Part shown: in pieces, positions 1-64,000 of the stretch
Layout: each line of letters starts with the position of its first letter
How positions within the stretch are numbered: position 1 is the first letter of the stretch
Assembly: GCF_000235425.2 (NCBI RefSeq)
Contig: NZ_KI912266.1
Location: 7,572,866 to 7,636,865 of the forward strand
DNA length: 64,000 nucleotides
DNA from: Pseudofrankia saprophytica
Lineage (GTDB): Bacteria; Actinomycetota; Actinomycetes; Frankiales; Frankiaceae
Direction: 5' to 3'
Program-made: the position numbers and the translations under genes
Notes under the pieces: generated by a model
Seen by the model: the letters and a program-made list of their open reading frames with translations, nothing else
What the model was told of the DNA's origin: nothing
The model's database searches: none

Positions 1-684
1 GGGTGCCGGTGCGGATGCCGACGCGACGGGCTGGGCCGAGGGCGTCGCCTCGCTGGCGGCCGGCGAGGCGAAGGAGTGGAAGGAGTGGGTGGCCCGACCA
101 GCGGAGCCGGTGGAGCCGTCCGCCCCAGCCGGCCCCGACGCTTCGGCGGGGCCGGCCGAGATCGCGGGGCCGGCCGAGGCGGCGGGGCCTGTGGGGCTGG
201 CTGGCTCACCGGGACTGACGTCGGCCGGTCCGGCGGTGCCGGCCGCGACCACGTCGGCCTCCAGGTTGCGGACGAACTGGGTGACCAGCTTCCCGCTGAC
301 GTCGGCCAGCACGCCGCGGCCGAACTGCGCGGCCTTGCCGGAGATGGTCAGGTCGGTGACGAGGTGGACGGCGGTGCCGTCGCCGTCGGGGGTGAGCCCC
401 ATGGTGACGACGGCACTCGCGTTGCCCTGGCCGCGAGACTCCTTGCCGTCGGCCTTGATGACGGCGCGGTGGGTCTCGGCGTCCTTCTCCCGGAAGGTGG
501 CCTTTCCCTTGTACTGGGCGACGATCGGGCCGACCTTGACCTTGACGGCGCCGTGGAAGTCCTCGCCGTCGACCGAGAGCAGTTGAGCGCCCGGCATACA
601 GGGTGCGATCCGCTCCGGGTCGGTCAGTAGCTCCCAGGCAGCCTCGACTGGCAGTGCGACCCGGAATTCGTTCACCAGCTCCAT
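1..684 (-). CDS. CoxG-like SRPBCC protein (C-terminus outside window)
   Basis: Reading from 684 the protein starts MELVNEFRVALPVEAAWE and for about 145 residues matches the SRPBCC/START fold of CO dehydrogenase subunit G (CoxG). The later segment GKAAQFGRGVLADVSGKL is typical of that family. CoxG-type proteins are membrane-associated helpers of molybdenum hydroxylases. The remaining codons form an Ala/Pro/Ser/Gly-rich tail that runs off the window, so the end is not seen. The ATG shares one base with the stop of the upstream Mo-subunit gene (TGATG), so translation is probably coupled. The medium (FAD) and small (2Fe-2S) subunits are not in the window and may lie beyond base 1. Other SRPBCC roles cannot be excluded. 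Confidence 0.8.
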   Translation of the reverse strand, partial: MELVNEFRVALPVEAAWELLTDPERIAPCMPGAQLLSVDGEDFHGAVKVKVGPIVAQYKGKATFREKDAETHRAVIKADGKESRGQGNASAVVTMGLTPDGDGTAVHLVTDLTISGKAAQFGRGVLADVSGKLVTQFVRNLEADVVAAGTAGPADVSPGEPASPTGPAASAGPAISAGPAEASGPAGADGSTGSAGRATHSFHSFASPAASEATPSAQPVASASAPAP

Positions 685-2993
685 CAGTGCCCCGCCTCGG
701 TGAGTAGCGCAACAATCGCGGCCGGACTCGCCGGCAGGTCTGTGATCTTCACGCCGAACGGCGACAGCGCGTCGGCGACGGCGTTGATGACGGCCGGCGG
801 AGCGCCGATCGCCCCGCCCTCGCCGGCGCCCTTGTGGCCACCCGGGCCGGGCGCCGGCGTTTCCATGTGGCCGTACTCGATGTCCGGCACCTCGGTCGTC
901 GTCGGCAGCAGGTAGTCGACGAACGTGCTGGCCAGCGGGTTGCCGTCGTCGTCATAGACCATGTGCTCCAGCAGCGCGCCGCCGATGCCCTGGACCGTGC
1001 CGCCGGCGATCTGCCCCTCGACGATGTTCGGATTGATCATAGGCCCGACGTCCTCGCCGACGATGTAGCGCAGCAGGGTCACCTTGCCCGTGACGACGTC
1101 GACCTCGCAGGTGCAGACGTGGGTCGCGTTGGACCACAGCATCGGAGCCTTGGCGGTGTACTCGGCGCTGGCCTCGACCCCGCCCGGCCCGGCGAGCTCC
1201 GCGATCTGCGCGTAGGTCATCGACAGCGACGTCCCGGTAACGCTCGCCTGACCGTCGCCGATCTCGATGTCCTCCGGAGCGACACCGAGATGCGCGGAGG
1301 CGAGCTCGGCGAGCTTCGCCCGCAGGACCGACGCCGTCTCGGCCACCGCGCCGGCCGTCGCCGAGCCGCTGCGGCTGCCGGCGGTGCCGGAACCGAACGG
1401 CGTCACCGACGTGTCGCCCTGGATGGTGTCGACGTTGTGGAGGCTGACGCCGAGGGCGTCGGCGGTCAGCTGGATGACGGTGGTCTCCAGGCTGTTGCCC
1501 GCCGAGCCGCCGTTGACGATGACGGTGACCTGGCCCGACGGGTCGATGCGGATGACCGCGCCCTCGCAGGCGTAGTACGGCTGGCCGGTGGCGGTCGGCT
1601 CGATGTAGGTGCAGGTGCCGACCCCCAGGTAGCGCCCGGCCGCGCGGGCAGCCGCCTGCTCGGCGCGGAACGCGTCGTAGTCGAGCATCTTCAGCGCGAG
1701 CTCGAACGTCTCCAGCGGCGACGAGTGGTCGTACGGCGGCATGCCGGCCGGGTTCGGGTAGGGCAGCTCGTCACGGCTGAGCATGTTGCGGCGGCGCAGC
1801 TCCACCGGGTCGAGGCCGAGGTCGCGGGCGGCGATGTCGAGCAGCAGCTCGCGGGCGACCGACTCGAACTGCCAGGGCCCGCGGTAGGCGTGGCGCCCGG
1901 CGGTGTTCGAGAAGACCGACGTCGTCGACCAGGTCGCGAGCGGCACCTTGTACGGGCCGGGGAAGAGCAGCCCCACGGCGGCGGCCGCGCCGACCGGCCA
2001 CGGCGTCGGGTACGCGCCGACGTCCTGGGTGTGCTCGATGCCGGCGGCGAGGATCGTGCCGTCGGCGGCGAAGGCGATCCTGGCGTGGCCGTGCTCGTGG
2101 CGGGCCTGGCCGGCGGCCATCAGGTTCTCCCGCCGGTCCTCGATCCACTTGAGGGCGGCCGGGACCTTGCGGGAGGCGAGCAGGATGCACATGTCCTCGC
2201 GCATCGGCACGACCTTCTGGCCGAAACCGCCACCGGTGTCGCGCATGAGGACGCGGACGCGCTCGGGTTCGAGCCCCAGTAAGCGGGCGCCGAAGGCGCG
2301 CACCTCATGCGGAGTCTGGGTCGCCGCCCAGACTGTCAGCTCCCCGCCGTCGGCGGCCCATTCGACGACCATGCCCCGGGTCTCCATGGGGACGGGGGCG
2401 TAGGCCTGCTGGTAGAAGGTCTCGTCGGCGACATGCGCGGCCGAGGCGAAGGCGGCCTCGACGACCGACGGCGGCGGGCCAGCCAGGCCACCCGCGACGT
2501 TGTTCGGGAACTTCGGGTGAACGAGGTTGTCCGAGCTCTGGGCGACGCGATAGTCGGCCACGGCGGTCAAGGGCTCGTAGTCGACCTCGACCAGCTCGAC
2601 GGCGTCCTCGGCTATGTAGCGGTTTTCCGCGACGACCAGCGCGACCGGGTCACCGACGAACCGGACCTCATCGACGGCGAGCGGCGGACGCGGGGTGTCC
2701 GGCACATTCGGGCCGTAGGAGGAGTACCACTGCTCGTGCACCTCAGAGTTCAGGTCGGCGGCCGTGAAAACGGCGCGTACTCCGGGAAGCGCGAGCGCGG
2801 CGGACACGTCGATCTCGTTGATCAGGGCACGGGCGAACGGGCTGCGCACAAAGCAGGCGTGCAGCATTCCCGGCCGTTGGATGTCGTCGACGAAGGTTCC
2901 ATGCCCGGTGAGCAGCCGGCTGTCCTCGACCCGTGCCACCCGGCTGCCCGTGTAGCGGGTCGACGGTGACGGGGCCGTGGCCGTGTCGGTCAT
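684..2993 (-). CDS. Xanthine dehydrogenase/CoxL-family molybdopterin-binding large subunit
   Basis: This 769-residue protein has the aldehyde oxidase/xanthine dehydrogenase a/b hammerhead domain (about 15-135) followed by the Mo-cofactor domains. Visible motifs are GGGFGQK (Moco loop), AYRGPWQFE (active-site loop) and GAGEGGAIGAPP near the C-terminus, which carries the likely catalytic Glu. Form I CO dehydrogenases have AYxCSFR and the usual form II has AYRGAGR. This loop fits neither, so CO is a poor guess and an aromatic or heterocyclic substrate is more likely. The gene is translationally coupled to the CoxG-like gene and diverges from a TetR gene at 3257. Confidence 0.9.
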   Translation of the reverse strand: MTDTATAPSPSTRYTGSRVARVEDSRLLTGHGTFVDDIQRPGMLHACFVRSPFARALINEIDVSAALALPGVRAVFTAADLNSEVHEQWYSSYGPNVPDTPRPPLAVDEVRFVGDPVALVVAENRYIAEDAVELVEVDYEPLTAVADYRVAQSSDNLVHPKFPNNVAGGLAGPPPSVVEAAFASAAHVADETFYQQAYAPVPMETRGMVVEWAADGGELTVWAATQTPHEVRAFGARLLGLEPERVRVLMRDTGGGFGQKVVPMREDMCILLASRKVPAALKWIEDRRENLMAAGQARHEHGHARIAFAADGTILAAGIEHTQDVGAYPTPWPVGAAAAVGLLFPGPYKVPLATWSTTSVFSNTAGRHAYRGPWQFESVARELLLDIAARDLGLDPVELRRRNMLSRDELPYPNPAGMPPYDHSSPLETFELALKMLDYDAFRAEQAAARAAGRYLGVGTCTYIEPTATGQPYYACEGAVIRIDPSGQVTVIVNGGSAGNSLETTVIQLTADALGVSLHNVDTIQGDTSVTPFGSGTAGSRSGSATAGAVAETASVLRAKLAELASAHLGVAPEDIEIGDGQASVTGTSLSMTYAQIAELAGPGGVEASAEYTAKAPMLWSNATHVCTCEVDVVTGKVTLLRYIVGEDVGPMINPNIVEGQIAGGTVQGIGGALLEHMVYDDDGNPLASTFVDYLLPTTTEVPDIEYGHMETPAPGPGGHKGAGEGGAIGAPPAVINAVADALSPFGVKITDLPASPAAIVALLTEAGH

Positions 2994-3052
2994 CGATCTG
3001 GCTCCTCGCGTCGCGTCGCGGCATGCTGGTGGTGCCGGGGCTGGTGGTGCTG

Positions 3053-3152
3053 GGTGCTAGCGGTGCCTGGTGCTAGCGGTGCTGTGGCGGCGGGCGCGGG
3101 GCCCTCGGGCGAGTCTCGTGCTGAGCGCTCGCCCAATCGTTATGCTGGGCGC
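3053..3152 (+). promoter_or_regulatory. Divergent control region between Mo-hydroxylase and TetR genes
   Basis: The 263 bases between the two genes hold a 14-bp direct repeat (GGTGCTAGCGGTGC at 3053-3066 and 3069-3082). They also hold the palindrome GAGCGCTC (3124-3131), the inverted pair GCCCA/TGGGC (3131-3135/3146-3150) and a -10-like TATGCT (3141-3146) exactly six bases before the ATG at 3153. These are candidate operator and promoter elements for the TetR protein. The assignment is by eye. Confidence 0.4.
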
Positions 3153-3260
3153 ATGCCTACCTTCCCGTCGCCCCATACGTCAAGGGGTGCGGCGTCCGGG
3201 CTGGTAGGGGCACGGGTGCCCGAAGGGTCCCGGCCGGCGGCACGGAACGCCGCGTCATGA
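3153..3260 (+). CDS. 35-residue leader ORF coupled to the TetR gene (tentative)
   Basis: An ATG at 3153 opens a 35-codon frame (MPTFPSPHTSRGAASG...) that stops at 3258-3260, overlapping the TetR ATG as ATGA. The ATG lies six bases after a TATGCT box, as expected for a leaderless transcript. The TetR ATG itself has no Shine-Dalgarno sequence, so coupled translation from this frame would explain how TetR is made. No homology is recognised. It could be chance. Confidence 0.35.
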   Translation: MPTFPSPHTSRGAASGLVGARVPEGSRPAARNAAS

Positions 3261-3868
3261 CCACCCCCCGCCGGATGGGCGCGTCGGACTCGAAGACCAG
3301 AGCCGCGCTGCTCGACGTCACCGCCCAGATCATGATCGAGGAAGGCTACGCCGCGGCGACCTCGCGGCGGGTCGCGGCGAAGGCCGGCGTCAAGCCCGCG
3401 CTCGTGCATTACTACTTCCGCACGATGGACGACCTTTTCCTCGCGCTCTTCCAGAAAGGCGCCGAACTAAATCTGAGGCGCTACGAGCAGGCGCTTGCCT
3501 CGGAAAAGCCGCTGCGAGCGCTCTGGGAGCTCTCCAGCGAGCCGGTGGGCACCGTCCTGCTGTCGGAGTTCCAGGCGCTGGCGAACCACCGCAAGGCCAT
3601 CCGCACCGAGATCGCCGACTACGCGGAACGCTTCCGCGCGCTCCAGATAAAGGCCCTCACCGGCCTTCTCGCGGACGCCGGCGTCGACGTCGAGGCGGTA
3701 CCGCCGGCGGTGGTCACCCTCGTCGTCGTCGGCATAGCCCGGATCCTCATCTCGGAGGACATTCTCGGCGTCACCACCGGCCACGAGGAGACCCTCGCGC
3801 TCATCGAGCGGCACCTGACCCAGCTCGAGTCCGCCGCGGCGGGCGCGGGCGAGAAGACGGTTCCGTAG
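3257..3868 (+). CDS. TetR/AcrR family transcriptional regulator
   Basis: This 203-residue regulator has an N-terminal TetR helix-turn-helix at about residues 13-58 (AAATSRRVAAKAGVKPALVHYYF) followed by a helical ligand-binding domain. The divergent position suggests it represses the Mo-hydroxylase operon, but this is inferred only from context. The start at 3257 has no obvious ribosome-binding site. A second ATG at 3284 is possible but also lacks one. The last 68 bases overlap the 3' end of the convergent GntR gene. Confidence 0.85.
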   Translation: MTTPRRMGASDSKTRAALLDVTAQIMIEEGYAAATSRRVAAKAGVKPALVHYYFRTMDDLFLALFQKGAELNLRRYEQALASEKPLRALWELSSEPVGTVLLSEFQALANHRKAIRTEIADYAERFRALQIKALTGLLADAGVDVEAVPPAVVTLVVVGIARILISEDILGVTTGHEETLALIERHLTQLESAAAGAGEKTVP

Positions 3869-5537
3869 GGGTCACCGGCCGGACGACGCCGACGGGCTCA
3901 TCAATGACGTCGACCATGAGGCGGTTGGCGTAGTCGTGGGACTCGGCGAAGGGGACGTTGACGTCGAGGAGGGCCGCCCAGCACCCGCGGGCCCGGCCGG
4001 GGTCGCGGGCGACCAGGGCGTCGACCAGCTCGGCGAACAGCGGGACGAGGCGGCTGGTGACGGCGGCCCACGAGTCGTCGGGCGGTACGTTGACCGCCGG
4101 CCTCGTGCCCAGGCGCACCCACTGGAGGATCTCGGCGACCACGGTGAGGGCGGGGTTGCCCGTCGTGCCGAAGGCGACGGCGGTGGCGCGCCGCCACGCG
4201 TCGGAGAAGCGGGGGATGTCATCGGCCGCGGTCGCCATCTCCGCCACGAGCGACCGCAGCGCCGCGAGCGACCCGTCGTCGATCCGGGTGGCCGCGAGCT
4301 CCATCATCGCGGGCTCGATGAGGCGGACGGCGTGGAAGTAGTCGCCGAGGGTGACCTGGCGGGCTTCGAGCACCGTGCCCGCGAGCTGGGCGGCGACCAG
4401 CGTGGACGGGTGGTGAACCTGGGCGCCGGCGCGATCGCCGGCCCTCAGTGTCAGTAGCGACTCCATCTCCAGGATCCGCAGCGCCTCGCGCAGCGTCGGC
4501 CGGGAGACGCCGAACTCGGCGGCGAGGCCCGCCAGCGACGGCAGGCGGTCGCCGTCGGCGAGGCGGCCCTCGGCGATGCGGGCCCGGATCTCATTGGCGA
4601 CGACGGCGGCCATCCGCTGTGGCGGCGCCGCGGCACCCGCGAACGTCCCGCCAGCGGACGCCCCGCCGGTGGAGGTCCCGCCCGTGGACGTTCCCGCGGA
4701 CGCGCCGCCAGTGGACGCGCCGTCGGAGTGGGCGCGCCACAGCGGCACGACGTCGATCGGCACCCGGCCGCGGCCACGGGGAACCAACAGCCGGCCGGTG
4801 GACAGCAGGTAGCCGCTCCAGGCCTGGCTCGCCGCGGCCGCCTCCCGCTGGCGAGCGGCCGCGAGGAACGCGCCGTGCGCGGCGACGATCCGCCGGCCGA
4901 TCCGCTCGGCGGACCGCGGGTCCGCGGCGTCCAGCGCGGTGTACACCTGACCGGCGTGAATCACCCGCAGGATGCCGGCGATCACCGCGATCGAGCGGTT
5001 CCCGGAGAGGTCGGTGACGGCCTGGTCGAAGGTCGAGACCGCGGTGACGAACGCGAGCAGGTCGCCCGCGGCGCGCTCGTTGTCGTGCAGCGTGGCGAGG
5101 TGGTCGAGCGCGTCGTCGCCGGGGCGCAGGGCGAGCTGCCCCGCCGCGGGCGGCTCGAGCACCGAGCGGGCCTCCTCCAGCTGTTCCAGCGTGGTACCGC
5201 GCAGTTGCAGGAGGAGGGCGACGTAGCTTCCCGCGGAGGTCAGGCCGGGGCGGCGCACGACGGCCCCGCCGCCGCGGCCTCGGCGGACGTCGAGCAGCGA
5301 CTGGGCCTCGAGGATCCGCAGCGCCTCGCGCAGCGTGTCGCGGGAGACGTCGAAGGCCGCCATGAGCTCGGCCTCGGGCGGCAGCCGCGCGTCGGCGGCC
5401 AGCGTGCCGCGCAGGATCTGGCGGCGCAGATCGGCCGCCAGCACATGCGCGATCTTCTGCGGGCTACGCCGGACTGGCGGCCGCAACGTCCCGGCGGCGG
5501 GGACACGTCCCGTGACCGCCGCCGCCGACGGTGTCAT
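3801..5537 (-). CDS. Double-length GntR/FadR-type regulator (two wHTH-FCD modules in one chain)
   Basis: This 578-residue protein contains two complete FadR-like modules. Each has a GntR winged helix (about residues 26-95 with VSRDTLREALRILEAQSLL, and about 300-365 with VSRPTLREALRILEMESLL) followed by a helical FCD ligand domain. They are joined by a Gly/Ser/Thr/Ala repeat linker built from TGGASAG-like units (about 255-285). FadR-type regulators are normally single modules of about 230-260 residues acting as dimers. This chain would be a covalent pseudo-dimer. ATG 5537 overlaps the stop of the 42-residue mini-ORF (ATGA). An in-frame TTG at 5549 is the alternative start. The probable target is the enoyl-CoA hydratase operon it sits in. 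Confidence 0.85.
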   Translation of the reverse strand: MTPSAAAVTGRVPAAGTLRPPVRRSPQKIAHVLAADLRRQILRGTLAADARLPPEAELMAAFDVSRDTLREALRILEAQSLLDVRRGRGGGAVVRRPGLTSAGSYVALLLQLRGTTLEQLEEARSVLEPPAAGQLALRPGDDALDHLATLHDNERAAGDLLAFVTAVSTFDQAVTDLSGNRSIAVIAGILRVIHAGQVYTALDAADPRSAERIGRRIVAAHGAFLAAARQREAAAASQAWSGYLLSTGRLLVPRGRGRVPIDVVPLWRAHSDGASTGGASAGTSTGGTSTGGASAGGTFAGAAAPPQRMAAVVANEIRARIAEGRLADGDRLPSLAGLAAEFGVSRPTLREALRILEMESLLTLRAGDRAGAQVHHPSTLVAAQLAGTVLEARQVTLGDYFHAVRLIEPAMMELAATRIDDGSLAALRSLVAEMATAADDIPRFSDAWRRATAVAFGTTGNPALTVVAEILQWVRLGTRPAVNVPPDDSWAAVTSRLVPLFAELVDALVARDPGRARGCWAALLDVNVPFAESHDYANRLMVDVIDEPVGVVRPVTPTEPSSRPRPPRRTRAGSGAAR

Positions 5538-5662
5538 CGCGCCGGCCAAGCCTTCGCGAGCGCGTCGCGCGGGCCCACGGGCTGGCTCACGGCGAAAGGC
5601 TTGGTCACGGCTACGGGTTGGGTAACCGCGACGGGTTGGGTAACGGCGGCAGGTTCGCTCAC
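5534..5662 (-). CDS. 42-residue bridging mini-ORF with hexapeptide repeats
   Basis: A GTG at 5662 overlaps the hydratase stop (GTGA), and the TGA at 5536-5534 overlaps the GntR ATG (ATGA). The product contains four imperfect hexapeptides (AAVTQP, VAVTQP, VAVTKP, FAVSQP) encoded by 18-bp repeats, then GPRDALAKAWPAR. Both junctions are of the coupled type, so it may be translated mainly to carry ribosomes from hydratase to regulator. No family is recognised. Confidence 0.5.
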   Translation of the reverse strand: MSEPAAVTQPVAVTQPVAVTKPFAVSQPVGPRDALAKAWPAR

Positions 5663-6450
5663 AGCGGCCCGTCCTGGGCGAACTGCTTCGGGACCCATTC
5701 CGGCGAGCGCTTCTCCATGAAGGCGCGCATGCCCTCGCGCGGCTCCGGCGAGTTCTCCAGCGCGAAGAACATCGTCTGGTAGTCGATGAAGCCGTAGCGC
5801 TCGTTGAGCATCCGCTTGACCTGCGTGCGGGCCATCGGCGGCGTCATCAGCACCTGCCTGGCAGCGTTGACCGCCTCCTCGCGCAGCCGCTCGTGCGGGA
5901 CGACCCGGGAGATCAGGCCGATCCGCTGCGCCTCGGCCGCGTCGAACTTACGGGCCGACAGGAGCAGGTCGCGGGCGACGGCGATGCCGACGTGCGCCGG
6001 CAGGGTGGCGGCGTAGGTCGCGTCCGGGATCCCGCGCAGCAGCTCGGGCACCCGGAAGGTCGAACGGTCGCTGGCGACGCAGATGTCGGACATCATCGCG
6101 ATCAGCAGGCCGCCGGCCTGGCAGATGCCGTTGACGGCCGCGATCACCGGCGCGGTGCTGTCGCGGATGGTCAGGAACGGCAGCATGTGGGCGCCGATGT
6201 TCGGGGGCTGCTCGTCACCCGGGTCACTGCGGCCGGCCAGGTCACCGCCGGGGGCGAAGACGTCACCGGTGCCCGTGATGATGAGGGCGGCCAGGTCCGG
6301 GTCGGAGTTGACCAGGTGCACGGCCTTCTTGATGCCGAAGTACATGGCCGGGGTGAAGGCGTTGCGCGCGTGCGGCCGGTCGATGTACAGCCACCCGAGG
6401 GCGCCGTCCCGCTCGAACCGCAGACCGCCCGCGCCAAGCTCGTCCGCCAC
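5659..6450 (-). CDS. Enoyl-CoA hydratase/isomerase family protein
   Basis: This 263-residue crotonase-fold protein shows the oxyanion segment DVFAPGGDLAG and the AGGLLIAMMSDICVASD core. By eye alignment to rat crotonase the second catalytic Glu is kept (VPELL), but the first position is Leu. Ordinary hydration is therefore not assured, and isomerase or other crotonase chemistry is possible. The GTG at 6450 is chosen because AGGAGGA lies at 6454-6460. A longer in-frame extension to 6651 crosses the promoter region and reads as noise. It is first in an operon with the mini-ORF and the double GntR gene. Confidence 0.85.
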   Translation of the reverse strand: MADELGAGGLRFERDGALGWLYIDRPHARNAFTPAMYFGIKKAVHLVNSDPDLAALIITGTGDVFAPGGDLAGRSDPGDEQPPNIGAHMLPFLTIRDSTAPVIAAVNGICQAGGLLIAMMSDICVASDRSTFRVPELLRGIPDATYAATLPAHVGIAVARDLLLSARKFDAAEAQRIGLISRVVPHERLREEAVNAARQVLMTPPMARTQVKRMLNERYGFIDYQTMFFALENSPEPREGMRAFMEKRSPEWVPKQFAQDGPL

Positions 6451-6783
6451 TCGTCCTCCTGAGATGTCGACGGCCCGGGCGCCGCACCGCGACCGGGTCA
6501 ACTGTATAGGGAGACCGGCTCGCCCCAGCCCGGCTTCGCCGGGTCGCCGCCCCTGGCCGGCAGCCCTATCTCCAGCCTCGCCTAACCTGGCCGCACACGC
6601 CATCGGTATACCGGACTGGACCGGCGCGCCGTGGACAGCGGACCAAGTCAACTATATTTTCGTAGCCGGAGCCGAGGGTGGCCCAGGGCACGTCACGTCA
6701 CCGCCTCCTGGCATGGCGTCCGCACGATCCTCGAGACAAGAATTGACTTCGACGTCGACAACGATTCGGACGGAGGGCGCCCG
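6451..6783. promoter_or_regulatory. Divergent promoter region, two copies of a GTCAACTRTA motif
   Basis: No gene is seen in these 333 bases. The A+T-rich islands GTCAACTGTATAGG (6497-6510) and GTCAACTATATTTT (6647-6660) are near-identical. They recur at 41472-41484 and 41817-41830 upstream of a P450 gene. They may be operators or promoter cores for the hydratase (minus) and SDR (plus) units. GGAGG around 6774 is the SDR ribosome-binding site. Confidence 0.4.
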
Positions 6784-7554
6784 ATGAGGACTCCTGCGGA
6801 GCTGTTCGACCTGACTGGCCGGGTCGCGATCGTCACCGGCGGCAGCCGTGGCATCGGCCGGGCGGTGGCCGAGGGCCTGGCGACCGCCGGCGCGGACATC
6901 GTCATCGCCAGCCGCAAGCTCGAGGCGTGCGAGAAGGCGGCCAAGGAGATCGAGGTGGCCACCGGCCGGCGCGCGCTTCCCGTCGCCTGTCACGTCGGTA
7001 GTTGGGACGACTGCGACCGGCTCGTCGAGACCGTCTACGCCGAGTTCGGCAAGGTCGACGTGCTGGTCAACAACGCCGGCATGTCGCCGCTGTACGACAA
7101 GCTCTCCACGGTCACCCGGGAGCTCTACGACAAGGTACACGCCGTCAACGCCAGCGGGCCGTTCCGGTTGTCCGCGCTCGTCGGCGAGCGGATGGCGGTC
7201 GGCGACGGCGGATCGATCATCAACGTCACCACCGCCGGCTCGCTGCGGCCCGGCCCGCACGACATTCCCTACGCCATGGCGAAGGCGGGGCTGAACGCGC
7301 TCACGCTGGGGCTGGCCGGCGAGTGGGCCCCGAAGGTGCGCGCGAACCTGGTGCTGCCGGGCGCGTTCGACACCGACATCTCCAAGGCATGGGGTGAGGA
7401 GGCGCAGCGCCGCGCCGCCGAGATGAACCCGATGGGACGCATCGGCGTCCCGGAGGACCTGGTCGGCGTCTGCGTCTTCCTGGCGAGCGACGCGTCCGGC
7501 TACATCAACGGCGCCCAGATCCTCGCCGACGGCGGACTGTTCCGCACACTGTAG
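6784..7554 (+). CDS. Short-chain dehydrogenase/reductase (classical SDR)
   Basis: A 256-residue classical SDR that probably oxidises a hydroxy (acyl) substrate with NAD(P). It has the Rossmann motif TGGSRGIG near residue 20, NNAG, and the catalytic pair in HDIPYAMAK (YxxxK). The N-terminal LFDLTGRVAIVTGG block is shared almost exactly with the SDR at 39745, so the two are close paralogues. ATG 6784 is preceded by GGAGG. It is transcribed away from the hydratase operon, and the shared divergent region suggests common control. Confidence 0.9.
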   Translation: MRTPAELFDLTGRVAIVTGGSRGIGRAVAEGLATAGADIVIASRKLEACEKAAKEIEVATGRRALPVACHVGSWDDCDRLVETVYAEFGKVDVLVNNAGMSPLYDKLSTVTRELYDKVHAVNASGPFRLSALVGERMAVGDGGSIINVTTAGSLRPGPHDIPYAMAKAGLNALTLGLAGEWAPKVRANLVLPGAFDTDISKAWGEEAQRRAAEMNPMGRIGVPEDLVGVCVFLASDASGYINGAQILADGGLFRTL

Positions 7555-7659
7555 GCCCGTTCCGCACGCTGCAGGGCCGCGCCGCCGTACGCGCGGCGGG
7601 GCAGGGCCGCGCCGCGCGTCGCACGACCGCGCCGCGCGTCGCAGGACCGTCCGGTCCGC
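7555..7659. repeat. G+C repeats and weak hairpin between convergent genes
   Basis: A 20-bp tandem duplication occupies 7607-7626 and 7627-7646 (two mismatches). The 15-bp GCAGGGCCGCGCCGC occurs at 7571 and 7601. CCGCCG/CGGCGG (7582-7587/7594-7599) can form a short hairpin that may act as a bidirectional terminator. Confidence 0.4.
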
Positions 7660-8424
7660 TCAGGCGGTGGCGGGTGGCTCACGCGGCGGCGGGCGGCGAC
7701 CCTCACGGATCGCGTCGGCGAGCTCCCCGATCGCCCAGGTGATCGCCCTGGTGGCCTGCTCGCCGTCGAACTGCCAGGCCGTCAGCAGCCGCTGGTAGGA
7801 CGGCACGCTCCACAGCACGTCGAGCATGGCCGCGGCCATCCGCCGTTCCTCGTCGCCCCAGTCCGCGGCCGGCCCCGCGACCGCGCCGATGACGGCCTCC
7901 CGGCGGACCGCGTCCGCCTCCACCAGTGTCGGCTGAGACGGCGTCTCGTCGCTCCACCGCGTGACCGCGTACGACGGCAGCGTCGCGAACAGCCGCGCGC
8001 TGATCGGGCCCATCCCGTCGAGGCTGAGCCCCTCGTAGCTGATCCCCGACTCCTCGCCGAGGCGGCGCATGACGGCGTCGTGCAGCTCCCGCTCGGTGGC
8101 GAAGTACCGGTAGACGGTGCGCTCCCCCACGCCGGCGCGCTCGGCGACGGCGCGGAAGGTCAGTCCCTTCCAGTCCCACGTGGTGAACTCGTGCACCAGC
8201 TCGGACCCGGCGGCGAGAATGCGATCTCGCGTCCGCGCCGCGCGCTCGCGCCGCAGCGGGCTGTCGTAGCGGCGGCGGCCGCGGCCCGCCGCCGCGTCGT
8301 CGCCGACGTCGCCGACGTCGCGGGGCTCCGGGTCGGGCGTCGTCTCCGGTCGCCCGTCGAGCCGGTCGTCACCCACCTGCCCGCCCGCCTCCTCATTGGG
8401 TGTTGCCGGGACGCTGGTATTCAT
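7660..8424 (-). CDS. TetR/AcrR family transcriptional regulator
   Basis: A 254-residue regulator. About 55 low-complexity, Asp/Gly/Pro/Arg-rich residues precede a TetR helix-turn-helix (TFRAVAERAGVGERTVYRYFATERELHDAV, given here as TFRAVAERAGVGERT then VYRYF). The C-terminal domain is helical. It is divergent from the sulfotransferase operon, which is the natural candidate target. The ATG at 8424 is used. A later start would remove the unusual N-terminal extension and is possible. Confidence 0.85.
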   Translation of the reverse strand: MNTSVPATPNEEAGGQVGDDRLDGRPETTPDPEPRDVGDVGDDAAAGRGRRRYDSPLRRERAARTRDRILAAGSELVHEFTTWDWKGLTFRAVAERAGVGERTVYRYFATERELHDAVMRRLGEESGISYEGLSLDGMGPISARLFATLPSYAVTRWSDETPSQPTLVEADAVRREAVIGAVAGPAADWGDEERRMAAAMLDVLWSVPSYQRLLTAWQFDGEQATRAITWAIGELADAIREGRRPPPREPPATA

Positions 8425-8586
8425 GGCACCCTACTGTCACGAAATAGGCCGGGCCAGCCGGCCGACCGTTCTCACCCATACACGGTCCCCACTCCCCCGC
8501 GCGGCACCGGCCACCCACCAGGCGGGCGCCGACCGTGCCCACGTATCCGTAGGGCGTGGGAGTGGCCGCGAGAAGGGAGCGCTCAC

Positions 8587-9753
8587 GTGCGATTAGCCGA
8601 CGGCCTCATCGACGAGGCACGCACCTCGACCGGTCTCGACGACTTCGGCGGTGACTCCTTCCGAGAGGGCCTGGAGCGGGTCACCCAGGCCCTGGAGACC
8701 GAGGCCCAGCTCAACGCGACCGGCCAGGCCGCGCTGCGCGGCATGATGCTCGGGGCGCTCCGGACCCGGCTGCACATCGAGCAGTGGTACAAGGACCATC
8801 CCGAGACCGACGATGCGCCGATCATCGGGCCGCTCATCGCCCTCGGCCTTCCCCGGACCGGCTCGACCGCGCTGGCGGGCCTGCTCGCCGAGGACCCGGA
8901 CATCCGGTACCTGCGCCGCTGGGAGGCCACCGAGCTCGTCCCGCCGCCGGCGTCGGTGCGGGAGTCCCCCGACCCGCGGCTGCTGCGCCAGATCGAGGTC
9001 CAGTCCCGGCGCACCGAGCTCGACAAGGCTCTCGTCCCGTCCTTCCCCGACGGCCCGCAGGAATGCCACGAGCTGATGCTCCTGGACTTCAAGGTGCACT
9101 ACTTCGAGTGCTTCGCCCACGTCCCCTCCTACGCCGCCTGGCTGCTGGACGCGGATCTCACCGAGACGTTCCGGTACATGCGTCGGGCACTGAAGTACCT
9201 GCAGTGGGGCCAGCCCGCGAAGCCGTGGCGGCTGAAGAACCCCAACCACCTCGCCCACCTGGTCGACATCGACAGAGCCTTCCCCGAGGCCAGGTTCGTG
9301 ATGACCCACCGCGACCCGACCGAGGTCCTGGTCTCGGTCTGCGACGTCTACGCCAACGTCGCGCTGCGGTTCAACGACACCGTCGACAGGCACTACATCG
9401 GCACGCTGAACACCACGGTCCTGGCGACTGGAATGGACCGGACGCTGGCGTTCCGCGACGACGGCAACTCCCACCGGTTCCACGACATCGACTTCAGGGC
9501 CATGCAGCGCGACCCGATCGGCGAGATCCGCGGCCTCTACGACTGGCTCGGCCAGCCGGTCACACCGGCGTTCGAGGAGAACATGCGCCGCTGGTGGAAG
9601 GAGAACTCCGAGGACCGCGTGCGCGTCAAGCACTCCGACCCCGCCGACTACGGACTCGACCTCGACACCATCCGGCCGCTGTTCGCGGAGTACACCGCCC
9701 GTGCGGGGCGTTGGACCAGCCACGGTCAGCCCACCGACGCCGGCACGAGCTAG
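8587..9753 (+). CDS. PAPS-dependent sulfotransferase family protein
   Basis: This 388-residue protein of the Sulfotransfer_3 type should transfer sulfate from PAPS to an unknown small molecule or lipid. The 5'-phosphosulfate-binding loop is GLPRTGST (residues 87-94). The 3'-phosphate-binding region is in FVMTHRDPTEVLVSVCDVY. GTG 8587 follows GAAGGGAG at a normal distance. An upstream in-frame extension lies in the divergent TetR gene and is rejected. The next three genes follow closely and two of them make PAPS, which strongly supports the assignment. Confidence 0.88.
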   Translation: MRLADGLIDEARTSTGLDDFGGDSFREGLERVTQALETEAQLNATGQAALRGMMLGALRTRLHIEQWYKDHPETDDAPIIGPLIALGLPRTGSTALAGLLAEDPDIRYLRRWEATELVPPPASVRESPDPRLLRQIEVQSRRTELDKALVPSFPDGPQECHELMLLDFKVHYFECFAHVPSYAAWLLDADLTETFRYMRRALKYLQWGQPAKPWRLKNPNHLAHLVDIDRAFPEARFVMTHRDPTEVLVSVCDVYANVALRFNDTVDRHYIGTLNTTVLATGMDRTLAFRDDGNSHRFHDIDFRAMQRDPIGEIRGLYDWLGQPVTPAFEENMRRWWKENSEDRVRVKHSDPADYGLDLDTIRPLFAEYTARAGRWTSHGQPTDAGTS

Positions 9754-9769
9754 GAAGGACACGATCTCC

Positions 9770-10807
9770 ATGGCGATAGACCTCAGCGGTGGCCTGCCCG
9801 TCGAGCGGGAGTTCTTCTTTCCCTCCCGGCCGGAGAATCCCGAGATGCGGGACTCGGCGAGCTTCTGGGTGACGGACGACAAGGGCGAGATCGGGCTGCC
9901 CCGGTTCGGGATCGAGGCCGTCGCGTCCAGCTGGGACACGCACGTCGTCACGCTCAACGTGGTGTTCGCCGACGGCCGGGTGTATCGGCTGCGCAGCCCC
10001 GGTGCGGCGCGTTCGCCGTTCAACGCCGCCGGGCAGCCCGCGATCCTGGGGGCCGGCGGGCTGGCGTTCGAGGTGATCGAGCCATACCGGCGGTGGCGGA
10101 TGACCTACGACGGCCCGGCGATCGAGACGACGTCACAGGCGTTGGTGGAGGGCAGGCAGGACGGCCCGACGGTCGACCTGCGGGTCGAGGTCGAGACCAC
10201 GATGGCCGTGCCGCCCTGGGAGCAGGGCTCGCTGCGCGCCGACGCGGCCGAGCAGCTGAAGAACACCAGCGACGGCGACATGATGGGCCACGGGCCCCGT
10301 ATCGAGCAGTTGTTCACCGCGACGGGTGTCGTCGAGGTGCCGGGTGAGGAGAAGACCTTCACCGGATCCGGGTTGCGGATCAAGCGGCAGGGGGTTCGCC
10401 ACCTGGAGGAGTTCCGGGGCCACACGTGGCAGTCGGCGGTGTTCCCGAGCGGGCGGGGGTTCGGGTACATCACCTACCCTCCGCACCCGGATGGCCGCGA
10501 GGTGTTCAACGAGGGGTTCCTGTATCTGGGTGAGGGGAAGCTCATTCCGGCGCGTGTGGTCGAGGCTCCGTGGCTGCGGCGGCTGGTACCGTCGGGCGAC
10601 CCGGTCCCGGTGGTGTTCGAGTCGGAGTTGGGGATCACCCGTATCGAGGGTGTGACCGTGAACACCACCCACGACACGGTCCACCGGCCGGAGCTGCCGA
10701 ACTTCCCGGTGCTGTTTCAGGGCGAGTGCAGGTACTCGTGGGACGGAGAGGAGACCTACGGCATGCTCGAACGGTCTACTGTGCGCGACCAGATCCAGTG
10801 GGCATGA
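9770..10807 (+). CDS. Uncharacterised protein of the sulfation operon
   Basis: This 345-residue soluble protein has no signal peptide or membrane segment. It is rich in beta-strand-like segments and aromatic residues, and vaguely resembles the AttH/CrtC lipocalin-like family. That resemblance is weak and I do not assign a reaction. It lies 16 bases after the sulfotransferase and overlaps cysD by four bases (ATGA), so it is made with the sulfation enzymes. A role in handling or modifying the sulfate acceptor is a guess. Confidence 0.75.
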
Positions 10808-11751
10808 GCGCGCCGACCGACGGTGGTATCCGGGGCCCGCTCCCGAGCACCACTCGCCTAAGCCACCTGCAGCGCCTCGAGGCGGAGAGCATCCAGATCT
10901 TCCGGGAGGCCGTCTCGGAGAGCGAGCGGCCGGTGATGCTGTATTCGGTGGGCAAGGACAGCGCGGTGATGCTGCACCTGGCGAGGAAGGCGTTCTACCC
11001 GTCGAAGCCGCCGTTCCCGTTGTTGCACGTCGACACGACGTGGAAGTTCAAGGCGATGTACGAGTTCCGCGACACGCTGGTCACGGACCTGGGCCTGGAC
11101 CTGTTGGTCCACCAGAACCCGGAGGCACTGGCGCGGGGCATCAACCCGTTCGACCACGGCTCCGCGGCGCACACCGACATCTGGAAGACCGAGGGCCTCA
11201 AGCAGGCGCTGGACAAATACGGCTTCGACCTCGCGTTCGGTGGGGCGCGTCGGGATGAGGAGAAGTCCCGGGCCAAGGAGCGGGTTTTCTCGATCCGCTC
11301 CGCGGCGCATCGGTGGGATCCCAAGCAACAGCGCCCCGAGTTGTGGCGGTTGTACAACGCGCGCAAGGGGCCGGGCCAGTCGGTGCGGGTGTTCCCGCTG
11401 TCGAACTGGACCGAGCTGGATATCTGGCTCTACATCCACCACGAGAACATCCCGATCGTCCCGCTGTACTTCGCCGCGCCGCGGCCGGTCGTCGAGCGCG
11501 ACGGCACGTTGATCATGGTCGATGACGAGCGGATGCGGCTGGCGCCGGGCGAGGTGCCCGAGCAGCGCGAAGTCCGGTTCCGCACGCTGGGCTGCTACCC
11601 GCTGACCGGGGCGGTGGAAAGCTCCGCGACGACGCTGACCGAGATCATCCAGGAAATGCTGCTCACGACCAGTTCGGAACGCCAGGGCCGGGTCATCGAC
11701 CACGACTCGTCGGGGTCCATGGAGAAGAAGAAGCAAGAGGGGTACTTCTGA
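10804..11751 (+). CDS. cysD: Sulfate adenylyltransferase subunit 2
   Basis: This 315-residue CysD is the ATP-sulfurylase subunit that makes adenosine 5'-phosphosulfate from ATP and sulfate together with CysN. The PP-loop [10 protein letters not shown] is clear, and downstream blocks ([51 protein letters not shown]) match the family. The start overlaps the previous stop by four bases. It lies in the same operon as CysNC and the sulfotransferase. No assimilatory reductase genes are nearby, so the APS/PAPS made here is probably dedicated to sulfation. Confidence 0.95.
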
Positions 11752-11767
11752 TGGCGGGTGAGCGGTA

Positions 11768-13690
11768 GTGGCGCACGCGGCGGGCGACCTCGTCGCCACC
11801 GACATCGAGGAGTACCTACGCCAGCACGAGAACAAGTCGATGCTGCGGTTCATCACCTGCGGCAGCGTCGACGACGGTAAGAGCACGCTGATCGGCCGGT
11901 TGCTCTACGACTCGAAGCTGGTGTTCTCCGACCACCTGGCGGCGCTGGAGTCCGACTCGAAGAAGGTCGGCACGCAGGGCGGTGAACTGGACTTCGCGCT
12001 GCTCGTCGACGGCCTGGCGGCCGAGCGCGAGCAGGGCATCACGATCGACGTCGCCTACCGGTTCTTCTCCACCGAGCACCGCAAGTTCATCGTCGCCGAC
12101 ACCCCGGGCCACGAGCAGTACACCCGCAACATGGTCACCGGCGCGTCCACGGCCGACCTCGCGGTGATCCTGATCGACGCCCGCAAGGGCGTGCTCACCC
12201 AGACCCGCCGCCACAGCTACCTGGTCTCCCTGCTCGGCATTCGCCACGTGGTGCTCGCCGTCAACAAGCTCGACCTCGTCGACTACTCGAAGGACGTCTT
12301 CGACGCCATCGAGGCCGACTACCGCGCCTTCGCGGAGAAGATCGGGCTGACCGACATCGCCTGCATACCCCTGTCGGCGCTGCGCGGCGACAACATCACC
12401 GAGCCGAGCCCGAACATCCCGTGGTACACCGGCCCGACCCTGGTCGGGCACCTGGAGACCGTCGAGGTCGCAGGCGGCCAGGCCGGCGGGCCGTTCCGGC
12501 TGCCGGTCCAGTGGGTCAACCGGCCGGACCTGGACTTCCGCGGCTTCTCCGGCCAGGTCACCGGTGGCACGGTCCGCCCGGGCGACCGGGTCCGCATCGT
12601 CCCGGCGGGCACCGAGAGCACCGTCGACCGGATCGTCACCGCCGACGGCGATCTGGCCGAGGCCATCGCCGGCCAGTCGGTCACGATCACCCTTACCGAC
12701 GAGGTGGACGTGAGCCGCGGCGACGTGCTCGCCGCCGCGAGCGACCCGCCGGCCGTCGCCGACCAGTTCGAGTGCCACCTGGTGTGGATGAGCGACGAGC
12801 CGATGCTGCCAGGCCGGTCCTACCTGCTCAAGCTCGGCACCCGCACCGTCGGCGCGACCGTCGCCCAGCCCAAATACAAGATCAACGTCAACACGCTGGA
12901 ACACACCGCGGCCCGCACGCTGGAGCTCAACGAGATCGGCGTCGCGAACCTCAACCTGGACCGGCGGATCGCGTTCGACCCCTACACGGTGAACCGCGAC
13001 ATGGGCGGTTTCGTCCTCATCGACCGGTTCACCAACGCCACCGTCGCCGCCGGCCTGCTGCACTTCGCGCTGCGCCGGTCCGACAACATCCACTGGCAGG
13101 CCGTGGAGGTGAACAAGGCGGCGCGGGCCGCGGCCAAGGGCCAGCGTCCGGCGGTCGTCTGGTTCACCGGCCTGTCCGGCGCCGGCAAGTCCACCATCGC
13201 GAACCTCGTCGAGAAGAAGCTCCACGACGAGGGCCACCACACCTACCTCCTCGACGGCGACAACGTCCGCCACGGCCTGAACAAGGACCTCGGCTTCACC
13301 GAGGCCGACCGCGTCGAGAACATCCGCCGCATCGCCGAGGTCGCCCGGCTCATGGCCGACGCCGGACTCATCGTGCTCACGTCGTTCATCTCGCCGTTCC
13401 GCGCCGAACGCCAACTCGCCCGCGGGCTCCTCGACGACGGCGAGTTCGTCGAGGTCTTCGTCGACACACCGCTCGAGGTGGCCGAGTCCCGCGACCGCAA
13501 GGGCCTCTACGCCAAGGCCCGCCGCGGCGAGCTCACCAACTTCACCGGCATCGACTCCCCCTACGAACCGCCCATCCACCCCGAACTCCACCTCGACGCC
13601 TCCGGCGCCGTCACCCCCGAGGCAAGCGCCGAACAGGTCGTCAGCTACCTCCGCGAGACCGGCCTGCTCACCCCGCCGCCGGCCCCATAG
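11768..13690 (+). CDS. cysNC: Bifunctional sulfate adenylyltransferase subunit 1 / APS kinase
   Basis: This 640-residue fusion contains a CysN GTPase (P-loop GSVDDGKST at 32-40, [20 protein letters not shown]) with elongation-factor-like beta-barrels. A CysC APS kinase domain follows (P-loop GLSGAGKST at 468-476, [23 protein letters not shown]). It drives APS synthesis by GTP hydrolysis and phosphorylates APS to PAPS. GTG 11768 touches a five-codon frame that begins inside the cysD stop. A strong hairpin follows the gene. The fused form is well known in actinobacteria. Confidence 0.95.
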
Positions 13691-13708
13691 GCGGCGCTCG
13701 CGTCACCC

Positions 13709-13744
13709 GGGTCCGGGGCCGGCCCTTTCGGCCGCCCCGGACCC
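13709..13744. terminator. Strong bidirectional hairpin after cysNC
   Basis: GGGTCCGGGGCCGGCC and GGCCGCCCCGGACCC pair almost perfectly around a CTTTC loop, between the convergent ends of cysNC and ogt. There is no U-run, as is common in high-GC actinobacteria. Confidence 0.75.
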
Positions 13745-13755
13745 GAGCCCTGGGC

Positions 13756-14292
13756 TCACCACAACGTGCGGCGCACGTCCGTCCCGGCCGCGGCCGGGAC
13801 ACGGCTCCCCCCGAACGCCAGCAGGTGCCGCTTGCGGTCGAGGCCGCCGCCGTAGCCGGTCAGGTCGCCGGTGGACCCGACGACGCGGTGGCACGGCACG
13901 ATGATGCCGATCGGGTTGCGGCCGTTCGCGAGGCCGACGGCGCGCGCCGCACCCGGCCGACCGACGCGGTCGGCCAGCTCGCCATACGAGATGGTCCGCC
14001 CGTAGGGGATCTCGCGCAGCCCGGCCCACACGGCGCGCTGGAACTCGGTCCCGCGCGGGGCCAGCGGCAGGTCGAAGGCCGTCAGCTCCCCGTCGAAGTA
14101 GGCCCGCAGCTGGGCGACGACGTCGCCGAACGCGGCCGGGTCGCGATCCCCGAACGTCTCCGGCCCGGGACGATGCCGCTGCTGCTCCATGTACAGGCCG
14201 GCGAGCACGCCGTCGACGGCGACCAGGGTGAGGTCCCCGACCGGGCTGTCGACCACCGTGTGGGTCACGTGTGCTGACTGGTGGGCACGCAT
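13756..14292 (-). CDS. ogt: Methylated-DNA-[protein]-cysteine S-methyltransferase
   Basis: This 178-residue protein removes alkyl groups from O6-alkylguanine to its own cysteine. The active-site motif is IVPCHRVV with Cys134. The DNA-binding wing GLANGRNPIG and the Arg finger region AVGLANGR are present. Length is normal. AGGAAAG precedes the ATG. It lies 53 bases after the Ada-AlkA gene on the same strand, so the two probably form an alkylation-damage operon. The C-terminus is slightly longer than usual. Confidence 0.93.
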   Translation of the reverse strand: MRAHQSAHVTHTVVDSPVGDLTLVAVDGVLAGLYMEQQRHRPGPETFGDRDPAAFGDVVAQLRAYFDGELTAFDLPLAPRGTEFQRAVWAGLREIPYGRTISYGELADRVGRPGAARAVGLANGRNPIGIIVPCHRVVGSTGDLTGYGGGLDRKRHLLAFGGSRVPAAAGTDVRRTLW

Positions 14293-14345
14293 CTTCTTTC
14301 CTTCGGTCAGTCGGGCGGGTCAGTCGGATGGGTCGGTCAGTGGGG

Positions 14346-15842
14346 TCAGTCGGCCGGAAGCCGGTTGATGGGGTGGTCGCCGGTCGCCCAGAGGTACTGG
14401 ACCGCGTAGGCGCGCCACGGCCGCCAGGGCGCCGAGCGCTTCGTCAACGCCGCGGGCGTCGACGGCAGGCCGAGATCGCCCGCCGCGCGCCGCACACCGA
14501 GATCCGTGGCGGCGAACGCGTCCGGGTCGCCGAGCGCGCGCATCGCGACCATCTCGACCGTCCAGGGCCCGACGCCCGGCACCGCCGCGAGCTGCGCCCT
14601 CGCCCGCTCCCAGTCGCCACCGACATCCAGCTCCACGTCCCCCGCCGCGAGGGCGGTGACCAGCGCGCCCACGCCCGCCCGCCGGGACCGGGGCATCGCC
14701 AGCGTCTCCGGGTCCAGCTCGGCCAGCGCCGACGTGGTCGGGAACAGGTGGGTCAGCCCGCCGTCGGCGTCCTCGACGGGCTCGCCGTGTGCGGCCACCA
14801 GCCGCGCGGCGAGCGTTCGCGCGGCGGCCGTCGACACCTGCTGGCCCAGCACCGCGCGGATCGCGAACTCCGCCGGGTCGGTGGTGCGCGGGACCCGCCG
14901 GCCGGGGCTCTTGGCGACCAGCGGGGCCAATGCCTCGTCGGCGCCGAGCTGGGCGTCGACCGCGACCGGGTCGGCGTCCAGGTCGAGCAGCCACCGGCAC
15001 CGGTTGATCGCCGTCGTCAGGTCGCGCAGGTCGGACAGGGCCAGCCGGCACTCGATGTGCTCCGGCGCCGGGCGCAGTGCCACGACGGCATGTCCGTGCG
15101 GCAGCCGCAGCGTCCGGCGATAGGCGCCGTCGTGCCACTCCTCGATCCCCGGCACCGCCGTGGCCGCGAGGTGGCCGAACAGGTTGTCCGGGCACAGCGG
15201 GCGGCGGAACGGGAGCCGCACGACGATGGTGCCGGCCGTTCTCGTACCGGCCGTTCCGGTGCCCGGTGCTCCCGGCCCGTCGACGGCCTTCGCCCGCGTC
15301 CGCAGCTCGCTGGGCGCGAGCGCGAAGACCTCCTGAACCGTCTCGTTGAAGGCGCGCACGCTGGCGAAGCCAGCCGCGTACGCCAGGTCGGCCATCGGCA
15401 GCTTCGTGGTCTCGATCAGCAGGCGCGCGGTCTGCGCGCGCTGCGCACGGGCCAGGGCGAGCGGCCCCGCGCCCAGCTCCGCCATCAGCTGCCGTTCGAG
15501 CTGGCGGACGCTGTAGCCGAGCCGGTGGGCGAGCCCCGGCACGCCCTCGCGGTCGACGAGCCCGTCCGCGATCAGCCGCATCGCGCGGGCGACGAGGTCC
15601 GCGCGCTCGTTCCACTGTGGCGAGCCCGGCACGGCGCCCGGCCGGCAGCGTTTGCAGGCCCGGAAGCCCGCCTGCTGCGCCGCGGCGGCACTCGGGAAGA
15701 ACCGCATGTTCTCCGGCTTCGGCGGCGTCGCCGGGCAGCTGGGGCGGCAGTAGATCCCGGTGGTGAGCACAGCGGTGAAGAACCAGCCGTCGAAGCGCTC
15801 GTCCCGCGCCTGAACAGCCCGCACACACCGCTCAACGTCCAT
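14346..15842 (-). CDS. Ada-type sensor / AraC HTH / AlkA DNA-3-methyladenine glycosylase fusion
   Basis: This 498-residue protein has three parts. The first is a zinc methylphosphotriester sensor (GIYCRPSCPA ... ACKRCRP gives the four Cys). The second is an AraC-type helix-turn-helix (about 85-180). The third is an AlkA glycosylase with the helix-hairpin-helix PGVGPWTVEMVAMRAL and Asp in PDAFAATDLGV. It both senses alkylation and removes alkylated bases. ATG 15842 starts the conserved MDVERCVRAVQARDERFDGWF block. A longer in-frame reading to 16040 is built from repeats and is less likely. The 5' end is duplicated at 17541-17630. Confidence 0.9.
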   Translation of the reverse strand: MDVERCVRAVQARDERFDGWFFTAVLTTGIYCRPSCPATPPKPENMRFFPSAAAAQQAGFRACKRCRPGAVPGSPQWNERADLVARAMRLIADGLVDREGVPGLAHRLGYSVRQLERQLMAELGAGPLALARAQRAQTARLLIETTKLPMADLAYAAGFASVRAFNETVQEVFALAPSELRTRAKAVDGPGAPGTGTAGTRTAGTIVVRLPFRRPLCPDNLFGHLAATAVPGIEEWHDGAYRRTLRLPHGHAVVALRPAPEHIECRLALSDLRDLTTAINRCRWLLDLDADPVAVDAQLGADEALAPLVAKSPGRRVPRTTDPAEFAIRAVLGQQVSTAAARTLAARLVAAHGEPVEDADGGLTHLFPTTSALAELDPETLAMPRSRRAGVGALVTALAAGDVELDVGGDWERARAQLAAVPGVGPWTVEMVAMRALGDPDAFAATDLGVRRAAGDLGLPSTPAALTKRSAPWRPWRAYAVQYLWATGDHPINRLPAD

Positions 15843-15910
15843 GTACACACGTCTAGCCTGCTCGCCACCCGGCGCCAGGTCTCGCGGAAATACGACATGA
15901 CGGTGCGGCC
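15821..15910. repeat. 90-bp direct repeat, copy A (overlaps the Ada-AlkA start)
   Basis: This copy aligns without gaps to 17541-17630 with 10 mismatches (about 89% identity). It contains the first codons and upstream region of the Ada-AlkA gene. The two copies bracket the 1.6-kb patch that holds the orphan gene at 16701. Confidence 0.85.
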
Positions 15911-15948
15911 ACATCTGACACCAGCCGGCCCAGCCGGCCCAGCCGGCC

Positions 15949-15990
15949 TGGCTGCTGGCTGCTGGCTGCTGGCTGCTGGCTGCTGGCTGG
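15949..15990. repeat. Heptanucleotide tandem repeat
   Basis: Five TGGCTGC units and one variant (TGGCTGG) lie directly upstream of the Ada-AlkA gene, preceded by CAGCCGGCC repeats at about 15920-15948. Such a tract can change length by slippage and alter promoter spacing. Confidence 0.8.
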
Positions 15991-16700
15991 CAAGAATCGT
16001 GATCACATGGCCCCAGGTCGTACCCGTGGCCATCCGGCACTCCGCGTGAGGATCTCGTGGGGGCACATGCCCCCGACGCCGTCCTGGTGCGCTGTCCGGC
16101 AACGTCCGGCCGCCCTCACCAGGGAAGATCGCCATGTGTGTACTCACATCCGAGTTCCGGCGGGCCGTCAGCTCGGATTCCAGTACACATCTGCTGATCA
16201 AGCTCGTGGCGAGGCAGCACTACCGGACCGACTGCCGCGGACAACACACTGGTGCGCTGACCACGAGCGTGTACCGAGGTAGGTCAGGCGGCGTGTGATC
16301 GTGGTCGTCCCAGCGCGTTGTTGGCGCTCGCTGCGGATGCGGGCGCGTCCGCGGCATTGGGCGGCCAGGACGGTGGGGTGGCGCTGGGGTGCCCAGCCGC
16401 CAGTCAGTACCGCCTTCACCAACGTGCGGCCCTTGATCACCGCCGACGTGCTGCCAGCGTCGTGATTTCGGCAGATTCACGACGACGGCAACACGTCCGC
16501 GCGGATCTTTCGGGGCGAACGTCTGAGACCCACAGGACGGGCACCGAAATGACCGACGTCAGCCCATGGTGTCGATCATGAGACGCCACGCCGCGCCTTA
16601 CACCCCAGATGCAGACACTGCCAGTTGACACTATCTGTACGATAGCTGCAGCGCGAATAGGGGGCGCCAAAATCGACGGGCAGAATGTCGAGGCGATTCG
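15991..16700. other. 710-bp stretch without a convincing gene
   Basis: No frame here has both a start signal and recognisable protein sequence. Codon-phase bias is weak and base composition is more mixed than in neighbouring genes, as in decayed accessory DNA. A GAGG just before 16701 serves the following gene. I could not identify a transposase remnant. Confidence 0.5.
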
Positions 16701-17420
16701 ATGTCAGGAAAATTTGACGAAGAGTTTGACCGGCGCGTTCGCGCAGCAAGAGAACGTCAGGATGAGGCGGCTCGGGCCGAGCACCTGCGGAAAGCCGCCG
16801 AGGGGCCGGCGCGCGCTCGACTAAAGGAAGAGAAAGCCAGGTTCATCGCGAGCCTGCCACCCGAGCTATCGGACCCTCACGCATATATTCAAGCTAGGGT
16901 GCAGAGGGTTCGCAACATCGCAGAACAAACGGCGCATCTAGCTACGGCCGGTGGCGATGCAGGCGTTCCGATTGTACTGACGAAACGTCGGCGGCGGACC
17001 GAGGCGATTCTCTCGGGGTGGGTCCTCGACACCTCGAAGACGGGGACGAGAGAATTCTACCCAGTCACGAATGGAGTAAGCACCGACTTACCGACAATAA
17101 ATGATATCTATCGAACGATCATATTGAGCAGCCACGGAATGCTGCTTGAGCACACCACCGAGACCCGATCTGGCGAAGGTTTTGGTTTTCACCCGTTCTA
17201 CGCGTACGGGAACCGGAACCCACTACCGCCCCTCTCTCTAATAGCTCCTGAACCGCAAGCCCTTGTCCGGTCGTTCCGGAGTAGCCGACCGATGAGCGAA
17301 CAGGAGGAGAGTTGGTTTGTGTGGCACATCCGAGACGCCTTTCTGCACCCGACGGTCGTCAGCACCGACTACATCGAAGATATTCTGGTGGAGTTTACTG
17401 CGCAGCATCTCGGGAGATAA
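16701..17420 (+). CDS. Hypothetical protein, AT-richer than surroundings
   Basis: A 239-residue protein of unknown family. Residues 1-50 are highly charged and probably helical or coiled-coil (DEEFDRRVRAARERQDEAAR). The remainder is mixed alpha/beta with aromatic patches (EGFGFHPFYAYG, EESWFVWHIRDAF). There is no signal peptide or membrane helix. Codon use is visibly less GC-biased (runs such as AATAAATGATATC near 17096), which suggests horizontal acquisition. It lies between the two 90-bp repeat copies and upstream of hipBA. I do not assign a function. Confidence 0.65.
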   Translation: MSGKFDEEFDRRVRAARERQDEAARAEHLRKAAEGPARARLKEEKARFIASLPPELSDPHAYIQARVQRVRNIAEQTAHLATAGGDAGVPIVLTKRRRRTEAILSGWVLDTSKTGTREFYPVTNGVSTDLPTINDIYRTIILSSHGMLLEHTTETRSGEGFGFHPFYAYGNRNPLPPLSLIAPEPQALVRSFRSSRPMSEQEESWFVWHIRDAFLHPTVVSTDYIEDILVEFTAQHLGR

Positions 17421-17540
17421 AGGGCCGACTGGGGTGTCACAGACGGCTGCCGCGATCCTTTGACCGCGCCCCGTACCTGGCCACACAGAGCTGAAATGCG
17501 ACTCCGCGAGGCTAGTCGCAAAACCCCTCGCGCAAAGCTC

Positions 17541-17630
17541 GCATACACCGCTCAACGTCCATGTCCACCCGTCCAGCGGGCTCGCCGCCCGGCGCCAGGT
17601 CTCGCGGAAAAGCGACATGACAGTGCGGCC
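17541..17630. repeat. 90-bp direct repeat, copy B (ada 5'-end fragment)
   Basis: This second copy of the 15821-15910 sequence lies in the same orientation. On the minus strand it still reads MDVERCMRAL and then diverges and stops, so it is a dead fragment of the ada start and its upstream region. Confidence 0.85.
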
Positions 17631-17664
17631 CCGCGGTCCCTGGCGGTAGGTCACCGGCCGGGCG

Positions 17665-17769
17665 ACTGTGCGCGTCCATGCACAGTGGAGTCGATGCGCA
17701 CGTACATGCGCAGAGGAGCCGATGTGCACGGACGCGCACATCGACTAGAGTGTGCACGTGCGCGCACAC
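17665..17769. promoter_or_regulatory. Four-site operator array for HipB
   Basis: Four inverted repeats share the form TGYGC-N8-GCRCA: ACTGTGC/GCACAGT (17665-17686), GATGCGC/GCGCAGA (17693-17714), GATGTGC/GCACATC (17721-17742) and GTGTGC/GCACAC (17750-17769). Their centres are exactly 28 bp apart. The last site covers the hipB start, and a TAGAGT -10 box (17746-17751) lies between sites 3 and 4. The N8-spaced half-sites parallel the known HipB operators of E. coli, so autorepression is very likely. Confidence 0.8.
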
Positions 17770-18075
17770 GACCAGGCCGGAATACGGCTTACGGATGCCC
17801 AGAGCCTCGGGCTGTTCGTGCGGGCGGAGCGCCGGCGACGGGGCATGACACAGATCCAGCTGTGCGCTGAGGCGCTGGTAAGCCGTCGGTGGCTCTCGGA
17901 CATGGAGGCCGGCAAGCCCACCGCCGAGATCGGGCTCGTCTTCCGGGTCATGGACGCGCTGGGTCAGATGTTGCTGGCCGCGCCCATCGTGTTGGGCCCC
18001 GACGACATCGACCTGGACGAGGTCCTCCGACGCTACGAGAATCCAGGCGGCCCTCATGGTGACGCCCATGCCTGA
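17758..18075 (+). CDS. hipB: HipB-type antitoxin / XRE-family repressor
   Basis: This protein of about 105 residues has one XRE helix-turn-helix (LGLFVRAERRRRGMTQIQL then CAEALVSRRWLSDMEAGKP). It should neutralise HipA and repress the operon by binding the four upstream sites. GTG 17758 is chosen because TAGAGT lies six bases before it, giving a leaderless message. GTG 17752 is in frame and possible. There is no Shine-Dalgarno sequence. The 3' end overlaps hipA by eight bases, or twenty if hipA starts earlier. Confidence 0.85.
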   Translation: MRAHDQAGIRLTDAQSLGLFVRAERRRRGMTQIQLCAEALVSRRWLSDMEAGKPTAEIGLVFRVMDALGQMLLAAPIVLGPDDIDLDEVLRRYENPGGPHGDAHA

Positions 18076-19363
18076 CGATCGCCTTCTCGTCGTGTTGCTG
18101 GGGGGACGGCGTGTCGGCGAGTTGGCAATGGACGCTACCGGCAAGTTCCGCTTCACCTATGACGAGGCCTGGTCGGCCGACCAGAACGCGACTCCCCTGT
18201 CCCTGTCCATGCCCGTAGGCCAGCCCGAGCATGGTGACGGTCCGGTGCGGGCCTTTATCTGGGGCCTGCTTCCGGACAACGAAAGAGTGCTGGAGCGGTG
18301 GGCGGCGGAGTACCAGGTCTCGCCACGCAACCCGTTCGCGCTGCTGCGGCATGTCGGCGAGGACTGCGCTGGCGGAGCGCAGTTCGTGATTCCAGAACGC
18401 GTCGACGCGCTACTCGCCGGCAAGGGTTCGGTCCGGTGGCTCGACGAAGCCGAGATAGCCGACCGGCTGCGCATTCTGCGTGCGGACCCGACCGCGTGGC
18501 ACGCGCATAGCACGGGGCAGTTCAGCCTCGCTGGCGCGCAGGCGAAGACGGCGCTGCACTATGACGATTTCACTGGGCGGTGGGGCGATCCTGCTGGCGC
18601 GACCCCGACCACGCACATCCTCAAGCCCGCGATCAGCGGACTGGACGACCACGACCTCAACGAGCACCTTTGCCTGTCAGCCGCGAGATTGCTCGGTATG
18701 TCGGTCGCACACACGGAGGTGCTGTCCTTCGGCGCCGAAAGGGTTATCGCCGTATCCCGCTATGACCGGGTCCAGAACCCCGCGGGACGAGTCATCCGCG
18801 TCCACCAAGAAGACATGTGCCAAGCGGCCGGTGTATCGCCGACCATCAAGTACCAAAACGAGGGCGGGCCCGGCCCCGAGCAGATCATCGATATTCTGCG
18901 CAGATACGTCCGGCCGGCGGCCTCGGCCGCCCAGCACGTGGACCGGTTCGTCGACGCGCTGGCGTTCAACTGGGTCATCGGGGGAACGGACGCGCATGCG
19001 AAGAACTACTCCGTCCTGCTCGCCGGCGCCCAGGCCCGCCTCGCGCCGCTCTACGACGTCGCCAGCGTGCTCGCCTACGACGACGTCTACCTACCAAAGC
19101 TCCGGCTGGCCATGAGGATAGGCGGTGAGTACCGCGTGGCGGCGATTTACGGTCGTCACTGGCGCCGATTCGCGACAGCCAACGGTCTGGACCCCGACGA
19201 GATCATCGCCCGAGCCCGCCGCATCATCGAGCGAGCCCCCGACGCGTTCGCGACCGTCGCGACCGCCCCGTCCGTCCAGGTCCTGGACAGCGGACTGCCG
19301 TCCAGGCTCGCGGACCGAGTCGCGCAGGCCGCGCAGGCTCGCGGCCGCGCGCTCGACCACTGA
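18068..19363 (+). CDS. hipA: HipA-family serine/threonine kinase toxin
   Basis: This 431-residue protein has the HipA layout: an N-subdomain (LLVVLLGGRRVGEL, GPVRAFIWGLLPDNE), the loop FSLAGAQAKTAL with the autophosphorylated serine region, and HILKP. It also has SRYDR, HQEDMCQAAG, the catalytic GGTDAHAKNYS and the metal-binding YDVAS. HipA kinases phosphorylate translation factors such as glutamyl-tRNA synthetase and cause dormancy. All key residues appear intact, so it is probably active. ATG 18068 gives the typical N-terminus, and ATG 18056 is the alternative. Confidence 0.92.
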   Translation: MPDDRLLVVLLGGRRVGELAMDATGKFRFTYDEAWSADQNATPLSLSMPVGQPEHGDGPVRAFIWGLLPDNERVLERWAAEYQVSPRNPFALLRHVGEDCAGGAQFVIPERVDALLAGKGSVRWLDEAEIADRLRILRADPTAWHAHSTGQFSLAGAQAKTALHYDDFTGRWGDPAGATPTTHILKPAISGLDDHDLNEHLCLSAARLLGMSVAHTEVLSFGAERVIAVSRYDRVQNPAGRVIRVHQEDMCQAAGVSPTIKYQNEGGPGPEQIIDILRRYVRPAASAAQHVDRFVDALAFNWVIGGTDAHAKNYSVLLAGAQARLAPLYDVASVLAYDDVYLPKLRLAMRIGGEYRVAAIYGRHWRRFATANGLDPDEIIARARRIIERAPDAFATVATAPSVQVLDSGLPSRLADRVAQAAQARGRALDH

Positions 19364-19417
19364 CCCTCCGGGGAGCCGTACGCGGCGCCCACCGACGACG
19401 GCGACCGACCGCACGGA

Positions 19418-21121
19418 TCAGGGCAGGTAGCGCTTCCGCAGGGCGTTCTTGGCGATCTTGCCCATGTCGGTGCGGGGGAGGTCGTCGACGATCTCGAGCT
19501 GCTCGGGGAGCTTGAACTTCGCCAGGCCGGCGGCCAGGGCGTGGGCGGCGAGGTCGGCGAGGGTGACGGGCGCGGCGCCTTCGGCCAGGCGGATGACGGC
19601 GCAGCAGCGCTCGCCGGTGCGCTCGTCGGGGAGGCCGATGACGGCGACCTCGGCGACGGACGGGTGGGTGACGAGGATGCCCTCGACCTCGGGCGCCGCG
19701 ATGTTCTCCGCGTTGCGGATGATGACGTCCTTGCGGCGGCCGGTGATGCGGACATGGCCGCGCGGGCCGACGACGCCGAGGTCGCCGGTGCGGAAGAAGC
19801 CGTCGGCGTCGAAGAGGTCGGCGGTCTCGGCGGCGGGGACGCCGAGGTAGCCGGCGAAGAGCTGCGCGCCGCGGACCAGCAGCTCGCCCTCCTCGCCGGG
19901 GGCGCACGGGGTGCCGTCGAACGCGACCACCCGCAGCTCGACGCCCGGGGCTGGGCGGCCCTCGGTGACGGTGAGCTCGTCGTCGGAGTCGTCGAGGCGG
20001 GCGTGCGTCGCCAGCGGGAACTCGGTCATGCCCCAGCTGGAGAGCACGCCGCGGCCGCCGAGCTCGGCGGCGACCTCGGCATGCAGGCCGGGTGGCTTGG
20101 GCGCGCCGCCGCTGAACGCCGCCCGCAGCTTCGGGAACAGCACCGCGTCGGGGTCCTTCGCCCGGTCGGCGGCCGCGGCGGCGATGTACGCCCGCAGGAA
20201 CGGCAGGGCCGAGCCGAGGAAGGTCGCGCCGAGCGCCGCCATCGTCCGCGGGGACGCCTCGGCGTCGAAGCTGTCGAGCAGCAGCAGCCGCATCCCGGAC
20301 AGCAGCGACGCGGAGAGCATGACGGCGCCGCCGATGTGGGCGATCGGGAACGCGATCGGATAGAGGTCGGCGGGCGTCGACGCGACGCCGGAGACGCTGC
20401 CGCGGGCCGCGACCGACACCGAGACATCGGTGTGCAGCACGCCCTTCGGGTCCGCGGTGGTGCCCGAGGTGCTGTAGATCCAGCGGGCCTCCCGCGGCCC
20501 GGCCGGCGGCGCCGGGGGTGGGACCGGCTCGGACTCGGCGGCCATCGGCAGGGCAAGACTCGGCAGGGCAAGGTGGTCGTTCGGCGAACCCGCCGCCGCG
20601 GCACCGGGTTCGCCGAGCGCGATCGCGCGATGGTCGACGAGCAGTACGTCGATGGCGGGTTCACCGGCGTCGACGCGCGCGGCGCTGATCGCGGAGATCA
20701 TCGCCTCGTGGTCGAAGCCGCGCCAGCGCGGCACCGTGACGAACAGCGAGGTAGCCGCCTTCGCGGTGACGTAGGCGACCTCGCGCTCGCGCAGCGTCGG
20801 GATGATCGGGTTCTGGGTGGCGCCGAGGCGGGCGAGCGCGACCATGAGCACCGCCGACTCCAGCGTCGTCGGCAGCTGCCAGCTCACCACGGTGCCGACG
20901 CCGACGCCGCGCGCGGCGAGCGCGGCCGCGACCCGCTCGACGGCACGCCGGAACTGCGCGGCGGTCAGGCTCCGGCCGAGATCGTCGAGCAGCAGCTCGG
21001 TGTCGGGCGTGGCCGCCGCCCGGCGCTGGACCAGCTCCCAGAAGGAGCTCGCATCCCAGACGGGTGCGGGCGGGCCCGCGTACACGCCGTCGGTCCGCGC
21101 GCTTTCCGCCGTGCCGCTCAC
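19418..21121 (-). CDS. Acyl-CoA synthetase (AMP-forming)
   Basis: This 567-residue ANL-superfamily ligase activates a carboxylic acid through an acyl-adenylate to its CoA thioester. Motifs: P-loop IYSTSGTTADPKGV, SSWGMTEFP, the hinge TGRRKDVIIRNAENIAAPEVE (split: TGRRKDVII, RNAENIAAPEVE) and the C-terminal catalytic Lys in MGKIAKNALRK. It starts with GTG. It is the last gene of a minus-strand series with the amidohydrolase and the thiamine-diphosphate-like gene, but a strong hairpin separates it from the amidohydrolase. The substrate cannot be told from sequence. Confidence 0.92.
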   Translation of the reverse strand: MSGTAESARTDGVYAGPPAPVWDASSFWELVQRRAAATPDTELLLDDLGRSLTAAQFRRAVERVAAALAARGVGVGTVVSWQLPTTLESAVLMVALARLGATQNPIIPTLREREVAYVTAKAATSLFVTVPRWRGFDHEAMISAISAARVDAGEPAIDVLLVDHRAIALGEPGAAAAGSPNDHLALPSLALPMAAESEPVPPPAPPAGPREARWIYSTSGTTADPKGVLHTDVSVSVAARGSVSGVASTPADLYPIAFPIAHIGGAVMLSASLLSGMRLLLLDSFDAEASPRTMAALGATFLGSALPFLRAYIAAAAADRAKDPDAVLFPKLRAAFSGGAPKPPGLHAEVAAELGGRGVLSSWGMTEFPLATHARLDDSDDELTVTEGRPAPGVELRVVAFDGTPCAPGEEGELLVRGAQLFAGYLGVPAAETADLFDADGFFRTGDLGVVGPRGHVRITGRRKDVIIRNAENIAAPEVEGILVTHPSVAEVAVIGLPDERTGERCCAVIRLAEGAAPVTLADLAAHALAAGLAKFKLPEQLEIVDDLPRTDMGKIAKNALRKRYLP

Positions 21122-21222
21122 CCGATCAACCGCCTTCTTCTCGCAGGTCAGCCCAGGCGAGGGGCCCCGCGACCACGGGTTTCCTCGTGTACCCGGAGCC
21201 CGTTCCAGGGGTCAGGAAGCCG

Positions 21223-21265
21223 CCGCCGACGGCCGTCCGCGCGAGGCGGACGACCGTCGGCGGCC
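21223..21265 (-). terminator. Strong hairpin after the amidohydrolase gene
   Basis: A 19-bp stem (21223-21241 with 21247-21265, one mismatch) around the loop GCGAG lies 14 bases beyond the amidohydrolase stop. It should terminate or attenuate transcription before the acyl-CoA synthetase gene. Confidence 0.8.
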
Positions 21266-21279
21266 GGAATGAAACAGCG

Positions 21280-22563
21280 TCAGGCAGTAGCCTTCGAGGC
21301 CATCTCGGCGAGGGAGATGCCGTCGTGCTTGATCTCGAAGCGGCCCTTGTCGAACGGGCGGATCTCCACGTCGTGGCCGGCGACCTCGGCGCGCAGCGCC
21401 CCGACGGTGCTCTTCTCCTTCGGCCGGTGCGCGAACGGGTCGAACGAGTACCAGCGCATCGCGTTCTCGTACGACATCTTGTTGACGTCCTCAGCCGGCA
21501 CCCCGACCGCGGACCTGAGCAGCTCCTCGCCCGGCCACGGCCAGCTGGAGTCCGAGTGCGGGTAGTCGCACTCCCACGCGATGTTGTCGATACCGATCTT
21601 GTGGCGCAGCTCCACACCGACCGGGTCCTCGATGAAACACGTCAGGAAATGCTCCCGGAACACCTCGCTCGGCAGCTTCCCGCCGAAGTTCTGACCGGTC
21701 CACAGGTGGTGCATGTCGTAGGTCCGGTCCAGGCGCTCCAGGAAGTACGGGATCCACCCGGTCCCACCCTCGGACAGCGCGATCTTGATCGTCGGGAACT
21801 CCTTGAGCACCCGCGACCAGAGCAGGTCAGCCGCCGCACTGCAGATGTTCATCGGCTGCAGGGTGATCAGGACGTCCATCGGGGCGTCGGGCGCGGTGAA
21901 CGTGAGCTTGCCCGACGAGCCGAGGTGGATCGAGAGCACCGTGTCGGTCTCGACCAGCGCCCTCCACAGCGGATCCCAGTGCGCGTCGTGGAAGCTCGGG
22001 TAGCCCAGGGTCGCCGGGTTCTCGGTGAAGGTGATCGAATGGCAGCCCTTCGCCGCGAGCCGGTGGACCTCCGCCGCGGCCAGCTGCGGGTCCCACAGCA
22101 CCGGCAGGCCCATCGGGATGAACCGGCCGGGGTAGGCGCCGCACCACTCGTCGATATGCCAGTCGTTGTACGCCTGGACGACGCTCAGCGCCAGGTCCTT
22201 GTCGTCCGCGGCCGCGAACAGCCGAGCGGAGAAACCCGGGAACGACGGGAAGCACATCGAGCCCAGCACCCCGCCCGCGGACATGTCCTTGACCCGCTCG
22301 TGGATGTCGTAACAGCCAGGGCGCATCTCGTCGAAGGCGGTCGGCTCGACGCCGTACTCCTCCTTCGGCCGCCCGGCCACCGCGTTCAGACCCACGTTCG
22401 GGATGATCGAACCGTTGAACGTCCACACATCCGAGCCGTCCTCGCGGTGGAGGACCTTCGGCGCCTGATCGGCGAACTTCGCCGGCAGGCGGCCCTGGAA
22501 CATGTTGGGCGGTTCGACGAGATGGTCATCAACACTGATCAGGATGAGGTCTTCCACGTTCAT
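21280..22563 (-). CDS. Amidohydrolase family protein (amidohydrolase_2)
   Basis: This 427-residue TIM-barrel metal hydrolase or decarboxylase of PF04909 type has probable metal ligands in ISVDDHLVEPP, a central His in SIHLGSSG and the late Asp/His in WECDYPHSD. It is a close paralogue of the protein at 44578, sharing blocks such as PGCYDIHER, MDVLITLQPMN-like text and ALSEGGTGW. ATG 22563 follows GGAGG, and a longer frame to 22617 is rejected. The family includes hydrolases and nonoxidative decarboxylases of ring compounds; the reaction here is unknown. Confidence 0.9.
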   Translation of the reverse strand: MNVEDLILISVDDHLVEPPNMFQGRLPAKFADQAPKVLHREDGSDVWTFNGSIIPNVGLNAVAGRPKEEYGVEPTAFDEMRPGCYDIHERVKDMSAGGVLGSMCFPSFPGFSARLFAAADDKDLALSVVQAYNDWHIDEWCGAYPGRFIPMGLPVLWDPQLAAAEVHRLAAKGCHSITFTENPATLGYPSFHDAHWDPLWRALVETDTVLSIHLGSSGKLTFTAPDAPMDVLITLQPMNICSAAADLLWSRVLKEFPTIKIALSEGGTGWIPYFLERLDRTYDMHHLWTGQNFGGKLPSEVFREHFLTCFIEDPVGVELRHKIGIDNIAWECDYPHSDSSWPWPGEELLRSAVGVPAEDVNKMSYENAMRWYSFDPFAHRPKEKSTVGALRAEVAGHDVEIRPFDKGRFEIKHDGISLAEMASKATA

Positions 22564-22620
22564 GCCGAGCCTCCGCTCACGAGCAAGTCCGTCAGAGGCA
22601 ACGTGTCCTCTTGACAACTG

Positions 22621-22632
22621 ATTGGATCCAAT
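22621..22632. promoter_or_regulatory. Perfect palindrome upstream of the amidohydrolase gene
   Basis: ATTGGATCCAAT lies 58 bases upstream of the amidohydrolase start, next to TTGACAACTG, in the only A+T-rich spot of the gap. It is a candidate operator. Confidence 0.4.
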
Positions 22633-22659
22633 ATGCCGCCCATCGGCAAGTAGCCCGAA

Positions 22660-24033
22660 TCACATGGGACCAGCCGGCGGGCTGAGAGTCCAGGCGACCA
22701 GCGGGCCGGCCGCGGCGATCAGTTCCTGAGTGGCGGCGTAGTCGACGGGCAGTTCGAGGACGTGCACGCCCGGGGTGGCGAGCGCGTCGAGGAGCCATTC
22801 CCGGTGCTGGCTCGACGATCGGGGCGCGCCCCGATCGCCCCAGACCTCGACGACGAGCGTGACACCGAGGCGCCCGGCCCAGTCCAGGCAGGCCGCGGCG
22901 ACGCCCGCGCGGGGCGGGTGGTCGACCACCGCCACGCCAACGCCGCCCTCGCCGCCAACGCCGCCCTCGCCGGCGAGGGCGGCGGACAGCGCGCCCGCGA
23001 TCGCCACGCCGTCCCGTCCGGCCGCCGGCACCCGGACGCTACCCAGCCGGACCGTCGAGAACGTCCGGCCGATCCAGTGCGCGGCCGGGCCCGGCTCAGT
23101 CCACACGGAGCCGCCCGCCGGCAGCACCGCGGCGAGGTCGGCCGCCGCGCACGCCGGGTTCAGCGGCGCGCCGGTGGCCGCGTACAGCGGGCCCGCGACG
23201 GCGGCGAGCTCCCGGTAGAGCGCGGGACGCGGGCCGCCCTCGACGACGGGAACCCGTGCCCGCATCGTCGCGGCGGCGGCCGGCAGGTCGGCGGGGTCGA
23301 CGGTGACCAGCCGCGCCGGGTCGATTCCGGCGGCGGTGAACAACATGGGGGCACACTCGTCGGCGTCCAGCCCGACGGCGACGACCACCGCGTCCGGGTG
23401 CGCGCCGGCGAGCGCGAGGTCGCGTTCCTGCAGGCAGCCGGTGCCGAGATGGTGCGGGCTGTCCCAGCGGAACACGCCCTTGGCGGTGAAGGCGTTGAGC
23501 ACGCCCAGCTCGCCGCGCGCGGCGAGCTGGGCCAGGTCCGGCACCGCGCCCGCGCGGACGACGCCTCGGCCGGCGAGCACCAGGTCGACCTCGGTCGGCC
23601 CCGTGGAACCCGGCCGCCAGGCGGCGCCCGACAACCGCGGCGCGAGGCTCGGGTCGCCAGGTGTCGTCACGGGAGGCCGGGCCGGATCCGGGTCGGTCAT
23701 CAGGTTGAAGTGGAGGCGGACGGCGACCGCGCCAGCGCCCGCCTTCCTCGCCCGTAGGACGGCGGCGGCGAGTTCGGACGCGTCGCGGGCGGTCACCGGC
23801 TCGCCGGGATCCATCCGCCGGGAGAGGAGGGTCAGCGTCTCGCCGTCCCACAGGGCGCCGAGACCGCCGCCCATCGTCCCCTCGGCCTCGGCGAGCGCGA
23901 GCGCGCACTCCAGGTCCGGCGCCGGCACGGCTCGGATGCCGGGGATCGCCCGGGCGGCGCCGCCACCCGGGCCGTCGGGCGTCTCGATCACGTATTGGAG
24001 GCCCTGGCGGCGCAGCCAGTCACCGACCGTCAT
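22660..24033 (-). CDS. Degenerate thiamine-diphosphate-enzyme-like protein
   Basis: This 457-residue protein resembles the order of acetolactate synthase-type enzymes. The best match is the central domain (VDLVLAGRGVVRAGAVPDLA and GELGVLNAFTAKGVFRWDSPH). The usual N-terminal catalytic Glu context and the C-terminal GDG-N26-NN cofactor motif are not visible, and an AVVDHPPRAGVAAACLDWAG segment stands where the motif would be. It may therefore not bind thiamine diphosphate. The chain is short for the family (about 550). It diverges from the gene at 24087 and lies upstream of the amidohydrolase. Confidence 0.6.
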   Translation of the reverse strand: MTVGDWLRRQGLQYVIETPDGPGGGAARAIPGIRAVPAPDLECALALAEAEGTMGGGLGALWDGETLTLLSRRMDPGEPVTARDASELAAAVLRARKAGAGAVAVRLHFNLMTDPDPARPPVTTPGDPSLAPRLSGAAWRPGSTGPTEVDLVLAGRGVVRAGAVPDLAQLAARGELGVLNAFTAKGVFRWDSPHHLGTGCLQERDLALAGAHPDAVVVAVGLDADECAPMLFTAAGIDPARLVTVDPADLPAAAATMRARVPVVEGGPRPALYRELAAVAGPLYAATGAPLNPACAAADLAAVLPAGGSVWTEPGPAAHWIGRTFSTVRLGSVRVPAAGRDGVAIAGALSAALAGEGGVGGEGGVGVAVVDHPPRAGVAAACLDWAGRLGVTLVVEVWGDRGAPRSSSQHREWLLDALATPGVHVLELPVDYAATQELIAAAGPLVAWTLSPPAGPM

Positions 24034-24074
24034 GCTCCCCCTTCGATCCTTCCACCGGTGAAAGGTATGTTATA

Positions 24075-24089
24075 TACAATCTGCGTGTG
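24075..24089 (+). promoter_or_regulatory. -10 box and leaderless start
   Basis: TACAAT at 24075-24080 stands six bases before the GTG at 24087, within the A+T-rich GTATGTTATATACAAT. This spacing fits leaderless transcription. No convincing -35 box is seen, so an activator may be needed. Confidence 0.5.
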
Positions 24090-24836
24090 ACGACGAACAC
24101 CAAGGTCTACACCCACGAGTTCATCGACATCGTGGGCACGAACCGGGCGAACTACGTCCACCACATGACCGCGAACTGGAGCCCGATCGCCCAGGAGGAG
24201 CGCAACCAGCTCTGCTACGGCGTCTGGGGCGTGATCGGTACCACCGGGCGCTGGCCGCAGGTGATCAACATGTGGGAGGAGGACGGCTTCGACGGCCTCG
24301 CGGCCGGTCTCGAGCACGAGACGAAGTCCGCCACCTTCCAGGACCCCAAGCTCGCCAAGTGGTGGCAGGAGGCGTCCGGCTACCGCAGCGGCGGTCTCGA
24401 CCGGATCGTCGTCCCGGCACCGTGGGCGCCGACCATCGAGCAGCTGTGCGCCGAGGGCGTGCGCGGCGACGTGTACGCCCACGAGCTGGTCAAGGTCCCG
24501 CGCGGGACCGCCAGCGACTTCCTGGAGATCGCCGCCGACGAGGCGGCGCCGGTGTACGCGCCGTTCGGCTGGAAGCTCGTCGGCGCGTTCCGCACCGCGC
24601 TGGCCGACGAGTCCGAGTGCCTGCTGCTGTGGGGCATCGAGAGCATGCAGGCCTGGGCCGAGCTGGAGAAGGCGGCCACCTTCGGCGGCGAGGCGGTGAA
24701 CGGCTGGCGCAAGCGGCTGTTCGAGGTCAGCGAGTCGTCCGGCCGTTTCCTGATGCGCGACGCGCCACTGTCGCCGATGCGTATCGGCCGCCAGCCCAGC
24801 CGTTCCGACCGGCACGAGGGCTGGACGGACCTGTAG
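24087..24836 (+). CDS. Uncharacterised protein, possible dimeric alpha/beta-barrel type
   Basis: A 249-residue soluble protein without signal or membrane segments. It starts VTTNTKVYTHEFIDIVGTNR and contains patterns such as WPQVINMWEEDGFDGL and VYAHELVKVPRGTASDFLE that suggest two ferredoxin-like halves, as in NIPSNAP or EthD-like proteins. The resemblance is weak and no catalytic residue is evident. It is followed 64 bases later by an acyl-CoA dehydrogenase, so the two may share a transcript and a pathway. Confidence 0.7.
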   Translation: MTTNTKVYTHEFIDIVGTNRANYVHHMTANWSPIAQEERNQLCYGVWGVIGTTGRWPQVINMWEEDGFDGLAAGLEHETKSATFQDPKLAKWWQEASGYRSGGLDRIVVPAPWAPTIEQLCAEGVRGDVYAHELVKVPRGTASDFLEIAADEAAPVYAPFGWKLVGAFRTALADESECLLLWGIESMQAWAELEKAATFGGEAVNGWRKRLFEVSESSGRFLMRDAPLSPMRIGRQPSRSDRHEGWTDL

Positions 24837-24900
24837 GCACAGGTCCATGAACGTCGCAGGATCTGTAGCCGTCGAGGAAGGCGTCCGGGAGGGGTCTGGC

Positions 24901-26007
24901 GTGAGCGTGTCGTTCAGCGAGGAACGCGAGCAGTTGCGCGGGGTCGTGCGCGAGTTCCTCGCGGACGTCGCGGGCGAGGAGGCGGTGCGCGCGGCCATGG
25001 TCTCGCCCGCCGGCTGGGACCCGGCCGTGTGGCGCGGCCTGGCCGAGGATCTCGGCGTCCTGGGCCTGGGCATCCCGGAGGAGCTCGGTGGTGTCGGCTA
25101 CGGCTTCGCCGAGATCGGTGTCGTCTTCGAGGAGAGCGGCGCCGCCCTGCTGTGCGCACCCCACCTGGCCACGGTCACCGCCGCGCAGGCGCTGCTCGCC
25201 GCCGGCGACGACGCCGCGGCGGCCGACCTGCTGCCGCCGGTCGCCGCCGGGACCGTCGCGACGCTCGCGGTGACCGAGGCCGACGGACGCTTCGAGGAGT
25301 CGTCGGTGCGGGCGACCGCCGAGCGCGCCGCCGTCGGCTGGCGGCTGACGGGTACCAAGATGTTCGTGCTGGACGGCGCCACCGCCGAGCTCGTCCTCGT
25401 CGCCGCTCGCACCGGCGCCGGGGTGAGCCTCTTCGCGGTCGACGGCGCCGCGGACGGGCTGCGCCGCACCGGCCTGGCGACCCTCGACCAGACCCGCCGG
25501 CAGGCGCGCCTCGACCTCGCCGGCGCGCCCGGGCGGCTCATCGGCGCGGAGGGCGGCGCCTGGCCCGCCATCGAGCGGGCGGTGCGGCTGGCGATTGTGG
25601 CGCTGGCCGCCGAGCAGGTCGGCGGCGCGAGCCGGGCGCTGGACATGGCCGTCGAGTACGCCAAGACCCGCGTCCAGTTCGGCCGGCCGATCGGCTCGTT
25701 CCAGGCCATCAAGCACAAGTGCGCGGACGTCCTCGTCGAGGTCGAGTCGGCCCGCTCGGCGGCCTACGCCGCGGCGGCGGCGGCGCAGCGGCCGGACGAC
25801 CCGGAGCTCGCGCTGGTCTCGAGCCTGGCCAAGGCCTACTGCTCCGACGCCTACGTGCACGCCGCCGCCGAGAACATCCAGATCCACGGCGGCATCGGCT
25901 TCACCTGGGAGCACCCGGCCCACCTCTACTTCAAGCGGGCGAAGAGCTCGCGGGTGCTGTTCGGTGACCCGGTCCACCACCGGGAGCTACTGGCCCGTCA
26001 GCTATAG
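24901..26007 (+). CDS. Acyl-CoA dehydrogenase
   Basis: This 368-residue flavoprotein introduces an alpha-beta double bond into an acyl-CoA. It has the N-terminal helical domain (FSEEREQLRGVVREFL), a middle beta domain (LAVTEADGRF, GTKMFVLDG) and a C-terminal FAD-binding domain (AKTRVQFGRPIGSFQAIKH, ENIQIHGGIGFTWEHPAHLY). GTG 24901 is preferred because GGGAGGGG lies eight bases before it. The ATG at 24847 would add 18 atypical residues. A 15-bp tandem duplication spans the stop codon (25998-26027). Confidence 0.92.
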   Translation: MSVSFSEEREQLRGVVREFLADVAGEEAVRAAMVSPAGWDPAVWRGLAEDLGVLGLGIPEELGGVGYGFAEIGVVFEESGAALLCAPHLATVTAAQALLAAGDDAAAADLLPPVAAGTVATLAVTEADGRFEESSVRATAERAAVGWRLTGTKMFVLDGATAELVLVAARTGAGVSLFAVDGAADGLRRTGLATLDQTRRQARLDLAGAPGRLIGAEGGAWPAIERAVRLAIVALAAEQVGGASRALDMAVEYAKTRVQFGRPIGSFQAIKHKCADVLVEVESARSAAYAAAAAAQRPDDPELALVSSLAKAYCSDAYVHAAAENIQIHGGIGFTWEHPAHLYFKRAKSSRVLFGDPVHHRELLARQL

Positions 26008-26143
26008 CCAACTCAGCTATAGCCAACAAGGACGGAGGGCCGTCCCACCAGCGGCTTCACCAGCGACGACCCGTCGGGCATTACGCGGCCGCGCGGCACG
26101 GTAGGTTTGTGAACAGCCTCAAGCTCCGGATCGGAGTCCCGCT

Positions 26144-27115
26144 GTGAGCGATACCGCCGCCCGCGACATCACCACGACGGACGCCGTCACCCGCGAGGTC
26201 ATCGCGTCGGTGGACGAGATCCTGCGGCCGTACATACGGCGGACTCCGGTTCTCGAGATCGACCGGGCCGACTTCGGGCTTCCGCCGGGGCCACTCACCC
26301 TCAAGCTCGAACACCTCCAGCACTCCGGGTCGTTCAAGGCACGCGGAGCATTCGCCAACCTGCTGCTGCGCGACGTCCCCGGGGCCGGGGTCGTCGCGGC
26401 CTCCGGCGGCAACCATGGCGCCGCCGTCGCGTACGCGGCCCGTGTCCGGGGAGTTCCGGCGCGGATCTACGTGCCGGAGGTCTCCTCGCCGGCGAAGATC
26501 GCCCGGATACGCGGCTACGGCGCCGATCTCGTCATCACGGGCGCGACGTATACCGAGGCCCATGGGGCCAGCGGCGTCTGGGCGGCCGAGTCCGGCGCCT
26601 TGCCGGTACCGGCCTTCGACCAGGTCGAGACGATCCTCGGCGCGGCGACGCTCGCCGTCGAACTCGAACGACAGGCTGGCCGGACAGCGACGGTGATCGC
26701 ATCCGTCGGGGGTGGCGGGCTGCTCGCGGGCATCGCCGGCTGGTGCGCTCGCCGAACACGCGTCGTGGGAGCCGAACCCGAGGAGGCGCCGACCCTGACT
26801 CGCGCGCTGGCCGCGGGACGCCCGGTTGACGCCCCCACCGGCGGGGTCGCGGTCGACTCTCTCGCCCCGCGCCGGGTCGGTGAGCACACCTTCCAGATCA
26901 TCAGCCGCTACGTCGACCGGGTGGTTCTGGTGACCGACGACCAGATCCGGCTGGCCCAGGAGATGCTGTGGGACCGGCTGCGCCTCGTCGCCGAACCGGG
27001 TGGTTGCGCCGCGCTCGCCGCCGTTGTCTCGGGCAGGTACACACCCTCGCCCGACGAGGCCATCGCCGTCGTGATCAGCGGCGCGAACACCACCGCGGTG
27101 AGCTTCGCCTCCTGA
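26144..27115 (+). CDS. Threonine/serine dehydratase-like PLP enzyme
   Basis: This 323-residue fold-type II PLP enzyme has the Schiff-base lysine in SGSFKARGA (Lys65), ASGGNHGAAVAYAAR and the phosphate-binding loop SVGGGGLLAG. It lacks the C-terminal ACT regulatory domain of biosynthetic threonine deaminase, as in catabolic dehydratases and serine racemases. The reaction is likely dehydration or deamination of Ser, Thr or a related hydroxy amino acid. The GTG at 26144 follows a GGAG. Neighbours do not specify the pathway. Confidence 0.88.
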   Translation: MSDTAARDITTTDAVTREVIASVDEILRPYIRRTPVLEIDRADFGLPPGPLTLKLEHLQHSGSFKARGAFANLLLRDVPGAGVVAASGGNHGAAVAYAARVRGVPARIYVPEVSSPAKIARIRGYGADLVITGATYTEAHGASGVWAAESGALPVPAFDQVETILGAATLAVELERQAGRTATVIASVGGGGLLAGIAGWCARRTRVVGAEPEEAPTLTRALAAGRPVDAPTGGVAVDSLAPRRVGEHTFQIISRYVDRVVLVTDDQIRLAQEMLWDRLRLVAEPGGCAALAAVVSGRYTPSPDEAIAVVISGANTTAVSFAS

Positions 27116-27153
27116 CCGTCGGCGTGCGCGGCTAGCTCGACCGATCTCGCCAA

Positions 27154-27981
27154 TCAGTCTGGCCGGCGCGCGGTCCTAGCCGCCTTCGCCTCTCTGGCCG
27201 CGCGCAGCCGGTCGCGCAGCTCCCGGACGTGGTCAGCGAAGCCGGGCCGGGCGACCGACCATTCCTGGGCGGCCAGCTCCAGGGCGACGGCCTCGTCCGA
27301 CGACGTGACCGCGAGGCTCGCTCGCAGCGTCTCCTTGGTACGCGCCACCAGGTCGCGCTGGCGGCCGGCGGCACGGGCGGCCAGCGCGCAGGCCTGGTCC
27401 AGCAGCTCGTCGTCCGGCACGCAGCGCCACGCGAGCCCGGTGGCGGCCGCCTCCTCGCCGGTCAACCGGTCGCCGCACAGCACCAGCGCCGCCGCCCCCT
27501 GCGGCCCGACCCGGTGGGCCAGCCGCCACAGATGGCCGCCGCCGGGGTGGATGCCGACGTCGAGGAAGCGGGGGTCGAACGTCGCCGACGGCGCGGCGAG
27601 CACGACGTCGCAGGCAAGCGGCAGGTTCACCCCAGCGCCGATGGCCGGCCCGCCGACGGCCGCGACCGTCGGCACCGGGGCGTTCGCGAGGGCGAGCATC
27701 CCCGCGTACAGGTCACGCAGCGGCGCCTTCGGGGTGATCAAATCGTCCAGGTTCCCACCGGAGGAGAACACCGGGGGGCATGCGGCCAGCACGATCGCCC
27801 CGGCGCCCGCCGCCAGCGCCGCCGCCACCGCGGCGGCGAGGGCGTCGGAGAGCTCCAGCGACAGCGCGTTGCGGTGCGCCGGGTCGTCGAGCGTCAGCAC
27901 CGCATAGCCATCCCGGAGCTCGGTCGCGACCAGCGGCCGAGCAACCGCCGCATCCGGGGCCTGCTGGGTTTCTGCCGTCAC
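27154..27981 (-). CDS. Enoyl-CoA hydratase/isomerase family protein, catalytic Glu pair absent
   Basis: This 275-residue crotonase-fold protein has the oxyanion block PVFSSGGNLDDL and GAGVNLPLACDVVLAAPSA. By eye alignment to rat crotonase, both catalytic Glu positions are replaced (Asn in GVNLP; an aromatic near PRFLD). It may use an Asp in FLDVGIHPGGG, as some isomerases or thioesterases do. The C-terminus is Arg/Ala-rich. It ends 39 bases from the convergent PLP gene and lies downstream of two SDR genes on the same strand. Confidence 0.85.
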   Translation of the reverse strand: MTAETQQAPDAAVARPLVATELRDGYAVLTLDDPAHRNALSLELSDALAAAVAAALAAGAGAIVLAACPPVFSSGGNLDDLITPKAPLRDLYAGMLALANAPVPTVAAVGGPAIGAGVNLPLACDVVLAAPSATFDPRFLDVGIHPGGGHLWRLAHRVGPQGAAALVLCGDRLTGEEAAATGLAWRCVPDDELLDQACALAARAAGRQRDLVARTKETLRASLAVTSSDEAVALELAAQEWSVARPGFADHVRELRDRLRAAREAKAARTARRPD

Positions 27982-28042
27982 GGCAACCTCCGACGAGCTC
28001 GGCGCGGTGGGACATCGGTGCGGGGCGGCTGGGCCCCGGCGG

Positions 28043-28876
28043 TCAGAGCGGCAGCTTCCCGTCCGCGTCGAGAAGTTGACCTTCGGCGGCGCGCTGGCCC
28101 AGCTGGCCCAGGGTCGAGGCCTCCAGTGGCGCGCTCGCCGGGTTGAAGGTGACGTCGTCGACGGCGATCTTCGGGTGCGCGAGCGCGAAGGCGGTCAGCT
28201 CGGCGACCGCGACGCCCACGTCGTCCACGTGCATGAAGTCGGCGGTGACGACGCCGGTGCCGGCCCACTTGGGCAGCACCTCGCTGAGCACCTCACCGGA
28301 GAAGTCGCGGTGGATCTCGGTCGGCATGGTCGCGCCGATGGTCAGCCGCAGGAAGCGGTGCTCGGGGTGCTCGAGGCGCCAGGTGCGGATCGAGTGCTCC
28401 AGCGCGGCCTTGCTGGCGCCGTAGGCGCCCATGCCCTGCAGCGGCTGGGCGACGTTGGCCGAGGAGACGTAGAGGAACAGCCCTGGCTCGGTCCTGGCCT
28501 TCACCGCGGCGGCCGTGACCAGCGCCGGGCCGACGACGTTGGTGGCGAACGCGCCCCCCCAGGTGTCGGCCGTCAGCCTGGTCATCAGCTGCAGCGGGGA
28601 GACGCCGACCGGGAAGAGCACCGCGTCCAGCCCGCCGAGCGCCGCGATCGCGTCCTCGACGACCCGGGCGCAGTCGTCCTCGCGGTGCAGGTCCGCGGGG
28701 ATCGCGACACCGCCGCCGGCCGTGGCGACGACCTCGTCGAGCTGGGCGGCGCGCCGGCCGGCGACGGCGATCTCGCCACCGCGCGCGGCGACCGCCAGGG
28801 CGGTCGACCGGCCGACGCCGGACGAGGCCCCGACGACCAGGATCCGACGACCCTTCAGATCGATCTCGATACCCAT
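28043..28876 (-). CDS. Short-chain dehydrogenase/reductase
   Basis: A 277-residue SDR with the Rossmann motif VVGASSGVG, the catalytic Ser region LYVSSANVAQ and YxxxK in AYGASKAAL. The usual NNAG block is replaced by AVLFPVGVS, as in the atypical or divergent class. AGGGAG precedes ATG 28876. The palindrome at 28917-28929 lies 41 bases upstream. It forms a likely operon with the crotonase-like gene 61 bases downstream. Confidence 0.87.
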   Translation of the reverse strand: MGIEIDLKGRRILVVGASSGVGRSTALAVAARGGEIAVAGRRAAQLDEVVATAGGGVAIPADLHREDDCARVVEDAIAALGGLDAVLFPVGVSPLQLMTRLTADTWGGAFATNVVGPALVTAAAVKARTEPGLFLYVSSANVAQPLQGMGAYGASKAALEHSIRTWRLEHPEHRFLRLTIGATMPTEIHRDFSGEVLSEVLPKWAGTGVVTADFMHVDDVGVAVAELTAFALAHPKIAVDDVTFNPASAPLEASTLGQLGQRAAEGQLLDADGKLPL

Positions 28877-28916
28877 GCGGCGCGCTCCCTGAGCTGGCGG
28901 ACGACGGCGTCAGATC

Positions 28917-28929
28917 GGATACTATATCC
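28917..28929. promoter_or_regulatory. GGATA-N3-TATCC palindrome in promoter region
   Basis: GGATACTATATCC is a perfect odd palindrome in the gap upstream of the SDR gene. On the minus strand it contains TATAGT, a good -10 box, so a bound regulator would block transcription. Confidence 0.45.
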
Positions 28930-28969
28930 AACCATGATCTTGCACGTCCAGCCAGCCCCGCAATGACGC

Positions 28970-29013
28970 GGGGCGCTGCCCGGCTCGATTCTCACCGTGC
29001 CGGGCAGCGCCCC
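28970..29013 (-). terminator. Strong hairpin after the mycofactocin-type SDR gene
   Basis: A perfect 15-bp stem (28970-28984 with 28999-29013) and a 14-base loop lie 23 bases beyond the stop of the SDR gene at 29036. There is no U-run. Confidence 0.8.
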
Positions 29014-29035
29014 ACGCTGCCGCGCTCGCGCTACG

Positions 29036-29899
29036 TCAGATGGCGCGCTCGCCCTTGAGCATCGAGCCCGCGTCGAGCCGGATGTTGAGGCCGGTGATGT
29101 AGCGGGAGTCCTCGCTGGCCAGGAAGGTGATCAGCGCCGACACGTCACCCGGCTCGATGTACGGGATCGGCATCGGCTGCATGAACGGGAAGGCCGCCTC
29201 CGCGTCCTCGCGGGTGGGCGTCTTGCCCTCGGCGACGAGGTCCGGGCGGAACGAGCGGTAGATGTCGTCGTTCATCAGCAGGCGGGTGTTGACGTTGGTC
29301 GGGTGGACCGCGTTCAGCCGGATGTTGTGCGGGGCCAGCTGCAGCGCGAGCGTCTCGACGTACTGGAAGACCAGCCGCTTGGCGAACGAGTACGCCACGC
29401 CGCCGGTCTTGCCCATCGCCTCCGTCGTGTTCTTCATCAGCCCGGCGGTGGAGCCGGTGATGATGACCGAGGCGCCGGCCTGCAGGTGCGGAGCGACGAC
29501 GGCGACCGTGTTGTGGGCGCCGACGAAGTCGACGTCCATGCCGTCGATGAAGCCCTCGATCAGGGTGTTGTCGGTCATCGGCAGGATGCCGGCGTTCGCG
29601 AGGACGATGTCGACCTTGCCGAAGCGGGCGAGGCCCTGGTCGAGCGCGGCCTTCAGCTCCGCCTTGATCCGCACGTCCGCCTTGACCGCGACGATGCCGC
29701 GGCCGAGCGCCTCGACCTCCTTGACGGTCTGCGCCAGGTCATCGGCGCTCGCCATCTCGTAGTTGACGGACGGGATGTCCTCACAGATGTCGACCGCGAT
29801 GATGTCCGCACCCTCGCTGGCGAGCTTGATGGCGTGACTACGCCCCTGCCCCCGCCCGGCGCCGGTGATGAAGGCGACCTTGCCGTCCAACTTGCCCAT
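29036..29899 (-). CDS. Mycofactocin-coupled SDR family oxidoreductase
   Basis: This 287-residue SDR carries the family signature GAGRGQGRSHAIKLASEGAD followed by IIAVDIC. Members hold NAD tightly and pass electrons to the peptide cofactor mycofactocin. YxxxK is in AYSFAKRLV, and the C-terminal DVSALITFLASEDSRYITG block is typical. The probable role is oxidation of an alcohol from a catabolic route. ATG 29899 follows GAGGAGGAAG. Mycofactocin biosynthesis genes are not in the window but are expected elsewhere in the genome. Confidence 0.9.
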   Translation of the reverse strand: MGKLDGKVAFITGAGRGQGRSHAIKLASEGADIIAVDICEDIPSVNYEMASADDLAQTVKEVEALGRGIVAVKADVRIKAELKAALDQGLARFGKVDIVLANAGILPMTDNTLIEGFIDGMDVDFVGAHNTVAVVAPHLQAGASVIITGSTAGLMKNTTEAMGKTGGVAYSFAKRLVFQYVETLALQLAPHNIRLNAVHPTNVNTRLLMNDDIYRSFRPDLVAEGKTPTREDAEAAFPFMQPMPIPYIEPGDVSALITFLASEDSRYITGLNIRLDAGSMLKGERAI

Positions 29900-30101
29900 G
29901 TATTTCTTCCTCCTCAATCGCGATCTCGGTCGCGACCGTGGCCTGGGACGCGATCGTGGCGGCTGCGCCTACGACGCCGGTCGTCATCGTAGTTCTCCGT
30001 CGGGGAGAGACGCATTCCGTAACGATCCGATGCGGATCGAGGAAAGAGCTGCTAGATGGGGCCAAGCTCCTCATATCAGGGGTACGGACCACCCGCGCCG
30101 C
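29900..30101. other. Gap without recognisable gene
   Basis: About 200 bases between the SDR start and the VapC remnant hold the SDR ribosome-binding site (GAGGAGGAAG, around 29906-29915) and nothing else I can name. Confidence 0.5.
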
Positions 30102-30527
30102 TCAAGCGAGGCCTGCGCCGATGAGCGGGGCCCGGGTCACCGACCCACCTGGCCCAGGCGGGTACAGCCGGCGCCGGGTCAACGGGATCGAGGCGGCCGT
30201 GCTGCCCCGCCTGGGCACCCCGTCCTGGACACCCCGCGAAGCCCAGCCGCTCGGACCACAGGCGTCCAGCCGCCTCGATCCGCTCTCGTAACCGAAGGGC
30301 AAGATCCGTTCAGCGAAGGCGCCTTCAACGGCACGGCGCCGCCTGCCGGTCAGCTCGGCCTTCCGGCGTCCCTCGGGCAGCCGGGCGATTCCGTAACGCG
30401 ACTCGGCAGTCGTCAGCGCGGTGACGCAGACCTCGCCTTCCGGCTGGTCGTCAATCCATGCCAGCGCGCCGGGGTCAGGGCGCGGGCGCATCATTTCCGA
30501 GACGACGCTGGCGTCCAGGACGATCAT
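30102..30527 (-). pseudogene. VapC-type PIN-domain ribonuclease with decayed C-terminus
   Basis: The frame begins MIVLDASVVSEMMRPRPDPG and reads clearly as VapC through TTAESRYGIARLPEGRR and FAERILPFGYE (first about 75 residues). It includes the first Asp and the Glu of the PIN active site. After this the sequence becomes Arg/Gly/Pro-rich. The two downstream acidic residues of the active site (usually DAxIAA and TRNxxDF) are missing in all frames, so the toxin is probably dead. Its ATG overlaps the stop of the small upstream ORF (ATGA), the normal antitoxin-toxin arrangement. Confidence 0.65.
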
Positions 30528-30682
30528 TTGGGGAGGTCCGCCGCTCTGGGCCGCTCGGTGCGCGGAGGCAGCGGAATCTCGTCGCCGTCGTCCAGATCCG
30601 CGAGCATGATCGCGATTCCGGCCCTCAGGTGGTTGTAGGCGCTGCCGTTCCATGACCATCGGAGCGCACAACCGGCGATCAC
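30524..30682 (-). CDS. Small ORF in antitoxin position upstream of the VapC remnant (tentative)
   Basis: A frame of about 52 codons from GTG 30682 ends ...RTERPRAADLPK and overlaps the VapC ATG. It does not match the VapB/FitA ribbon-helix-helix pattern I would expect, so it may be a damaged antitoxin. The start is uncertain, and a longer reading enters the 31-bp repeats. Confidence 0.35.
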   Translation of the reverse strand: MIAGCALRWSWNGSAYNHLRAGIAIMLADLDDGDEIPLPPRTERPRAADLPK

Positions 30683-30716
30683 GTCCGCGGGGCGGCTTTG
30701 GTGGCCCGGTACTGGA

Positions 30717-30808
30717 TATTCGGCCAGCGGCCGGGCGTGCGTCGTCATATTCGGCCAGCGGCCGGGCGTGCGTCGTCATATTCGGCCAGCGGCCGGGCGT
30801 GCGTCGTC
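30717..30808. repeat. Three tandem copies of a 31-bp unit
   Basis: Units start at 30717, 30748 and 30779, each reading TATTCGGCCAGCGGCC then GGGCGTGCGTCGTCA. The third lacks the last base. The copies are identical and head-to-tail with no spacers. A period of 31 is not a multiple of three, so the tract is not maintained as protein code. Confidence 0.9.
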
Positions 30809-31231
30809 CGGGTCGTGGTTGCGGCGGCCGCCACCATTGCCACCGCCGCCGCCCGACGGCGGGCGGGGTCGCCCACGGCGGTCAGGACAGGTTGCCGGGC
30901 GGGCGGTCGCGGCGAACCTGTCCACGCTCCGACGATGGACGGTCGGTGGAGGACGGTAAGTCAACCGACGCACACGCCGAGACACTTCCTAGCTTCAATG
31001 CGTAACTGGCCCAGACCAAGCTTGACTTTGATGTCGAGGAATGTAACCTTCGTCACACCCCGCCGGCCGACACAGGCAGCAGGCGGCACGCCACTGACCC
31101 GGTAACCGGTCCGTCAAAGGAGCAATGTCGGTGAGAAGGCGTATGACCTGGACCCGTCCAGAATTCTCTGACAGTACTGTCGCGTTCTTACGTTAACGGT
31201 CGGCCGATAGGGCTGACGCGGAGGAAGCAGC
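30809..31231 (+). promoter_or_regulatory. Long leader region of the liv operon
   Basis: There is no conventional gene. It contains an 8-bp inverted repeat GACAGGTT/AACCTGTC (30886-30893/30915-30922) and the odd palindrome CCGGTAACCGG near 31100. It also holds the small ORF at 31125-31196 and the perfect 12-bp palindrome GACAGTACTGTC at 31170-31181. GGAGGAAG precedes the livHM GTG. The palindromes are candidate operators for the transporter operon. Confidence 0.45.
31125..31196 (+). CDS. 23-residue leader ORF before the liv operon (tentative)
   Basis: ATG 31125 is preceded by AAAGGAG at ideal spacing, better than most starts here. The peptide is MSVRRRMTWTRPEFSDSTVAFLR and ends with TAA 36 bases before livHM. 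It has no run of branched-chain codons, so classical amino-acid attenuation is not supported. The palindrome at 31170 lies inside it. Confidence 0.4.
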   Translation: MSVRRRMTWTRPEFSDSTVAFLR

Positions 31232-33298
31232 GTGCTTCAGTACATCCTGGCCGGCTTGGCGCTCGGCTCCATCTATGCAATCGCGTCCGCGGCGCTGGTA
31301 GTCACCTACGTCTCGGCTGGCGTCTTCAACTTCGCCTTCGGCTCAATGGCCTACGTCGTCGCCCGGTTCTACTACTGGCTCAACTCCGAGCATGGAATGT
31401 CGACCGTCTCGGCCGGCTTGCTGGCAATCCTCGTTCTGGCGCCGTTGCTGGGTGTCGTGCTCTACGGAGTGCTGTTCCGGTTCATCCGAAACTCCTCGAT
31501 GCTCGTCAAGATCGTCGCAACGATCGGCCTGTCGGTGGCGCTCCCCGCGATCAGCGACCTGATTTTCGGCAACCAGGCGATCACGTCCGCGCCTGGCCTG
31601 GCGGCGCTGAACGACAAGCCTTTCCACGTCCTCGGGACGGTGGTCACCACCGACCAGGTGATCACCTACGGGTTCCTCGTCTTCGTCGTCGTGGCAGGCA
31701 CGGCGGTGCTCCGGCTGACCGACGTGGGCCTGAAGGTGCGGGCGATGGTCGACTCCGAGGCGATGTCCTCGCTGTCGGGCACCCACCCCGGTCGGGTCTC
31801 GCTCGGAGTGTGGGCGGTCAGCTCCACGCTCGCCGGGCTCGCCGGCGTCCTGGTCGCTCCCACGAACGGCCTGTCCCCCATCGGGATGACGGCGCTGATG
31901 TCGGCGGCGATCGCCGCGGTGGTGGCCGCGCGGCTGCGCTCACTGCCCGGCGCGGTCGCCGCGGCGCTGGCGATGGGCGTCATCACCGACGTGATCCAGA
32001 AGTACCTGCCCACGAACAGCTCGCTGACCGCGGCCATCGTGCCCAGCGTCCCGTTCGCGTTCATGGTGGTCTTCCTGATCTTCTACATCGTGCGTTCGGG
32101 GTCGGTCGACGAGCACGCCGGTGCCGGCGGGCCGCTCGACCAGGCGATCCGGCCCGCGGCGGCGGACTCGGCGGTCACCCCGGCGGCCACCTACACCGCC
32201 CCCTGGGAGAGATGGGTCGGGCTGGTCCCGCTGGTCGTCGTGGCCTTCGTGCCACTGATCTTCAAGGGCTCGCCCTACTGGCTGGGACTGACCGCGCTCG
32301 GGCTGTGCTACGGCATCACCTACCTCACCTTCACCGTCGCCACCGGCGAAGGCGGGATGCTGTGGCTCTCACAGATCGTCTTCGCCGGTGCCGGTGCGAT
32401 CGGCGCCGCCCAGTTCGCCACGAACGCCCACCTGCCCGTGCTGCTGGCGATCGTCGTGGCCGGGCTCGTCGCGGCCGTCGCCGGCGCGGTCCTCGGGCTG
32501 CTCACCATCCGGCTCGGTGACCTCTACGTAGGCCTCGCCACCCTGACGTTCGGGCTGCTGGTGGAGACGCTGGTCTTCACCCGCGACCGCTTCCTGCAGG
32601 GTGGGCTCGGGGTCATCATCGAACGTCCCGGCTGGGCCGTCGACGACCTGAAGTTCGCCTACCTGGCGCTGGCCGTGTTCGTGGTCCTAGCGGCGCTGAC
32701 CCTGAACCTGCGCCGCTCCACGAGCGGGCTCGCGCTGCGCGGGGTCCGCGACAGCGCGCCGGCGGCGCGGACGCTGGGCCTGAGCGTCGTGCAGGTGAAG
32801 GTCATCGTCGGCGCGCTGGCCGCGTTCGTCGCCGCCGTGGGCGGCGCCTTCGTCGCGATGTACCAGATGACGGCCCAGCCGACCTCCTGGGCGACGTACG
32901 CCGGCCTGGTGTGGCTCGCCGTGGTGGTGACCCTCGGGGTTCGTTCCATCTCGGCCGCTCTGCTGGCCGGGCTGTCGTTCACCCTGCTCCAGGGGGTGCT
33001 CCAGACCTACGCGCCGGCCAGGCTGACCTCGCTCCTGCCCATCCTGTTCGGCCTCGGCGCGATCGGGGTCGCGCGCAATCCCGAAGGCGCCGTCCCTCAG
33101 GCCGGCCGACAGCTGCGCCGGCTGCTGACCAGGGCGCTGGCCCGGACCGCGCGGCCGGCGCCGCCCGCCCGGACCGCCCTGGCCGGGATGGACGCGGGAG
33201 CCGGCACACCGCCGCTGGCCACGGCCGAAGCATCCGTAGCCCACGTCGGCGGCCCGGTTCGAGAAGCGGCCGCCGCGACGACGAAGGCGGAACCATGA
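31232..33298 (+). CDS. Fused LivH-LivM branched-chain amino acid-type ABC permease
   Basis: This 688-residue membrane protein contains two permease halves in one chain. A LivH-like half (about 1-290) starts MLQYILAGLALGSIYAIAS. After a soluble linker comes a LivM-like half (about 315-640) containing the GDLYVGLATLTFGLLVETL block. The usual arrangement is two separate genes. The C-terminus is an Ala/Pro-rich cytoplasmic tail. It forms the membrane channel with the fused ATPase and the lipoprotein downstream. The livGF ATG overlaps its stop by four bases. Confidence 0.9.
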   Translation: MLQYILAGLALGSIYAIASAALVVTYVSAGVFNFAFGSMAYVVARFYYWLNSEHGMSTVSAGLLAILVLAPLLGVVLYGVLFRFIRNSSMLVKIVATIGLSVALPAISDLIFGNQAITSAPGLAALNDKPFHVLGTVVTTDQVITYGFLVFVVVAGTAVLRLTDVGLKVRAMVDSEAMSSLSGTHPGRVSLGVWAVSSTLAGLAGVLVAPTNGLSPIGMTALMSAAIAAVVAARLRSLPGAVAAALAMGVITDVIQKYLPTNSSLTAAIVPSVPFAFMVVFLIFYIVRSGSVDEHAGAGGPLDQAIRPAAADSAVTPAATYTAPWERWVGLVPLVVVAFVPLIFKGSPYWLGLTALGLCYGITYLTFTVATGEGGMLWLSQIVFAGAGAIGAAQFATNAHLPVLLAIVVAGLVAAVAGAVLGLLTIRLGDLYVGLATLTFGLLVETLVFTRDRFLQGGLGVIIERPGWAVDDLKFAYLALAVFVVLAALTLNLRRSTSGLALRGVRDSAPAARTLGLSVVQVKVIVGALAAFVAAVGGAFVAMYQMTAQPTSWATYAGLVWLAVVVTLGVRSISAALLAGLSFTLLQGVLQTYAPARLTSLLPILFGLGAIGVARNPEGAVPQAGRQLRRLLTRALARTARPAPPARTALAGMDAGAGTPPLATAEASVAHVGGPVREAAAATTKAEP

Positions 33299-35166
33299 CC
33301 GGCGGCCCGGCGGCGACGGACGGCACGACTATCCAGACCGATGACGACCAGCCGGCGGGTGCCGAGCCGGTGGCCGCGCAGGCAGCGCCCACACACGGGG
33401 CGGCAACGCAGGCGGCGGCCACCCAGGCTGCGGCCACGCGGCCGGCGGAGGGCGCGGCGTCCACGCACCCGGGCGGCGCGGCGTCCACGCGCCCGGGCCC
33501 GGCCGGGACACCACGGCTCGCCTGCGTCGGCGTCACGATGCGGTTCGGCGGTCTCGTCGCCGTCGACGACGTCGACCTCTCCGTCCCGGCCGGGCAGATC
33601 GTCGGGCTGGTCGGGCCGAACGGTGCCGGCAAGAGCACCCTGTTCGCGGTGGTGTCCGGGCTGCTGCGCCCTACGCGCGGGAAGGTGCTGCTCGACGGTG
33701 TGGACATCACCGGCACCAGCGCGCAGGCGCGGGCGACCCGGGGGCTGGCCCGCACCTTCCAGCACCCGGAGCTCTTCACCAGTCTCACCGTTCGTGATCA
33801 CCTCGTGCTCGCCCACCGGGTCCGCAACACCAAGCAACGGGTCTGGTCCGACCTGTTCACCGCCGGCAGCCTGCTCCGGCCGCGGGCGGCCGAGACCGAC
33901 GCCGTCGACGGCCTGCTGGAGCTGCTCGGCCTCGGCGACGTCGCCCACCGCCCGGCCATGGGGCTGCCGCTGGGAACCGCCCGGCTGGTGGAGCTGGGCC
34001 GCGCGATGGCGACCTCCCCGACCGTGCTCCTCCTGGATGAACCCTCCTCCGGGCTGGACTCGGCGGAGACCGAGCAGCTCGAACGGGTGCTGCGGCGGGC
34101 GACCCACGAGCGCGGCATCTCCGCCCTGCTGGTGGAGCACGACGTCGAGCTGGTGATGCGCCTGTCCAGCGCGATCTACGTCCTCGACTTCGGGAAGCTG
34201 ATCGCCAGTGGCACGCCCGAACAGGTCCGGGCGAACCCCGCGGTGCAGGCCGCCTACCTTGGCGAGGAGCTGACGGCCGCGACCGACCCGGCAGCCGCCG
34301 CCGAGGCCGTGGAGGCCGTGGAGGCCGCCGATTCGGCCGGCCAGACCGCCGCCATCCTGGCCGACGAGGCAGGACCGGCCGCCGTCACGGCCCGCCCCGA
34401 GGTCGGGGACGGCGACAGCGCCCAGGACGCCGCCGCGGCGGGCGGGGCGTTGCTGACCGTCGACGGCCTGGCCGTGCACTACGGCGAGGCGCGCGCGCTA
34501 GGCGACGTCTCCTTCACCTTGGGGGCCGGCACGGCGCTGGCGGTGCTGGGCGCGAACGGCGCGGGGAAAAGCAGCCTCGCCCGCGCCATCTCGGGGCTGG
34601 TGCCTCCCTCCGCCGGACGGGTGGTCTTCGACGGCGAGGACATCAGCACCTGGCGGCCGCACCGCATCCGCCGGGCCGACCTGGTCCACCTCCCCGAAGG
34701 GCGCGGGGTCTTCCGCGGCCTCACGGTCATCGACAACCTGCGGATGGCCGCCGGGGCCGCCGGTGGGCGGCGAGCCCGGCGCGAGGCGGTGAACCTGGCG
34801 CTGGAGATCTTCCCGATCTTCGCCGCCCGGCGTCGCCAGGTCGCGGGGCTGCTCTCCGGCGGGGAGCAGCAGATGCTCTCCCTCGCCAGGGCGCTGGCCA
34901 CCGCGCCAAAGATGGTGATCGCCGACGAGATGTCCCTGGGACTCGCGCCGAAGATGGTCGACCAGGTCTTCGACGGGCTGGCCCGGGCCCGCCAGGCCGG
35001 CGTCACCGTGATCATGATCGAACAGTACGTCCACCGCGCCCTGGACTTCGCCGACGAGTGCCTGGTCCTGCAACGCGGCGTGGTGGCCTGGCAGGGCCCC
35101 AGCGCCGACGCCCGCGGCGAGGTCCTGCGCCATTACCTGGGCGACGCCACGACCGCCGACGCCTGA
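33295..35166 (+). CDS. Fused LivG-LivF ABC transporter ATPase
   Basis: This 623-residue protein has two ATPase domains. LivG has Walker A GPNGAGKST (107-115) and Walker B VLLLDEPSSGL. LivF has Walker A GANGAGKSS (about 420-428), signature LLSGGEQQMLSLARAL and Walker B MVIADEMSLGLAP. The first signature is the weaker LPLGTARLVELGRA. About 70 Ala/Thr-rich residues precede LivG, and a 60-residue Ala/Asp-rich linker joins the halves. The ATG overlaps the livHM stop (ATGA). Both ATP sites look usable. Confidence 0.92.
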   Translation: MTGGPAATDGTTIQTDDDQPAGAEPVAAQAAPTHGAATQAAATQAAATRPAEGAASTHPGGAASTRPGPAGTPRLACVGVTMRFGGLVAVDDVDLSVPAGQIVGLVGPNGAGKSTLFAVVSGLLRPTRGKVLLDGVDITGTSAQARATRGLARTFQHPELFTSLTVRDHLVLAHRVRNTKQRVWSDLFTAGSLLRPRAAETDAVDGLLELLGLGDVAHRPAMGLPLGTARLVELGRAMATSPTVLLLDEPSSGLDSAETEQLERVLRRATHERGISALLVEHDVELVMRLSSAIYVLDFGKLIASGTPEQVRANPAVQAAYLGEELTAATDPAAAAEAVEAVEAADSAGQTAAILADEAGPAAVTARPEVGDGDSAQDAAAAGGALLTVDGLAVHYGEARALGDVSFTLGAGTALAVLGANGAGKSSLARAISGLVPPSAGRVVFDGEDISTWRPHRIRRADLVHLPEGRGVFRGLTVIDNLRMAAGAAGGRRARREAVNLALEIFPIFAARRRQVAGLLSGGEQQMLSLARALATAPKMVIADEMSLGLAPKMVDQVFDGLARARQAGVTVIMIEQYVHRALDFADECLVLQRGVVAWQGPSADARGEVLRHYLGDATTADA

Positions 35167-35231
35167 GCCGAACGACGGCCCTGTCCCGCATCCACAGCCG
35201 CGACCCACCACCGATGGCACGGGGAGAGAAA

Positions 35232-36497
35232 ATGATCCGCGGGAGAAAACGAATTCTCGGCGTCGCGGCGGCCGGTGCCGTCGCCCTGCTCGTCACGGCC
35301 GCCGGCTGCGGTGGCTCGTCCGGGTCGGGCGGCGGCGGAGGCGGAAACGCCAGCGGCCCAGCCGGCAACAAGACGATTACGGTGGGGATATTAACCGACA
35401 TCACCGGGCCGGCCGCCTCCGGTAACAAGACCAGCGTCGACGGCGTCAAGGCCGGCGTGGTGTACGCGGCGCGCAACGGCTACAACATCAAGTATGTCGT
35501 GGGCGACACGCTGACGACGCCGGACGGCGCGCTCTCGGCCGCGCAGAAGATGGTCACCCAGGACCACGTGCTGGTCGTCATCGCGCACTCGGCCCTGGCC
35601 TTCACGGCCGCGAACTACCTCACCGCCCACAAGGTCCCAGTGGTCGGGATGGCCGAGGACGGCCCCGAGTGGATCACGGCGAAGAACATGTTCTCCGTCG
35701 TCGGGCCACTGCAGCAGACCAAGGTCGCGACGACCATCGGCAAGTTCCTCAAGATGCAGGGCGTCACCAACCTCGCGTCGATCGGCTACTCGGTCTCGCC
35801 GCTGTCCTCGGAGGCCGCGCTCTCGGCCGGCGAGTCGGCCAAGGCCGCGGGCGTCAAGGTCGGCTACCTCAACGCCAAGTTCCCGTTCGGCAGCACCGAC
35901 GTCGGCCCGACCGTGCTGGCCATGAAGCAGGCCGGGGTCGACGCGTTCACCGCCTCCGTCGACCCGAACACCACCTTCGCCCTGATCACCGGGCTGCGCC
36001 AGCAGGGCGTCAACCTCAAGGTCGCGCTGTCGCCCACCGGCTACGGCGGTGACCTGGAGCAGGCCGGCCCCGGCGCGCTGAGCGCCGCGCAGAACGTCTA
36101 CTTCCAGATCGGCTACGAGCCGATCGAGCTGCAGACGGCCGCCACCAAGCAGTTCCAGAGCGACCTCAAGGCCGCCGGCGTCACCGCCGCGCCCTCCTAC
36201 GCCACGTACAACGGGTACGCCGCCATCGGCCTGCTCGTCCGCGGGCTCAAGGGCGCCGGCGCCAACCCGACCCAGGCGTCGGTCATCACCTCGCTGTCGG
36301 GCATTCACGACTGGGACGGCCTGGGTCTCTTCGGCGGCCGCAAGGTCGACATCAACGACCGCGAGAACGTCGTGGGCGGGGCGGGCAACTGCACCTGGAT
36401 CATGAAGCTCGAGGGCGACAAGTTCACGCCCGTCAAGGGCGCCACCCCGATCTGCGGCGACGTGATCCCGGGCGTCACCGTGGCGCCGCAGTCCTGA
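35232..36497 (+). CDS. LivK-type substrate-binding lipoprotein
   Basis: This 421-residue extracellular binding protein has a lipoprotein signal (MIRGRKRILGVAAAG..., lipobox VTAAGC, lipidated Cys26) followed by a Gly/Ser spacer. A periplasmic-binding fold type I follows (ITVGILTDITGPAASGNK). It delivers ligand to the fused Liv permease, with which it forms one operon. The ligand may be an aromatic or aliphatic acid rather than an amino acid, as in many actinobacterial Liv systems. GGGGAGAG precedes ATG 35232. Confidence 0.92.
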   Translation: MIRGRKRILGVAAAGAVALLVTAAGCGGSSGSGGGGGGNASGPAGNKTITVGILTDITGPAASGNKTSVDGVKAGVVYAARNGYNIKYVVGDTLTTPDGALSAAQKMVTQDHVLVVIAHSALAFTAANYLTAHKVPVVGMAEDGPEWITAKNMFSVVGPLQQTKVATTIGKFLKMQGVTNLASIGYSVSPLSSEAALSAGESAKAAGVKVGYLNAKFPFGSTDVGPTVLAMKQAGVDAFTASVDPNTTFALITGLRQQGVNLKVALSPTGYGGDLEQAGPGALSAAQNVYFQIGYEPIELQTAATKQFQSDLKAAGVTAAPSYATYNGYAAIGLLVRGLKGAGANPTQASVITSLSGIHDWDGLGLFGGRKVDINDRENVVGGAGNCTWIMKLEGDKFTPVKGATPICGDVIPGVTVAPQS

Positions 36498-36532
36498 TCC
36501 ACGGACAGACCGGGTAACCGGAACCGGAAGTC

Positions 36533-36562
36533 GGGCTCGGCCGCAACCAGGCGGCCGGGCCC
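36533..36562 (+). terminator. Hairpin ending the liv operon
   Basis: GGGCTCGGCCG and CGGCCGGGCCC form an 11-bp stem (one T-G type mismatch) around an 8-base loop, 35 bases after the livK stop. Confidence 0.75.
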
Positions 36563-36768
36563 GATCGGTTTCGCCGGCGTTCGGCCGCGTTCAGCGGCGG
36601 CGGTGTGATGGGGACGGCTGGGCCCGCGGCCGGCATTGTCGGTGATATGCACCGTCAAAAAGGTAGTCGCGAGCGCTCGACAAGCGCTATACAAAAGAAC
36701 ATCGGGCGGACGGCGGCTGACCGCCGGAATGTCGGCGAACATATTCACGAGAAAGGCGGCGGCGTTCC

Positions 36769-36805
36769 TTGCCCCGACCGCGGAATTGTCTACCCTGCAC
36801 GAGTG
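36769..36805 (+). promoter_or_regulatory. Leaderless promoter of the small hypothetical gene
   Basis: TTGCCC (36769-36774), a 16-base spacer, TACCCT (36791-36796) and then six bases to the GTG at 36803. The layout is that of a leaderless actinobacterial promoter. The 36563-36768 stretch before it shows no gene. Confidence 0.55.
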
Positions 36806-37183
36806 GGCAATCACGTGGCGAGATGGGCCGGTAACGAGGACGGCGCCCGTGCCGGGCGCCTCGTCGAGGTGGTCGCGTTGCCGCTCGCGCTGCCACCGGT
36901 GTCAGCCGTGCGGGCCGTGCGCCCGGCGGGACCGGAACGGGTGTTCGCCGGGGCGGTCGACACCTGGCTGCGGGCGGGTGGCTGGCGGCTCGGCAACCGG
37001 GGCGCGGGCTCGGTTGCCCTGCGCGGCGGCGGCGAGGGCGAGCCGGGCTGGCTGAAGGACGCCTGGGAGAACGAGGTGCGCGCGCGGAACTGGCCACCCG
37101 GCGCGGTGCGGACCCTGCTGGTCATCAGCTACGACGAGACGCGGCTCTACTGGTGGGCGGCGGACGGGGCCGCCACGCACTGA
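36803..37183 (+). CDS. Small hypothetical protein
   Basis: A 126-residue protein that starts VGNHVARWAGNEDGARAG and contains AVDTWLRAGGWRLGNRGAG, a charged middle and a C-terminal RTLLVISYDETRLYWWAADG. There is no signal peptide or membrane helix, and the family is not recognised. The GTG start is chosen from the leaderless promoter. Earlier in-frame starts pass through non-coding-looking sequence. It stands alone between the liv terminator and the LLM operon. Confidence 0.6.
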   Translation: MGNHVARWAGNEDGARAGRLVEVVALPLALPPVSAVRAVRPAGPERVFAGAVDTWLRAGGWRLGNRGAGSVALRGGGEGEPGWLKDAWENEVRARNWPPGAVRTLLVISYDETRLYWWAADGAATH

Positions 37184-37292
37184 GCCAGCCGGCCAACCTG
37201 TCCCGCCCTGTCCCGCCACGGGACGCGACGCCGACGAGGCGATGACGAGCGCACCGCACCCGACTCGGCGTATGTTTTTTGTAGACAATATA

Positions 37293-37313
37293 CATGATCT
37301 TGACCTGATCATG
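37293..37313. promoter_or_regulatory. Inverted repeat upstream of the LLM operon
   Basis: CATGATC and GATCATG are perfect 7-bp arms around TTGACCT, in an A+T-rich gap that also contains GTAGACAATATAC. It is a candidate operator 42 bases before the GTG at 37356. Confidence 0.45.
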
Positions 37314-37355
37314 ACGGCCGCGCAACCATGACGGCGAGAAACGAAGGAGGCCCGG

Positions 37356-38285
37356 GTGACGACGACCTCGCGTCCTCGGCTGGCGATCGGCCTGCCCGTC
37401 GGGGAGTCGATGTTCCGGACCGACGAACAATACAAGATCATTGACTTGTGTCGCGCCGCCGACGAGGCCGGCGTCGACACCGTCGTGCAGAGCGACCATG
37501 TGATCATGGGCGAGCGAACCGACCGGTACCCGTTCGGGACGTTCAACTTCCCGCACGGCTCACCCTGGTTGGAACCGCTCACGCTGCTGTCGGTCGTCGC
37601 CGGAGCGACGTCCCGGGTGCGGCTGTCGACCGGGATCCTGATCGCGGGGCTGCGCCGCGCGCCGCTGCTCGCCAAGACCTGCGCGACGTTGGACGCGCTG
37701 TCCCGGGGCCGCCTGGAGATCGGCGTCGGCACCGGCTGGCAGCCCGAGGAGTACGAGACCCTCGACCTCGACTTCGACAACAGGGCCCAGATCCTCGACG
37801 ACACGATCGCCGCCTGCCGGGCGCTGTGGGCTCCCGGCGGCGCCACCGCGGTGGACCTGCCGACGATCGGCTTCGAGAAGATCTGGTGCGACCCGAAGCC
37901 CTTCCAGCCGAACGGGCCGGCGGTCCTGTTCAGCGGCCCGCTGACCAGGCGCAACCTGCGCCGGATCACCGAGCTGGGCGATGGCTGGATTCCGATCATG
38001 GGCGAGTCGCACGAGGGCGTGGCGGCCGGGGTCGAGAAGATCCGCGCGGCCTGGGCCGCCGCCGGCCGCGGCGACGCCGTCCCGCGGGTGCGCCACACCC
38101 TGCCGCTGGTCCGCGGCGAGGGCCGCGCGGTCGACCTCGACCGGACACTCGCCGGAGCGGCGGCGATGGCGGAGATCGGCGTCACCGAGGTCTCGGTGCC
38201 GGCCGCGGCGTTCGTCCGCGACGGCGCCGAGGTGGCCGCCTGGATCGGCGACCTCGGCCGGCGCTGGGAGAAGCTGTGGAGCTGA
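37356..38285 (+). CDS. LLM-class F420-dependent oxidoreductase
   Basis: This 309-residue luciferase-like TIM barrel probably uses F420 or FMN to oxidise or reduce a small substrate. Typical blocks: RVRLSTGILIAGLRRAPLLAK, LDALSRGRLEIGVGTGW and the late ITELGDGWIP. AAGGAGG precedes the GTG. Its stop lies inside the next gene's start region, so it leads a four-gene unit (LLM, SnoaL-like, SDR, SDR). The substrate is unknown. Confidence 0.9.
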   Translation: MTTTSRPRLAIGLPVGESMFRTDEQYKIIDLCRAADEAGVDTVVQSDHVIMGERTDRYPFGTFNFPHGSPWLEPLTLLSVVAGATSRVRLSTGILIAGLRRAPLLAKTCATLDALSRGRLEIGVGTGWQPEEYETLDLDFDNRAQILDDTIAACRALWAPGGATAVDLPTIGFEKIWCDPKPFQPNGPAVLFSGPLTRRNLRRITELGDGWIPIMGESHEGVAAGVEKIRAAWAAAGRGDAVPRVRHTLPLVRGEGRAVDLDRTLAGAAAMAEIGVTEVSVPAAAFVRDGAEVAAWIGDLGRRWEKLWS

Positions 38286-38851
38286 AGGCGATGGAACTGA
38301 ACGCGGCGGAGCTGAACGCGGCGGAACGGGCGCGGAACGCGGCGCAACGGACGCGCCCGGCCGGGCTGCTCGCCGCCGGCCGGTCGGCCGGTGAGCCGGC
38401 GGACCGGCTCGCCCTGCGCGACCTGGTCGACAGCTACGCCGCGGCGGTCGACGCCAGGGACGAGGAGCTGTTCGTCGCGCTGTTCGCCGACGACGCGGTG
38501 CTCCAGGTGTGTTACGCGAACCTGGACGAGCCCGCGACCACGGTCACCGGCGCGGCCGCGATGGCCGTGATCCCGCGGGCGTTGCGCGCGCGCTACCCGG
38601 AGACGATCCACCTCGTCGGCAACCACCGTTGTCAGGTGGACGGGGACAGCGCGGTCGGCGAGACCTACTGCGAGGCGCATCACCTGCATCTCGGCGCGGA
38701 CGGCGAGCCCGCCGATCTGCGGATGGTGATCCGCTACGCGGACGCCTACACCCGGGGCGGCGACGGCGTCTGGCGCTTCGCTCGGCGGACGGTGAACGCG
38801 CGGTGGCAACAGGTCGGGCCGGTCACCGCCAGCGCCCTGCACCGCCCCTGA
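38276..38851 (+). CDS. SnoaL/NTF2-like protein
   Basis: A 191-residue protein with a cone-shaped NTF2-like fold (LRDLVDSYAAAVDARDEELF then VALFADDAVLQV, and later GVWRFARRTVNARWQ). Such proteins act as hydratases, dehydratases or isomerases of polar ring compounds, or as accessory subunits. About 40 N-terminal residues contain ELNAA repeats. GTG 38276 follows GGGAGAAGCT and overlaps the LLM gene by ten bases. ATG 38291 is an alternative. Metabolic role is inferred only from its operon. Confidence 0.83.
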   Translation: MELKAMELNAAELNAAERARNAAQRTRPAGLLAAGRSAGEPADRLALRDLVDSYAAAVDARDEELFVALFADDAVLQVCYANLDEPATTVTGAAAMAVIPRALRARYPETIHLVGNHRCQVDGDSAVGETYCEAHHLHLGADGEPADLRMVIRYADAYTRGGDGVWRFARRTVNARWQQVGPVTASALHRP

Positions 38852-38938
38852 CCAGCGCGGGCCCGTTCCCGAAGCCAGCCCGTGCCGCCGGCGCCCAGGT
38901 CCTACCGGTCGCCCTACGATCTCGAGGAGGAACGCGCG

Positions 38939-39736
38939 ATGGCGCAGGGTCGGCTCGACGGGCTGCGTGCCCTGGTCGTGGGCGGCGGCAGCGGGATCGG
39001 CTACGCGAGCGCGCGGCTGTTGGGCCGCGACGGCGCGCTGGTGACCATTGCCGGGCGCACCCAGGACAAGCTCGACGCCGCGGCGGCGCGGCTGAGGGAG
39101 GAGGAAGGCCTCGCCGTGCGCACGGCGCGGTGCGACACGCTCGTCCCCGCGGACGTCGAGCATGCCGTCGAGATCGCGGGCGACGGCGAGCGCCTCGACA
39201 TCGGGGTGACCGTTCCCGGCGGTGGCTCGTTCCAGCCGGTGCTGACCTACGAGCCCGACCAGTTCAGCCAGGAGGTCGACCTGAACGTCCGGCCGGTCTT
39301 CCTGCTCATCAGGTACGGCGCGGCGGCGATGACCGGCGGCGGCTCGATCGTGGCGATCTCGTCGACCGCCGCCGTGTTCTCCACCCGCTTCCTGGCGAGC
39401 TACGCCGCGGGCAAGGCGGCCGTCGACCACCTGGTCCGGGTGGCCGCCGACGAGCTCGGCGAGCGCGGCATCCGGGTCAACGCCGTGCGCCCCGGCCTGA
39501 CCAGGACCGGCAGCACCACCGGCATGCTTGGCAACGAAGCGGTACGCGCCGCCTTCCTGGCCGCCCAGCCGATCGACCGGCACGGCGAGGCCGACGACAC
39601 CGCCGCCGCGGTCCGCTTCCTCGCCGGTCCCGAGTCGAGCTGGGTCACCGGCCAGCAGATCAGCGTCGACGGCGGCCATACCCTGCGCAGCTTCCCCGAC
39701 GTGCTGTCCCTGCTCACTCCAATCCCCAAGGGCTGA
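38939..39736 (+). CDS. Short-chain dehydrogenase/reductase
   Basis: A 265-residue SDR with VVGGGSGIG, the Ser region AISSTAAVF, YxxxK in SYAAGKAAV and the C-terminal WVTGQQISVDGGHT. The usual NNAG is replaced by VTVPGGG. ATG 38939 follows GAGGAGGAA; a longer frame to 38882 is less likely. It is third in the LLM-led unit and is followed eight bases later by a second SDR gene, which suggests consecutive alcohol or hydroxyacyl oxidations. Confidence 0.88.
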   Translation: MAQGRLDGLRALVVGGGSGIGYASARLLGRDGALVTIAGRTQDKLDAAAARLREEEGLAVRTARCDTLVPADVEHAVEIAGDGERLDIGVTVPGGGSFQPVLTYEPDQFSQEVDLNVRPVFLLIRYGAAAMTGGGSIVAISSTAAVFSTRFLASYAAGKAAVDHLVRVAADELGERGIRVNAVRPGLTRTGSTTGMLGNEAVRAAFLAAQPIDRHGEADDTAAAVRFLAGPESSWVTGQQISVDGGHTLRSFPDVLSLLTPIPKG

Positions 39737-39744
39737 CCTACGAC

Positions 39745-40518
39745 ATGGACGTTGAAAAGTTACGGACCCTGTTCGACCTGACCGGCCGGGTCGCCATCGT
39801 CACCGGCGGCACCCGCGGCATCGGCCGCGCGATCGCGGAGGGCTTCGTCGCCGCCGGCGCGGCCGTCGTCGTCGCCAGCCGCAAGGCCGACGCCTGCGCC
39901 GAGACCGAGGCACACCTGAAGGCGATGGGTGGACAGGCCCTCGGCGTCCCCACGCACGTCGGCGACCTGGCCGCCCTGCGCACACTGGTCGAGCAGGCCG
40001 CCGCGACCTTCGGCCGCATCGACATCGTCGTCAACGACGCCGCCACCGGCCTCGCCCAGCCGCTCGGCGCGATGACCCCCGGGGCCTGGGGCAAGTCGTT
40101 CGACGTCAACCTGCGTGGGCCGGTGTTCCTCGTCCAGGAGGCGCTGCCGCACCTGGCCGCGAGCCCGGCCGCCTCGGTCGTCAACGTCGTCTCGGCCGGC
40201 GCCTTCCTGCACTCCCCCGCGGTGTCGATGTACGCCGCCGCCAAGGCGGCGCTCGTCGCGTTCACCCGCTCGATGGCCGCCGAGTACGCGCCGCACGGCA
40301 TCCGGGTGAACGCGCTCTCTCCCGGCGCGGTCGACACCGACATGGTGCGCGCCACCACCCCCGACTCCCAGGACCGGATGGCCAAGGCCAGCCATCAGGC
40401 CCGGCTCGCCCACCCCGACGAGATGGTGGGCCCGGCCCTCCTGCTGGCCGCCGACGCCGGCAGCTTCCTCACCGGCCAGGTGCTGCACGTGGACGGCGGC
40501 CTTGTCGTCGCCCGCTGA
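39745..40518 (+). CDS. Short-chain dehydrogenase/reductase, paralogue of the 6784 SDR
   Basis: A 257-residue classical SDR with TGGTRGIG, VNDAAT in the NNAG position, VSAGAF, YxxxK in MYAAAKAAL and LHVDGG at the end. The LFDLTGRVAIVTGG start and the RGIGRAIAEG block are nearly the same as in the SDR at 6784. It closes the LLM/SnoaL/SDR/SDR operon and ends next to a 16-bp palindrome. Confidence 0.9.
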   Translation: MDVEKLRTLFDLTGRVAIVTGGTRGIGRAIAEGFVAAGAAVVVASRKADACAETEAHLKAMGGQALGVPTHVGDLAALRTLVEQAAATFGRIDIVVNDAATGLAQPLGAMTPGAWGKSFDVNLRGPVFLVQEALPHLAASPAASVVNVVSAGAFLHSPAVSMYAAAKAALVAFTRSMAAEYAPHGIRVNALSPGAVDTDMVRATTPDSQDRMAKASHQARLAHPDEMVGPALLLAADAGSFLTGQVLHVDGGLVVAR

Positions 40519-40531
40519 GCCTCGTCGTCGC

Positions 40532-40547
40532 CCCGCTGATCAGCGGG
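40532..40547. terminator. 16-bp palindrome and direct repeats between convergent genes
   Basis: CCCGCTGATCAGCGGG is a perfect palindrome, and GGGCCTGATCGGT occurs at 40545-40557 and 40572-40584. The position between the SDR and MarR stops suggests a terminator, but it lacks a loop, so it may be a protein-binding site instead. Confidence 0.4.
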
Positions 40548-40592
40548 CCTGATCGGTGAGCTCTTGATAGTGGGCCTGATCGGTCGGCCTGC

Positions 40593-41114
40593 TCAATGGG
40601 CCGCGTGGAGCTCCGAACGGTCCTGGCGCGGCCAGGGGCGACCCTGGCCACGCTCCATCGCGAGGTTGAAGCGGGCGAGCAGCTGGGCGAGAGTCGCCAG
40701 GTCCGCCGGGTCCCAGTCGCCGACCATCTTGGCGATGCCGCCCACCGCCCAGGCACGGTCGGCGTGCAGCCTGGCGAGGCCATGGTCGGTGACGCGCAGC
40801 TTGCGGGCCAGGCCGCCTTCCGGGTCCGGGATGCGCTCGACCAGACCGGTGCGCAGCATCGCCGCCGTCTGCCGGTTGATCGTCGAGGTGTCCAGCCCGA
40901 AGGCCTCGGAGAGCTGACCGATGGACATCGGACCCTCTGCCTCGATCCGGCTGAGCAACAGGTAGGCGCTACGTTCCAGCCGCTGCTGGGCCTTGGCCGC
41001 CTCCGCCCGGGCGGTGGCGGTCATGACCATGTACCGGCTGATCAACATCAGCTCGCGCTCGATGTCGGCGACTTCGGCCAGGCCGTCCGCGTCCGCCGTC
41101 GTCTCGGGCTCCAT
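40593..41114 (-). CDS. MarR family transcriptional regulator
   Basis: A 173-residue winged-helix regulator: ERSAYLLLSRIEAEGPMSIG, LSEAFGLDTSTINRQTAAML (recognition helix) and the wing LVERIPDPEGGLARKLRVTD. MarR repressors usually respond to phenolic or lipophilic ligands. GAGGGGAGGGG precedes ATG 41114; the longer frame upstream is not supported. The direct repeats at 41164-41194 are its probable operator. It may control the adjoining P450 cluster (42019 onwards), the SDR operon, or both. Confidence 0.88.
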   Translation of the reverse strand: MEPETTADADGLAEVADIERELMLISRYMVMTATARAEAAKAQQRLERSAYLLLSRIEAEGPMSIGQLSEAFGLDTSTINRQTAAMLRTGLVERIPDPEGGLARKLRVTDHGLARLHADRAWAVGGIAKMVGDWDPADLATLAQLLARFNLAMERGQGRPWPRQDRSELHAAH

Positions 41115-41163
41115 CGCGGCCCCTCCCCTCGCGTGCGCGCCGAAATCCAGCCTACTCGCCATG

Positions 41164-41194
41164 TGCGCGATACACATTATATGCGCGATACACA
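41164..41194. promoter_or_regulatory. Directly repeated operator candidate of the MarR gene
   Basis: TGCGCGATACACA occurs at 41164-41176 and again at 41182-41194, 18 bp apart, around ATTATA, about 50 bases upstream of the MarR start. The exact repeat suggests two regulator-binding sites. Confidence 0.55.
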
Positions 41195-42018
41195 AACCAG
41201 GCGTTGGACTCGTTGCGATGACTGGGGACCCGTGCCGCACCGGGCGAGCGGGCGCGATGCCATCCCTCTGCCGGTGGCCGCGCCGCTCCCCGCCGACGTG
41301 GCCAGCACGATCTCGCTGCTCACGCCCGGCCGCGGCGCGGCCGTGCTCGTCCACGCCGACCTCGCCCGGATGACCGGCCACCACGATTTCTCGACCTCCT
41401 TCGGACCCTGCGACGACAGCACGCTCACGCTCTCTGGTTGTCCCAGCCTCCGGCTCTACCCGACCCGACCGAGTCAACTGATTTTCGAATCGCTTCCGCC
41501 AGGCGCGACAGAGCGCTCCGAAGATCCGATCGCCTCGGGGCCGGCCCGCGGCAACCCGGACAGCACGACAAGGCGCTCCGGGCCTCCCGGTGGAAGAAGC
41601 CCGGCATGGGTCCGGTGGGACCATCTTCGGCAATATCACCGGCTCACGGGCTGACCAGAGACCGACCAACGGTCCCGAACAGACCGGTCCGGCCTCGGCG
41701 CACCAGCGGTGTGGTGGGGCGGGCGCAGGCGCCATCGGTCCGTGCCAGGTCAGTCAGACCGGCCGGTCGCGCCTCGTCCCGCGGTGGCGCAAGAGCAAAC
41801 GTAGACAGCTGACTGGGTCAACTATATTGTTCCCTTCCGGGTCCGAGGTGGCACAGATCATGCTGCGGGGTAGCTCGGCCCGCAGGGCATGACGCCGGCT
41901 CGCTCCCGGCAGCAGAAGCAATGTCGACGTCGGCACAGGCCGCTGGGCGTCGTCGGTAACCCCAGCCGTGCCGGTGGAGGTTTCCGTGACAACGGCCTGG
42001 CGAGGCAAGGAGCGGAGA
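41195..42018. other. 824-bp gap upstream of the P450 gene
   Basis: One frame (about 41232-41654, plus) stays open and reads GRDAIPLPVAAPLPADVAST, but it has no ribosome-binding site or family resemblance and may be a remnant. Motif copies GTCAACTGATTTT (41472-41484) and GTCAACTATATTGT (41817-41830) match those at 6497 and 6647. AAGGAGCGGAGA precedes the P450 ATG. Confidence 0.45.
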
Positions 42019-43302
42019 ATGGCGCAGGAGCCAGGTCACAGCGGCGCGGCTGCCGGCGACGCCCAGGGGGCGGGCGGCCCCTACCGCGGCGTCGCGCAGC
42101 TGATGACCATCGACGTGGCGCGCGACCCGCGGCCGGTCTTCAGCGCGTTGAGGGACAGCGGGCGAGTCCAGCGAATGGACGGCCTGTCAGGTCCCGCGGT
42201 CGTCGCCACGGGCCGAGCCGCCATCGACGAGATCTTCAAGTACCCGGACGTCTACTCCTCGGCGGCGCACGCCGGAACGCTCGGCAACGTGCGCCCGCTC
42301 ATCCCGATCGAGTACGACCCGCCGGAGCACCGCAAATACCGCAAGCTCATCAACCCGGTCTTCTCGCCGGCGGCGGTCGAGCGGTGGAAGGAACCGGTGA
42401 CCCGGCTGGTCCACGAGCTCATCGACGGCTTCATCGACGCCGACGAGATCGACTTCGCGAGGCAGTTCTCGACCCCACTGCCCTCCCAGATCTTCCTCAC
42501 CCTGCTGGGCCTGCCGCTCGAGGACCTGCCCACGTTCCTGCGCCTCAAGGACGGCATCGTCCGTCCCTCCGTGCTCCTCGGCCTGCCGCCGAACCACCCG
42601 GACGTCAAGGCCCACCAGCGCGCGACGGCGCAGGAGATCTACGCCTACTACGACAAGGTGCTCGACGAGCGCGAGAGCGGGCGCAGGGACGACCTGCTCA
42701 GCCATCTGCTGGACGTCGAGGTCGACGGCGAGAGACTGACCCGCGACGAGTTGCTCGACATCTGCTTCCTGTTCCTGACCGCGGGCCTGGACACCGTCTC
42801 CGCCTCGCTGGAGACGTTCATGGCCTACCTCGCCGAACACCCCGAGCGCCGCGCCGAGGTCGTCGCCAGCCCGGACAACATCGACAACGTGATCGAGGAA
42901 CTGCTGCGCTACGAGTCGCCGGTCATGCTGGTCTCGCGGTTCGCGACCACGGACACCGAGCTCGCGGGCTGCCCGGTCCACGAGGGCGAACAGGTCTACG
43001 TCTTCATCGGCGCCGCGAACCTCGATGAGGAGGAGCTCCCCGACGCGGGGGAGGTCCGATTCGACCGGGCGGTCAACCGCCACATCGCGTTCGGCGGCGG
43101 GGTACACCGCTGCCTCGGCTCGCACCTGGCCCGTCTCGAGCTGCGCATCATCCTGCGCGAGTGGCACGCGCGGATTCCGCATTACCAGATCAAGCCAGGG
43201 ACCAGGCTGGACCTCAGCCCCGGCGTCCGGTCCCTGAACTCGTTCCCGATGCTGCTGGGTGCGGAAACCTCGCGAGGAGGAAATCCATGTCCGGCGAATT
43301 AG
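42019..43302 (+). CDS. Cytochrome P450
   Basis: This 427-residue soluble P450 probably hydroxylates a hydrophobic substrate. It has the I-helix oxygen-binding motif TAGLDTV, the ExxR motif EELLR and the heme loop FGGGVHRCLG with Cys365. The redox partner is not encoded next to it; a 3Fe-4S ferredoxin lies at 54280. ATG 42019 follows AAGGAGCGGAGA, and an upstream in-frame start at 41968 is weaker. The stop overlaps the next SDR gene by 16 bases, so the two are coupled. Confidence 0.93.
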   Translation: MAQEPGHSGAAAGDAQGAGGPYRGVAQLMTIDVARDPRPVFSALRDSGRVQRMDGLSGPAVVATGRAAIDEIFKYPDVYSSAAHAGTLGNVRPLIPIEYDPPEHRKYRKLINPVFSPAAVERWKEPVTRLVHELIDGFIDADEIDFARQFSTPLPSQIFLTLLGLPLEDLPTFLRLKDGIVRPSVLLGLPPNHPDVKAHQRATAQEIYAYYDKVLDERESGRRDDLLSHLLDVEVDGERLTRDELLDICFLFLTAGLDTVSASLETFMAYLAEHPERRAEVVASPDNIDNVIEELLRYESPVMLVSRFATTDTELAGCPVHEGEQVYVFIGAANLDEEELPDAGEVRFDRAVNRHIAFGGGVHRCLGSHLARLELRIILREWHARIPHYQIKPGTRLDLSPGVRSLNSFPMLLGAETSRGGNPCPAN

Positions 43303-44048
43303 TGCTGGATGGAAAGGTCGCGATCGTCACCGGCGCGGGTGGTGGGATCGGCGGGGCCTACGCGAGGGGTTTGGCGGAGGCCGGCGCCGCGGTCGTTCTT
43401 GCCGACATCGATATGGAGCACGCCGAGGCGGCCGCGAAGGAGCTCGCCAACGCCGGCCACCGCGCGCTCGCCGTGCGTACCGACGTCTCCGACGAGGCGA
43501 GCGCGAACGCCATGGCAGCTGCCGCGATGGACGCTTTCGGCTCGGTCGACATCCTCGTGAACAATGCCGCACTCATGGCCGAGATCGTCGGCCAGGGCAC
43601 GCTCACCACCATGTCGCTCGACATGTGGAACCGCACCGTCGCGGTGAATCTCACCGGCCCGCTGCTGTGTGCCCGCGCGGTCGTGCCCCACATGAAGAAT
43701 CGCGGATACGGGAAGATCGTCAACCAGTCGTCCGGCGGCGCCTTCATGGCGGCGAACGCCTACGGCATCACCAAGCTCGGCGTCGTCAGCATGACGCTCT
43801 CGCTCGCCCGTGAGCTTGCGCCGTTCGGCATCCGGGTAAACGCGATCGCGCCGGGCTATGTGAACACCGAGGCAGGCGCGGTCGCGGCGCCGCCGGCGCT
43901 GCGGGCGATGGTCGAGAAGTCCATTCCTTTCCCGTTCGGCGACCCCGAGGACCTGGTACCAGGACTGCTCTACCTGGTCGGCCCCGGCAGTGACTGGGTC
44001 ACCGGCCACACCCTGAACATCGATGGCGGCTGGATCCCGCGCACCTGA
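43287..44048 (+). CDS. Short-chain dehydrogenase/reductase
   Basis: A 253-residue classical SDR with TGAGGGIGGAYARGLAEAG, NNAA, the Ser region VNQSSGGAF, YxxxK in AYGITKLGV and the end TLNIDGGW. GAGGAGG precedes ATG 43287, which lies within the last codons of the P450. It probably oxidises the alcohol made by that P450. The next gene starts 104 bases later on the same strand. Confidence 0.92.
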   Translation: MSGELVLDGKVAIVTGAGGGIGGAYARGLAEAGAAVVLADIDMEHAEAAAKELANAGHRALAVRTDVSDEASANAMAAAAMDAFGSVDILVNNAALMAEIVGQGTLTTMSLDMWNRTVAVNLTGPLLCARAVVPHMKNRGYGKIVNQSSGGAFMAANAYGITKLGVVSMTLSLARELAPFGIRVNAIAPGYVNTEAGAVAAPPALRAMVEKSIPFPFGDPEDLVPGLLYLVGPGSDWVTGHTLNIDGGWIPRT

Positions 44049-44151
44049 CGCGGCCACCGGCTGGACATCCTGATCGGTGTCGGGCGGCCGTCGGCGACAA
44101 CCGGCAGGCACCCGACAAACGGGCCTACAGACGCCGAGAAACGAGGGGAAC

Positions 44152-44505
44152 ATGGCGAACGAAGACCTCCCGCGCTGGATCCTGCACATCGAGTCAAGCC
44201 CGGTCAGCCGCGACGCGGAAACCCTGGCCGAGTTCAACCGCTGGTACGACGAAGTGCACATCCCGGAGATGGTGGCCTTCGAGGGATACCTTTCAGGCCG
44301 TCGACTCGAGCCGGTCGGCGACGACGGCCCGTATATCGCGCAGTACGTGATCGAGGGCGACCCGGAAGATGTCCTCGGCCGGGTGAAGGCCGCGTCCGCC
44401 GCCGGCGAGCTGAAGATGTCCGAGACGCTGCAGATGAACCCGACCCCCAAGATGCGGCTCATGCGAGTTTCCCTCGAGTACACCAAGCCGGACAGGCGGC
44501 GCTGA
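44152..44505 (+). CDS. EthD-like small dimeric alpha/beta-barrel protein
   Basis: A 117-residue protein with WYDEVHIPEMVAFEGYLSGR, a pattern typical of EthD/DUF4286-like ferredoxin-fold dimers. Relatives accompany P450 systems and polyketide or aromatic enzymes; some are monooxygenases or cyclases, others have no known reaction. GAGGGG precedes ATG 44152. It lies between the SDR and amidohydrolase genes of the P450 cluster. Confidence 0.75.
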   Translation: MANEDLPRWILHIESSPVSRDAETLAEFNRWYDEVHIPEMVAFEGYLSGRRLEPVGDDGPYIAQYVIEGDPEDVLGRVKAASAAGELKMSETLQMNPTPKMRLMRVSLEYTKPDRRR

Positions 44506-44577
44506 GCGTGTCAGCGCTCCGACGAGCGGCAGATTTTCACACGGTTGGCGTACTGCGGCCGGGAACGGAGGACCTTC

Positions 44578-45882
44578 ATGCAACGTGATGACATGATCCT
44601 GATCAGTGTCGACGACCATGTGATCGAGCCGCCCGACATGTTCGTGGGCCGGCTCCCGAAACGGTACGCCGACGACGCGCCCCGGCTTGTGCACCGCGAA
44701 GACGGCACCGACGTATGGACGTTCCGGGACACCGTCATCCCGAACTCCGCGCTGAACGCGATCGCCGGCCGCCCCAAGGAGGAGTACGGTCTGGAACCGC
44801 AGGGCCTAGACGAGATCCGCCCGGGCTGCTACGACATCCACGAGCGGATCAAGGACATGAACGCCGGCGGGCTGCTCGCCCAGATGAACTTCCCCTCATT
44901 CCCCGGCTTCGCCGGCCGGCTGTTCGTCACCGACGACGTCGACTTCTCCCTCGCCCTCGTTCGCGCCTACAACGACTGGCACGTCGAGGACTGGTGCGCC
45001 ACCTATCCCGGCCGGTTCATCCCGATGACGATCCCCGCCATCTGGGACGCCGAACTGTGCGCCGCCGAGGTACACCGCAACGCGGCCCGCGGCGTCCACT
45101 CCCTCACATTCAGCGAAAACCCCGCCGTCATGGGCATGCCCAGCTTCCACGACGAATTCTGGAACCCCCTGTGGGCCGCACTCGTCGACACGAACACGGT
45201 CCTGTCGATCCACATCGGCTCCTCCGGACGGATCGCCGTCCCCGCCGCCGACTCGCCACCCGATGTCATGATCACCCTGCAGCCGATGAACATCGTCTCC
45301 GCCGCTGCCGACCTGCTCTGGTCCCGCGTCCTCAAGGACTACCCAGACCTCAAGATCGCCCTGTCCGAAGGCGGCACCGGCTGGGTCCCCTACTTCCTCG
45401 AACGCGCCGACAAGACCTTCGACGTCCACGCGACCTGGACCATGCAGGACTTCGGCGGCAAGAAGCCCTCCGACGTCTTCCGGGACCACTTCCTGACCTG
45501 CTTCATCACCGACTCCCTCGGCCTCGGCCTACGCCACGAGATCGGGATCGACAACATCACCTGGGAGTGCGACTACCCCCACAGCGACTCCGCCTGGCCG
45601 ACCGCCCCCGAAGGCCTGTGGGCCGACTTCCAGAAATGGAACGTCCCCGACGACGACATCAACAAGATCACCTACCAGAACGCAATGCGCTGGTACTCCT
45701 TCGACCCCTTCACCCACATCAAGAAGGAAGACGCCACCGTCGGCGCGCTGCGCGCGGCAGCCGAAGGCCACGACATCAGCATCCGATCCCGCAGCCACCA
45801 GATCATCCAACCCCAGGAAAAACTCGAACAGTTCCGCATCCGCGCCCGTGCCGCCGTCGCCGGCACGACGACCAACCGCTAG
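44578..45882 (+). CDS. Amidohydrolase family protein, paralogue of the 21280 protein
   Basis: A 434-residue amidohydrolase_2 protein with ISVDDHVIEPP, SIHIGSSG and WECDYPHSD as probable metal and active-site regions. It matches the protein at 21280 block by block (GRPKEEYG, RPGCYDIHER, AMRWYSFDPF). The C-terminal 40 residues (SHQIIQPQEKLEQFRIRARA) are extra. GGAGG precedes ATG 44578. In this cluster it may hydrolyse or decarboxylate the product of the P450 and SDR steps. Confidence 0.92.
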   Translation: MQRDDMILISVDDHVIEPPDMFVGRLPKRYADDAPRLVHREDGTDVWTFRDTVIPNSALNAIAGRPKEEYGLEPQGLDEIRPGCYDIHERIKDMNAGGLLAQMNFPSFPGFAGRLFVTDDVDFSLALVRAYNDWHVEDWCATYPGRFIPMTIPAIWDAELCAAEVHRNAARGVHSLTFSENPAVMGMPSFHDEFWNPLWAALVDTNTVLSIHIGSSGRIAVPAADSPPDVMITLQPMNIVSAAADLLWSRVLKDYPDLKIALSEGGTGWVPYFLERADKTFDVHATWTMQDFGGKKPSDVFRDHFLTCFITDSLGLGLRHEIGIDNITWECDYPHSDSAWPTAPEGLWADFQKWNVPDDDINKITYQNAMRWYSFDPFTHIKKEDATVGALRAAAEGHDISIRSRSHQIIQPQEKLEQFRIRARAAVAGTTTNR

Positions 45883-45929
45883 TGGGCTTCCCGTCGAACT
45901 GAACCCGCCGAAAGAGGAGATGGGGCCCT

Positions 45930-46865
45930 GTGAAGGGATGGCAACTCGTCGAGTTCGGTACGCCACTGCGGCTGGTCGAGAAGGAGGATCCCGAACCCGG
46001 CCCGGGGGAGGTCGTCCTCGACGTCAAGGGATCAGGTCTGTGCCACTCCGACGTCATGGAGATCAACAGCCGCGGCGCCGACTGGCTGCTCGGGACGATC
46101 ATGGGCCACGAGCTGGCCGGCGTCGTCTCCGCGGTGGGGCCCGACGTCACCGATTGGAAGATCGGCGACCGGGCCGCCGTCTGCCCGTCGAACACCATGC
46201 GCTGCCCAGGCTTCCACTATGACGGGGGGTTCGCCACGAAGCACCTGTCGCCAGCGGACGACCTGGTCACGGTCCCGCGCGAGGTCGACTGGGCCCTCGG
46301 TGCCATGATGACCGACGCCGGTATGACCTCGTACCACGCACTCGTGCGCCGTGGCGGAGCGACCGCTGGCATGAAGGTCGGCCTGATCGGCCTCGGTGGC
46401 CTCGGCCAGATCGCCGCCCGGGTCGCCGTTCTGAAGGGCATCGACGTGCACGTCGCGGAGCCGAAGAAGGACGTCTGGCCGCTCGCCGAGCGCCTCGGCG
46501 TCACGCACCTCGTCGCCGACGTCGCCGAGTGGGAGAACCAGAACTTCGATCTCATCGTCGACTACGCCGGCTTCGGCACGACGACGGCCGGCGCGCTACG
46601 CGCGGTCGGCTTCGACGGAACCGTGGTCCAGGTCGGCCTCGGCGTCAGCGAAGCGATGATCCCGCTCGCAGACATGGTCGGCCGCAAGTCCAAGCTGCTC
46701 GCCTCCCGCGGCGGCACCAAGGAGGACATCGCCGAGCTCTACACGTTCGTCGCCGCCGGAGACCTCGACCCCACCGTCACCAAGATTACTTTCGACGACA
46801 TCCCCCGGGGCCTCGCTGACCTGGCTGCCAACAAGGTCACCGGCCGCCTCGTCGCCCTCATCTGA
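45930..46865 (+). CDS. Zinc-type alcohol dehydrogenase lacking the structural-zinc lobe
   Basis: This 311-residue MDR-family dehydrogenase has the catalytic-zinc residues in GLCHSD and GHELAG and a Rossmann motif GLGGLGQIAARVA. The structural-zinc segment (four Cys in about 15 residues) is reduced to SNTMRCPGFHYDGG with a single Cys, so only the catalytic zinc is expected. The chain is about 40 residues shorter than usual. GAGGAG precedes the GTG. It ends the P450 cluster and probably oxidises an alcohol intermediate. Confidence 0.88.
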   Translation: MKGWQLVEFGTPLRLVEKEDPEPGPGEVVLDVKGSGLCHSDVMEINSRGADWLLGTIMGHELAGVVSAVGPDVTDWKIGDRAAVCPSNTMRCPGFHYDGGFATKHLSPADDLVTVPREVDWALGAMMTDAGMTSYHALVRRGGATAGMKVGLIGLGGLGQIAARVAVLKGIDVHVAEPKKDVWPLAERLGVTHLVADVAEWENQNFDLIVDYAGFGTTTAGALRAVGFDGTVVQVGLGVSEAMIPLADMVGRKSKLLASRGGTKEDIAELYTFVAAGDLDPTVTKITFDDIPRGLADLAANKVTGRLVALI

Positions 46866-46883
46866 GCACACGCCGATCCGGGC

Positions 46884-46901
46884 GCCCCCCGAGAAAGGGG
46901 C
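46884..46901. terminator. Short hairpin between convergent operons
   Basis: GCCCC (46884-46888) and GGGGC (46897-46901) flank CCGAGAAA, between the alcohol dehydrogenase and the convergent hydratase gene. It is a candidate bidirectional terminator. Confidence 0.5.
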
Positions 46902-46942
46902 TTCGGACAATGCCGGCCGGCGACCACGCGGCCGAGGCCTCG

Positions 46943-47845
46943 TCAGTCTCCGTCTGGCTTCTCTTCCGCTTTCTCGGAAACCTCGGAGACTTCGGGTCCC
47001 ACCGGGTCGGTGGTTCGGGCGGAACCGCCGGAACCGCCGGAACCGCCGGGGCCGCCGGTCACGGCGGCTTTCACGGCGGCCAGGGCGTCACGGCGGAAAC
47101 GGGTGGCGGCCTCGGTGTGGGCGGCCAGGGCGGTGAGCTCGGTGCCGGCGCGGATGGCGGCGCGGGCGCCCCAGACGTCAAAGGCACGGTGGACGGAGCG
47201 CTTGTTGATCTGGGTCAGCTCGCTGGGGATGCCGGCGACGCGCGCCGCGATCGCGAGCACCTCTTCCTCCAGTCGGTCGGCCGGGTAGGCGCGGTTGGCG
47301 AAGCCGATGCGGGCGGCCTCGACCCCGTCGACGGCGTCGCCGGTGAGCATCAGCTCCATCGCGCGGCGCAGGCCGAGCAGCACCGTGTGGTACTGCCAGT
47401 CCGGCGGGCTCGCCACCCGGACCACCGGATAGCTGATGCGCGCGTCCTCGGCCACGTAGACCAGGTCGCAGGCGGAGGCGAGCTCGGTCGCGCCGGCGAT
47501 CGCGTAGCCGTGGATCTGGGCGATCACCGGCTTTGCCAGGTCCCAGAGGCTGAACCAGGTCTCGCCCGCCTGCCGGGCCCACTGGCCGTCGCCCGGCGCC
47601 GAGTAGAACGGCGGGTCGGCCATCAGCGGGGACGCAAGGTCGTAGCCGGCGGAGAAACACGGCCCCGCGCCGCGGACGATGCTGACCCGCACGTCCGGGT
47701 CGTTGTCGTGCGCCCGCAGCGCGTCGAGCAGCTCGGTGCGCAACGGGGTCGAGATGGCGTTGCGTTTCTCCGGCCTGTTCAGCGTGATCCGGCGGACGCC
47801 GTCGGCCGGGGCGTCGACCAGCAGAAACTCGTAGTCGGCGGTCAC
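46943..47845 (-). CDS. Enoyl-CoA hydratase/isomerase family protein
   Basis: This 300-residue crotonase-fold protein has NRPEKRNAIS, the oxyanion block CFSAGYDLASP and AGATELASACDLVYVAED. The first catalytic Glu is kept (ATEL), but by eye alignment the second is Val (SYPVV). This pattern fits isomerase or other crotonase reactions. The Gly/Ser-rich tail (GGPGGSGGSGGSART) is a low-complexity extension. The GTG overlaps the preceding LLM stop by four bases (GTGA). Confidence 0.87.
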   Translation of the reverse strand: MTADYEFLLVDAPADGVRRITLNRPEKRNAISTPLRTELLDALRAHDNDPDVRVSIVRGAGPCFSAGYDLASPLMADPPFYSAPGDGQWARQAGETWFSLWDLAKPVIAQIHGYAIAGATELASACDLVYVAEDARISYPVVRVASPPDWQYHTVLLGLRRAMELMLTGDAVDGVEAARIGFANRAYPADRLEEEVLAIAARVAGIPSELTQINKRSVHRAFDVWGARAAIRAGTELTALAAHTEAATRFRRDALAAVKAAVTGGPGGSGGSGGSARTTDPVGPEVSEVSEKAEEKPDGD

Positions 47846-48912
47846 CGGGCTTTCTCCGCCGCGTCGCCCACCAGGTCGCTGCTCACCAGGTCTCTCGTGC
47901 CGGCGAGGTCGGCCATCAGCTCCAACGCCTCCGGTTGGTGTGCGTCGATGATGACGCCGGTGATGCCGGGCACGGCGTAGTCGGCCGCCCAGCGCGCCCG
48001 GATCCGGGCCGGCGAGCCGAGCAGGGCGGTCTGTTCCAGGTATTCGTCCGGAACGGTCCCCAGCGCCTCCTCCTTGCGCCCTGCGCGCCAGAGCTCACCG
48101 ATCCGGTCGGCAGCCTCGGGGAAACCCCGGCGGGCCATCGCGTCACGGTGGTAGTTGTGCGTCGTGCTGCCCATCCCGCCGACATACATCGCGGTCAGCG
48201 GGCGCATCGCGTCGAGCGCACCGCGCACGTCGTCGGTGATCCGCACGGACGCGCCGGTGAACACCTCGAACCCGCCGCCCGCGACCCGTTCCTGAACGGC
48301 TCCGGGCACACCGTCCGGGCCGAGGCCCATCGGCAGCCAGCCGTCGCACAGCTCGGCGGCGAGCGCGGTGTTGCGCGGGCCGCCGGCGCCAAGCCAGATC
48401 GGGATCGGTGCCACCGGATGCATGATCGATTTGAGTGGCTTGCCCTGCCCGAGCGCGCCCGGGCCGGCATAGGGCAGCCGGATCTCCTCACCGTCGTGAC
48501 GGAGCGGCTCGTCGCGGGCCAGCACCTTGCGCACGATCGTCACGTAGTCGCGCAGCCGGGCGGTTGGCCGTCCCCACGGCTGGCCATACCAGCCCTCGAC
48601 GATCTGCGGCCCGGAAAGCCCGATCCCGAGGACCAGCCGGTTGCCGCCGGCGAGGGCGTCGATCGTCATCGCCTGCATGGCGAGGGTGGCCGGCGGGCGG
48701 GCGGCGAGCTGAACGACGGCGGTCCCGAGCCGGATCCGCTCGGTGTGGGCGGCGAGGAAGGCCAACGGCGTGAGTGCGTCGCTTCCGTACGCTTCGGCGG
48801 TCCAGACGGAGTGGTAGCCGAGGCGTTCCGCGTGCCGGACCTCGTCGACGGGCACCGTGAGCCGGGCGGCCCGGTAGAGACTGAGGCGCAGGCCGAGCCT
48901 GAGCACGGTCAC
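47842..48912 (-). CDS. LLM-class F420-dependent oxidoreductase
   Basis: This 356-residue luciferase-like protein has RAARLTVPVDEVRHAERLGY, SVWTAEAYGSDALTPL and GNRLVLGIGLSGPQIVEGWYG, the last typical of F420-dependent members. The start GTG 48912 overlaps the carboxyltransferase stop (GTGA), and its own stop overlaps the hydratase GTG. All three are therefore translated as a coupled unit. The substrate is presumably the CoA-bound acid or alcohol of the same pathway. Confidence 0.9.
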   Translation of the reverse strand: MTVLRLGLRLSLYRAARLTVPVDEVRHAERLGYHSVWTAEAYGSDALTPLAFLAAHTERIRLGTAVVQLAARPPATLAMQAMTIDALAGGNRLVLGIGLSGPQIVEGWYGQPWGRPTARLRDYVTIVRKVLARDEPLRHDGEEIRLPYAGPGALGQGKPLKSIMHPVAPIPIWLGAGGPRNTALAAELCDGWLPMGLGPDGVPGAVQERVAGGGFEVFTGASVRITDDVRGALDAMRPLTAMYVGGMGSTTHNYHRDAMARRGFPEAADRIGELWRAGRKEEALGTVPDEYLEQTALLGSPARIRARWAADYAVPGITGVIIDAHQPEALELMADLAGTRDLVSSDLVGDAAEKAR

Positions 48913-50534
48913 GGCAGGATCCCTCCCGGCTGGGGTGCGCGGTTCGCGGCCGCCCACTCCCGGCCCTCGCTCAGCGCGAGGCCGGCGAGCAGCGCGTTGC
49001 GCAGCTCGCGCGGGTCGATGACGTCGTCGTACGCCAGCCGGGCGCCCCCGGTAATGGATGCCCTGGCCTGTTCGGCCGCGACCCGGGCCCGCTCCTCGGG
49101 ATCCTCGATCTTGCTTGCCGTCGAGCCGGCGGGCAGTGCGCCCAGCGTGATGGACGGGAAGGCGAGCGTCAGCGTCTGGCCGTCGAACGGGTTCATCGCC
49201 ATCACCGACGAGCCGAAGCCGAACGCCTTGCGCAACGTCACGTGCAGCTTCGGCACCGTCAGACGGTGCTGCACGGCGTACATCCGGGCCGCGTGGCGCA
49301 GGATTCCGGCACGCTCGGCCGCGCTGCCGGCGAGAACCCCGGGATTGTCAGCGAGGAAGACGCAGGGCAGGCCGAAGACGCCGGCCACCTGGAGGAAATG
49401 CGCCACCTTGTCGGCCGCGTCGCTGTCGATCGCGCCGGCGAGCACGCTCGGGTCGTTCGCGACGATCGCGACGGCGTGGCCGCCGAGACGGGCGAGCGTC
49501 GTGACGACGGATGAGCCGAAATCCGGCTGCACCTCCAGCAGCTCGCCGTCGTCGACGATCGCTTCGAGCACCGGCCGGATCCGGTACGGACGGCGTGGAT
49601 CGGGCGGGATCAGCTCAAGCAGCTCGTCGACGCAGCGCGGTCCGGTGTCAGAACCGTCCGGGCGGCGCGGCGGCGGCTCGGCGACGTTCAGTGGGAAGTA
49701 GGACAGGTAGCGGCGGGCCAGCGCGATCGCGGCGCGGTCATCCGCGACGACGTTGTGGACGACGCCGCTGGTAGCGGCGGCGACGTCGGGACCGCCGAGG
49801 TCCTCCTTGGTGATCACCTCGCCGGTGGCCGAGCGGACGAGCGGCGGACCGGCGGAGAAGATCGACGCGGTCGCGGTCATGACGACGAAGTCGCACAGCG
49901 GCGCGGTGAGCGCGCCGTGGCCGGCCGAGGCGCCCAGCACCAGGCACACCATCGGCACCAGGCCGGAGAGCTCGACCAGCCCACCCAGGTCGCCGGGCCG
50001 ACGGCCGGTCGCGCCCTCGGTCACCCGGTGGCCGGCGCCCTCCAGCATCATCACCAGCGGCACCTGCTCCTGACGGGCAAGCTGGGCCAGCCGGTAACGC
50101 TTGTCGGCCGCGCCGGTGCCGATCGAGCCACCGAGCACGGTGACGTCCTCGGCACCGGCCAGGGCGGGACGCCCGTCGATCCGCCCGGCGCCGGCCACGA
50201 ACGCGTCGGCGGGGACCGGCGGGTCCATGGTTGCGCCGACCAGGGCGCCGATCTCGTAGAACGTGCCCGGGTCGAACAGCGCGGCGAGCCGTTGCCGGGC
50301 GTTCAGCCGGCCACGCTGGGCCTGCCGGACGAGCCGGGCCTCGCCGCCCATCCCGAACGCCACGGCCTTACGGCGCTCGATCTCGGCGAGCGCCGGACCC
50401 CAGCCGTACAGGCCAGGGGCCGGGCCGGAGGCTGGGTGGAGGGCTGGGTCGGGGGCAGGACCAGGCGCCAGGTTGGGCGCCGGGCCGGGGGCTGGCTCGG
50501 ACGTCGAGTCGGGCGCTTCGTCGGGTGCGCGCAC
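48909..50534 (-). CDS. Acyl-CoA carboxylase beta subunit (carboxyltransferase)
   Basis: This 541-residue biotin-dependent carboxyltransferase has both crotonase-like halves (GRLNARQRLAALFDPGTFYE, VMMLEGAGHRVTEGA, FLADNPGVLAGSAAERAGI, RKAFGFGSSVMAMNPFDGQT). It carboxylates an acyl-CoA with a separate biotin-carrying alpha subunit, which is not in the window. About 40 N-terminal residues are Pro/Ala repeats (PAPGPAP-like). The GTG at 50534 follows a TACTGT box by six bases, so the message is probably leaderless. Confidence 0.92.
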   Translation of the reverse strand: MRAPDEAPDSTSEPAPGPAPNLAPGPAPDPALHPASGPAPGLYGWGPALAEIERRKAVAFGMGGEARLVRQAQRGRLNARQRLAALFDPGTFYEIGALVGATMDPPVPADAFVAGAGRIDGRPALAGAEDVTVLGGSIGTGAADKRYRLAQLARQEQVPLVMMLEGAGHRVTEGATGRRPGDLGGLVELSGLVPMVCLVLGASAGHGALTAPLCDFVVMTATASIFSAGPPLVRSATGEVITKEDLGGPDVAAATSGVVHNVVADDRAAIALARRYLSYFPLNVAEPPPRRPDGSDTGPRCVDELLELIPPDPRRPYRIRPVLEAIVDDGELLEVQPDFGSSVVTTLARLGGHAVAIVANDPSVLAGAIDSDAADKVAHFLQVAGVFGLPCVFLADNPGVLAGSAAERAGILRHAARMYAVQHRLTVPKLHVTLRKAFGFGSSVMAMNPFDGQTLTLAFPSITLGALPAGSTASKIEDPEERARVAAEQARASITGGARLAYDDVIDPRELRNALLAGLALSEGREWAAANRAPQPGGILP

Positions 50535-50569
50535 CGGACCACAGTAGGAACCAGGTTTCTCTCCCGCAA
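50534..50569 (-). promoter_or_regulatory. Leaderless promoter of the carboxyltransferase operon
   Basis: On the minus strand TTGCGG (50569-50564), a 17-base spacer, TACTGT (50546-50541), six bases and then GTG 50534. This is a textbook -35/-10 arrangement with the start codon at or next to the transcript start. Confidence 0.65.
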
Positions 50570-50620
50570 GGGGCAGCTCGGGCCTGCCGGACCGTAACGG
50601 CTTCTTCCCAGGCCACCACC

Positions 50621-50633
50621 ACTAGAATTTAGT
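50621..50633. promoter_or_regulatory. ACTA-N5-TAGT inverted repeat
   Basis: ACTAGAATTTAGT lies in the divergent gap, 45 bases upstream of the SDR GTG at 50678. It is the only A+T-rich spot there and a candidate operator. Confidence 0.35.
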
Positions 50634-50677
50634 TCCAGCAATCTGGCCAGGACCGGAGCACGGGAGCGAGGAGCGGC

Positions 50678-51457
50678 GTGGAGATCAGTGGCGCGGTAGC
50701 GATGGTCACCGGCGGCGCGTCCGGGCTGGGAGCGGCGACCGCTCGGCTGCTCACGGCGCGCGGGGCGCGTGTCGTGGTCGCCGACCGGGACGACGCCAGG
50801 GGCGAGGCCGTCGCCAAGGAGGTCGGCGGCGTGTTCGCGCACGTCGACGTCACCTCGACCGCCGACATCATCGCCGCGACCGAGCTGGCCAGGACGCTTG
50901 GCCCGGTGCGCGCTCTGGTGAACTGCGCGGGCATCGGCTGGGCGGCGCGCACCATCGGCCGGGACGGCACCTACGAGTCCGCACACAGCCTCGACGCGTT
51001 CCGCAAGGTCATCGAGGTCAACACGATCGGCACGTTCGACTGCATCCGGATCGTCGCGACGGCCATGTCGGCCACCGAGCCGCTCTCCGCCGACGGGGAA
51101 CGTGGCGCGATCGTCAACACCGCGTCCCTCGCCGCCTTCGACGGTCAGATCGGCCAGGCCGCCTATTCCGCGTCCAAGGGTGGCGTCGTCGGCATGACGC
51201 TGCCCGTCGCCCGCGACCTCTCCGTCATCGGCGTCCGGGTGAACTGCATCGCCCCCGGCCTCATCGACACCCCGATCTACGGAGAAGGTCCAGGGTCCGA
51301 GGCGTTCAAGGACAAGCTGAAGCGCGACGTCCTCTTCCTGCACCGCCTCGGCACCGCCGACGAGTTCGCCTCCCTCGCCGTCGAGCTGCTCACCAACAGC
51401 TACCTGAACGCCGAGGTCATCCGCGTCGACGCCGGCGCCCGCCTTCAGCCCAAGTAG
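50678..51457 (+). CDS. SDR of the 3-hydroxyacyl-CoA dehydrogenase type II (HSD10-like) group
   Basis: A 259-residue SDR with TGGASGLGAATARLL, ADRDDARG, the Ser region NTASLAAFDGQIGQAAYSA and YxxxK in AYSASKGGV. The block DGQIGQAAYSASK is typical of type II 3-hydroxyacyl-CoA dehydrogenases, so it likely oxidises 3-hydroxyacyl-CoA with NAD. It starts with GTG 50678 and is divergent from the carboxyltransferase operon. A large hairpin follows about 190 bases downstream. Confidence 0.9.
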   Translation: MEISGAVAMVTGGASGLGAATARLLTARGARVVVADRDDARGEAVAKEVGGVFAHVDVTSTADIIAATELARTLGPVRALVNCAGIGWAARTIGRDGTYESAHSLDAFRKVIEVNTIGTFDCIRIVATAMSATEPLSADGERGAIVNTASLAAFDGQIGQAAYSASKGGVVGMTLPVARDLSVIGVRVNCIAPGLIDTPIYGEGPGSEAFKDKLKRDVLFLHRLGTADEFASLAVELLTNSYLNAEVIRVDAGARLQPK

Positions 51458-51780
51458 ACCGGGCGCACCAGGTCCCCCGCGCACGACGGCGCAGGCAGCC
51501 GCTCTCTCGCCGATCTTCATCGACCCAGCGCGAAGGTCCGGTCCACATACCCATTCGGTGATCTTCAACGCGCCCAGAAGATGGACCACCCCATGATCAC
51601 GATCCGGGTTCGCATAAGTCGGACAAAAAGGTCAACGGCCCGCCAACCCGCATACCCAAACAGCGATCATGGCGCGGGCTTCACCCCCCGAGGGGCAATG
51701 ATCGCTGGTTGTGTATGGGAACTGGCATTGGCTGACGCCGAGGCCTCGATGGTCACGTTTCGCCGTTCGGTGGACGCCGG
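51458..51780. other. Gap between convergent SDR and TetR genes
   Basis: No gene is seen. It holds two diverged copies of a GATCTTCAWCG...CCCAG...GGWCC pattern (about 51510-51580) and the hairpin element listed separately. Confidence 0.5.
51651..51717. repeat. Hairpin element with 20-bp inverted arms
   Basis: CATACCCAAACAGCGATCAT (51651-51670) pairs with ATGATCGCTGGTTGTGTATG (51698-51717) at 18 of 20 positions around a 27-base loop containing CCCCCCGAGGGG. It may be a strong bidirectional terminator or a small dispersed palindromic repeat. Such a long arm is unusual for a simple terminator. Confidence 0.65.
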
Positions 51781-52479
51781 TCAGACGGGCGGGGCAGGGG
51801 TGGCGGCCGGCTGGTCGAGCACGAAGGCGTCGGACAGCAGGTGGAGCCATTTCGCCACCATCGCGTCGGCGTCCACGGTGGCCGGGTCGACGCCGGCGGT
51901 GGCGAGGCCGATCGGGCGGAACAGCCGCCAGCCGAGAGCCACCACCTGCAGGAAGGCCGCGAAGACCCGCGCCTCGTCCTCCGGCACCTCGCGGTCGTGC
52001 TGGTGCGCCTCGCGGGAGATGATCCCGGCCACCTGGTCCTGCGCGGGCGAGTGGCCGAAAACATCGAAGGAATAGCCGCCTTCTAGCGCGGCCCAGCCCA
52101 TGATGCGGCCGATGCTGCCGTCCGACGTCGTCAAGAACATATCGATGACGTCGGCGAGCGCCTCCACGTGTTCCAAACGGTCCGCCGACCGCGCCGCGAC
52201 GCGCTGGTAAACCTCGCGCAGCAGATCCTCCCTGGTACCGAGGTACTGATAGACGAGGCCGAAGTTCACCCCGGCCGCGTCCGCGATCTCGCGCAGCCGC
52301 ACATTGGCTGGTCCCTGCTCGGCGATCAGCCGCTGCGCCGCCTCGAGCAGCGCCTCCCGCACCTCCGCGCGGCCGCGCGGCCGGCGCGCGGGGACGCCCG
52401 CCTCGGACGCCTCCGAGGCAGCCAAGGCAGCCGACGCGGCCGTGCCCGCGGGCTCTGAGGTGTTGCCGGCAACTCCCAC
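51781..52479 (-). CDS. TetR/AcrR family transcriptional regulator
   Basis: A 232-residue regulator with an Ala/Ser/Glu-rich N-terminal extension of about 30 residues and a TetR helix-turn-helix (RLREIADAAGVNFGLVYQYL). The helical ligand domain follows. It diverges from the aldehyde dehydrogenase gene, and a near-perfect inverted repeat lies between them at 52538-52575. It is therefore the likely repressor of the long catabolic unit beginning at 52734, and of itself. Confidence 0.88.
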   Translation of the reverse strand: MGVAGNTSEPAGTAASAALAASEASEAGVPARRPRGRAEVREALLEAAQRLIAEQGPANVRLREIADAAGVNFGLVYQYLGTREDLLREVYQRVAARSADRLEHVEALADVIDMFLTTSDGSIGRIMGWAALEGGYSFDVFGHSPAQDQVAGIISREAHQHDREVPEDEARVFAAFLQVVALGWRLFRPIGLATAGVDPATVDADAMVAKWLHLLSDAFVLDQPAATPAPPV

Positions 52480-52537
52480 GGGTGGATCGTAAGCCGCCCA
52501 TCCCCCACCCGGCGCCGCCCGCGGCAGCCTCTTGCGT

Positions 52538-52575
52538 GGCTCTAGTCACATGGCTATAGTCACCCGACTAGAGCC
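52538..52575. promoter_or_regulatory. Inverted-repeat operator between TetR and aldehyde dehydrogenase genes
   Basis: GGCTCTAGTC (52538-52547) and GACTAGAGCC (52566-52575) are perfect 10-bp arms. A third, direct copy GGCTATAGTCAC starts at 52552, 14 bp after the first. The three half-sites sit on one face-spaced array in the only A+T-containing part of the gap, as expected for a TetR operator. Confidence 0.7.
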
Positions 52576-52733
52576 GACGATGACCCGTCGGGGTCCTCAG
52601 AAAGCCTCGTTACGACACGTCTCGAAACACGCGCCAACGAGGCGCGCGGCGTGCCGTTGATTCGCCGTGGCGGCTATTGCGCGCGCCGGCGATTCCTCGT
52701 GGCAGATTCATGCTCAGGGACCGGAGTCCACCT

Positions 52734-54221
52734 GTGGCCGACCATCTCAGTTTTACGCAGCTCTTTATCGACGGGTTACCCGTCGACGGGGCCGCCGAGC
52801 CGCTCGGCGTCGAGGACCCGGCGACCGAGGAAACCTTCACCACCGTGCCCACCGCGTCGCTCGCACAGGTGGACGCGGCGATCGAGGCGGCCCGGCGCGC
52901 GTTCGAGCGAGGCGCGTGGAGGCGCCAGCCCGCCGGCGAGCGGGCGGCCGTGCTCGCGCGGATGGCCGACGTTCTGGCCGGGCGGCGCGCCGAGCTCATC
53001 GAGACGGCGATCCGGGAGACCGGCTCGACGGGCCTCGTCGCGCAGTGGGCCCAGGTCGACATGGCACTGGAGCACGCCAGGGCGCTGCCGGAGCTGTTCG
53101 CGACGTTGCCCGAGTGGGAGCACAACGAGCTGCCGCTGACCGAGTCGCTCGACCCGACCGGCCGCGACGTGGTGCTCAGCATCCGCCGCTACGAGCCGTG
53201 CGGCGTGGTCGCGGCGATCACTCCGTACAACTTCCCGCTGCAGACGAGCGTGTGGAAGGTCTTCTCCGCGCTGGCGGCCGGCTGTTCGGTCGTCCTTCGG
53301 CCAAGTCCGCTGACGCCGCTCACCGCGCTGGCGCTCGGCGCCGCCGCGGCGGAGGCGGGCCTGCCTCCCGGCCTGCTGAACGTCGTCGTCGAGGCCGGTT
53401 CGGCCGGGGCGGAGTTGCTCACCACGGACCAGCGGGTCGACTGCGTCTCGTTCACCGGGTCGACCGACGTCGGCCGGCGCATCGCCGCGCAGGCGGCGCC
53501 GACGGTGAAACGGCTCCTGCTGGAGCTCGGCGGCAAGTCGGTGCAGTTGTACCTGCCCGACGCCCTCGGGCCGGGCAGGCTCGAGAGCGGGGTCACAGGC
53601 GTCTTCGGGTCGATGGCCGGCCAGGGCTGCGCGCTCCAGACCCGGGTGCTGGTGCCCAGCGAGAGCCTGGCGGACGCCGCCCTGCGGGTGGGGGACGTGG
53701 CGCGGTCGCTGCGCGTCGGGCACCCGCGCGACCCGGAGACGGTCGTCGGGCCGGTCATCTCGGCGGCGCAGCGCGAGCGGATCGAGCGGCTGGTCGCGGC
53801 CGGCGTCGACGCCGGGGGGACGCTGGTCGCCGGTGGCGGGCGCCCGGCCCATCTCGACGTCGGCTACTACGTCGCGCCGACCGTCCTGCTGGTCGACGAC
53901 AACCGCAACCCGCTCGCCCAGAGCGAGGTCTTCGGCCCGGTCGTGACCATTCAGGGCTACGACGACCTCGACCACGCCGTCGACATCACGAACGACTCGG
54001 AGTACGGCCTGTCGGGCGGCGTCTACACCGGCGACCTGAGGCTGGGCCTGAGCCTCGCCGAGCGGATCCGGTCCGGCACGGTGCAGGTGAACCGGGGCGC
54101 CGCGAACGCGTACACGCCGATGGGCGGAGTGAAGCAGAGCGGCATCGGCCGTGAACGTGGCGTCGCGGGATTCCGGGAGTACCAGGAGATCAAGCACGTC
54201 GTCGTCTCCGGTGCTCGCTGA
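52734..54221 (+). CDS. Aldehyde dehydrogenase
   Basis: This 495-residue NAD(P)-dependent aldehyde dehydrogenase has the Glu motif LELGGKS, the catalytic Cys in MAGQGCALQTR and NFPLQTSVWK for cofactor binding. It oxidises an aldehyde to an acid, a step that suits the P450 and CoA-forming genes downstream. GTG 52734 follows GGAG at eight bases and is preferred. ATG 52710 and a GTG-type start at 52677 are alternatives. It is first in the unit downstream of the TetR operator. Confidence 0.93.
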   Translation: MADHLSFTQLFIDGLPVDGAAEPLGVEDPATEETFTTVPTASLAQVDAAIEAARRAFERGAWRRQPAGERAAVLARMADVLAGRRAELIETAIRETGSTGLVAQWAQVDMALEHARALPELFATLPEWEHNELPLTESLDPTGRDVVLSIRRYEPCGVVAAITPYNFPLQTSVWKVFSALAAGCSVVLRPSPLTPLTALALGAAAAEAGLPPGLLNVVVEAGSAGAELLTTDQRVDCVSFTGSTDVGRRIAAQAAPTVKRLLLELGGKSVQLYLPDALGPGRLESGVTGVFGSMAGQGCALQTRVLVPSESLADAALRVGDVARSLRVGHPRDPETVVGPVISAAQRERIERLVAAGVDAGGTLVAGGGRPAHLDVGYYVAPTVLLVDDNRNPLAQSEVFGPVVTIQGYDDLDHAVDITNDSEYGLSGGVYTGDLRLGLSLAERIRSGTVQVNRGAANAYTPMGGVKQSGIGRERGVAGFREYQEIKHVVVSGAR

Positions 54222-54279
54222 GGACCTGGCACGCCGAGGACCGGGAGCGGCGACGGAGAACAAGGACGGGAGCGGCGAG

Positions 54280-54483
54280 ATGGAGAACGTGGAGCTCGAT
54301 GTCCAGGTGGACCGCGAGCTGTGCATGGGGTCGGGATCGTGTGCCTTCCACGCGCCGGCGACGTTCGATCTCGACGACGAGATGAAGGTCGTCGTGCTGG
54401 CCGGAGGCGACCCGGGCGCCGCCGTCGACGCCGCCGTCGACTCCTGCCCGTCGGGGGCCCTGCGACGAAGGGAAACGCCATGA
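54280..54483 (+). CDS. 3Fe-4S ferredoxin, P450 redox partner
   Basis: A 67-residue ferredoxin with CMGSGSC, then CPSGAL near the C-terminus, giving three cluster cysteines. The middle cysteine of a 4Fe-4S site is absent, as in 3Fe-4S ferredoxins that feed electrons to actinobacterial P450s. Its stop overlaps the next ATG by four bases. The P450 at 55010, two genes downstream, is the natural partner; no ferredoxin reductase is nearby. Confidence 0.92.
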   Translation: MENVELDVQVDRELCMGSGSCAFHAPATFDLDDEMKVVVLAGGDPGAAVDAAVDSCPSGALRRRETP

Positions 54484-54971
54484 CGGACAACGTCACGGAC
54501 AACGTCACGAAAGAAGGCGCGGGTGCGGGCTCGGGTACGGGCTCGCCGGGCTACACGGCGCCCGACCTGGCGCTGCTGGGCGAGGAGCACGTCCGGCGTT
54601 ACCTGGAGACCGGGGGCGCCGTCGGCCACACCTGGAACGGCGTCACCTGTCTCGTCCTGTGGACCGTCGGCCGGCGAAGCGGCCAGCGCCGCGTGACACC
54701 GCTCATCTACGCCCACGACGGCGACGCCTGCGTCGTCATCGCCTCCCAGGGCGGGGCGCCGGTCCACCCGGGCTGGTACCACAACATCGTCGCCGAGCCG
54801 CGCGTCGAGGTGCAGCTGCTGGCGGACCGGTTCGAGGCACGGGCGCGCACCGCCGAGGGCGAGGAGCGCGAGCGGCTCTGGAAGCTCATGGCCGAGCACT
54901 GGCCGAACTACGACGAGTACGCGAGACGCACGTCCCGGCGCATTCCCGTCGTGGTCCTGGAACGCGCGTGA
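54480..54971 (+). CDS. Ddn-like deazaflavin (F420)-dependent nitroreductase-family protein
   Basis: A 163-residue split-barrel protein of the DUF385/Ddn family. The signature APVHPGWYHNIVAEPRVEVQ is typical, preceded by RRSGQRRVTPLIYAHDGDAC. Members reduce activated double bonds, quinones or nitro compounds with F420H2. About 30 Gly/Thr-rich N-terminal residues are low complexity. It is coupled to the ferredoxin gene by ATGA and followed 38 bases later by a P450. Confidence 0.9.
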   Translation: MTDNVTDNVTKEGAGAGSGTGSPGYTAPDLALLGEEHVRRYLETGGAVGHTWNGVTCLVLWTVGRRSGQRRVTPLIYAHDGDACVVIASQGGAPVHPGWYHNIVAEPRVEVQLLADRFEARARTAEGEERERLWKLMAEHWPNYDEYARRTSRRIPVVVLERA

Positions 54972-55009
54972 CGAAACCGGGACTCGGACATGACAAGGGC
55001 TGACCTGAC

Positions 55010-56266
55010 ATGAGCGACATCGTGACGCTGGACCCGCGGCGGATCCGCGAACTGTTCGACCTGCGCAGCGACGTGTACGCGTCCCGGGGTGGCTCGTTCG
55101 AGAAGGACCCGTACCCGGACTTTCACCGGCTGCGGGAGACGGGCCCCGTTCACCCCGGCGTCCTCGGGCCGCTCGTCGGCTACCACGGCGAGGGGTTCTT
55201 CCAGGGGCTCCCCTTCCCGGAGCTACCGCATTTCTCGGTCTTCGACTACGCCACCTGCCAGGACGTCCTGCGCGCCGGCGACACGTTCGTCTCCCGGCCG
55301 ACGGCCCCCGGCCCCGAGCTCGACATGGCCGACTCGGTCATGCTCTATTTCGACGGCGACCGGCACCGCCGCTACCGGGCGCTCGTCCAGGGGTCGTTCG
55401 TGCCCAAGCGCGGCCCCTGGTGGACCGAGCGCTGGGTCCGGGCAACGGTGGACGCCCTCATCGACACGTTCGAGAGCAACGGGCGGGCGGACCTCAACGT
55501 CGAGTTCTGCGCCGCGATCCCCCTGCTGACGATCTGCGGCAGCTTCGGCGTGGGCGCCGAGGACGCGCTGCGCATCCGCGAGGCGGCGACCTCCGACGGC
55601 CGCGACCGGGCCGTGCTCGCTGAGATCCTCCTGCCCATCATCAGGGCGCGGCGGCTCGAGCCGAAGGACGACATCATCAGCGTGCTCGTCCAGGCCGAGC
55701 TCACCGAGGACGGCACCCGCCAGGCCCTGTCCGACACCGACATCCTGGGCTTCGCCCTCCTCCTGCTGGCCGCGGGCTCGGGCACGACCTGGAAGCAGAT
55801 GGGCATCACGCTGCTCGCGCTGCTGACCCACCCGCACTCGCTGGAGGCCGTCCGGGCGGACCGGGCGCTGCTGCGCCCGGCGATCGAGGAGTCCCTGCGC
55901 TGGCTGCCGACCGACCCGATGTTCTCCCGCTACGCCCTCCGGGACACGGAGCTCGGTGGGGTCGCGATCCCGGCCGGCTCGGTGGTGCACCTGTGCTTCG
56001 CGGCGGCGAACCGCGACCCGGCCCGCTGGGAGCGCCCGGACGAGTTCGACCCGTCCCGCCCGCCGGGTGCCCACCTCGGCTTCGGCGGCGGCCCGCACAT
56101 CTGCCTGGGCATGCACGTCGCCCGGGCGGAACTCCACACCGCCATCGACGCGCTGCTCGACCGCCTGCCCGGCCTGCGCCTCGACGAGGACGCCGAGCCG
56201 CCGAAGATCGTCGGGATGTACGAGCGGGGACCGACGTCGGTGCCGGTGGTGTGGGAGACCCGATGA
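55010..56266 (+). CDS. Cytochrome P450
   Basis: A 418-residue P450 with I-helix LAAGSGTT, ExxR motif EESLR and heme loop GFGGGPHICLGMH with Cys365. The substrate is unknown; the unit also encodes an aldehyde dehydrogenase, Ltp-type thiolase and CoA-transferase, which suggests oxidation of a hydrocarbon side chain. ATG 55010 stands 38 bases after the Ddn-like gene. The stop overlaps the DUF35 gene by four bases (ATGA). Confidence 0.93.
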   Translation: MSDIVTLDPRRIRELFDLRSDVYASRGGSFEKDPYPDFHRLRETGPVHPGVLGPLVGYHGEGFFQGLPFPELPHFSVFDYATCQDVLRAGDTFVSRPTAPGPELDMADSVMLYFDGDRHRRYRALVQGSFVPKRGPWWTERWVRATVDALIDTFESNGRADLNVEFCAAIPLLTICGSFGVGAEDALRIREAATSDGRDRAVLAEILLPIIRARRLEPKDDIISVLVQAELTEDGTRQALSDTDILGFALLLLAAGSGTTWKQMGITLLALLTHPHSLEAVRADRALLRPAIEESLRWLPTDPMFSRYALRDTELGGVAIPAGSVVHLCFAAANRDPARWERPDEFDPSRPPGAHLGFGGGPHICLGMHVARAELHTAIDALLDRLPGLRLDEDAEPPKIVGMYERGPTSVPVVWETR

Positions 56267-56871
56267 CCGAGCAGACGTCGAACGAGCAGGCGCCGCCCGG
56301 GTCGACGCTGGTCGTCGAGGCGTTCGAGCGGGTGGCGCCGCCGCTGACCGAGCGGACCGCCGCGTTCTGGACCTCCGGCGCGGACGGCGTGCTGCGGATC
56401 GCCCGCTGCCACGACTGCGGGCGTTACCTGCACCCACCGCGGCCGACCTGCCCTGCCTGCCGGGGACGCGACGTCGGGTTCACACCGGTCTCCGGCCGCG
56501 CCGTGGTGTGGTCGTGGACGGTGAACCGCTACGGCTGGGTGCCGTCGATGCCGCCGCCGTACGTGGTCGCCGACGTCGAACTCGTCGAGCAGCCCGGCCT
56601 GCGGCTGCTCACCAACGTCCTCGACTGCCCGCCCGAGTCGATGCGCGTCGGCCTGCCAGTACGGGTCTGCTTCAGCAAGGTCGGCGACGCGTACATACCG
56701 CTCTTCCGGCCGGAGGCCGGCGATAGGCACAGCCGGCCGGAGGCCGGCGATGGGCACAGCCGGCCGGAGGCCGGCGATGGGCACAGCCGGCCGGAGGCCG
56801 GCGATGGGCACAGCCGGCCGGAGGCCGGCGATGGGCACAGCCGGCCGGAGGTCGGCGATGGAGCGGGCTGA
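56263..56871 (+). CDS. DUF35 zinc-ribbon/OB-fold protein with a nonapeptide-repeat tail
   Basis: A 202-residue protein with a rubredoxin-like zinc ribbon (CHDCGRYLHPPRPTCPAC) and an OB-fold (GRAVVWSWTVNRYG). DUF35 proteins pair with thiolase-like Ltp proteins, as ChsH2 does with Ltp2 in steroid side-chain retro-aldol cleavage. The next gene is such a thiolase. The C-terminal 54 residues are six near-perfect copies of RPEAGDGHS, encoded by the 27-bp repeats at 56706-56867. The tail is not part of the family and may be dispensable. Confidence 0.9.
   Translation: MTEQTSNEQAPPGSTLVVEAFERVAPPLTERTAAFWTSGADGVLRIARCHDCGRYLHPPRPTCPACRGRDVGFTPVSGRAVVWSWTVNRYGWVPSMPPPYVVADVELVEQPGLRLLTNVLDCPPESMRVGLPVRVCFSKVGDAYIPLFRPEAGDRHSRPEAGDGHSRPEAGDGHSRPEAGDGHSRPEAGDGHSRPEVGDGAG
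56706..56867. repeat. Six 27-bp tandem repeats, coding in two frames and carrying start signals
   Basis: Each unit is CCGGCCGGAGGCCGGCG followed by ATGGGCACAG. The frame of the DUF35 gene reads it as RPEAGDGHS, and the frame of the thiolase reads it as MGTAGRRPA. Every unit from the second on contains GGAGG six bases before an in-frame ATG (56750, 56777, 56804, 56831, 56858). Unit 1 has ATA instead of ATG and unit 6 diverges at its end. Confidence 0.92.
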
Positions 56872-58018
56872 GGGTCGGGCGGTCGTCAGCGGGGTGGGGC
56901 GGTCGCGGATCGGGCGGCGGCTTGGGGTCGATCCGTGGGAGCTGACCGCGGACGCGGCCCTGGCCGCGATCGCCGATGCCGGGCTTACGGCTGACGACAT
57001 CGACGGGGTGTCGACCTATCCGGGGGCGTTCTGGTCGACGCCGGGGATCACCGGCGCCGGCGTCGATGACGTCCGGTCGATGCTGGGGCTGAAGACGCGC
57101 TGGCACACCGGCGGCGGCGAGCTCGCCGGCCAGCTGGGGTCGGTGGTCAACGCGGTCCTGGCCATCGCCACCGGCTTCGCGACCCATGTCCTGTGCTTCC
57201 GGACGGTGTGGGAGTCCACCGCGCAGCAGGGCTTCGGCAACCGCGCCGCGACACTGCTGAGCGGCGGCGGCACATCCGGCCAGCCGGTGCGTTTCGGCCG
57301 CGAGCTGACGCAGTGGACCACCCCGTTCGGGATCGGCTACCCGAGCCACGCCGCGCTGGACATGCAGCGACGCATGGAGCTGGCCGGCGCCACGCGGGAG
57401 CAGTTCGCCCAGCTGGCGCTCGCCGCTCGCCGCTACGCGGCGCGCAACGAGTCCGCGGTCTACCGCGAGCCGCTCACGCTCGACACGTACCTGAACGCTC
57501 GGATGATCTCCGATCCGGTCTGCCTCTATGACTGCGACGTTCCGGTGGACGGTTCGGTGGCCTTCGTCGTCTCCAGCGTCGCCCAGGCCGCCGACCCCGC
57601 CCGCGCGGTCGCGTTCGAGGCGCTCGGCAGCGCGTCCGGCTTCGACGAGGCGGCGGCGATGATGTGGGCGCGTACCGACCTCAAGCCGGCGGACGTCGAC
57701 GTCGCGCAGGTCTACGACGGGTTCACGGTCTATGCGATCCGCTGGCTGGAGGCGCTCGGCTTCTGCGGTCGCTACGAAGGCACCGCCTACCTCGACGGAG
57801 GCGAACGCATCGGCCCGGACGGCGAGCTGCCGACCAACACCGGTGGCGGCCAGCTCTCCGGCGGCCGGCTGCACGGGTACGGCGGCCTACTCGAGGCGTG
57901 CCTGCAGCTGCGCGGCGAGGCCGGCGCCCATCAGCTCGCCTCCGGTCCCCAGGTGGCCGTCGTGACGAGCGGCGCCGAGCAGTTCACCTCCTCGCTGCTC
58001 CTCGGCGCGCCCCGATGA
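56858..58018 (+). CDS. Thiolase-like protein of the lipid-transfer/Ltp group
   Basis: A 386-residue thiolase-superfamily protein (VVSGVGRSRIGRRLGVDPWE, ADAALAAIADAGLTADDIDG, RLHGYGGLLEACLQLRGEAG). The nucleophilic Cys block of true thiolases (NxxCxTGS) is replaced by GQLGSVVNAVL, and a Tyr/Phe-rich AQVYDGFTVY remains. Together with DUF35 this suggests a retro-aldolase or acyl-CoA lyase like Ltp2. Starts at 56750, 56777, 56804 and 56831 are equally served by ribosome-binding sites and would add repeats of MGTAGRRPA. ATG 56858 is listed because the family domain begins there. Confidence 0.85.
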   Translation: MERAEGRAVVSGVGRSRIGRRLGVDPWELTADAALAAIADAGLTADDIDGVSTYPGAFWSTPGITGAGVDDVRSMLGLKTRWHTGGGELAGQLGSVVNAVLAIATGFATHVLCFRTVWESTAQQGFGNRAATLLSGGGTSGQPVRFGRELTQWTTPFGIGYPSHAALDMQRRMELAGATREQFAQLALAARRYAARNESAVYREPLTLDTYLNARMISDPVCLYDCDVPVDGSVAFVVSSVAQAADPARAVAFEALGSASGFDEAAAMMWARTDLKPADVDVAQVYDGFTVYAIRWLEALGFCGRYEGTAYLDGGERIGPDGELPTNTGGGQLSGGRLHGYGGLLEACLQLRGEAGAHQLASGPQVAVVTSGAEQFTSSLLLGAPR

Positions 58019-58125
58019 CCGCCATCCGAGCCACCGCCATCCGAGCCACCGCCGCCCGAACCGCCGCCGCCCGAACCGCCGCTCAAGTCCTTGCCCGAGC
58101 CGTCACCCGACAGGAGCAATGCTGA
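58015..58125 (+). CDS. 36-residue bridging mini-ORF
   Basis: ATG 58015 overlaps the thiolase stop (ATGA), and the TGA at 58123-58125 shares one base with the amidohydrolase ATG (TGATG). The peptide begins MTAIRATAIRATAARTAAAR and is built from short Ala/Arg/Thr repeats, encoded by CATCCGAGCCACCGC-type repeats. The AGGAG for the amidohydrolase lies inside it. No family is recognised. Confidence 0.45.
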   Translation: MTAIRATAIRATAARTAAARTAAQVLARAVTRQEQC

Positions 58126-59279
58126 TGTTGCCCGAGTCCACGAAGATCATGTCGGCTGACGATCACATGATCGAGCCGGCGCACCTGTGGGTCGAGCGCG
58201 TGCCCGCACGGTTCCGCGACGCCTGCCCGCGCATCGTCGAGGTCGACGGCCGCCAGGCCTGGCTCTACGAGGGTGAGCTCACCTACATCCCGATGGGTTC
58301 CTGCCGGGCGTTGCCCGGCTTCTCCGAGGCCGGCTACCCGCCGGCGCCGGGCACCGCCCGTTACGACGAGATCCGGCCCGGCTGCTACGACCCCGACGAG
58401 CGGCTGAAGGACATGGACATCGACGGCGTGTGGGGCCAGCTGTGCTTCCCCAACTACGCCCGCTTCGCCGGCCACCGGTTCTTCCTGAACGTGTCCGACC
58501 CCGAGCTCGCGCTCGCCTGCCTGCGCACCTACAACGACTACCTGCTCGACGAGTGGTGCGCGACCGACCGCGACCGGCTCTTCGGCGCGGCGATCCTGCC
58601 CCTGCACGACCTCGACGCGGCGGTCGCCGAGCTGAAGCGGGTGCTCGCGAAGGGCGCCCGGACGATCGCCTTCTCCGAGAACCCGACCGTGCTCGGCCTG
58701 CCGTCGGTGCACACCGACCACTGGGACCCGCTGTGGGCGGTCATGAACGACGCGGAGATCCCGGTGTGCATGCACATCGGCAGCTCGTCGCGGCTGATGA
58801 CGACGTCGGCGGACGCCCCGCCGCCGGTGCTGGTCGCGCTCCTCGGGGTGAACTCGATGATGACCTGCGCCGACTGGCTGTTCAGCGGGATCCTGGAGCG
58901 TTTCCCCCGGCTGAAGGTGGTGCTCTCCGAGGGTGGCGCGGGCTGGATTCCCTACATCCTGGAGCGCGCTGAGAAGGCCTTCCATGACAACCGGATCAGT
59001 ACGGACGTCACCATCGGCCAGGCCGGCGCGAAGGAATCTCGCCCGCCGCGCGAGGTCTTCGCCCGGCACATGTACGCCTGCCTCGTCGACGAACGGTTCG
59101 CGCTGCGCAGCCTCGGCGACGTACCCGTCGACAACCTGCTCTTCGAGGGCGACTACCCGCACGGCGACGGCCTGTGGCCGAACAACCGCGCTTACCTGGA
59201 GAAGACGCTCGCCGACGTCCCGGCCGCCGACGCCGTAAAGATCGCCGAAACAAATCTTCGCGCCCTGCTGCGCGCCTGA
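58125..59279 (+). CDS. Amidohydrolase family protein (third paralogue)
   Basis: A 384-residue amidohydrolase_2 protein with ADDHMIEPAHLW (metal ligands), CMHIGSSSRL and FEGDYPHGDGLWP. It shares the order and many blocks of the proteins at 21280 and 44578 (RPGCYDPDER, VVLSEGGAGW), but it is more distant. ATG 58125 has AGGAG eight bases upstream. ATG 58119 is only two bases from it and is less likely. In this unit it probably hydrolyses or decarboxylates a product of the Ltp/DUF35 step. Confidence 0.9.
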   Translation: MLPESTKIMSADDHMIEPAHLWVERVPARFRDACPRIVEVDGRQAWLYEGELTYIPMGSCRALPGFSEAGYPPAPGTARYDEIRPGCYDPDERLKDMDIDGVWGQLCFPNYARFAGHRFFLNVSDPELALACLRTYNDYLLDEWCATDRDRLFGAAILPLHDLDAAVAELKRVLAKGARTIAFSENPTVLGLPSVHTDHWDPLWAVMNDAEIPVCMHIGSSSRLMTTSADAPPPVLVALLGVNSMMTCADWLFSGILERFPRLKVVLSEGGAGWIPYILERAEKAFHDNRISTDVTIGQAGAKESRPPREVFARHMYACLVDERFALRSLGDVPVDNLLFEGDYPHGDGLWPNNRAYLEKTLADVPAADAVKIAETNLRALLRA

Positions 59280-59396
59280 CGGGCATTCGACTACTCGGCT
59301 GTCGCCATACGCCGTAGCAAAAGCCCGACCACCGGTTGCCCAGTCACCGGCCCATGTCTGGCGCCCTGAACATATACCCGCCCGTTAGGGAGTGGC

Positions 59397-60611
59397 ATGC
59401 CGTACAACCTGCTCGCCGGAGTACGCGTCGTGGAGGCGTCGATGTACGCCTTCGCGCCGTCGGCCGGCGCGGTGCTCGCCGACTGGGGCGCCGACGTGAT
59501 CAAAGTCGTGCCGCCCGGAACCCTGGACCCGATGAACGGAAATCCCGTCGCCGGGCTGCCCGACCGCGAGGTCGGCGTCGCGTTCATGTGGGAGATCACC
59601 AATCGGGGAAAGCGGTGTGTCGGCGTCGACCAGCGCACCGACGGGGGCCAGCGGGTGATGGCCGCGCTGGTCGGCTCGGCCGACGTCTTCATCACCAACC
59701 TGCTGCCCAGCGCGCGGCGCCGTTTCCGGGTCGACGTCGGCGACCTCACCGCCGTCAAGCCGGATCTCGTCTACGCCAGGGCCAGCGGGCACGGCCCGCG
59801 CGGGCCGGAATGCGACGCCGGCGGTTTCGACCACACCGACTTCTGGGCCCGCACCGGCATGGCCCACGCGGCGAGCCAGGTCAGCGAGGAGTTCGTGCCG
59901 CAGCCGGGCCCGGCGCTCGGCGACCTCGCCTCCGGCGCGTTCCTCGCCGGCGGCATCGCGGCCGCGCTGTTCCGCCGGGAGCGCACCGGCCACGGCGCGG
60001 TGGTCGACGTCTCGCTCCTGTCGTCGGGGATGTGGATGTTCTCGCCCGGCGTGGTCGCGAGCCAGCTCTACGACGTGGACGCGATTCCGCGCAACCGGCA
60101 CCGCCACCTGCCGAACCCTTTCGTCGCCGCCTACCTGACCCGCGACGGCCGGCTCGTCTACCTGTCCGGTATCCAGACGGAGAAGCACGTCGAGGAGTTC
60201 TTCCAAGCCGCGGGGCGGGCGGACCTGCTCGCCGACCCGCGGTTCGCGACGGCGGCGGCCCGGGCCGAGAACGCGGCGGCCTGCATCGGGGTCCTCGACG
60301 AGATCTTCGCGGACCGCGACCTGGCGTACTGGACCGAGCTGCTCGGGCGGCTCGCGACGCCATGGTCGCTGGTGCAGACCGCCCAGGAGGCCGCGAACGA
60401 TCCTCAGGCCCGGTCGAACAACTTCGTGACGACCGTGCGGAAGGGTTCCCAGGAGTACCCGCTCGTGGCCAGTCCCGCACAGTTCGACGACGTGCCACCG
60501 GCCCTGGCACCGGCCCCCGCGCACGGCGAGCACACCGACGAGGTCCTGTTGGAGCACGGCTTCACCTGGGACGAGATCATGGGCTTCAAGGAGGCCGGCG
60601 CCGTTCTGTGA
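59397..60611 (+). CDS. CaiB/BaiF family CoA-transferase
   Basis: A 404-residue family III CoA-transferase starting LAGVRVVEASMYAFAPSAG then AVLADWGADVIKV. The G(F/Y)D region (GFDHTDFWARTG, near residues 144-153) holds the candidate active-site acid. It should move CoA between acids, or isomerise an acyl-CoA, without ATP. It lies 117 bases after the amidohydrolase in a gap containing the A+T-rich ACATATAC. A hairpin spans its stop codon. Confidence 0.9.
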   Translation: MPYNLLAGVRVVEASMYAFAPSAGAVLADWGADVIKVVPPGTLDPMNGNPVAGLPDREVGVAFMWEITNRGKRCVGVDQRTDGGQRVMAALVGSADVFITNLLPSARRRFRVDVGDLTAVKPDLVYARASGHGPRGPECDAGGFDHTDFWARTGMAHAASQVSEEFVPQPGPALGDLASGAFLAGGIAAALFRRERTGHGAVVDVSLLSSGMWMFSPGVVASQLYDVDAIPRNRHRHLPNPFVAAYLTRDGRLVYLSGIQTEKHVEEFFQAAGRADLLADPRFATAAARAENAAACIGVLDEIFADRDLAYWTELLGRLATPWSLVQTAQEAANDPQARSNNFVTTVRKGSQEYPLVASPAQFDDVPPALAPAPAHGEHTDEVLLEHGFTWDEIMGFKEAGAVL

Positions 60612-60617
60612 GAACGG
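60601..60617 (+). terminator. Hairpin across the CoA-transferase stop
   Basis: CCGTTCT and AGAACGG are perfect 7-bp arms around GTG, overlapping the last codons. The short loop suggests a terminator or mRNA-end stabiliser. Confidence 0.45.
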
Positions 60618-60639
60618 AAACAGAAGCAACTCCCGCATT

Positions 60640-60677
60640 CCTTTCCCGTACGCCTTTCCTGTACGCCTTTCCAGTAG
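60640..60677. repeat. 13-bp tandem repeat upstream of the solute-binding gene
   Basis: CCTTTCCCGTACG, CCTTTCCTGTACG and CCTTTCCAGTAG follow each other head to tail in the gap before the GTG at 60814. They may be tandem regulator sites. Confidence 0.6.
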
Positions 60678-60813
60678 TTCCGCTCCATTAATTCCGCCCG
60701 TCACCATGACAGGAATCGCGCGGCCCCGGCCGGATCGATCCGCTCGGCTGGAAATCCTCAGCCAGCACACGCGGTCTCGTCCGCCCGGGCCTGCGACACA
60801 ACGGAGGTTCAAC

Positions 60814-62184
60814 GTGCGAAACACCCGAAGACTCGCTTCCACGGCTGCCATCGCGGGCCTTTTATTCACCGCCGCCGCGTGCGGCGGCGGCGATGACGGC
60901 GGCAGCGACGGCGGCGCGAAGCCCACGGCGTCGACGCAGGCGCTCGGTCCCGACGCGTTCAAGCCGGGGCCGGACTCGGGCTGGACCAACAACGGCGTCA
61001 AGGTCGACCCGGCCAAGCTCGACTGCGCCACCCCGGGCGGCGAACCGGCCCGCGGCGTGACCGACACCGAGATCAAGGTTGGCGGCCTGATCAGCCAGTC
61101 CAGCACGAGCGGGCCGATCAACACCGGGATGGACGTCGGCGCAAAGGTCCGGTTCAGTCGCGAGAACGACGCGGGCGGCGTCAACGGACGCAAGATCAAC
61201 TTTATCGGCGCACGTGACGACGGCTCCGACGCCGCCCGGACGTTGACCCAGGCCGAGTCCCTCGTCGCCGACGGCGTCTTCGCGGCCGTGCCCGCCGTCG
61301 TCCGCACCGGCAACTTCCTCGACTCGTTCTGCAAGAGCGGGACGCCGTACTTCGGCTGGGGTGTCGCCGCGCCTTACTGCGACAGCGCCATCGGCTTCGG
61401 GGTGACCGGCTGCCTGGTGGCCGAGGCGGACTCGCCAGCACTCACGACCACGTGGGCGATGGCCGCGAGCGGCATTCTCGGCGGCAGCGCGGGCAAGAGC
61501 GTGGCGTTCATCGGCGTCGACATCGACTCCGCGAAGAACGGCATCAACCTCGCGGCGAAGGGCGTCAAGGTGGCCGGGTTCTCCGTCCCCTACTCCAAGA
61601 ACCCGGTGCCGGCCTCCGGGCTCACCGACCCGACGGCGCTCGTCAACGACCTGATGCGCGCCGACAAGGGCGCCCCGCCGGACCTGATCGTGACGATCGT
61701 GGACTTTGCCCCGGCGCTCAAGCTCATCGACGCGCTGCGGGCGGCGGGCTACCAGGGCAAGATCCTGACACCGCTCGGCTACGACCCGCGGCTGACCGGT
61801 CTCAAGGACCTCGACGGGACCTACACGCTGGTCCAGTGGGCACCCGCTGAGAGCGGCTCGGCCGCCGACGACCAGCTCAAGGCGGACTTCGCCAAGTACG
61901 CCCCCGACCAGGCGATCGGCCTGACCGCCATGGCCGGCTACTGGACGGCGGACTTCTTCATCGACGCGCTCAAGAAGACCGGGAAGGACCTCACCCTCGC
62001 GAACCTGCTCAAGACGCTGAACGGCGGCAGCTACAGCTACCACGTCCCGGGTGCGGTCGGCGAGACCCAGTGGCCGGTCAACCACAGCACATCAGTGCCG
62101 TGCGCCTCCGTGGTCCAGCTGACCGGTGGCAAGTACGAGCAGACCGTGAAGCTCGCCTGCACGCCGCTCTTCCCGAACAACTGA
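60814..62184 (+). CDS. LivK-type substrate-binding lipoprotein (no adjacent permease)
   Basis: A 456-residue ABC solute-binding protein with a lipoprotein signal (MRNTRRLASTAAIAGLLF, lipobox TAAAC, lipidated Cys23) and a Gly/Asp-rich spacer. A type I binding fold follows (IKVGGLISQSSTSGP, GVNGRKINFIGARDDG). No permease or ATPase lies nearby, so it may serve the fused Liv transporter at 31232-35166 or act as a sensor. GGAGG precedes GTG 60814. It is the uptake component of the catabolic unit. Confidence 0.92.
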   Translation: MRNTRRLASTAAIAGLLFTAAACGGGDDGGSDGGAKPTASTQALGPDAFKPGPDSGWTNNGVKVDPAKLDCATPGGEPARGVTDTEIKVGGLISQSSTSGPINTGMDVGAKVRFSRENDAGGVNGRKINFIGARDDGSDAARTLTQAESLVADGVFAAVPAVVRTGNFLDSFCKSGTPYFGWGVAAPYCDSAIGFGVTGCLVAEADSPALTTTWAMAASGILGGSAGKSVAFIGVDIDSAKNGINLAAKGVKVAGFSVPYSKNPVPASGLTDPTALVNDLMRADKGAPPDLIVTIVDFAPALKLIDALRAAGYQGKILTPLGYDPRLTGLKDLDGTYTLVQWAPAESGSAADDQLKADFAKYAPDQAIGLTAMAGYWTADFFIDALKKTGKDLTLANLLKTLNGGSYSYHVPGAVGETQWPVNHSTSVPCASVVQLTGGKYEQTVKLACTPLFPNN

Positions 62185-62297
62185 TGCGACCGTTCCCGAT
62201 CCGGGCGGCGCGTCGACCGCCGGCCCTACGGTCCGCCCGGGCCGCAGCGGCCACGGCCACCGACCGGCCCGGATCGGGAACGAACGGAGGGCGCCCG

Positions 62298-63380
62298 GTG
62301 ACACACGCGCACCCGGCAACGCGGTCGGCGCAACCAGCACAGTCCGCACAGCCAGTGACACAATCAGCACAGCCAGCGACACAGTCCGCGCGGTCGGCAC
62401 GGTCCATCCTCGCGGCAGACCAGGTGACCATCGGCTGCCTCGCCCCGCGCACGGGAGACAGGGTCGCCGAGTTGGAGGACGCGGGCGCCGACGCGCTGTG
62501 GGTCGGCGGGCATGTGGCCTCGCCGAACGGCAGCGCCGAGGCGATGGTGTGGCTGGCAAGACTGTCCGCCCAGGCTCGGCGGGCAGTCATCGGATCAGCC
62601 GTGCTGCTACTGCCGCTCTACCAGCCGGCGATCGTCGCGAAGCAACTGGCCGACCTCGACGTGGCCACCGACGGCCGGATCGCCCTCGGCATCGGGGTGG
62701 GAGGCGAATATCCCGTCGAGTTCGAGGCCTGTCAGGTCCCGCTGGCCGGCCGGGGCGGTCGCACCGACGAAGCGATCGGCCTCGTGCGCGAACTGTGGAG
62801 CGCGCAGCCAGTCACGTGGCCGGGGCCGTTGTTCCCCATGGCGGGGGTAAGAGTGCAACCGGCGCCCTGCCAGCCCGGTGGGCCACCGGTCATCGTCGCG
62901 GGGCGGCAGCCCGCCGCGATGCGGCGCGCCGCGCTACTCGGCGACGGTTGGATGCCGTACTTGTTCTCTCCTGAGCGCTACGCCCGCTCGGTCGCCACCG
63001 TACGGGCCGAGGCGGACGCGGCCGGCCGGTCGCTGGACGAGTTCATCTGGGCGGCCTACGTCCCGTTCGTCATCGACGACGACGTATCCCGCGCCCGTCG
63101 CCGGGCCGCCGAGTTCCTCGGCGGCACCTACCGCCAGGACTTCGCCGCGATGATCGACCGGGTCGCCGTCACGGGCACTCCGGCGCAGGTCGCGCGGCGC
63201 CTGGCTGACTACATCGAGGCGGGCGCGCGACATCTCGCCCTGATGCCCGCCACCCGAGAGGGAGAGCACGACATGCTCCTGCAGGTCCTGACCGACATCG
63301 CGCCGCAGCTGCGCGCGGGCGGCCCGCGGCCCGCGGCCGGCGCCGCGCCGTCATCCACCGGCACCGGAGCCGCGCGATGA
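62298..63380 (+). CDS. LLM-class F420-dependent oxidoreductase
   Basis: A 360-residue luciferase-like protein with TIGCLAPRTGDRVAELEDAG, VIGSAVLLLPLYQPAIVAKQ and TDGRIALGIGVGGEYPVEFE. The first 35 residues contain SAQP/TQSAQP repeats. GTG 62298 follows GGAGGG. ATG 62184, which overlaps the binding-protein stop as TGATG, would add 38 low-complexity residues. It is coupled to the next gene by ATGA. The Ala-rich C-terminus is not conserved. Confidence 0.88.
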   Translation: MTHAHPATRSAQPAQSAQPVTQSAQPATQSARSARSILAADQVTIGCLAPRTGDRVAELEDAGADALWVGGHVASPNGSAEAMVWLARLSAQARRAVIGSAVLLLPLYQPAIVAKQLADLDVATDGRIALGIGVGGEYPVEFEACQVPLAGRGGRTDEAIGLVRELWSAQPVTWPGPLFPMAGVRVQPAPCQPGGPPVIVAGRQPAAMRRAALLGDGWMPYLFSPERYARSVATVRAEADAAGRSLDEFIWAAYVPFVIDDDVSRARRRAAEFLGGTYRQDFAAMIDRVAVTGTPAQVARRLADYIEAGARHLALMPATREGEHDMLLQVLTDIAPQLRAGGPRPAAGAAPSSTGTGAAR

Positions 63381-64000
63381 CCCCCGCCGGGGATCACGCC
63401 ACCGGCGCCGCGCCGGCCGGCACCATGTCCACCGCCACCGCCACCGCATCCACCGCCACCGTGCCGCCGGTGCCCGACACCCTCGAGCGGATGCTGTCGC
63501 CTGACTGGCTGACCGCGGCGCTCGGCCACCGGTTCCCCGGCATCGAGGTCACGGCGGTCACGCCCGGGCCGGTCATCAGCCGCGTCGCCACGAACGCCCG
63601 CTTCCGGATCACGTGCGCGGACGGCACCGCTCCGGCGGGGTTGTCGGCCGATCTCTGCGGCAAGGGCTACTTCACCGAGGCCGGCCGCGCCTTCCGGCAG
63701 GCGGGCGAACCGGAGGCCTGTTTCTATCGGGACGTGGCCGCCGCCGCCGGCCTGCGCACGCTGCACGCCGTGTACGCCGACTTCGACCCGTCGACCCACT
63801 ACGGCGTCGTCATCACCGAGGATGTCGTCGCCGAGGGCGCCACCTTCCTCGACGCGCTGTCCGCGTACACCCCGGACCAGACGGCCGAAAGCCTGACCCA
63901 GCTCGCCGCGCTGCACACCGCGACCTGGTGCGACCCGGCGCTCGCCGACGCGCGCTGGGTCGCTCCCCGGCTGTCCAGCTACCTCGTGCAGCGCGGGGCC
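63377..64000 (+). CDS. Aminoglycoside-phosphotransferase-like kinase family protein (3' end outside window)
   Basis: The first 208 codons are present. After a Thr/Ala-rich start (about 30 residues) the protein reads MLSPDWLTAALGHRFPGIEV and later LCGKGYFTEAGRAFRQAGEP, EACFYRDVAAAAG and GVVITEDVVAEGATF. These match the N-lobe of the APH/ecdysteroid-kinase-like group common near CoA genes in actinobacteria. The catalytic HxD motif lies beyond the window. ATG 63377 overlaps the LLM stop. A phosphate acceptor cannot be named. Confidence 0.8.
   Translation, partial: MTPAGDHATGAAPAGTMSTATATASTATVPPVPDTLERMLSPDWLTAALGHRFPGIEVTAVTPGPVISRVATNARFRITCADGTAPAGLSADLCGKGYFTEAGRAFRQAGEPEACFYRDVAAAAGLRTLHAVYADFDPSTHYGVVITEDVVAEGATFLDALSAYTPDQTAESLTQLAALHTATWCDPALADARWVAPRLSSYLVQRGA

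Follow-up and report, generated by a model that had tools for sequence, protein, structure and literature searches.

Results

The window (the whole stretch of DNA that was analyzed, 64,000 nucleotides of the 9.98 Mb, two-contig genome of Pseudofrankia saprophytica) carries genes for a P450, a DUF35 protein, a thiolase-like protein, an amidohydrolase and a CoA-transferase III, in this order (Table 1). The thiolase and the DUF35 protein, the latter with a ChsH2-like zinc ribbon and OB fold, match both chains of the Ltp2/ChsH2(DUF35) retro-aldolase pair of PDB 6OK1, the thiolase matching chain 6ok1_A with an E value of 4.5e-45 and the DUF35 protein matching chain 6ok1_B with an E value of 3.7e-17 over residues 27-152 only. 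No match to a hydratase domain was found by Pfam in the DUF35 protein. The likeness to this pair, a retro-aldolase of steroid CoA thioesters, is one of sequence, and the DUF35 protein differs from the solved one in having a repeat tail.

Table 1. Features at the DUF35/thiolase junction of P. saprophytica (positions in the window)
Feature	Position	Strand	Description
P450 gene	55010-56266		First gene of the series
DUF35 gene	56263..56871	+	202 aa; Pfam zf-ChsH2, OB_ChsH2_C; residues beyond about 152 are the repeat array and its end
27-bp tandem array	56706..56861	+	TRF: 5.8 copies, 98% match, score 298
Four extra in-frame ATGs	56750, 56777, 56804, 56831 (56750..56857)	+	Each 6 nt after GGAGG
Thiolase-start/DUF35-stop overlap	56858..56871	+	14 nt; putative translational coupling
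Thiolase/Ltp2-like gene, from the conserved start	56858..58018	+	386 aa
Amidohydrolase gene	58119		Downstream of the thiolase gene
CoA-transferase III gene	59397		Downstream of the amidohydrolase gene

The end of the DUF35 gene is occupied by a tandem array of a 27-bp unit (CCGGCCGGAGGCCGGCGATGGGCACAG). The initial annotation had placed this array at 56706-56867; its start is as proposed, and the end given by TRF is six nucleotides earlier. The two translations proposed for the unit, RPEAGDGHS in DUF35 and MGTAGRRPA in the thiolase, were both confirmed: the DUF35 frame of the array reads RPEAGDRHS, four times RPEAGDGHS, and RPEVGDGAG followed by the stop, and the thiolase frame reads four times MGTAGRRPA, the fourth ending in RRSA, and then MERAEGRAV. 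Five successive units also bear, as proposed, GGAGG and an in-frame ATG for the thiolase. These are units 2 to 6; in every one of them, including the last (GGAGGTCGGCGATG), six nucleotides separate GGAGG from the ATG, and the first of the six units has ATA instead. There is no stop between the five ATGs (the four of Table 1 and that at 56858), and the upstream ones would potentially extend the thiolase N terminus by 36, 27, 18 or 9 aa. The five full copies are 99% alike, and the array has the features of a minisatellite, being homogeneous and made of units of at least 10 bp. The unit is an inverted repeat (GCCGGCC-GGA-GGCCGGC) with a 7-bp stem which covers part of the Shine-Dalgarno (SD) motif; its predicted folding energy is -15.1 kcal/mol when folded alone, and shuffles of the array region fold much less stably than the region itself (z -6.09, 0/200 shuffles as low). 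Coding in two frames was rejected as a surprise in itself: none of the six frames of the unit contains a stop, which is also true of 75% of 5000 shuffled units, and two open forward frames are kept by 89% of the shuffles, so that such openness is expected from composition.

Tandem repeats are common in P. saprophytica, with 292 non-overlapping TRF arrays in a background sample of 800 kb of the genome (800 N among them). Nine of these arrays, all with periods of at least 63 bp, score as high as the junction array. When the window is added to the sample (864 kb), the DUF35/thiolase array is the sole TRF row with a period of at least 15, at least 5 copies and at least 95% match. Among 157 TRF rows whose period is a multiple of 3, with at least 9 bp and at least 2.5 copies (window included, overlapping rows unmerged, SD motif loosely defined), nine hit lines showed repeated pairs of an SD-like motif and a start codon one period apart; the junction array alone had ATGs throughout and a long ORF (386 aa) after it. 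When GTG is counted other arrays appear, such as that at 3246-3440 of locus L153 (period 21, 9.3 copies, 84% match), in which a 199-aa open frame contains five in-frame GTGs, candidate starts only, preceded by SD-like motifs. This array may simply lie inside a repeat protein; it is a point against the uniqueness of the junction array. Elsewhere in the window there is a perfect 31-bp direct repeat in three copies (30716-30808; ATATTCGGCCAGCGGCCGGGCGTGCGTCGTC), the period of which is not a multiple of 3.

Exact copies of the 18-base core of the unit were found only at the junction array in the P. saprophytica genome. With up to two mismatches 28 places were found, six of them in the array, as compared to 11 for a reversed control pattern. 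The other 22 places are scattered, one having one mismatch and the rest two, and no array was present within the 140 bases read around the one-mismatch place. Across related genomes the motif GCCGGAGGCCGGNNATG has exactly seven occurrences, in 4 of 13 genomes, all at the DUF35/thiolase junction. A dispersed mobile or REP-like element was thus rejected, since core places outside the array are scattered and the genus-wide motif is confined to the junction. A separate observation concerns an inverted, hairpin-like pair of the segment GACCGGAGGCCGGCGACG at about 1501-1540 of locus L011 (G000:C1:2560686-2560725), whose letters resemble the unit core.

The distribution of the array was addressed by searching for DUF35 in 97 genomes, 53 of which gave a match, and for the thiolase in eight genomes of the genus, seven of which were positive, that of P. 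saprophytica included; the remaining one, G002, was negative at E <= 1e-100. Nine close junctions were compared, P. saprophytica included, with one genome per species: seven within the genus and two in a sister genus (G008 and G023). Genomes of the genus match Frankia sp. AgB1.9 (G003), Frankia nepalensis CN7 (G004), Pseudofrankia asymbiotica (G005), Pseudofrankia sp. BMG5.36 (G006) and the metagenome-assembled Frankia sp. HOG45C (G007), and G001 is, we assume, strain EuI1c; G023, of the other genus, matches Parafrankia sp. EUN1f. Counted from after the LFRP anchor, and with partial units included, there are six units in P. saprophytica, four in both P. asymbiotica and G001 (the last one degenerate in each), three in BMG5.36, one plus a short remnant in AgB1.9, and one in CN7. 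No array was found at the junctions of HOG45C, G008 and EUN1f, and HOG45C has GGAGGCCGGCGATG at the thiolase start, like a single unit core. Copy number therefore differs at the same locus, from one to six units in six species of the genus with the seventh lacking the array, and the initial proposal that repeat number alters both the DUF35 tail and the count of SD and ATG pairs holds for P. saprophytica, where the array lengthens the tail and multiplies the in-frame pairs.

Unit sequence varies between species and is nearly identical within them (the first three units of G001 are identical, as are the middle two of P. asymbiotica), which suggests that expansion was largely lineage-specific. 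At the same time the units of P. saprophytica and AgB1.9 are 92% alike, above the 84% between AgB1.9 and its sister G001, suggesting that an ancestral unit is probably older than the split of P. saprophytica and AgB1.9, with lineage-specific expansions coming later. The thiolase tree supports only G001 with AgB1.9, G008 with EUN1f, and the genus as groups, and does not resolve the order of expansions. A survey of thiolase starts at 79 named loci, from the best 80 of 173 relatives (P. saprophytica and G001 not among these), found any TRF array with a score of at least 40 within -200 to +60 of the start at seven loci, two of them 27-bp arrays, both in Pseudofrankia. Arrays as a common habit of thiolase starts were rejected on these counts. 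At three more distant DUF35/thiolase junctions (G012, G022 and G029) the genes overlap by ATGA and an array is absent.

The region downstream of the thiolase gene also deserves mention. In P. saprophytica a 36-aa ORF (58015-58125) bridges the thiolase and amidohydrolase genes; it starts with an ATG that overlaps the stop codon of the thiolase (ATGA), ends with a TGA that overlaps the amidohydrolase start, and contains a 15-bp tandem array (58018-58082, TRF). This ORF could serve as a coupling relay. Similar bridge ORFs are found in CN7 (21 aa), P. asymbiotica (31 aa) and BMG5.36 (13 aa, with a GTG start). In EUN1f and G008 a short GTG ORF, of 12 and 15 aa respectively, begins 2 nt past the thiolase stop, and that of EUN1f ends at the first start of the next long ORF. 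None was seen in HOG45C, and G001 and AgB1.9 have a different next long ORF.

Start and stop codons overlap in all nine close junctions. The overlap measures 4 nt in G001 and AgB1.9 and 14 nt in the other seven, the start ATGs of G008 and EUN1f having been picked by eye, five codons further out than the genus position. All seven orthologues of the genus have an ATG at the position homologous to the last ATG of P. saprophytica (56858). This ATG encodes residue 37 of the 422-aa long form of the thiolase, and similarity to Ltp2 (6OK1) begins at residue 41. Given this conservation in the genus and the onset of Ltp2 similarity four residues after it, we infer that the last ATG is the main thiolase start. 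Annotation from the first ATG would thus add 36 probably non-native residues to the thiolase. In-frame upstream ATGs inside units number four in P. saprophytica, one, with SD, in BMG5.36, and zero in the other five members of the genus. The unit ATGs of G001 (three) and AgB1.9 (one) all lie in frames other than that of the thiolase, and no ATG occurs in the four units of P. asymbiotica. HOG45C and G008 each have one in-frame upstream ATG outside repeats, without an SD-like motif. In G001 (L055) initiation at a unit ATG would follow a frame other than the thiolase one and would end shortly past the thiolase start, with the TGA within CGGGCTGAGG.

Predicted accessibility was alike for the five SD and ATG pairs of P. 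saprophytica (SD 0.60 each, ATG 0.51-0.69), by a method of little power which gave almost zero for the ATG at the presumed real starts of P. asymbiotica and HOG45C. Nothing computed marks the upstream starts as silent, as they share the same SD and spacing and are similar in predicted accessibility. They may give a minor, N-terminally extended thiolase.

Discussion

Bacterial coding minisatellites (VNTRs) have in-frame units, homogeneous copies and a copy number that varies between relatives. The array shares these features with its in-frame 27-bp unit; it differs from them by lying in a gene overlap, by being read in two frames and by carrying a start codon with its SD, and its variation is known between species only. 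In the lic contingency loci of Haemophilus, 4-bp repeats adjoin alternative starts, shift frames and so switch expression. Here the repeat is likewise near alternative starts, whereas a change in the number of 27-bp units leaves the frame unshifted, 27 being a multiple of 3 and all six frames of the unit being open. Translationally coupled overlapping gene pairs have ATGA or short overlaps; the short stop/start overlap is conserved at this junction too, with the start before the upstream stop in every close junction compared, and what sets it apart are the extra upstream starts of P. saprophytica and BMG5.36. The junction array is an in-frame minisatellite sitting on what appears to be a coupled start site.

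We consider it likely that this is a locus-specific minisatellite which has grown by hairpin slippage in the overlap of a coupled DUF35/thiolase pair, that the upstream ATGs are by-products, and that no selected tuning need be invoked. The starting point would be a single-copy state as in CN7, where a GC-rich inverted repeat, the GCCGGAGGCCGG segment with the thiolase SD, lies directly before the start codon. Replication slippage on the hairpin would then duplicate the segment together with its SD and, in P. saprophytica, with an ATG. As 27 is a multiple of 3, gains and losses of whole units would be tolerated: none of them disturbs the reading frame or the stop of DUF35, or the last ATG coupled to it, and they would hence survive. 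Having finished DUF35, ribosomes would mostly reinitiate at the last ATG, which precedes the DUF35 stop codon by 11 nt, and the four upstream ATGs would be by-products. In this scheme the unit changes that leave the frame unaltered, the conserved overlap, and the multiplication of the SD and ATG in one lineage and, a single time, in another are directly observed; slippage, coupling by reinitiation and the use of the starts are deduced. Against this reading, four of the five upstream units of P. saprophytica retain both the ATG and an intact GGAGG, and BMG5.36 also has its one in-frame upstream ATG with SD. Near-identical copies are to be expected under recent selection no less than under recent drift, and part of the array, judging by the greater likeness of P. 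saprophytica units to those of AgB1.9 than of AgB1.9 units to those of G001, is old.

The initial annotation had proposed that slippage tunes the ratio of the two partner proteins, each unit providing the thiolase with one more site of ribosome entry. The five equal in-frame SD and ATG pairs of P. saprophytica, their similar predicted accessibility and the variable copy number between species are what such a translational rheostat would call for. The proposal is nevertheless largely unsupported and we regard it as unlikely, as repeat-borne in-frame ATGs are present in only two of seven orthologues of the genus whereas the last ATG is present in all seven, and the multi-unit arrays of P. asymbiotica and G001 have none. 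Furthermore, the solved relatives form a complex of two thiolase and two DUF35 chains (PMC12329534), so that ratio tuning would have no obvious use. In P. saprophytica alone, gain and loss of units might act as a stepwise dial, setting the number of entry sites and the mix of N termini (0, 9, 18, 27 or 36 extra residues) with the partner's tail lengthened by the same step; this is possible, with only a slight chance of being correct, and is not what the arrays have in common. Titles and abstract openings among the literature matches listed contained no described case.

It is also highly unlikely that the array is kept for the DUF35 tail itself, as a variable-length Pro/Glu/Gly-rich linker of RPEAG repeats. 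An RPEA- or RPET-like unit start is kept in P. saprophytica, P. asymbiotica, BMG5.36, G001 and AgB1.9 (first unit) and 27 bp make up whole codons; however, the conserved bases also belong to the hairpin and the SD, from which the peptide is not separable, there is only one unit in CN7, the tail is unrelated in HOG45C, G008 and EUN1f, and it lies outside the part similar to the solved DUF35. Less probable still is a role for RNA structure, in which stacked hairpins would mask the SDs except while DUF35 is being translated and so strengthen the coupling. The predicted fold of the array is strong and the stem covers part of the SD; however, any tandem repeat of a palindromic unit is bound to fold well, the predicted accessibility of the SD is similar for one unit (CN7, 0.50) and for six (P. 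saprophytica, 0.60), and the overlap is retained in relatives without the array.

The related species offer a natural series, running from a single unit through one with a remnant, three, and four (twice) to six, which can be used to ask if duplicated ribosome-binding and start segments at a coupled junction change protein ratio or N termini. If the upstream starts are used, the array would be a frame-neutral route by which slippage alters translation; if they are unused, it would mean that a coupled overlap tolerates expansion freely.
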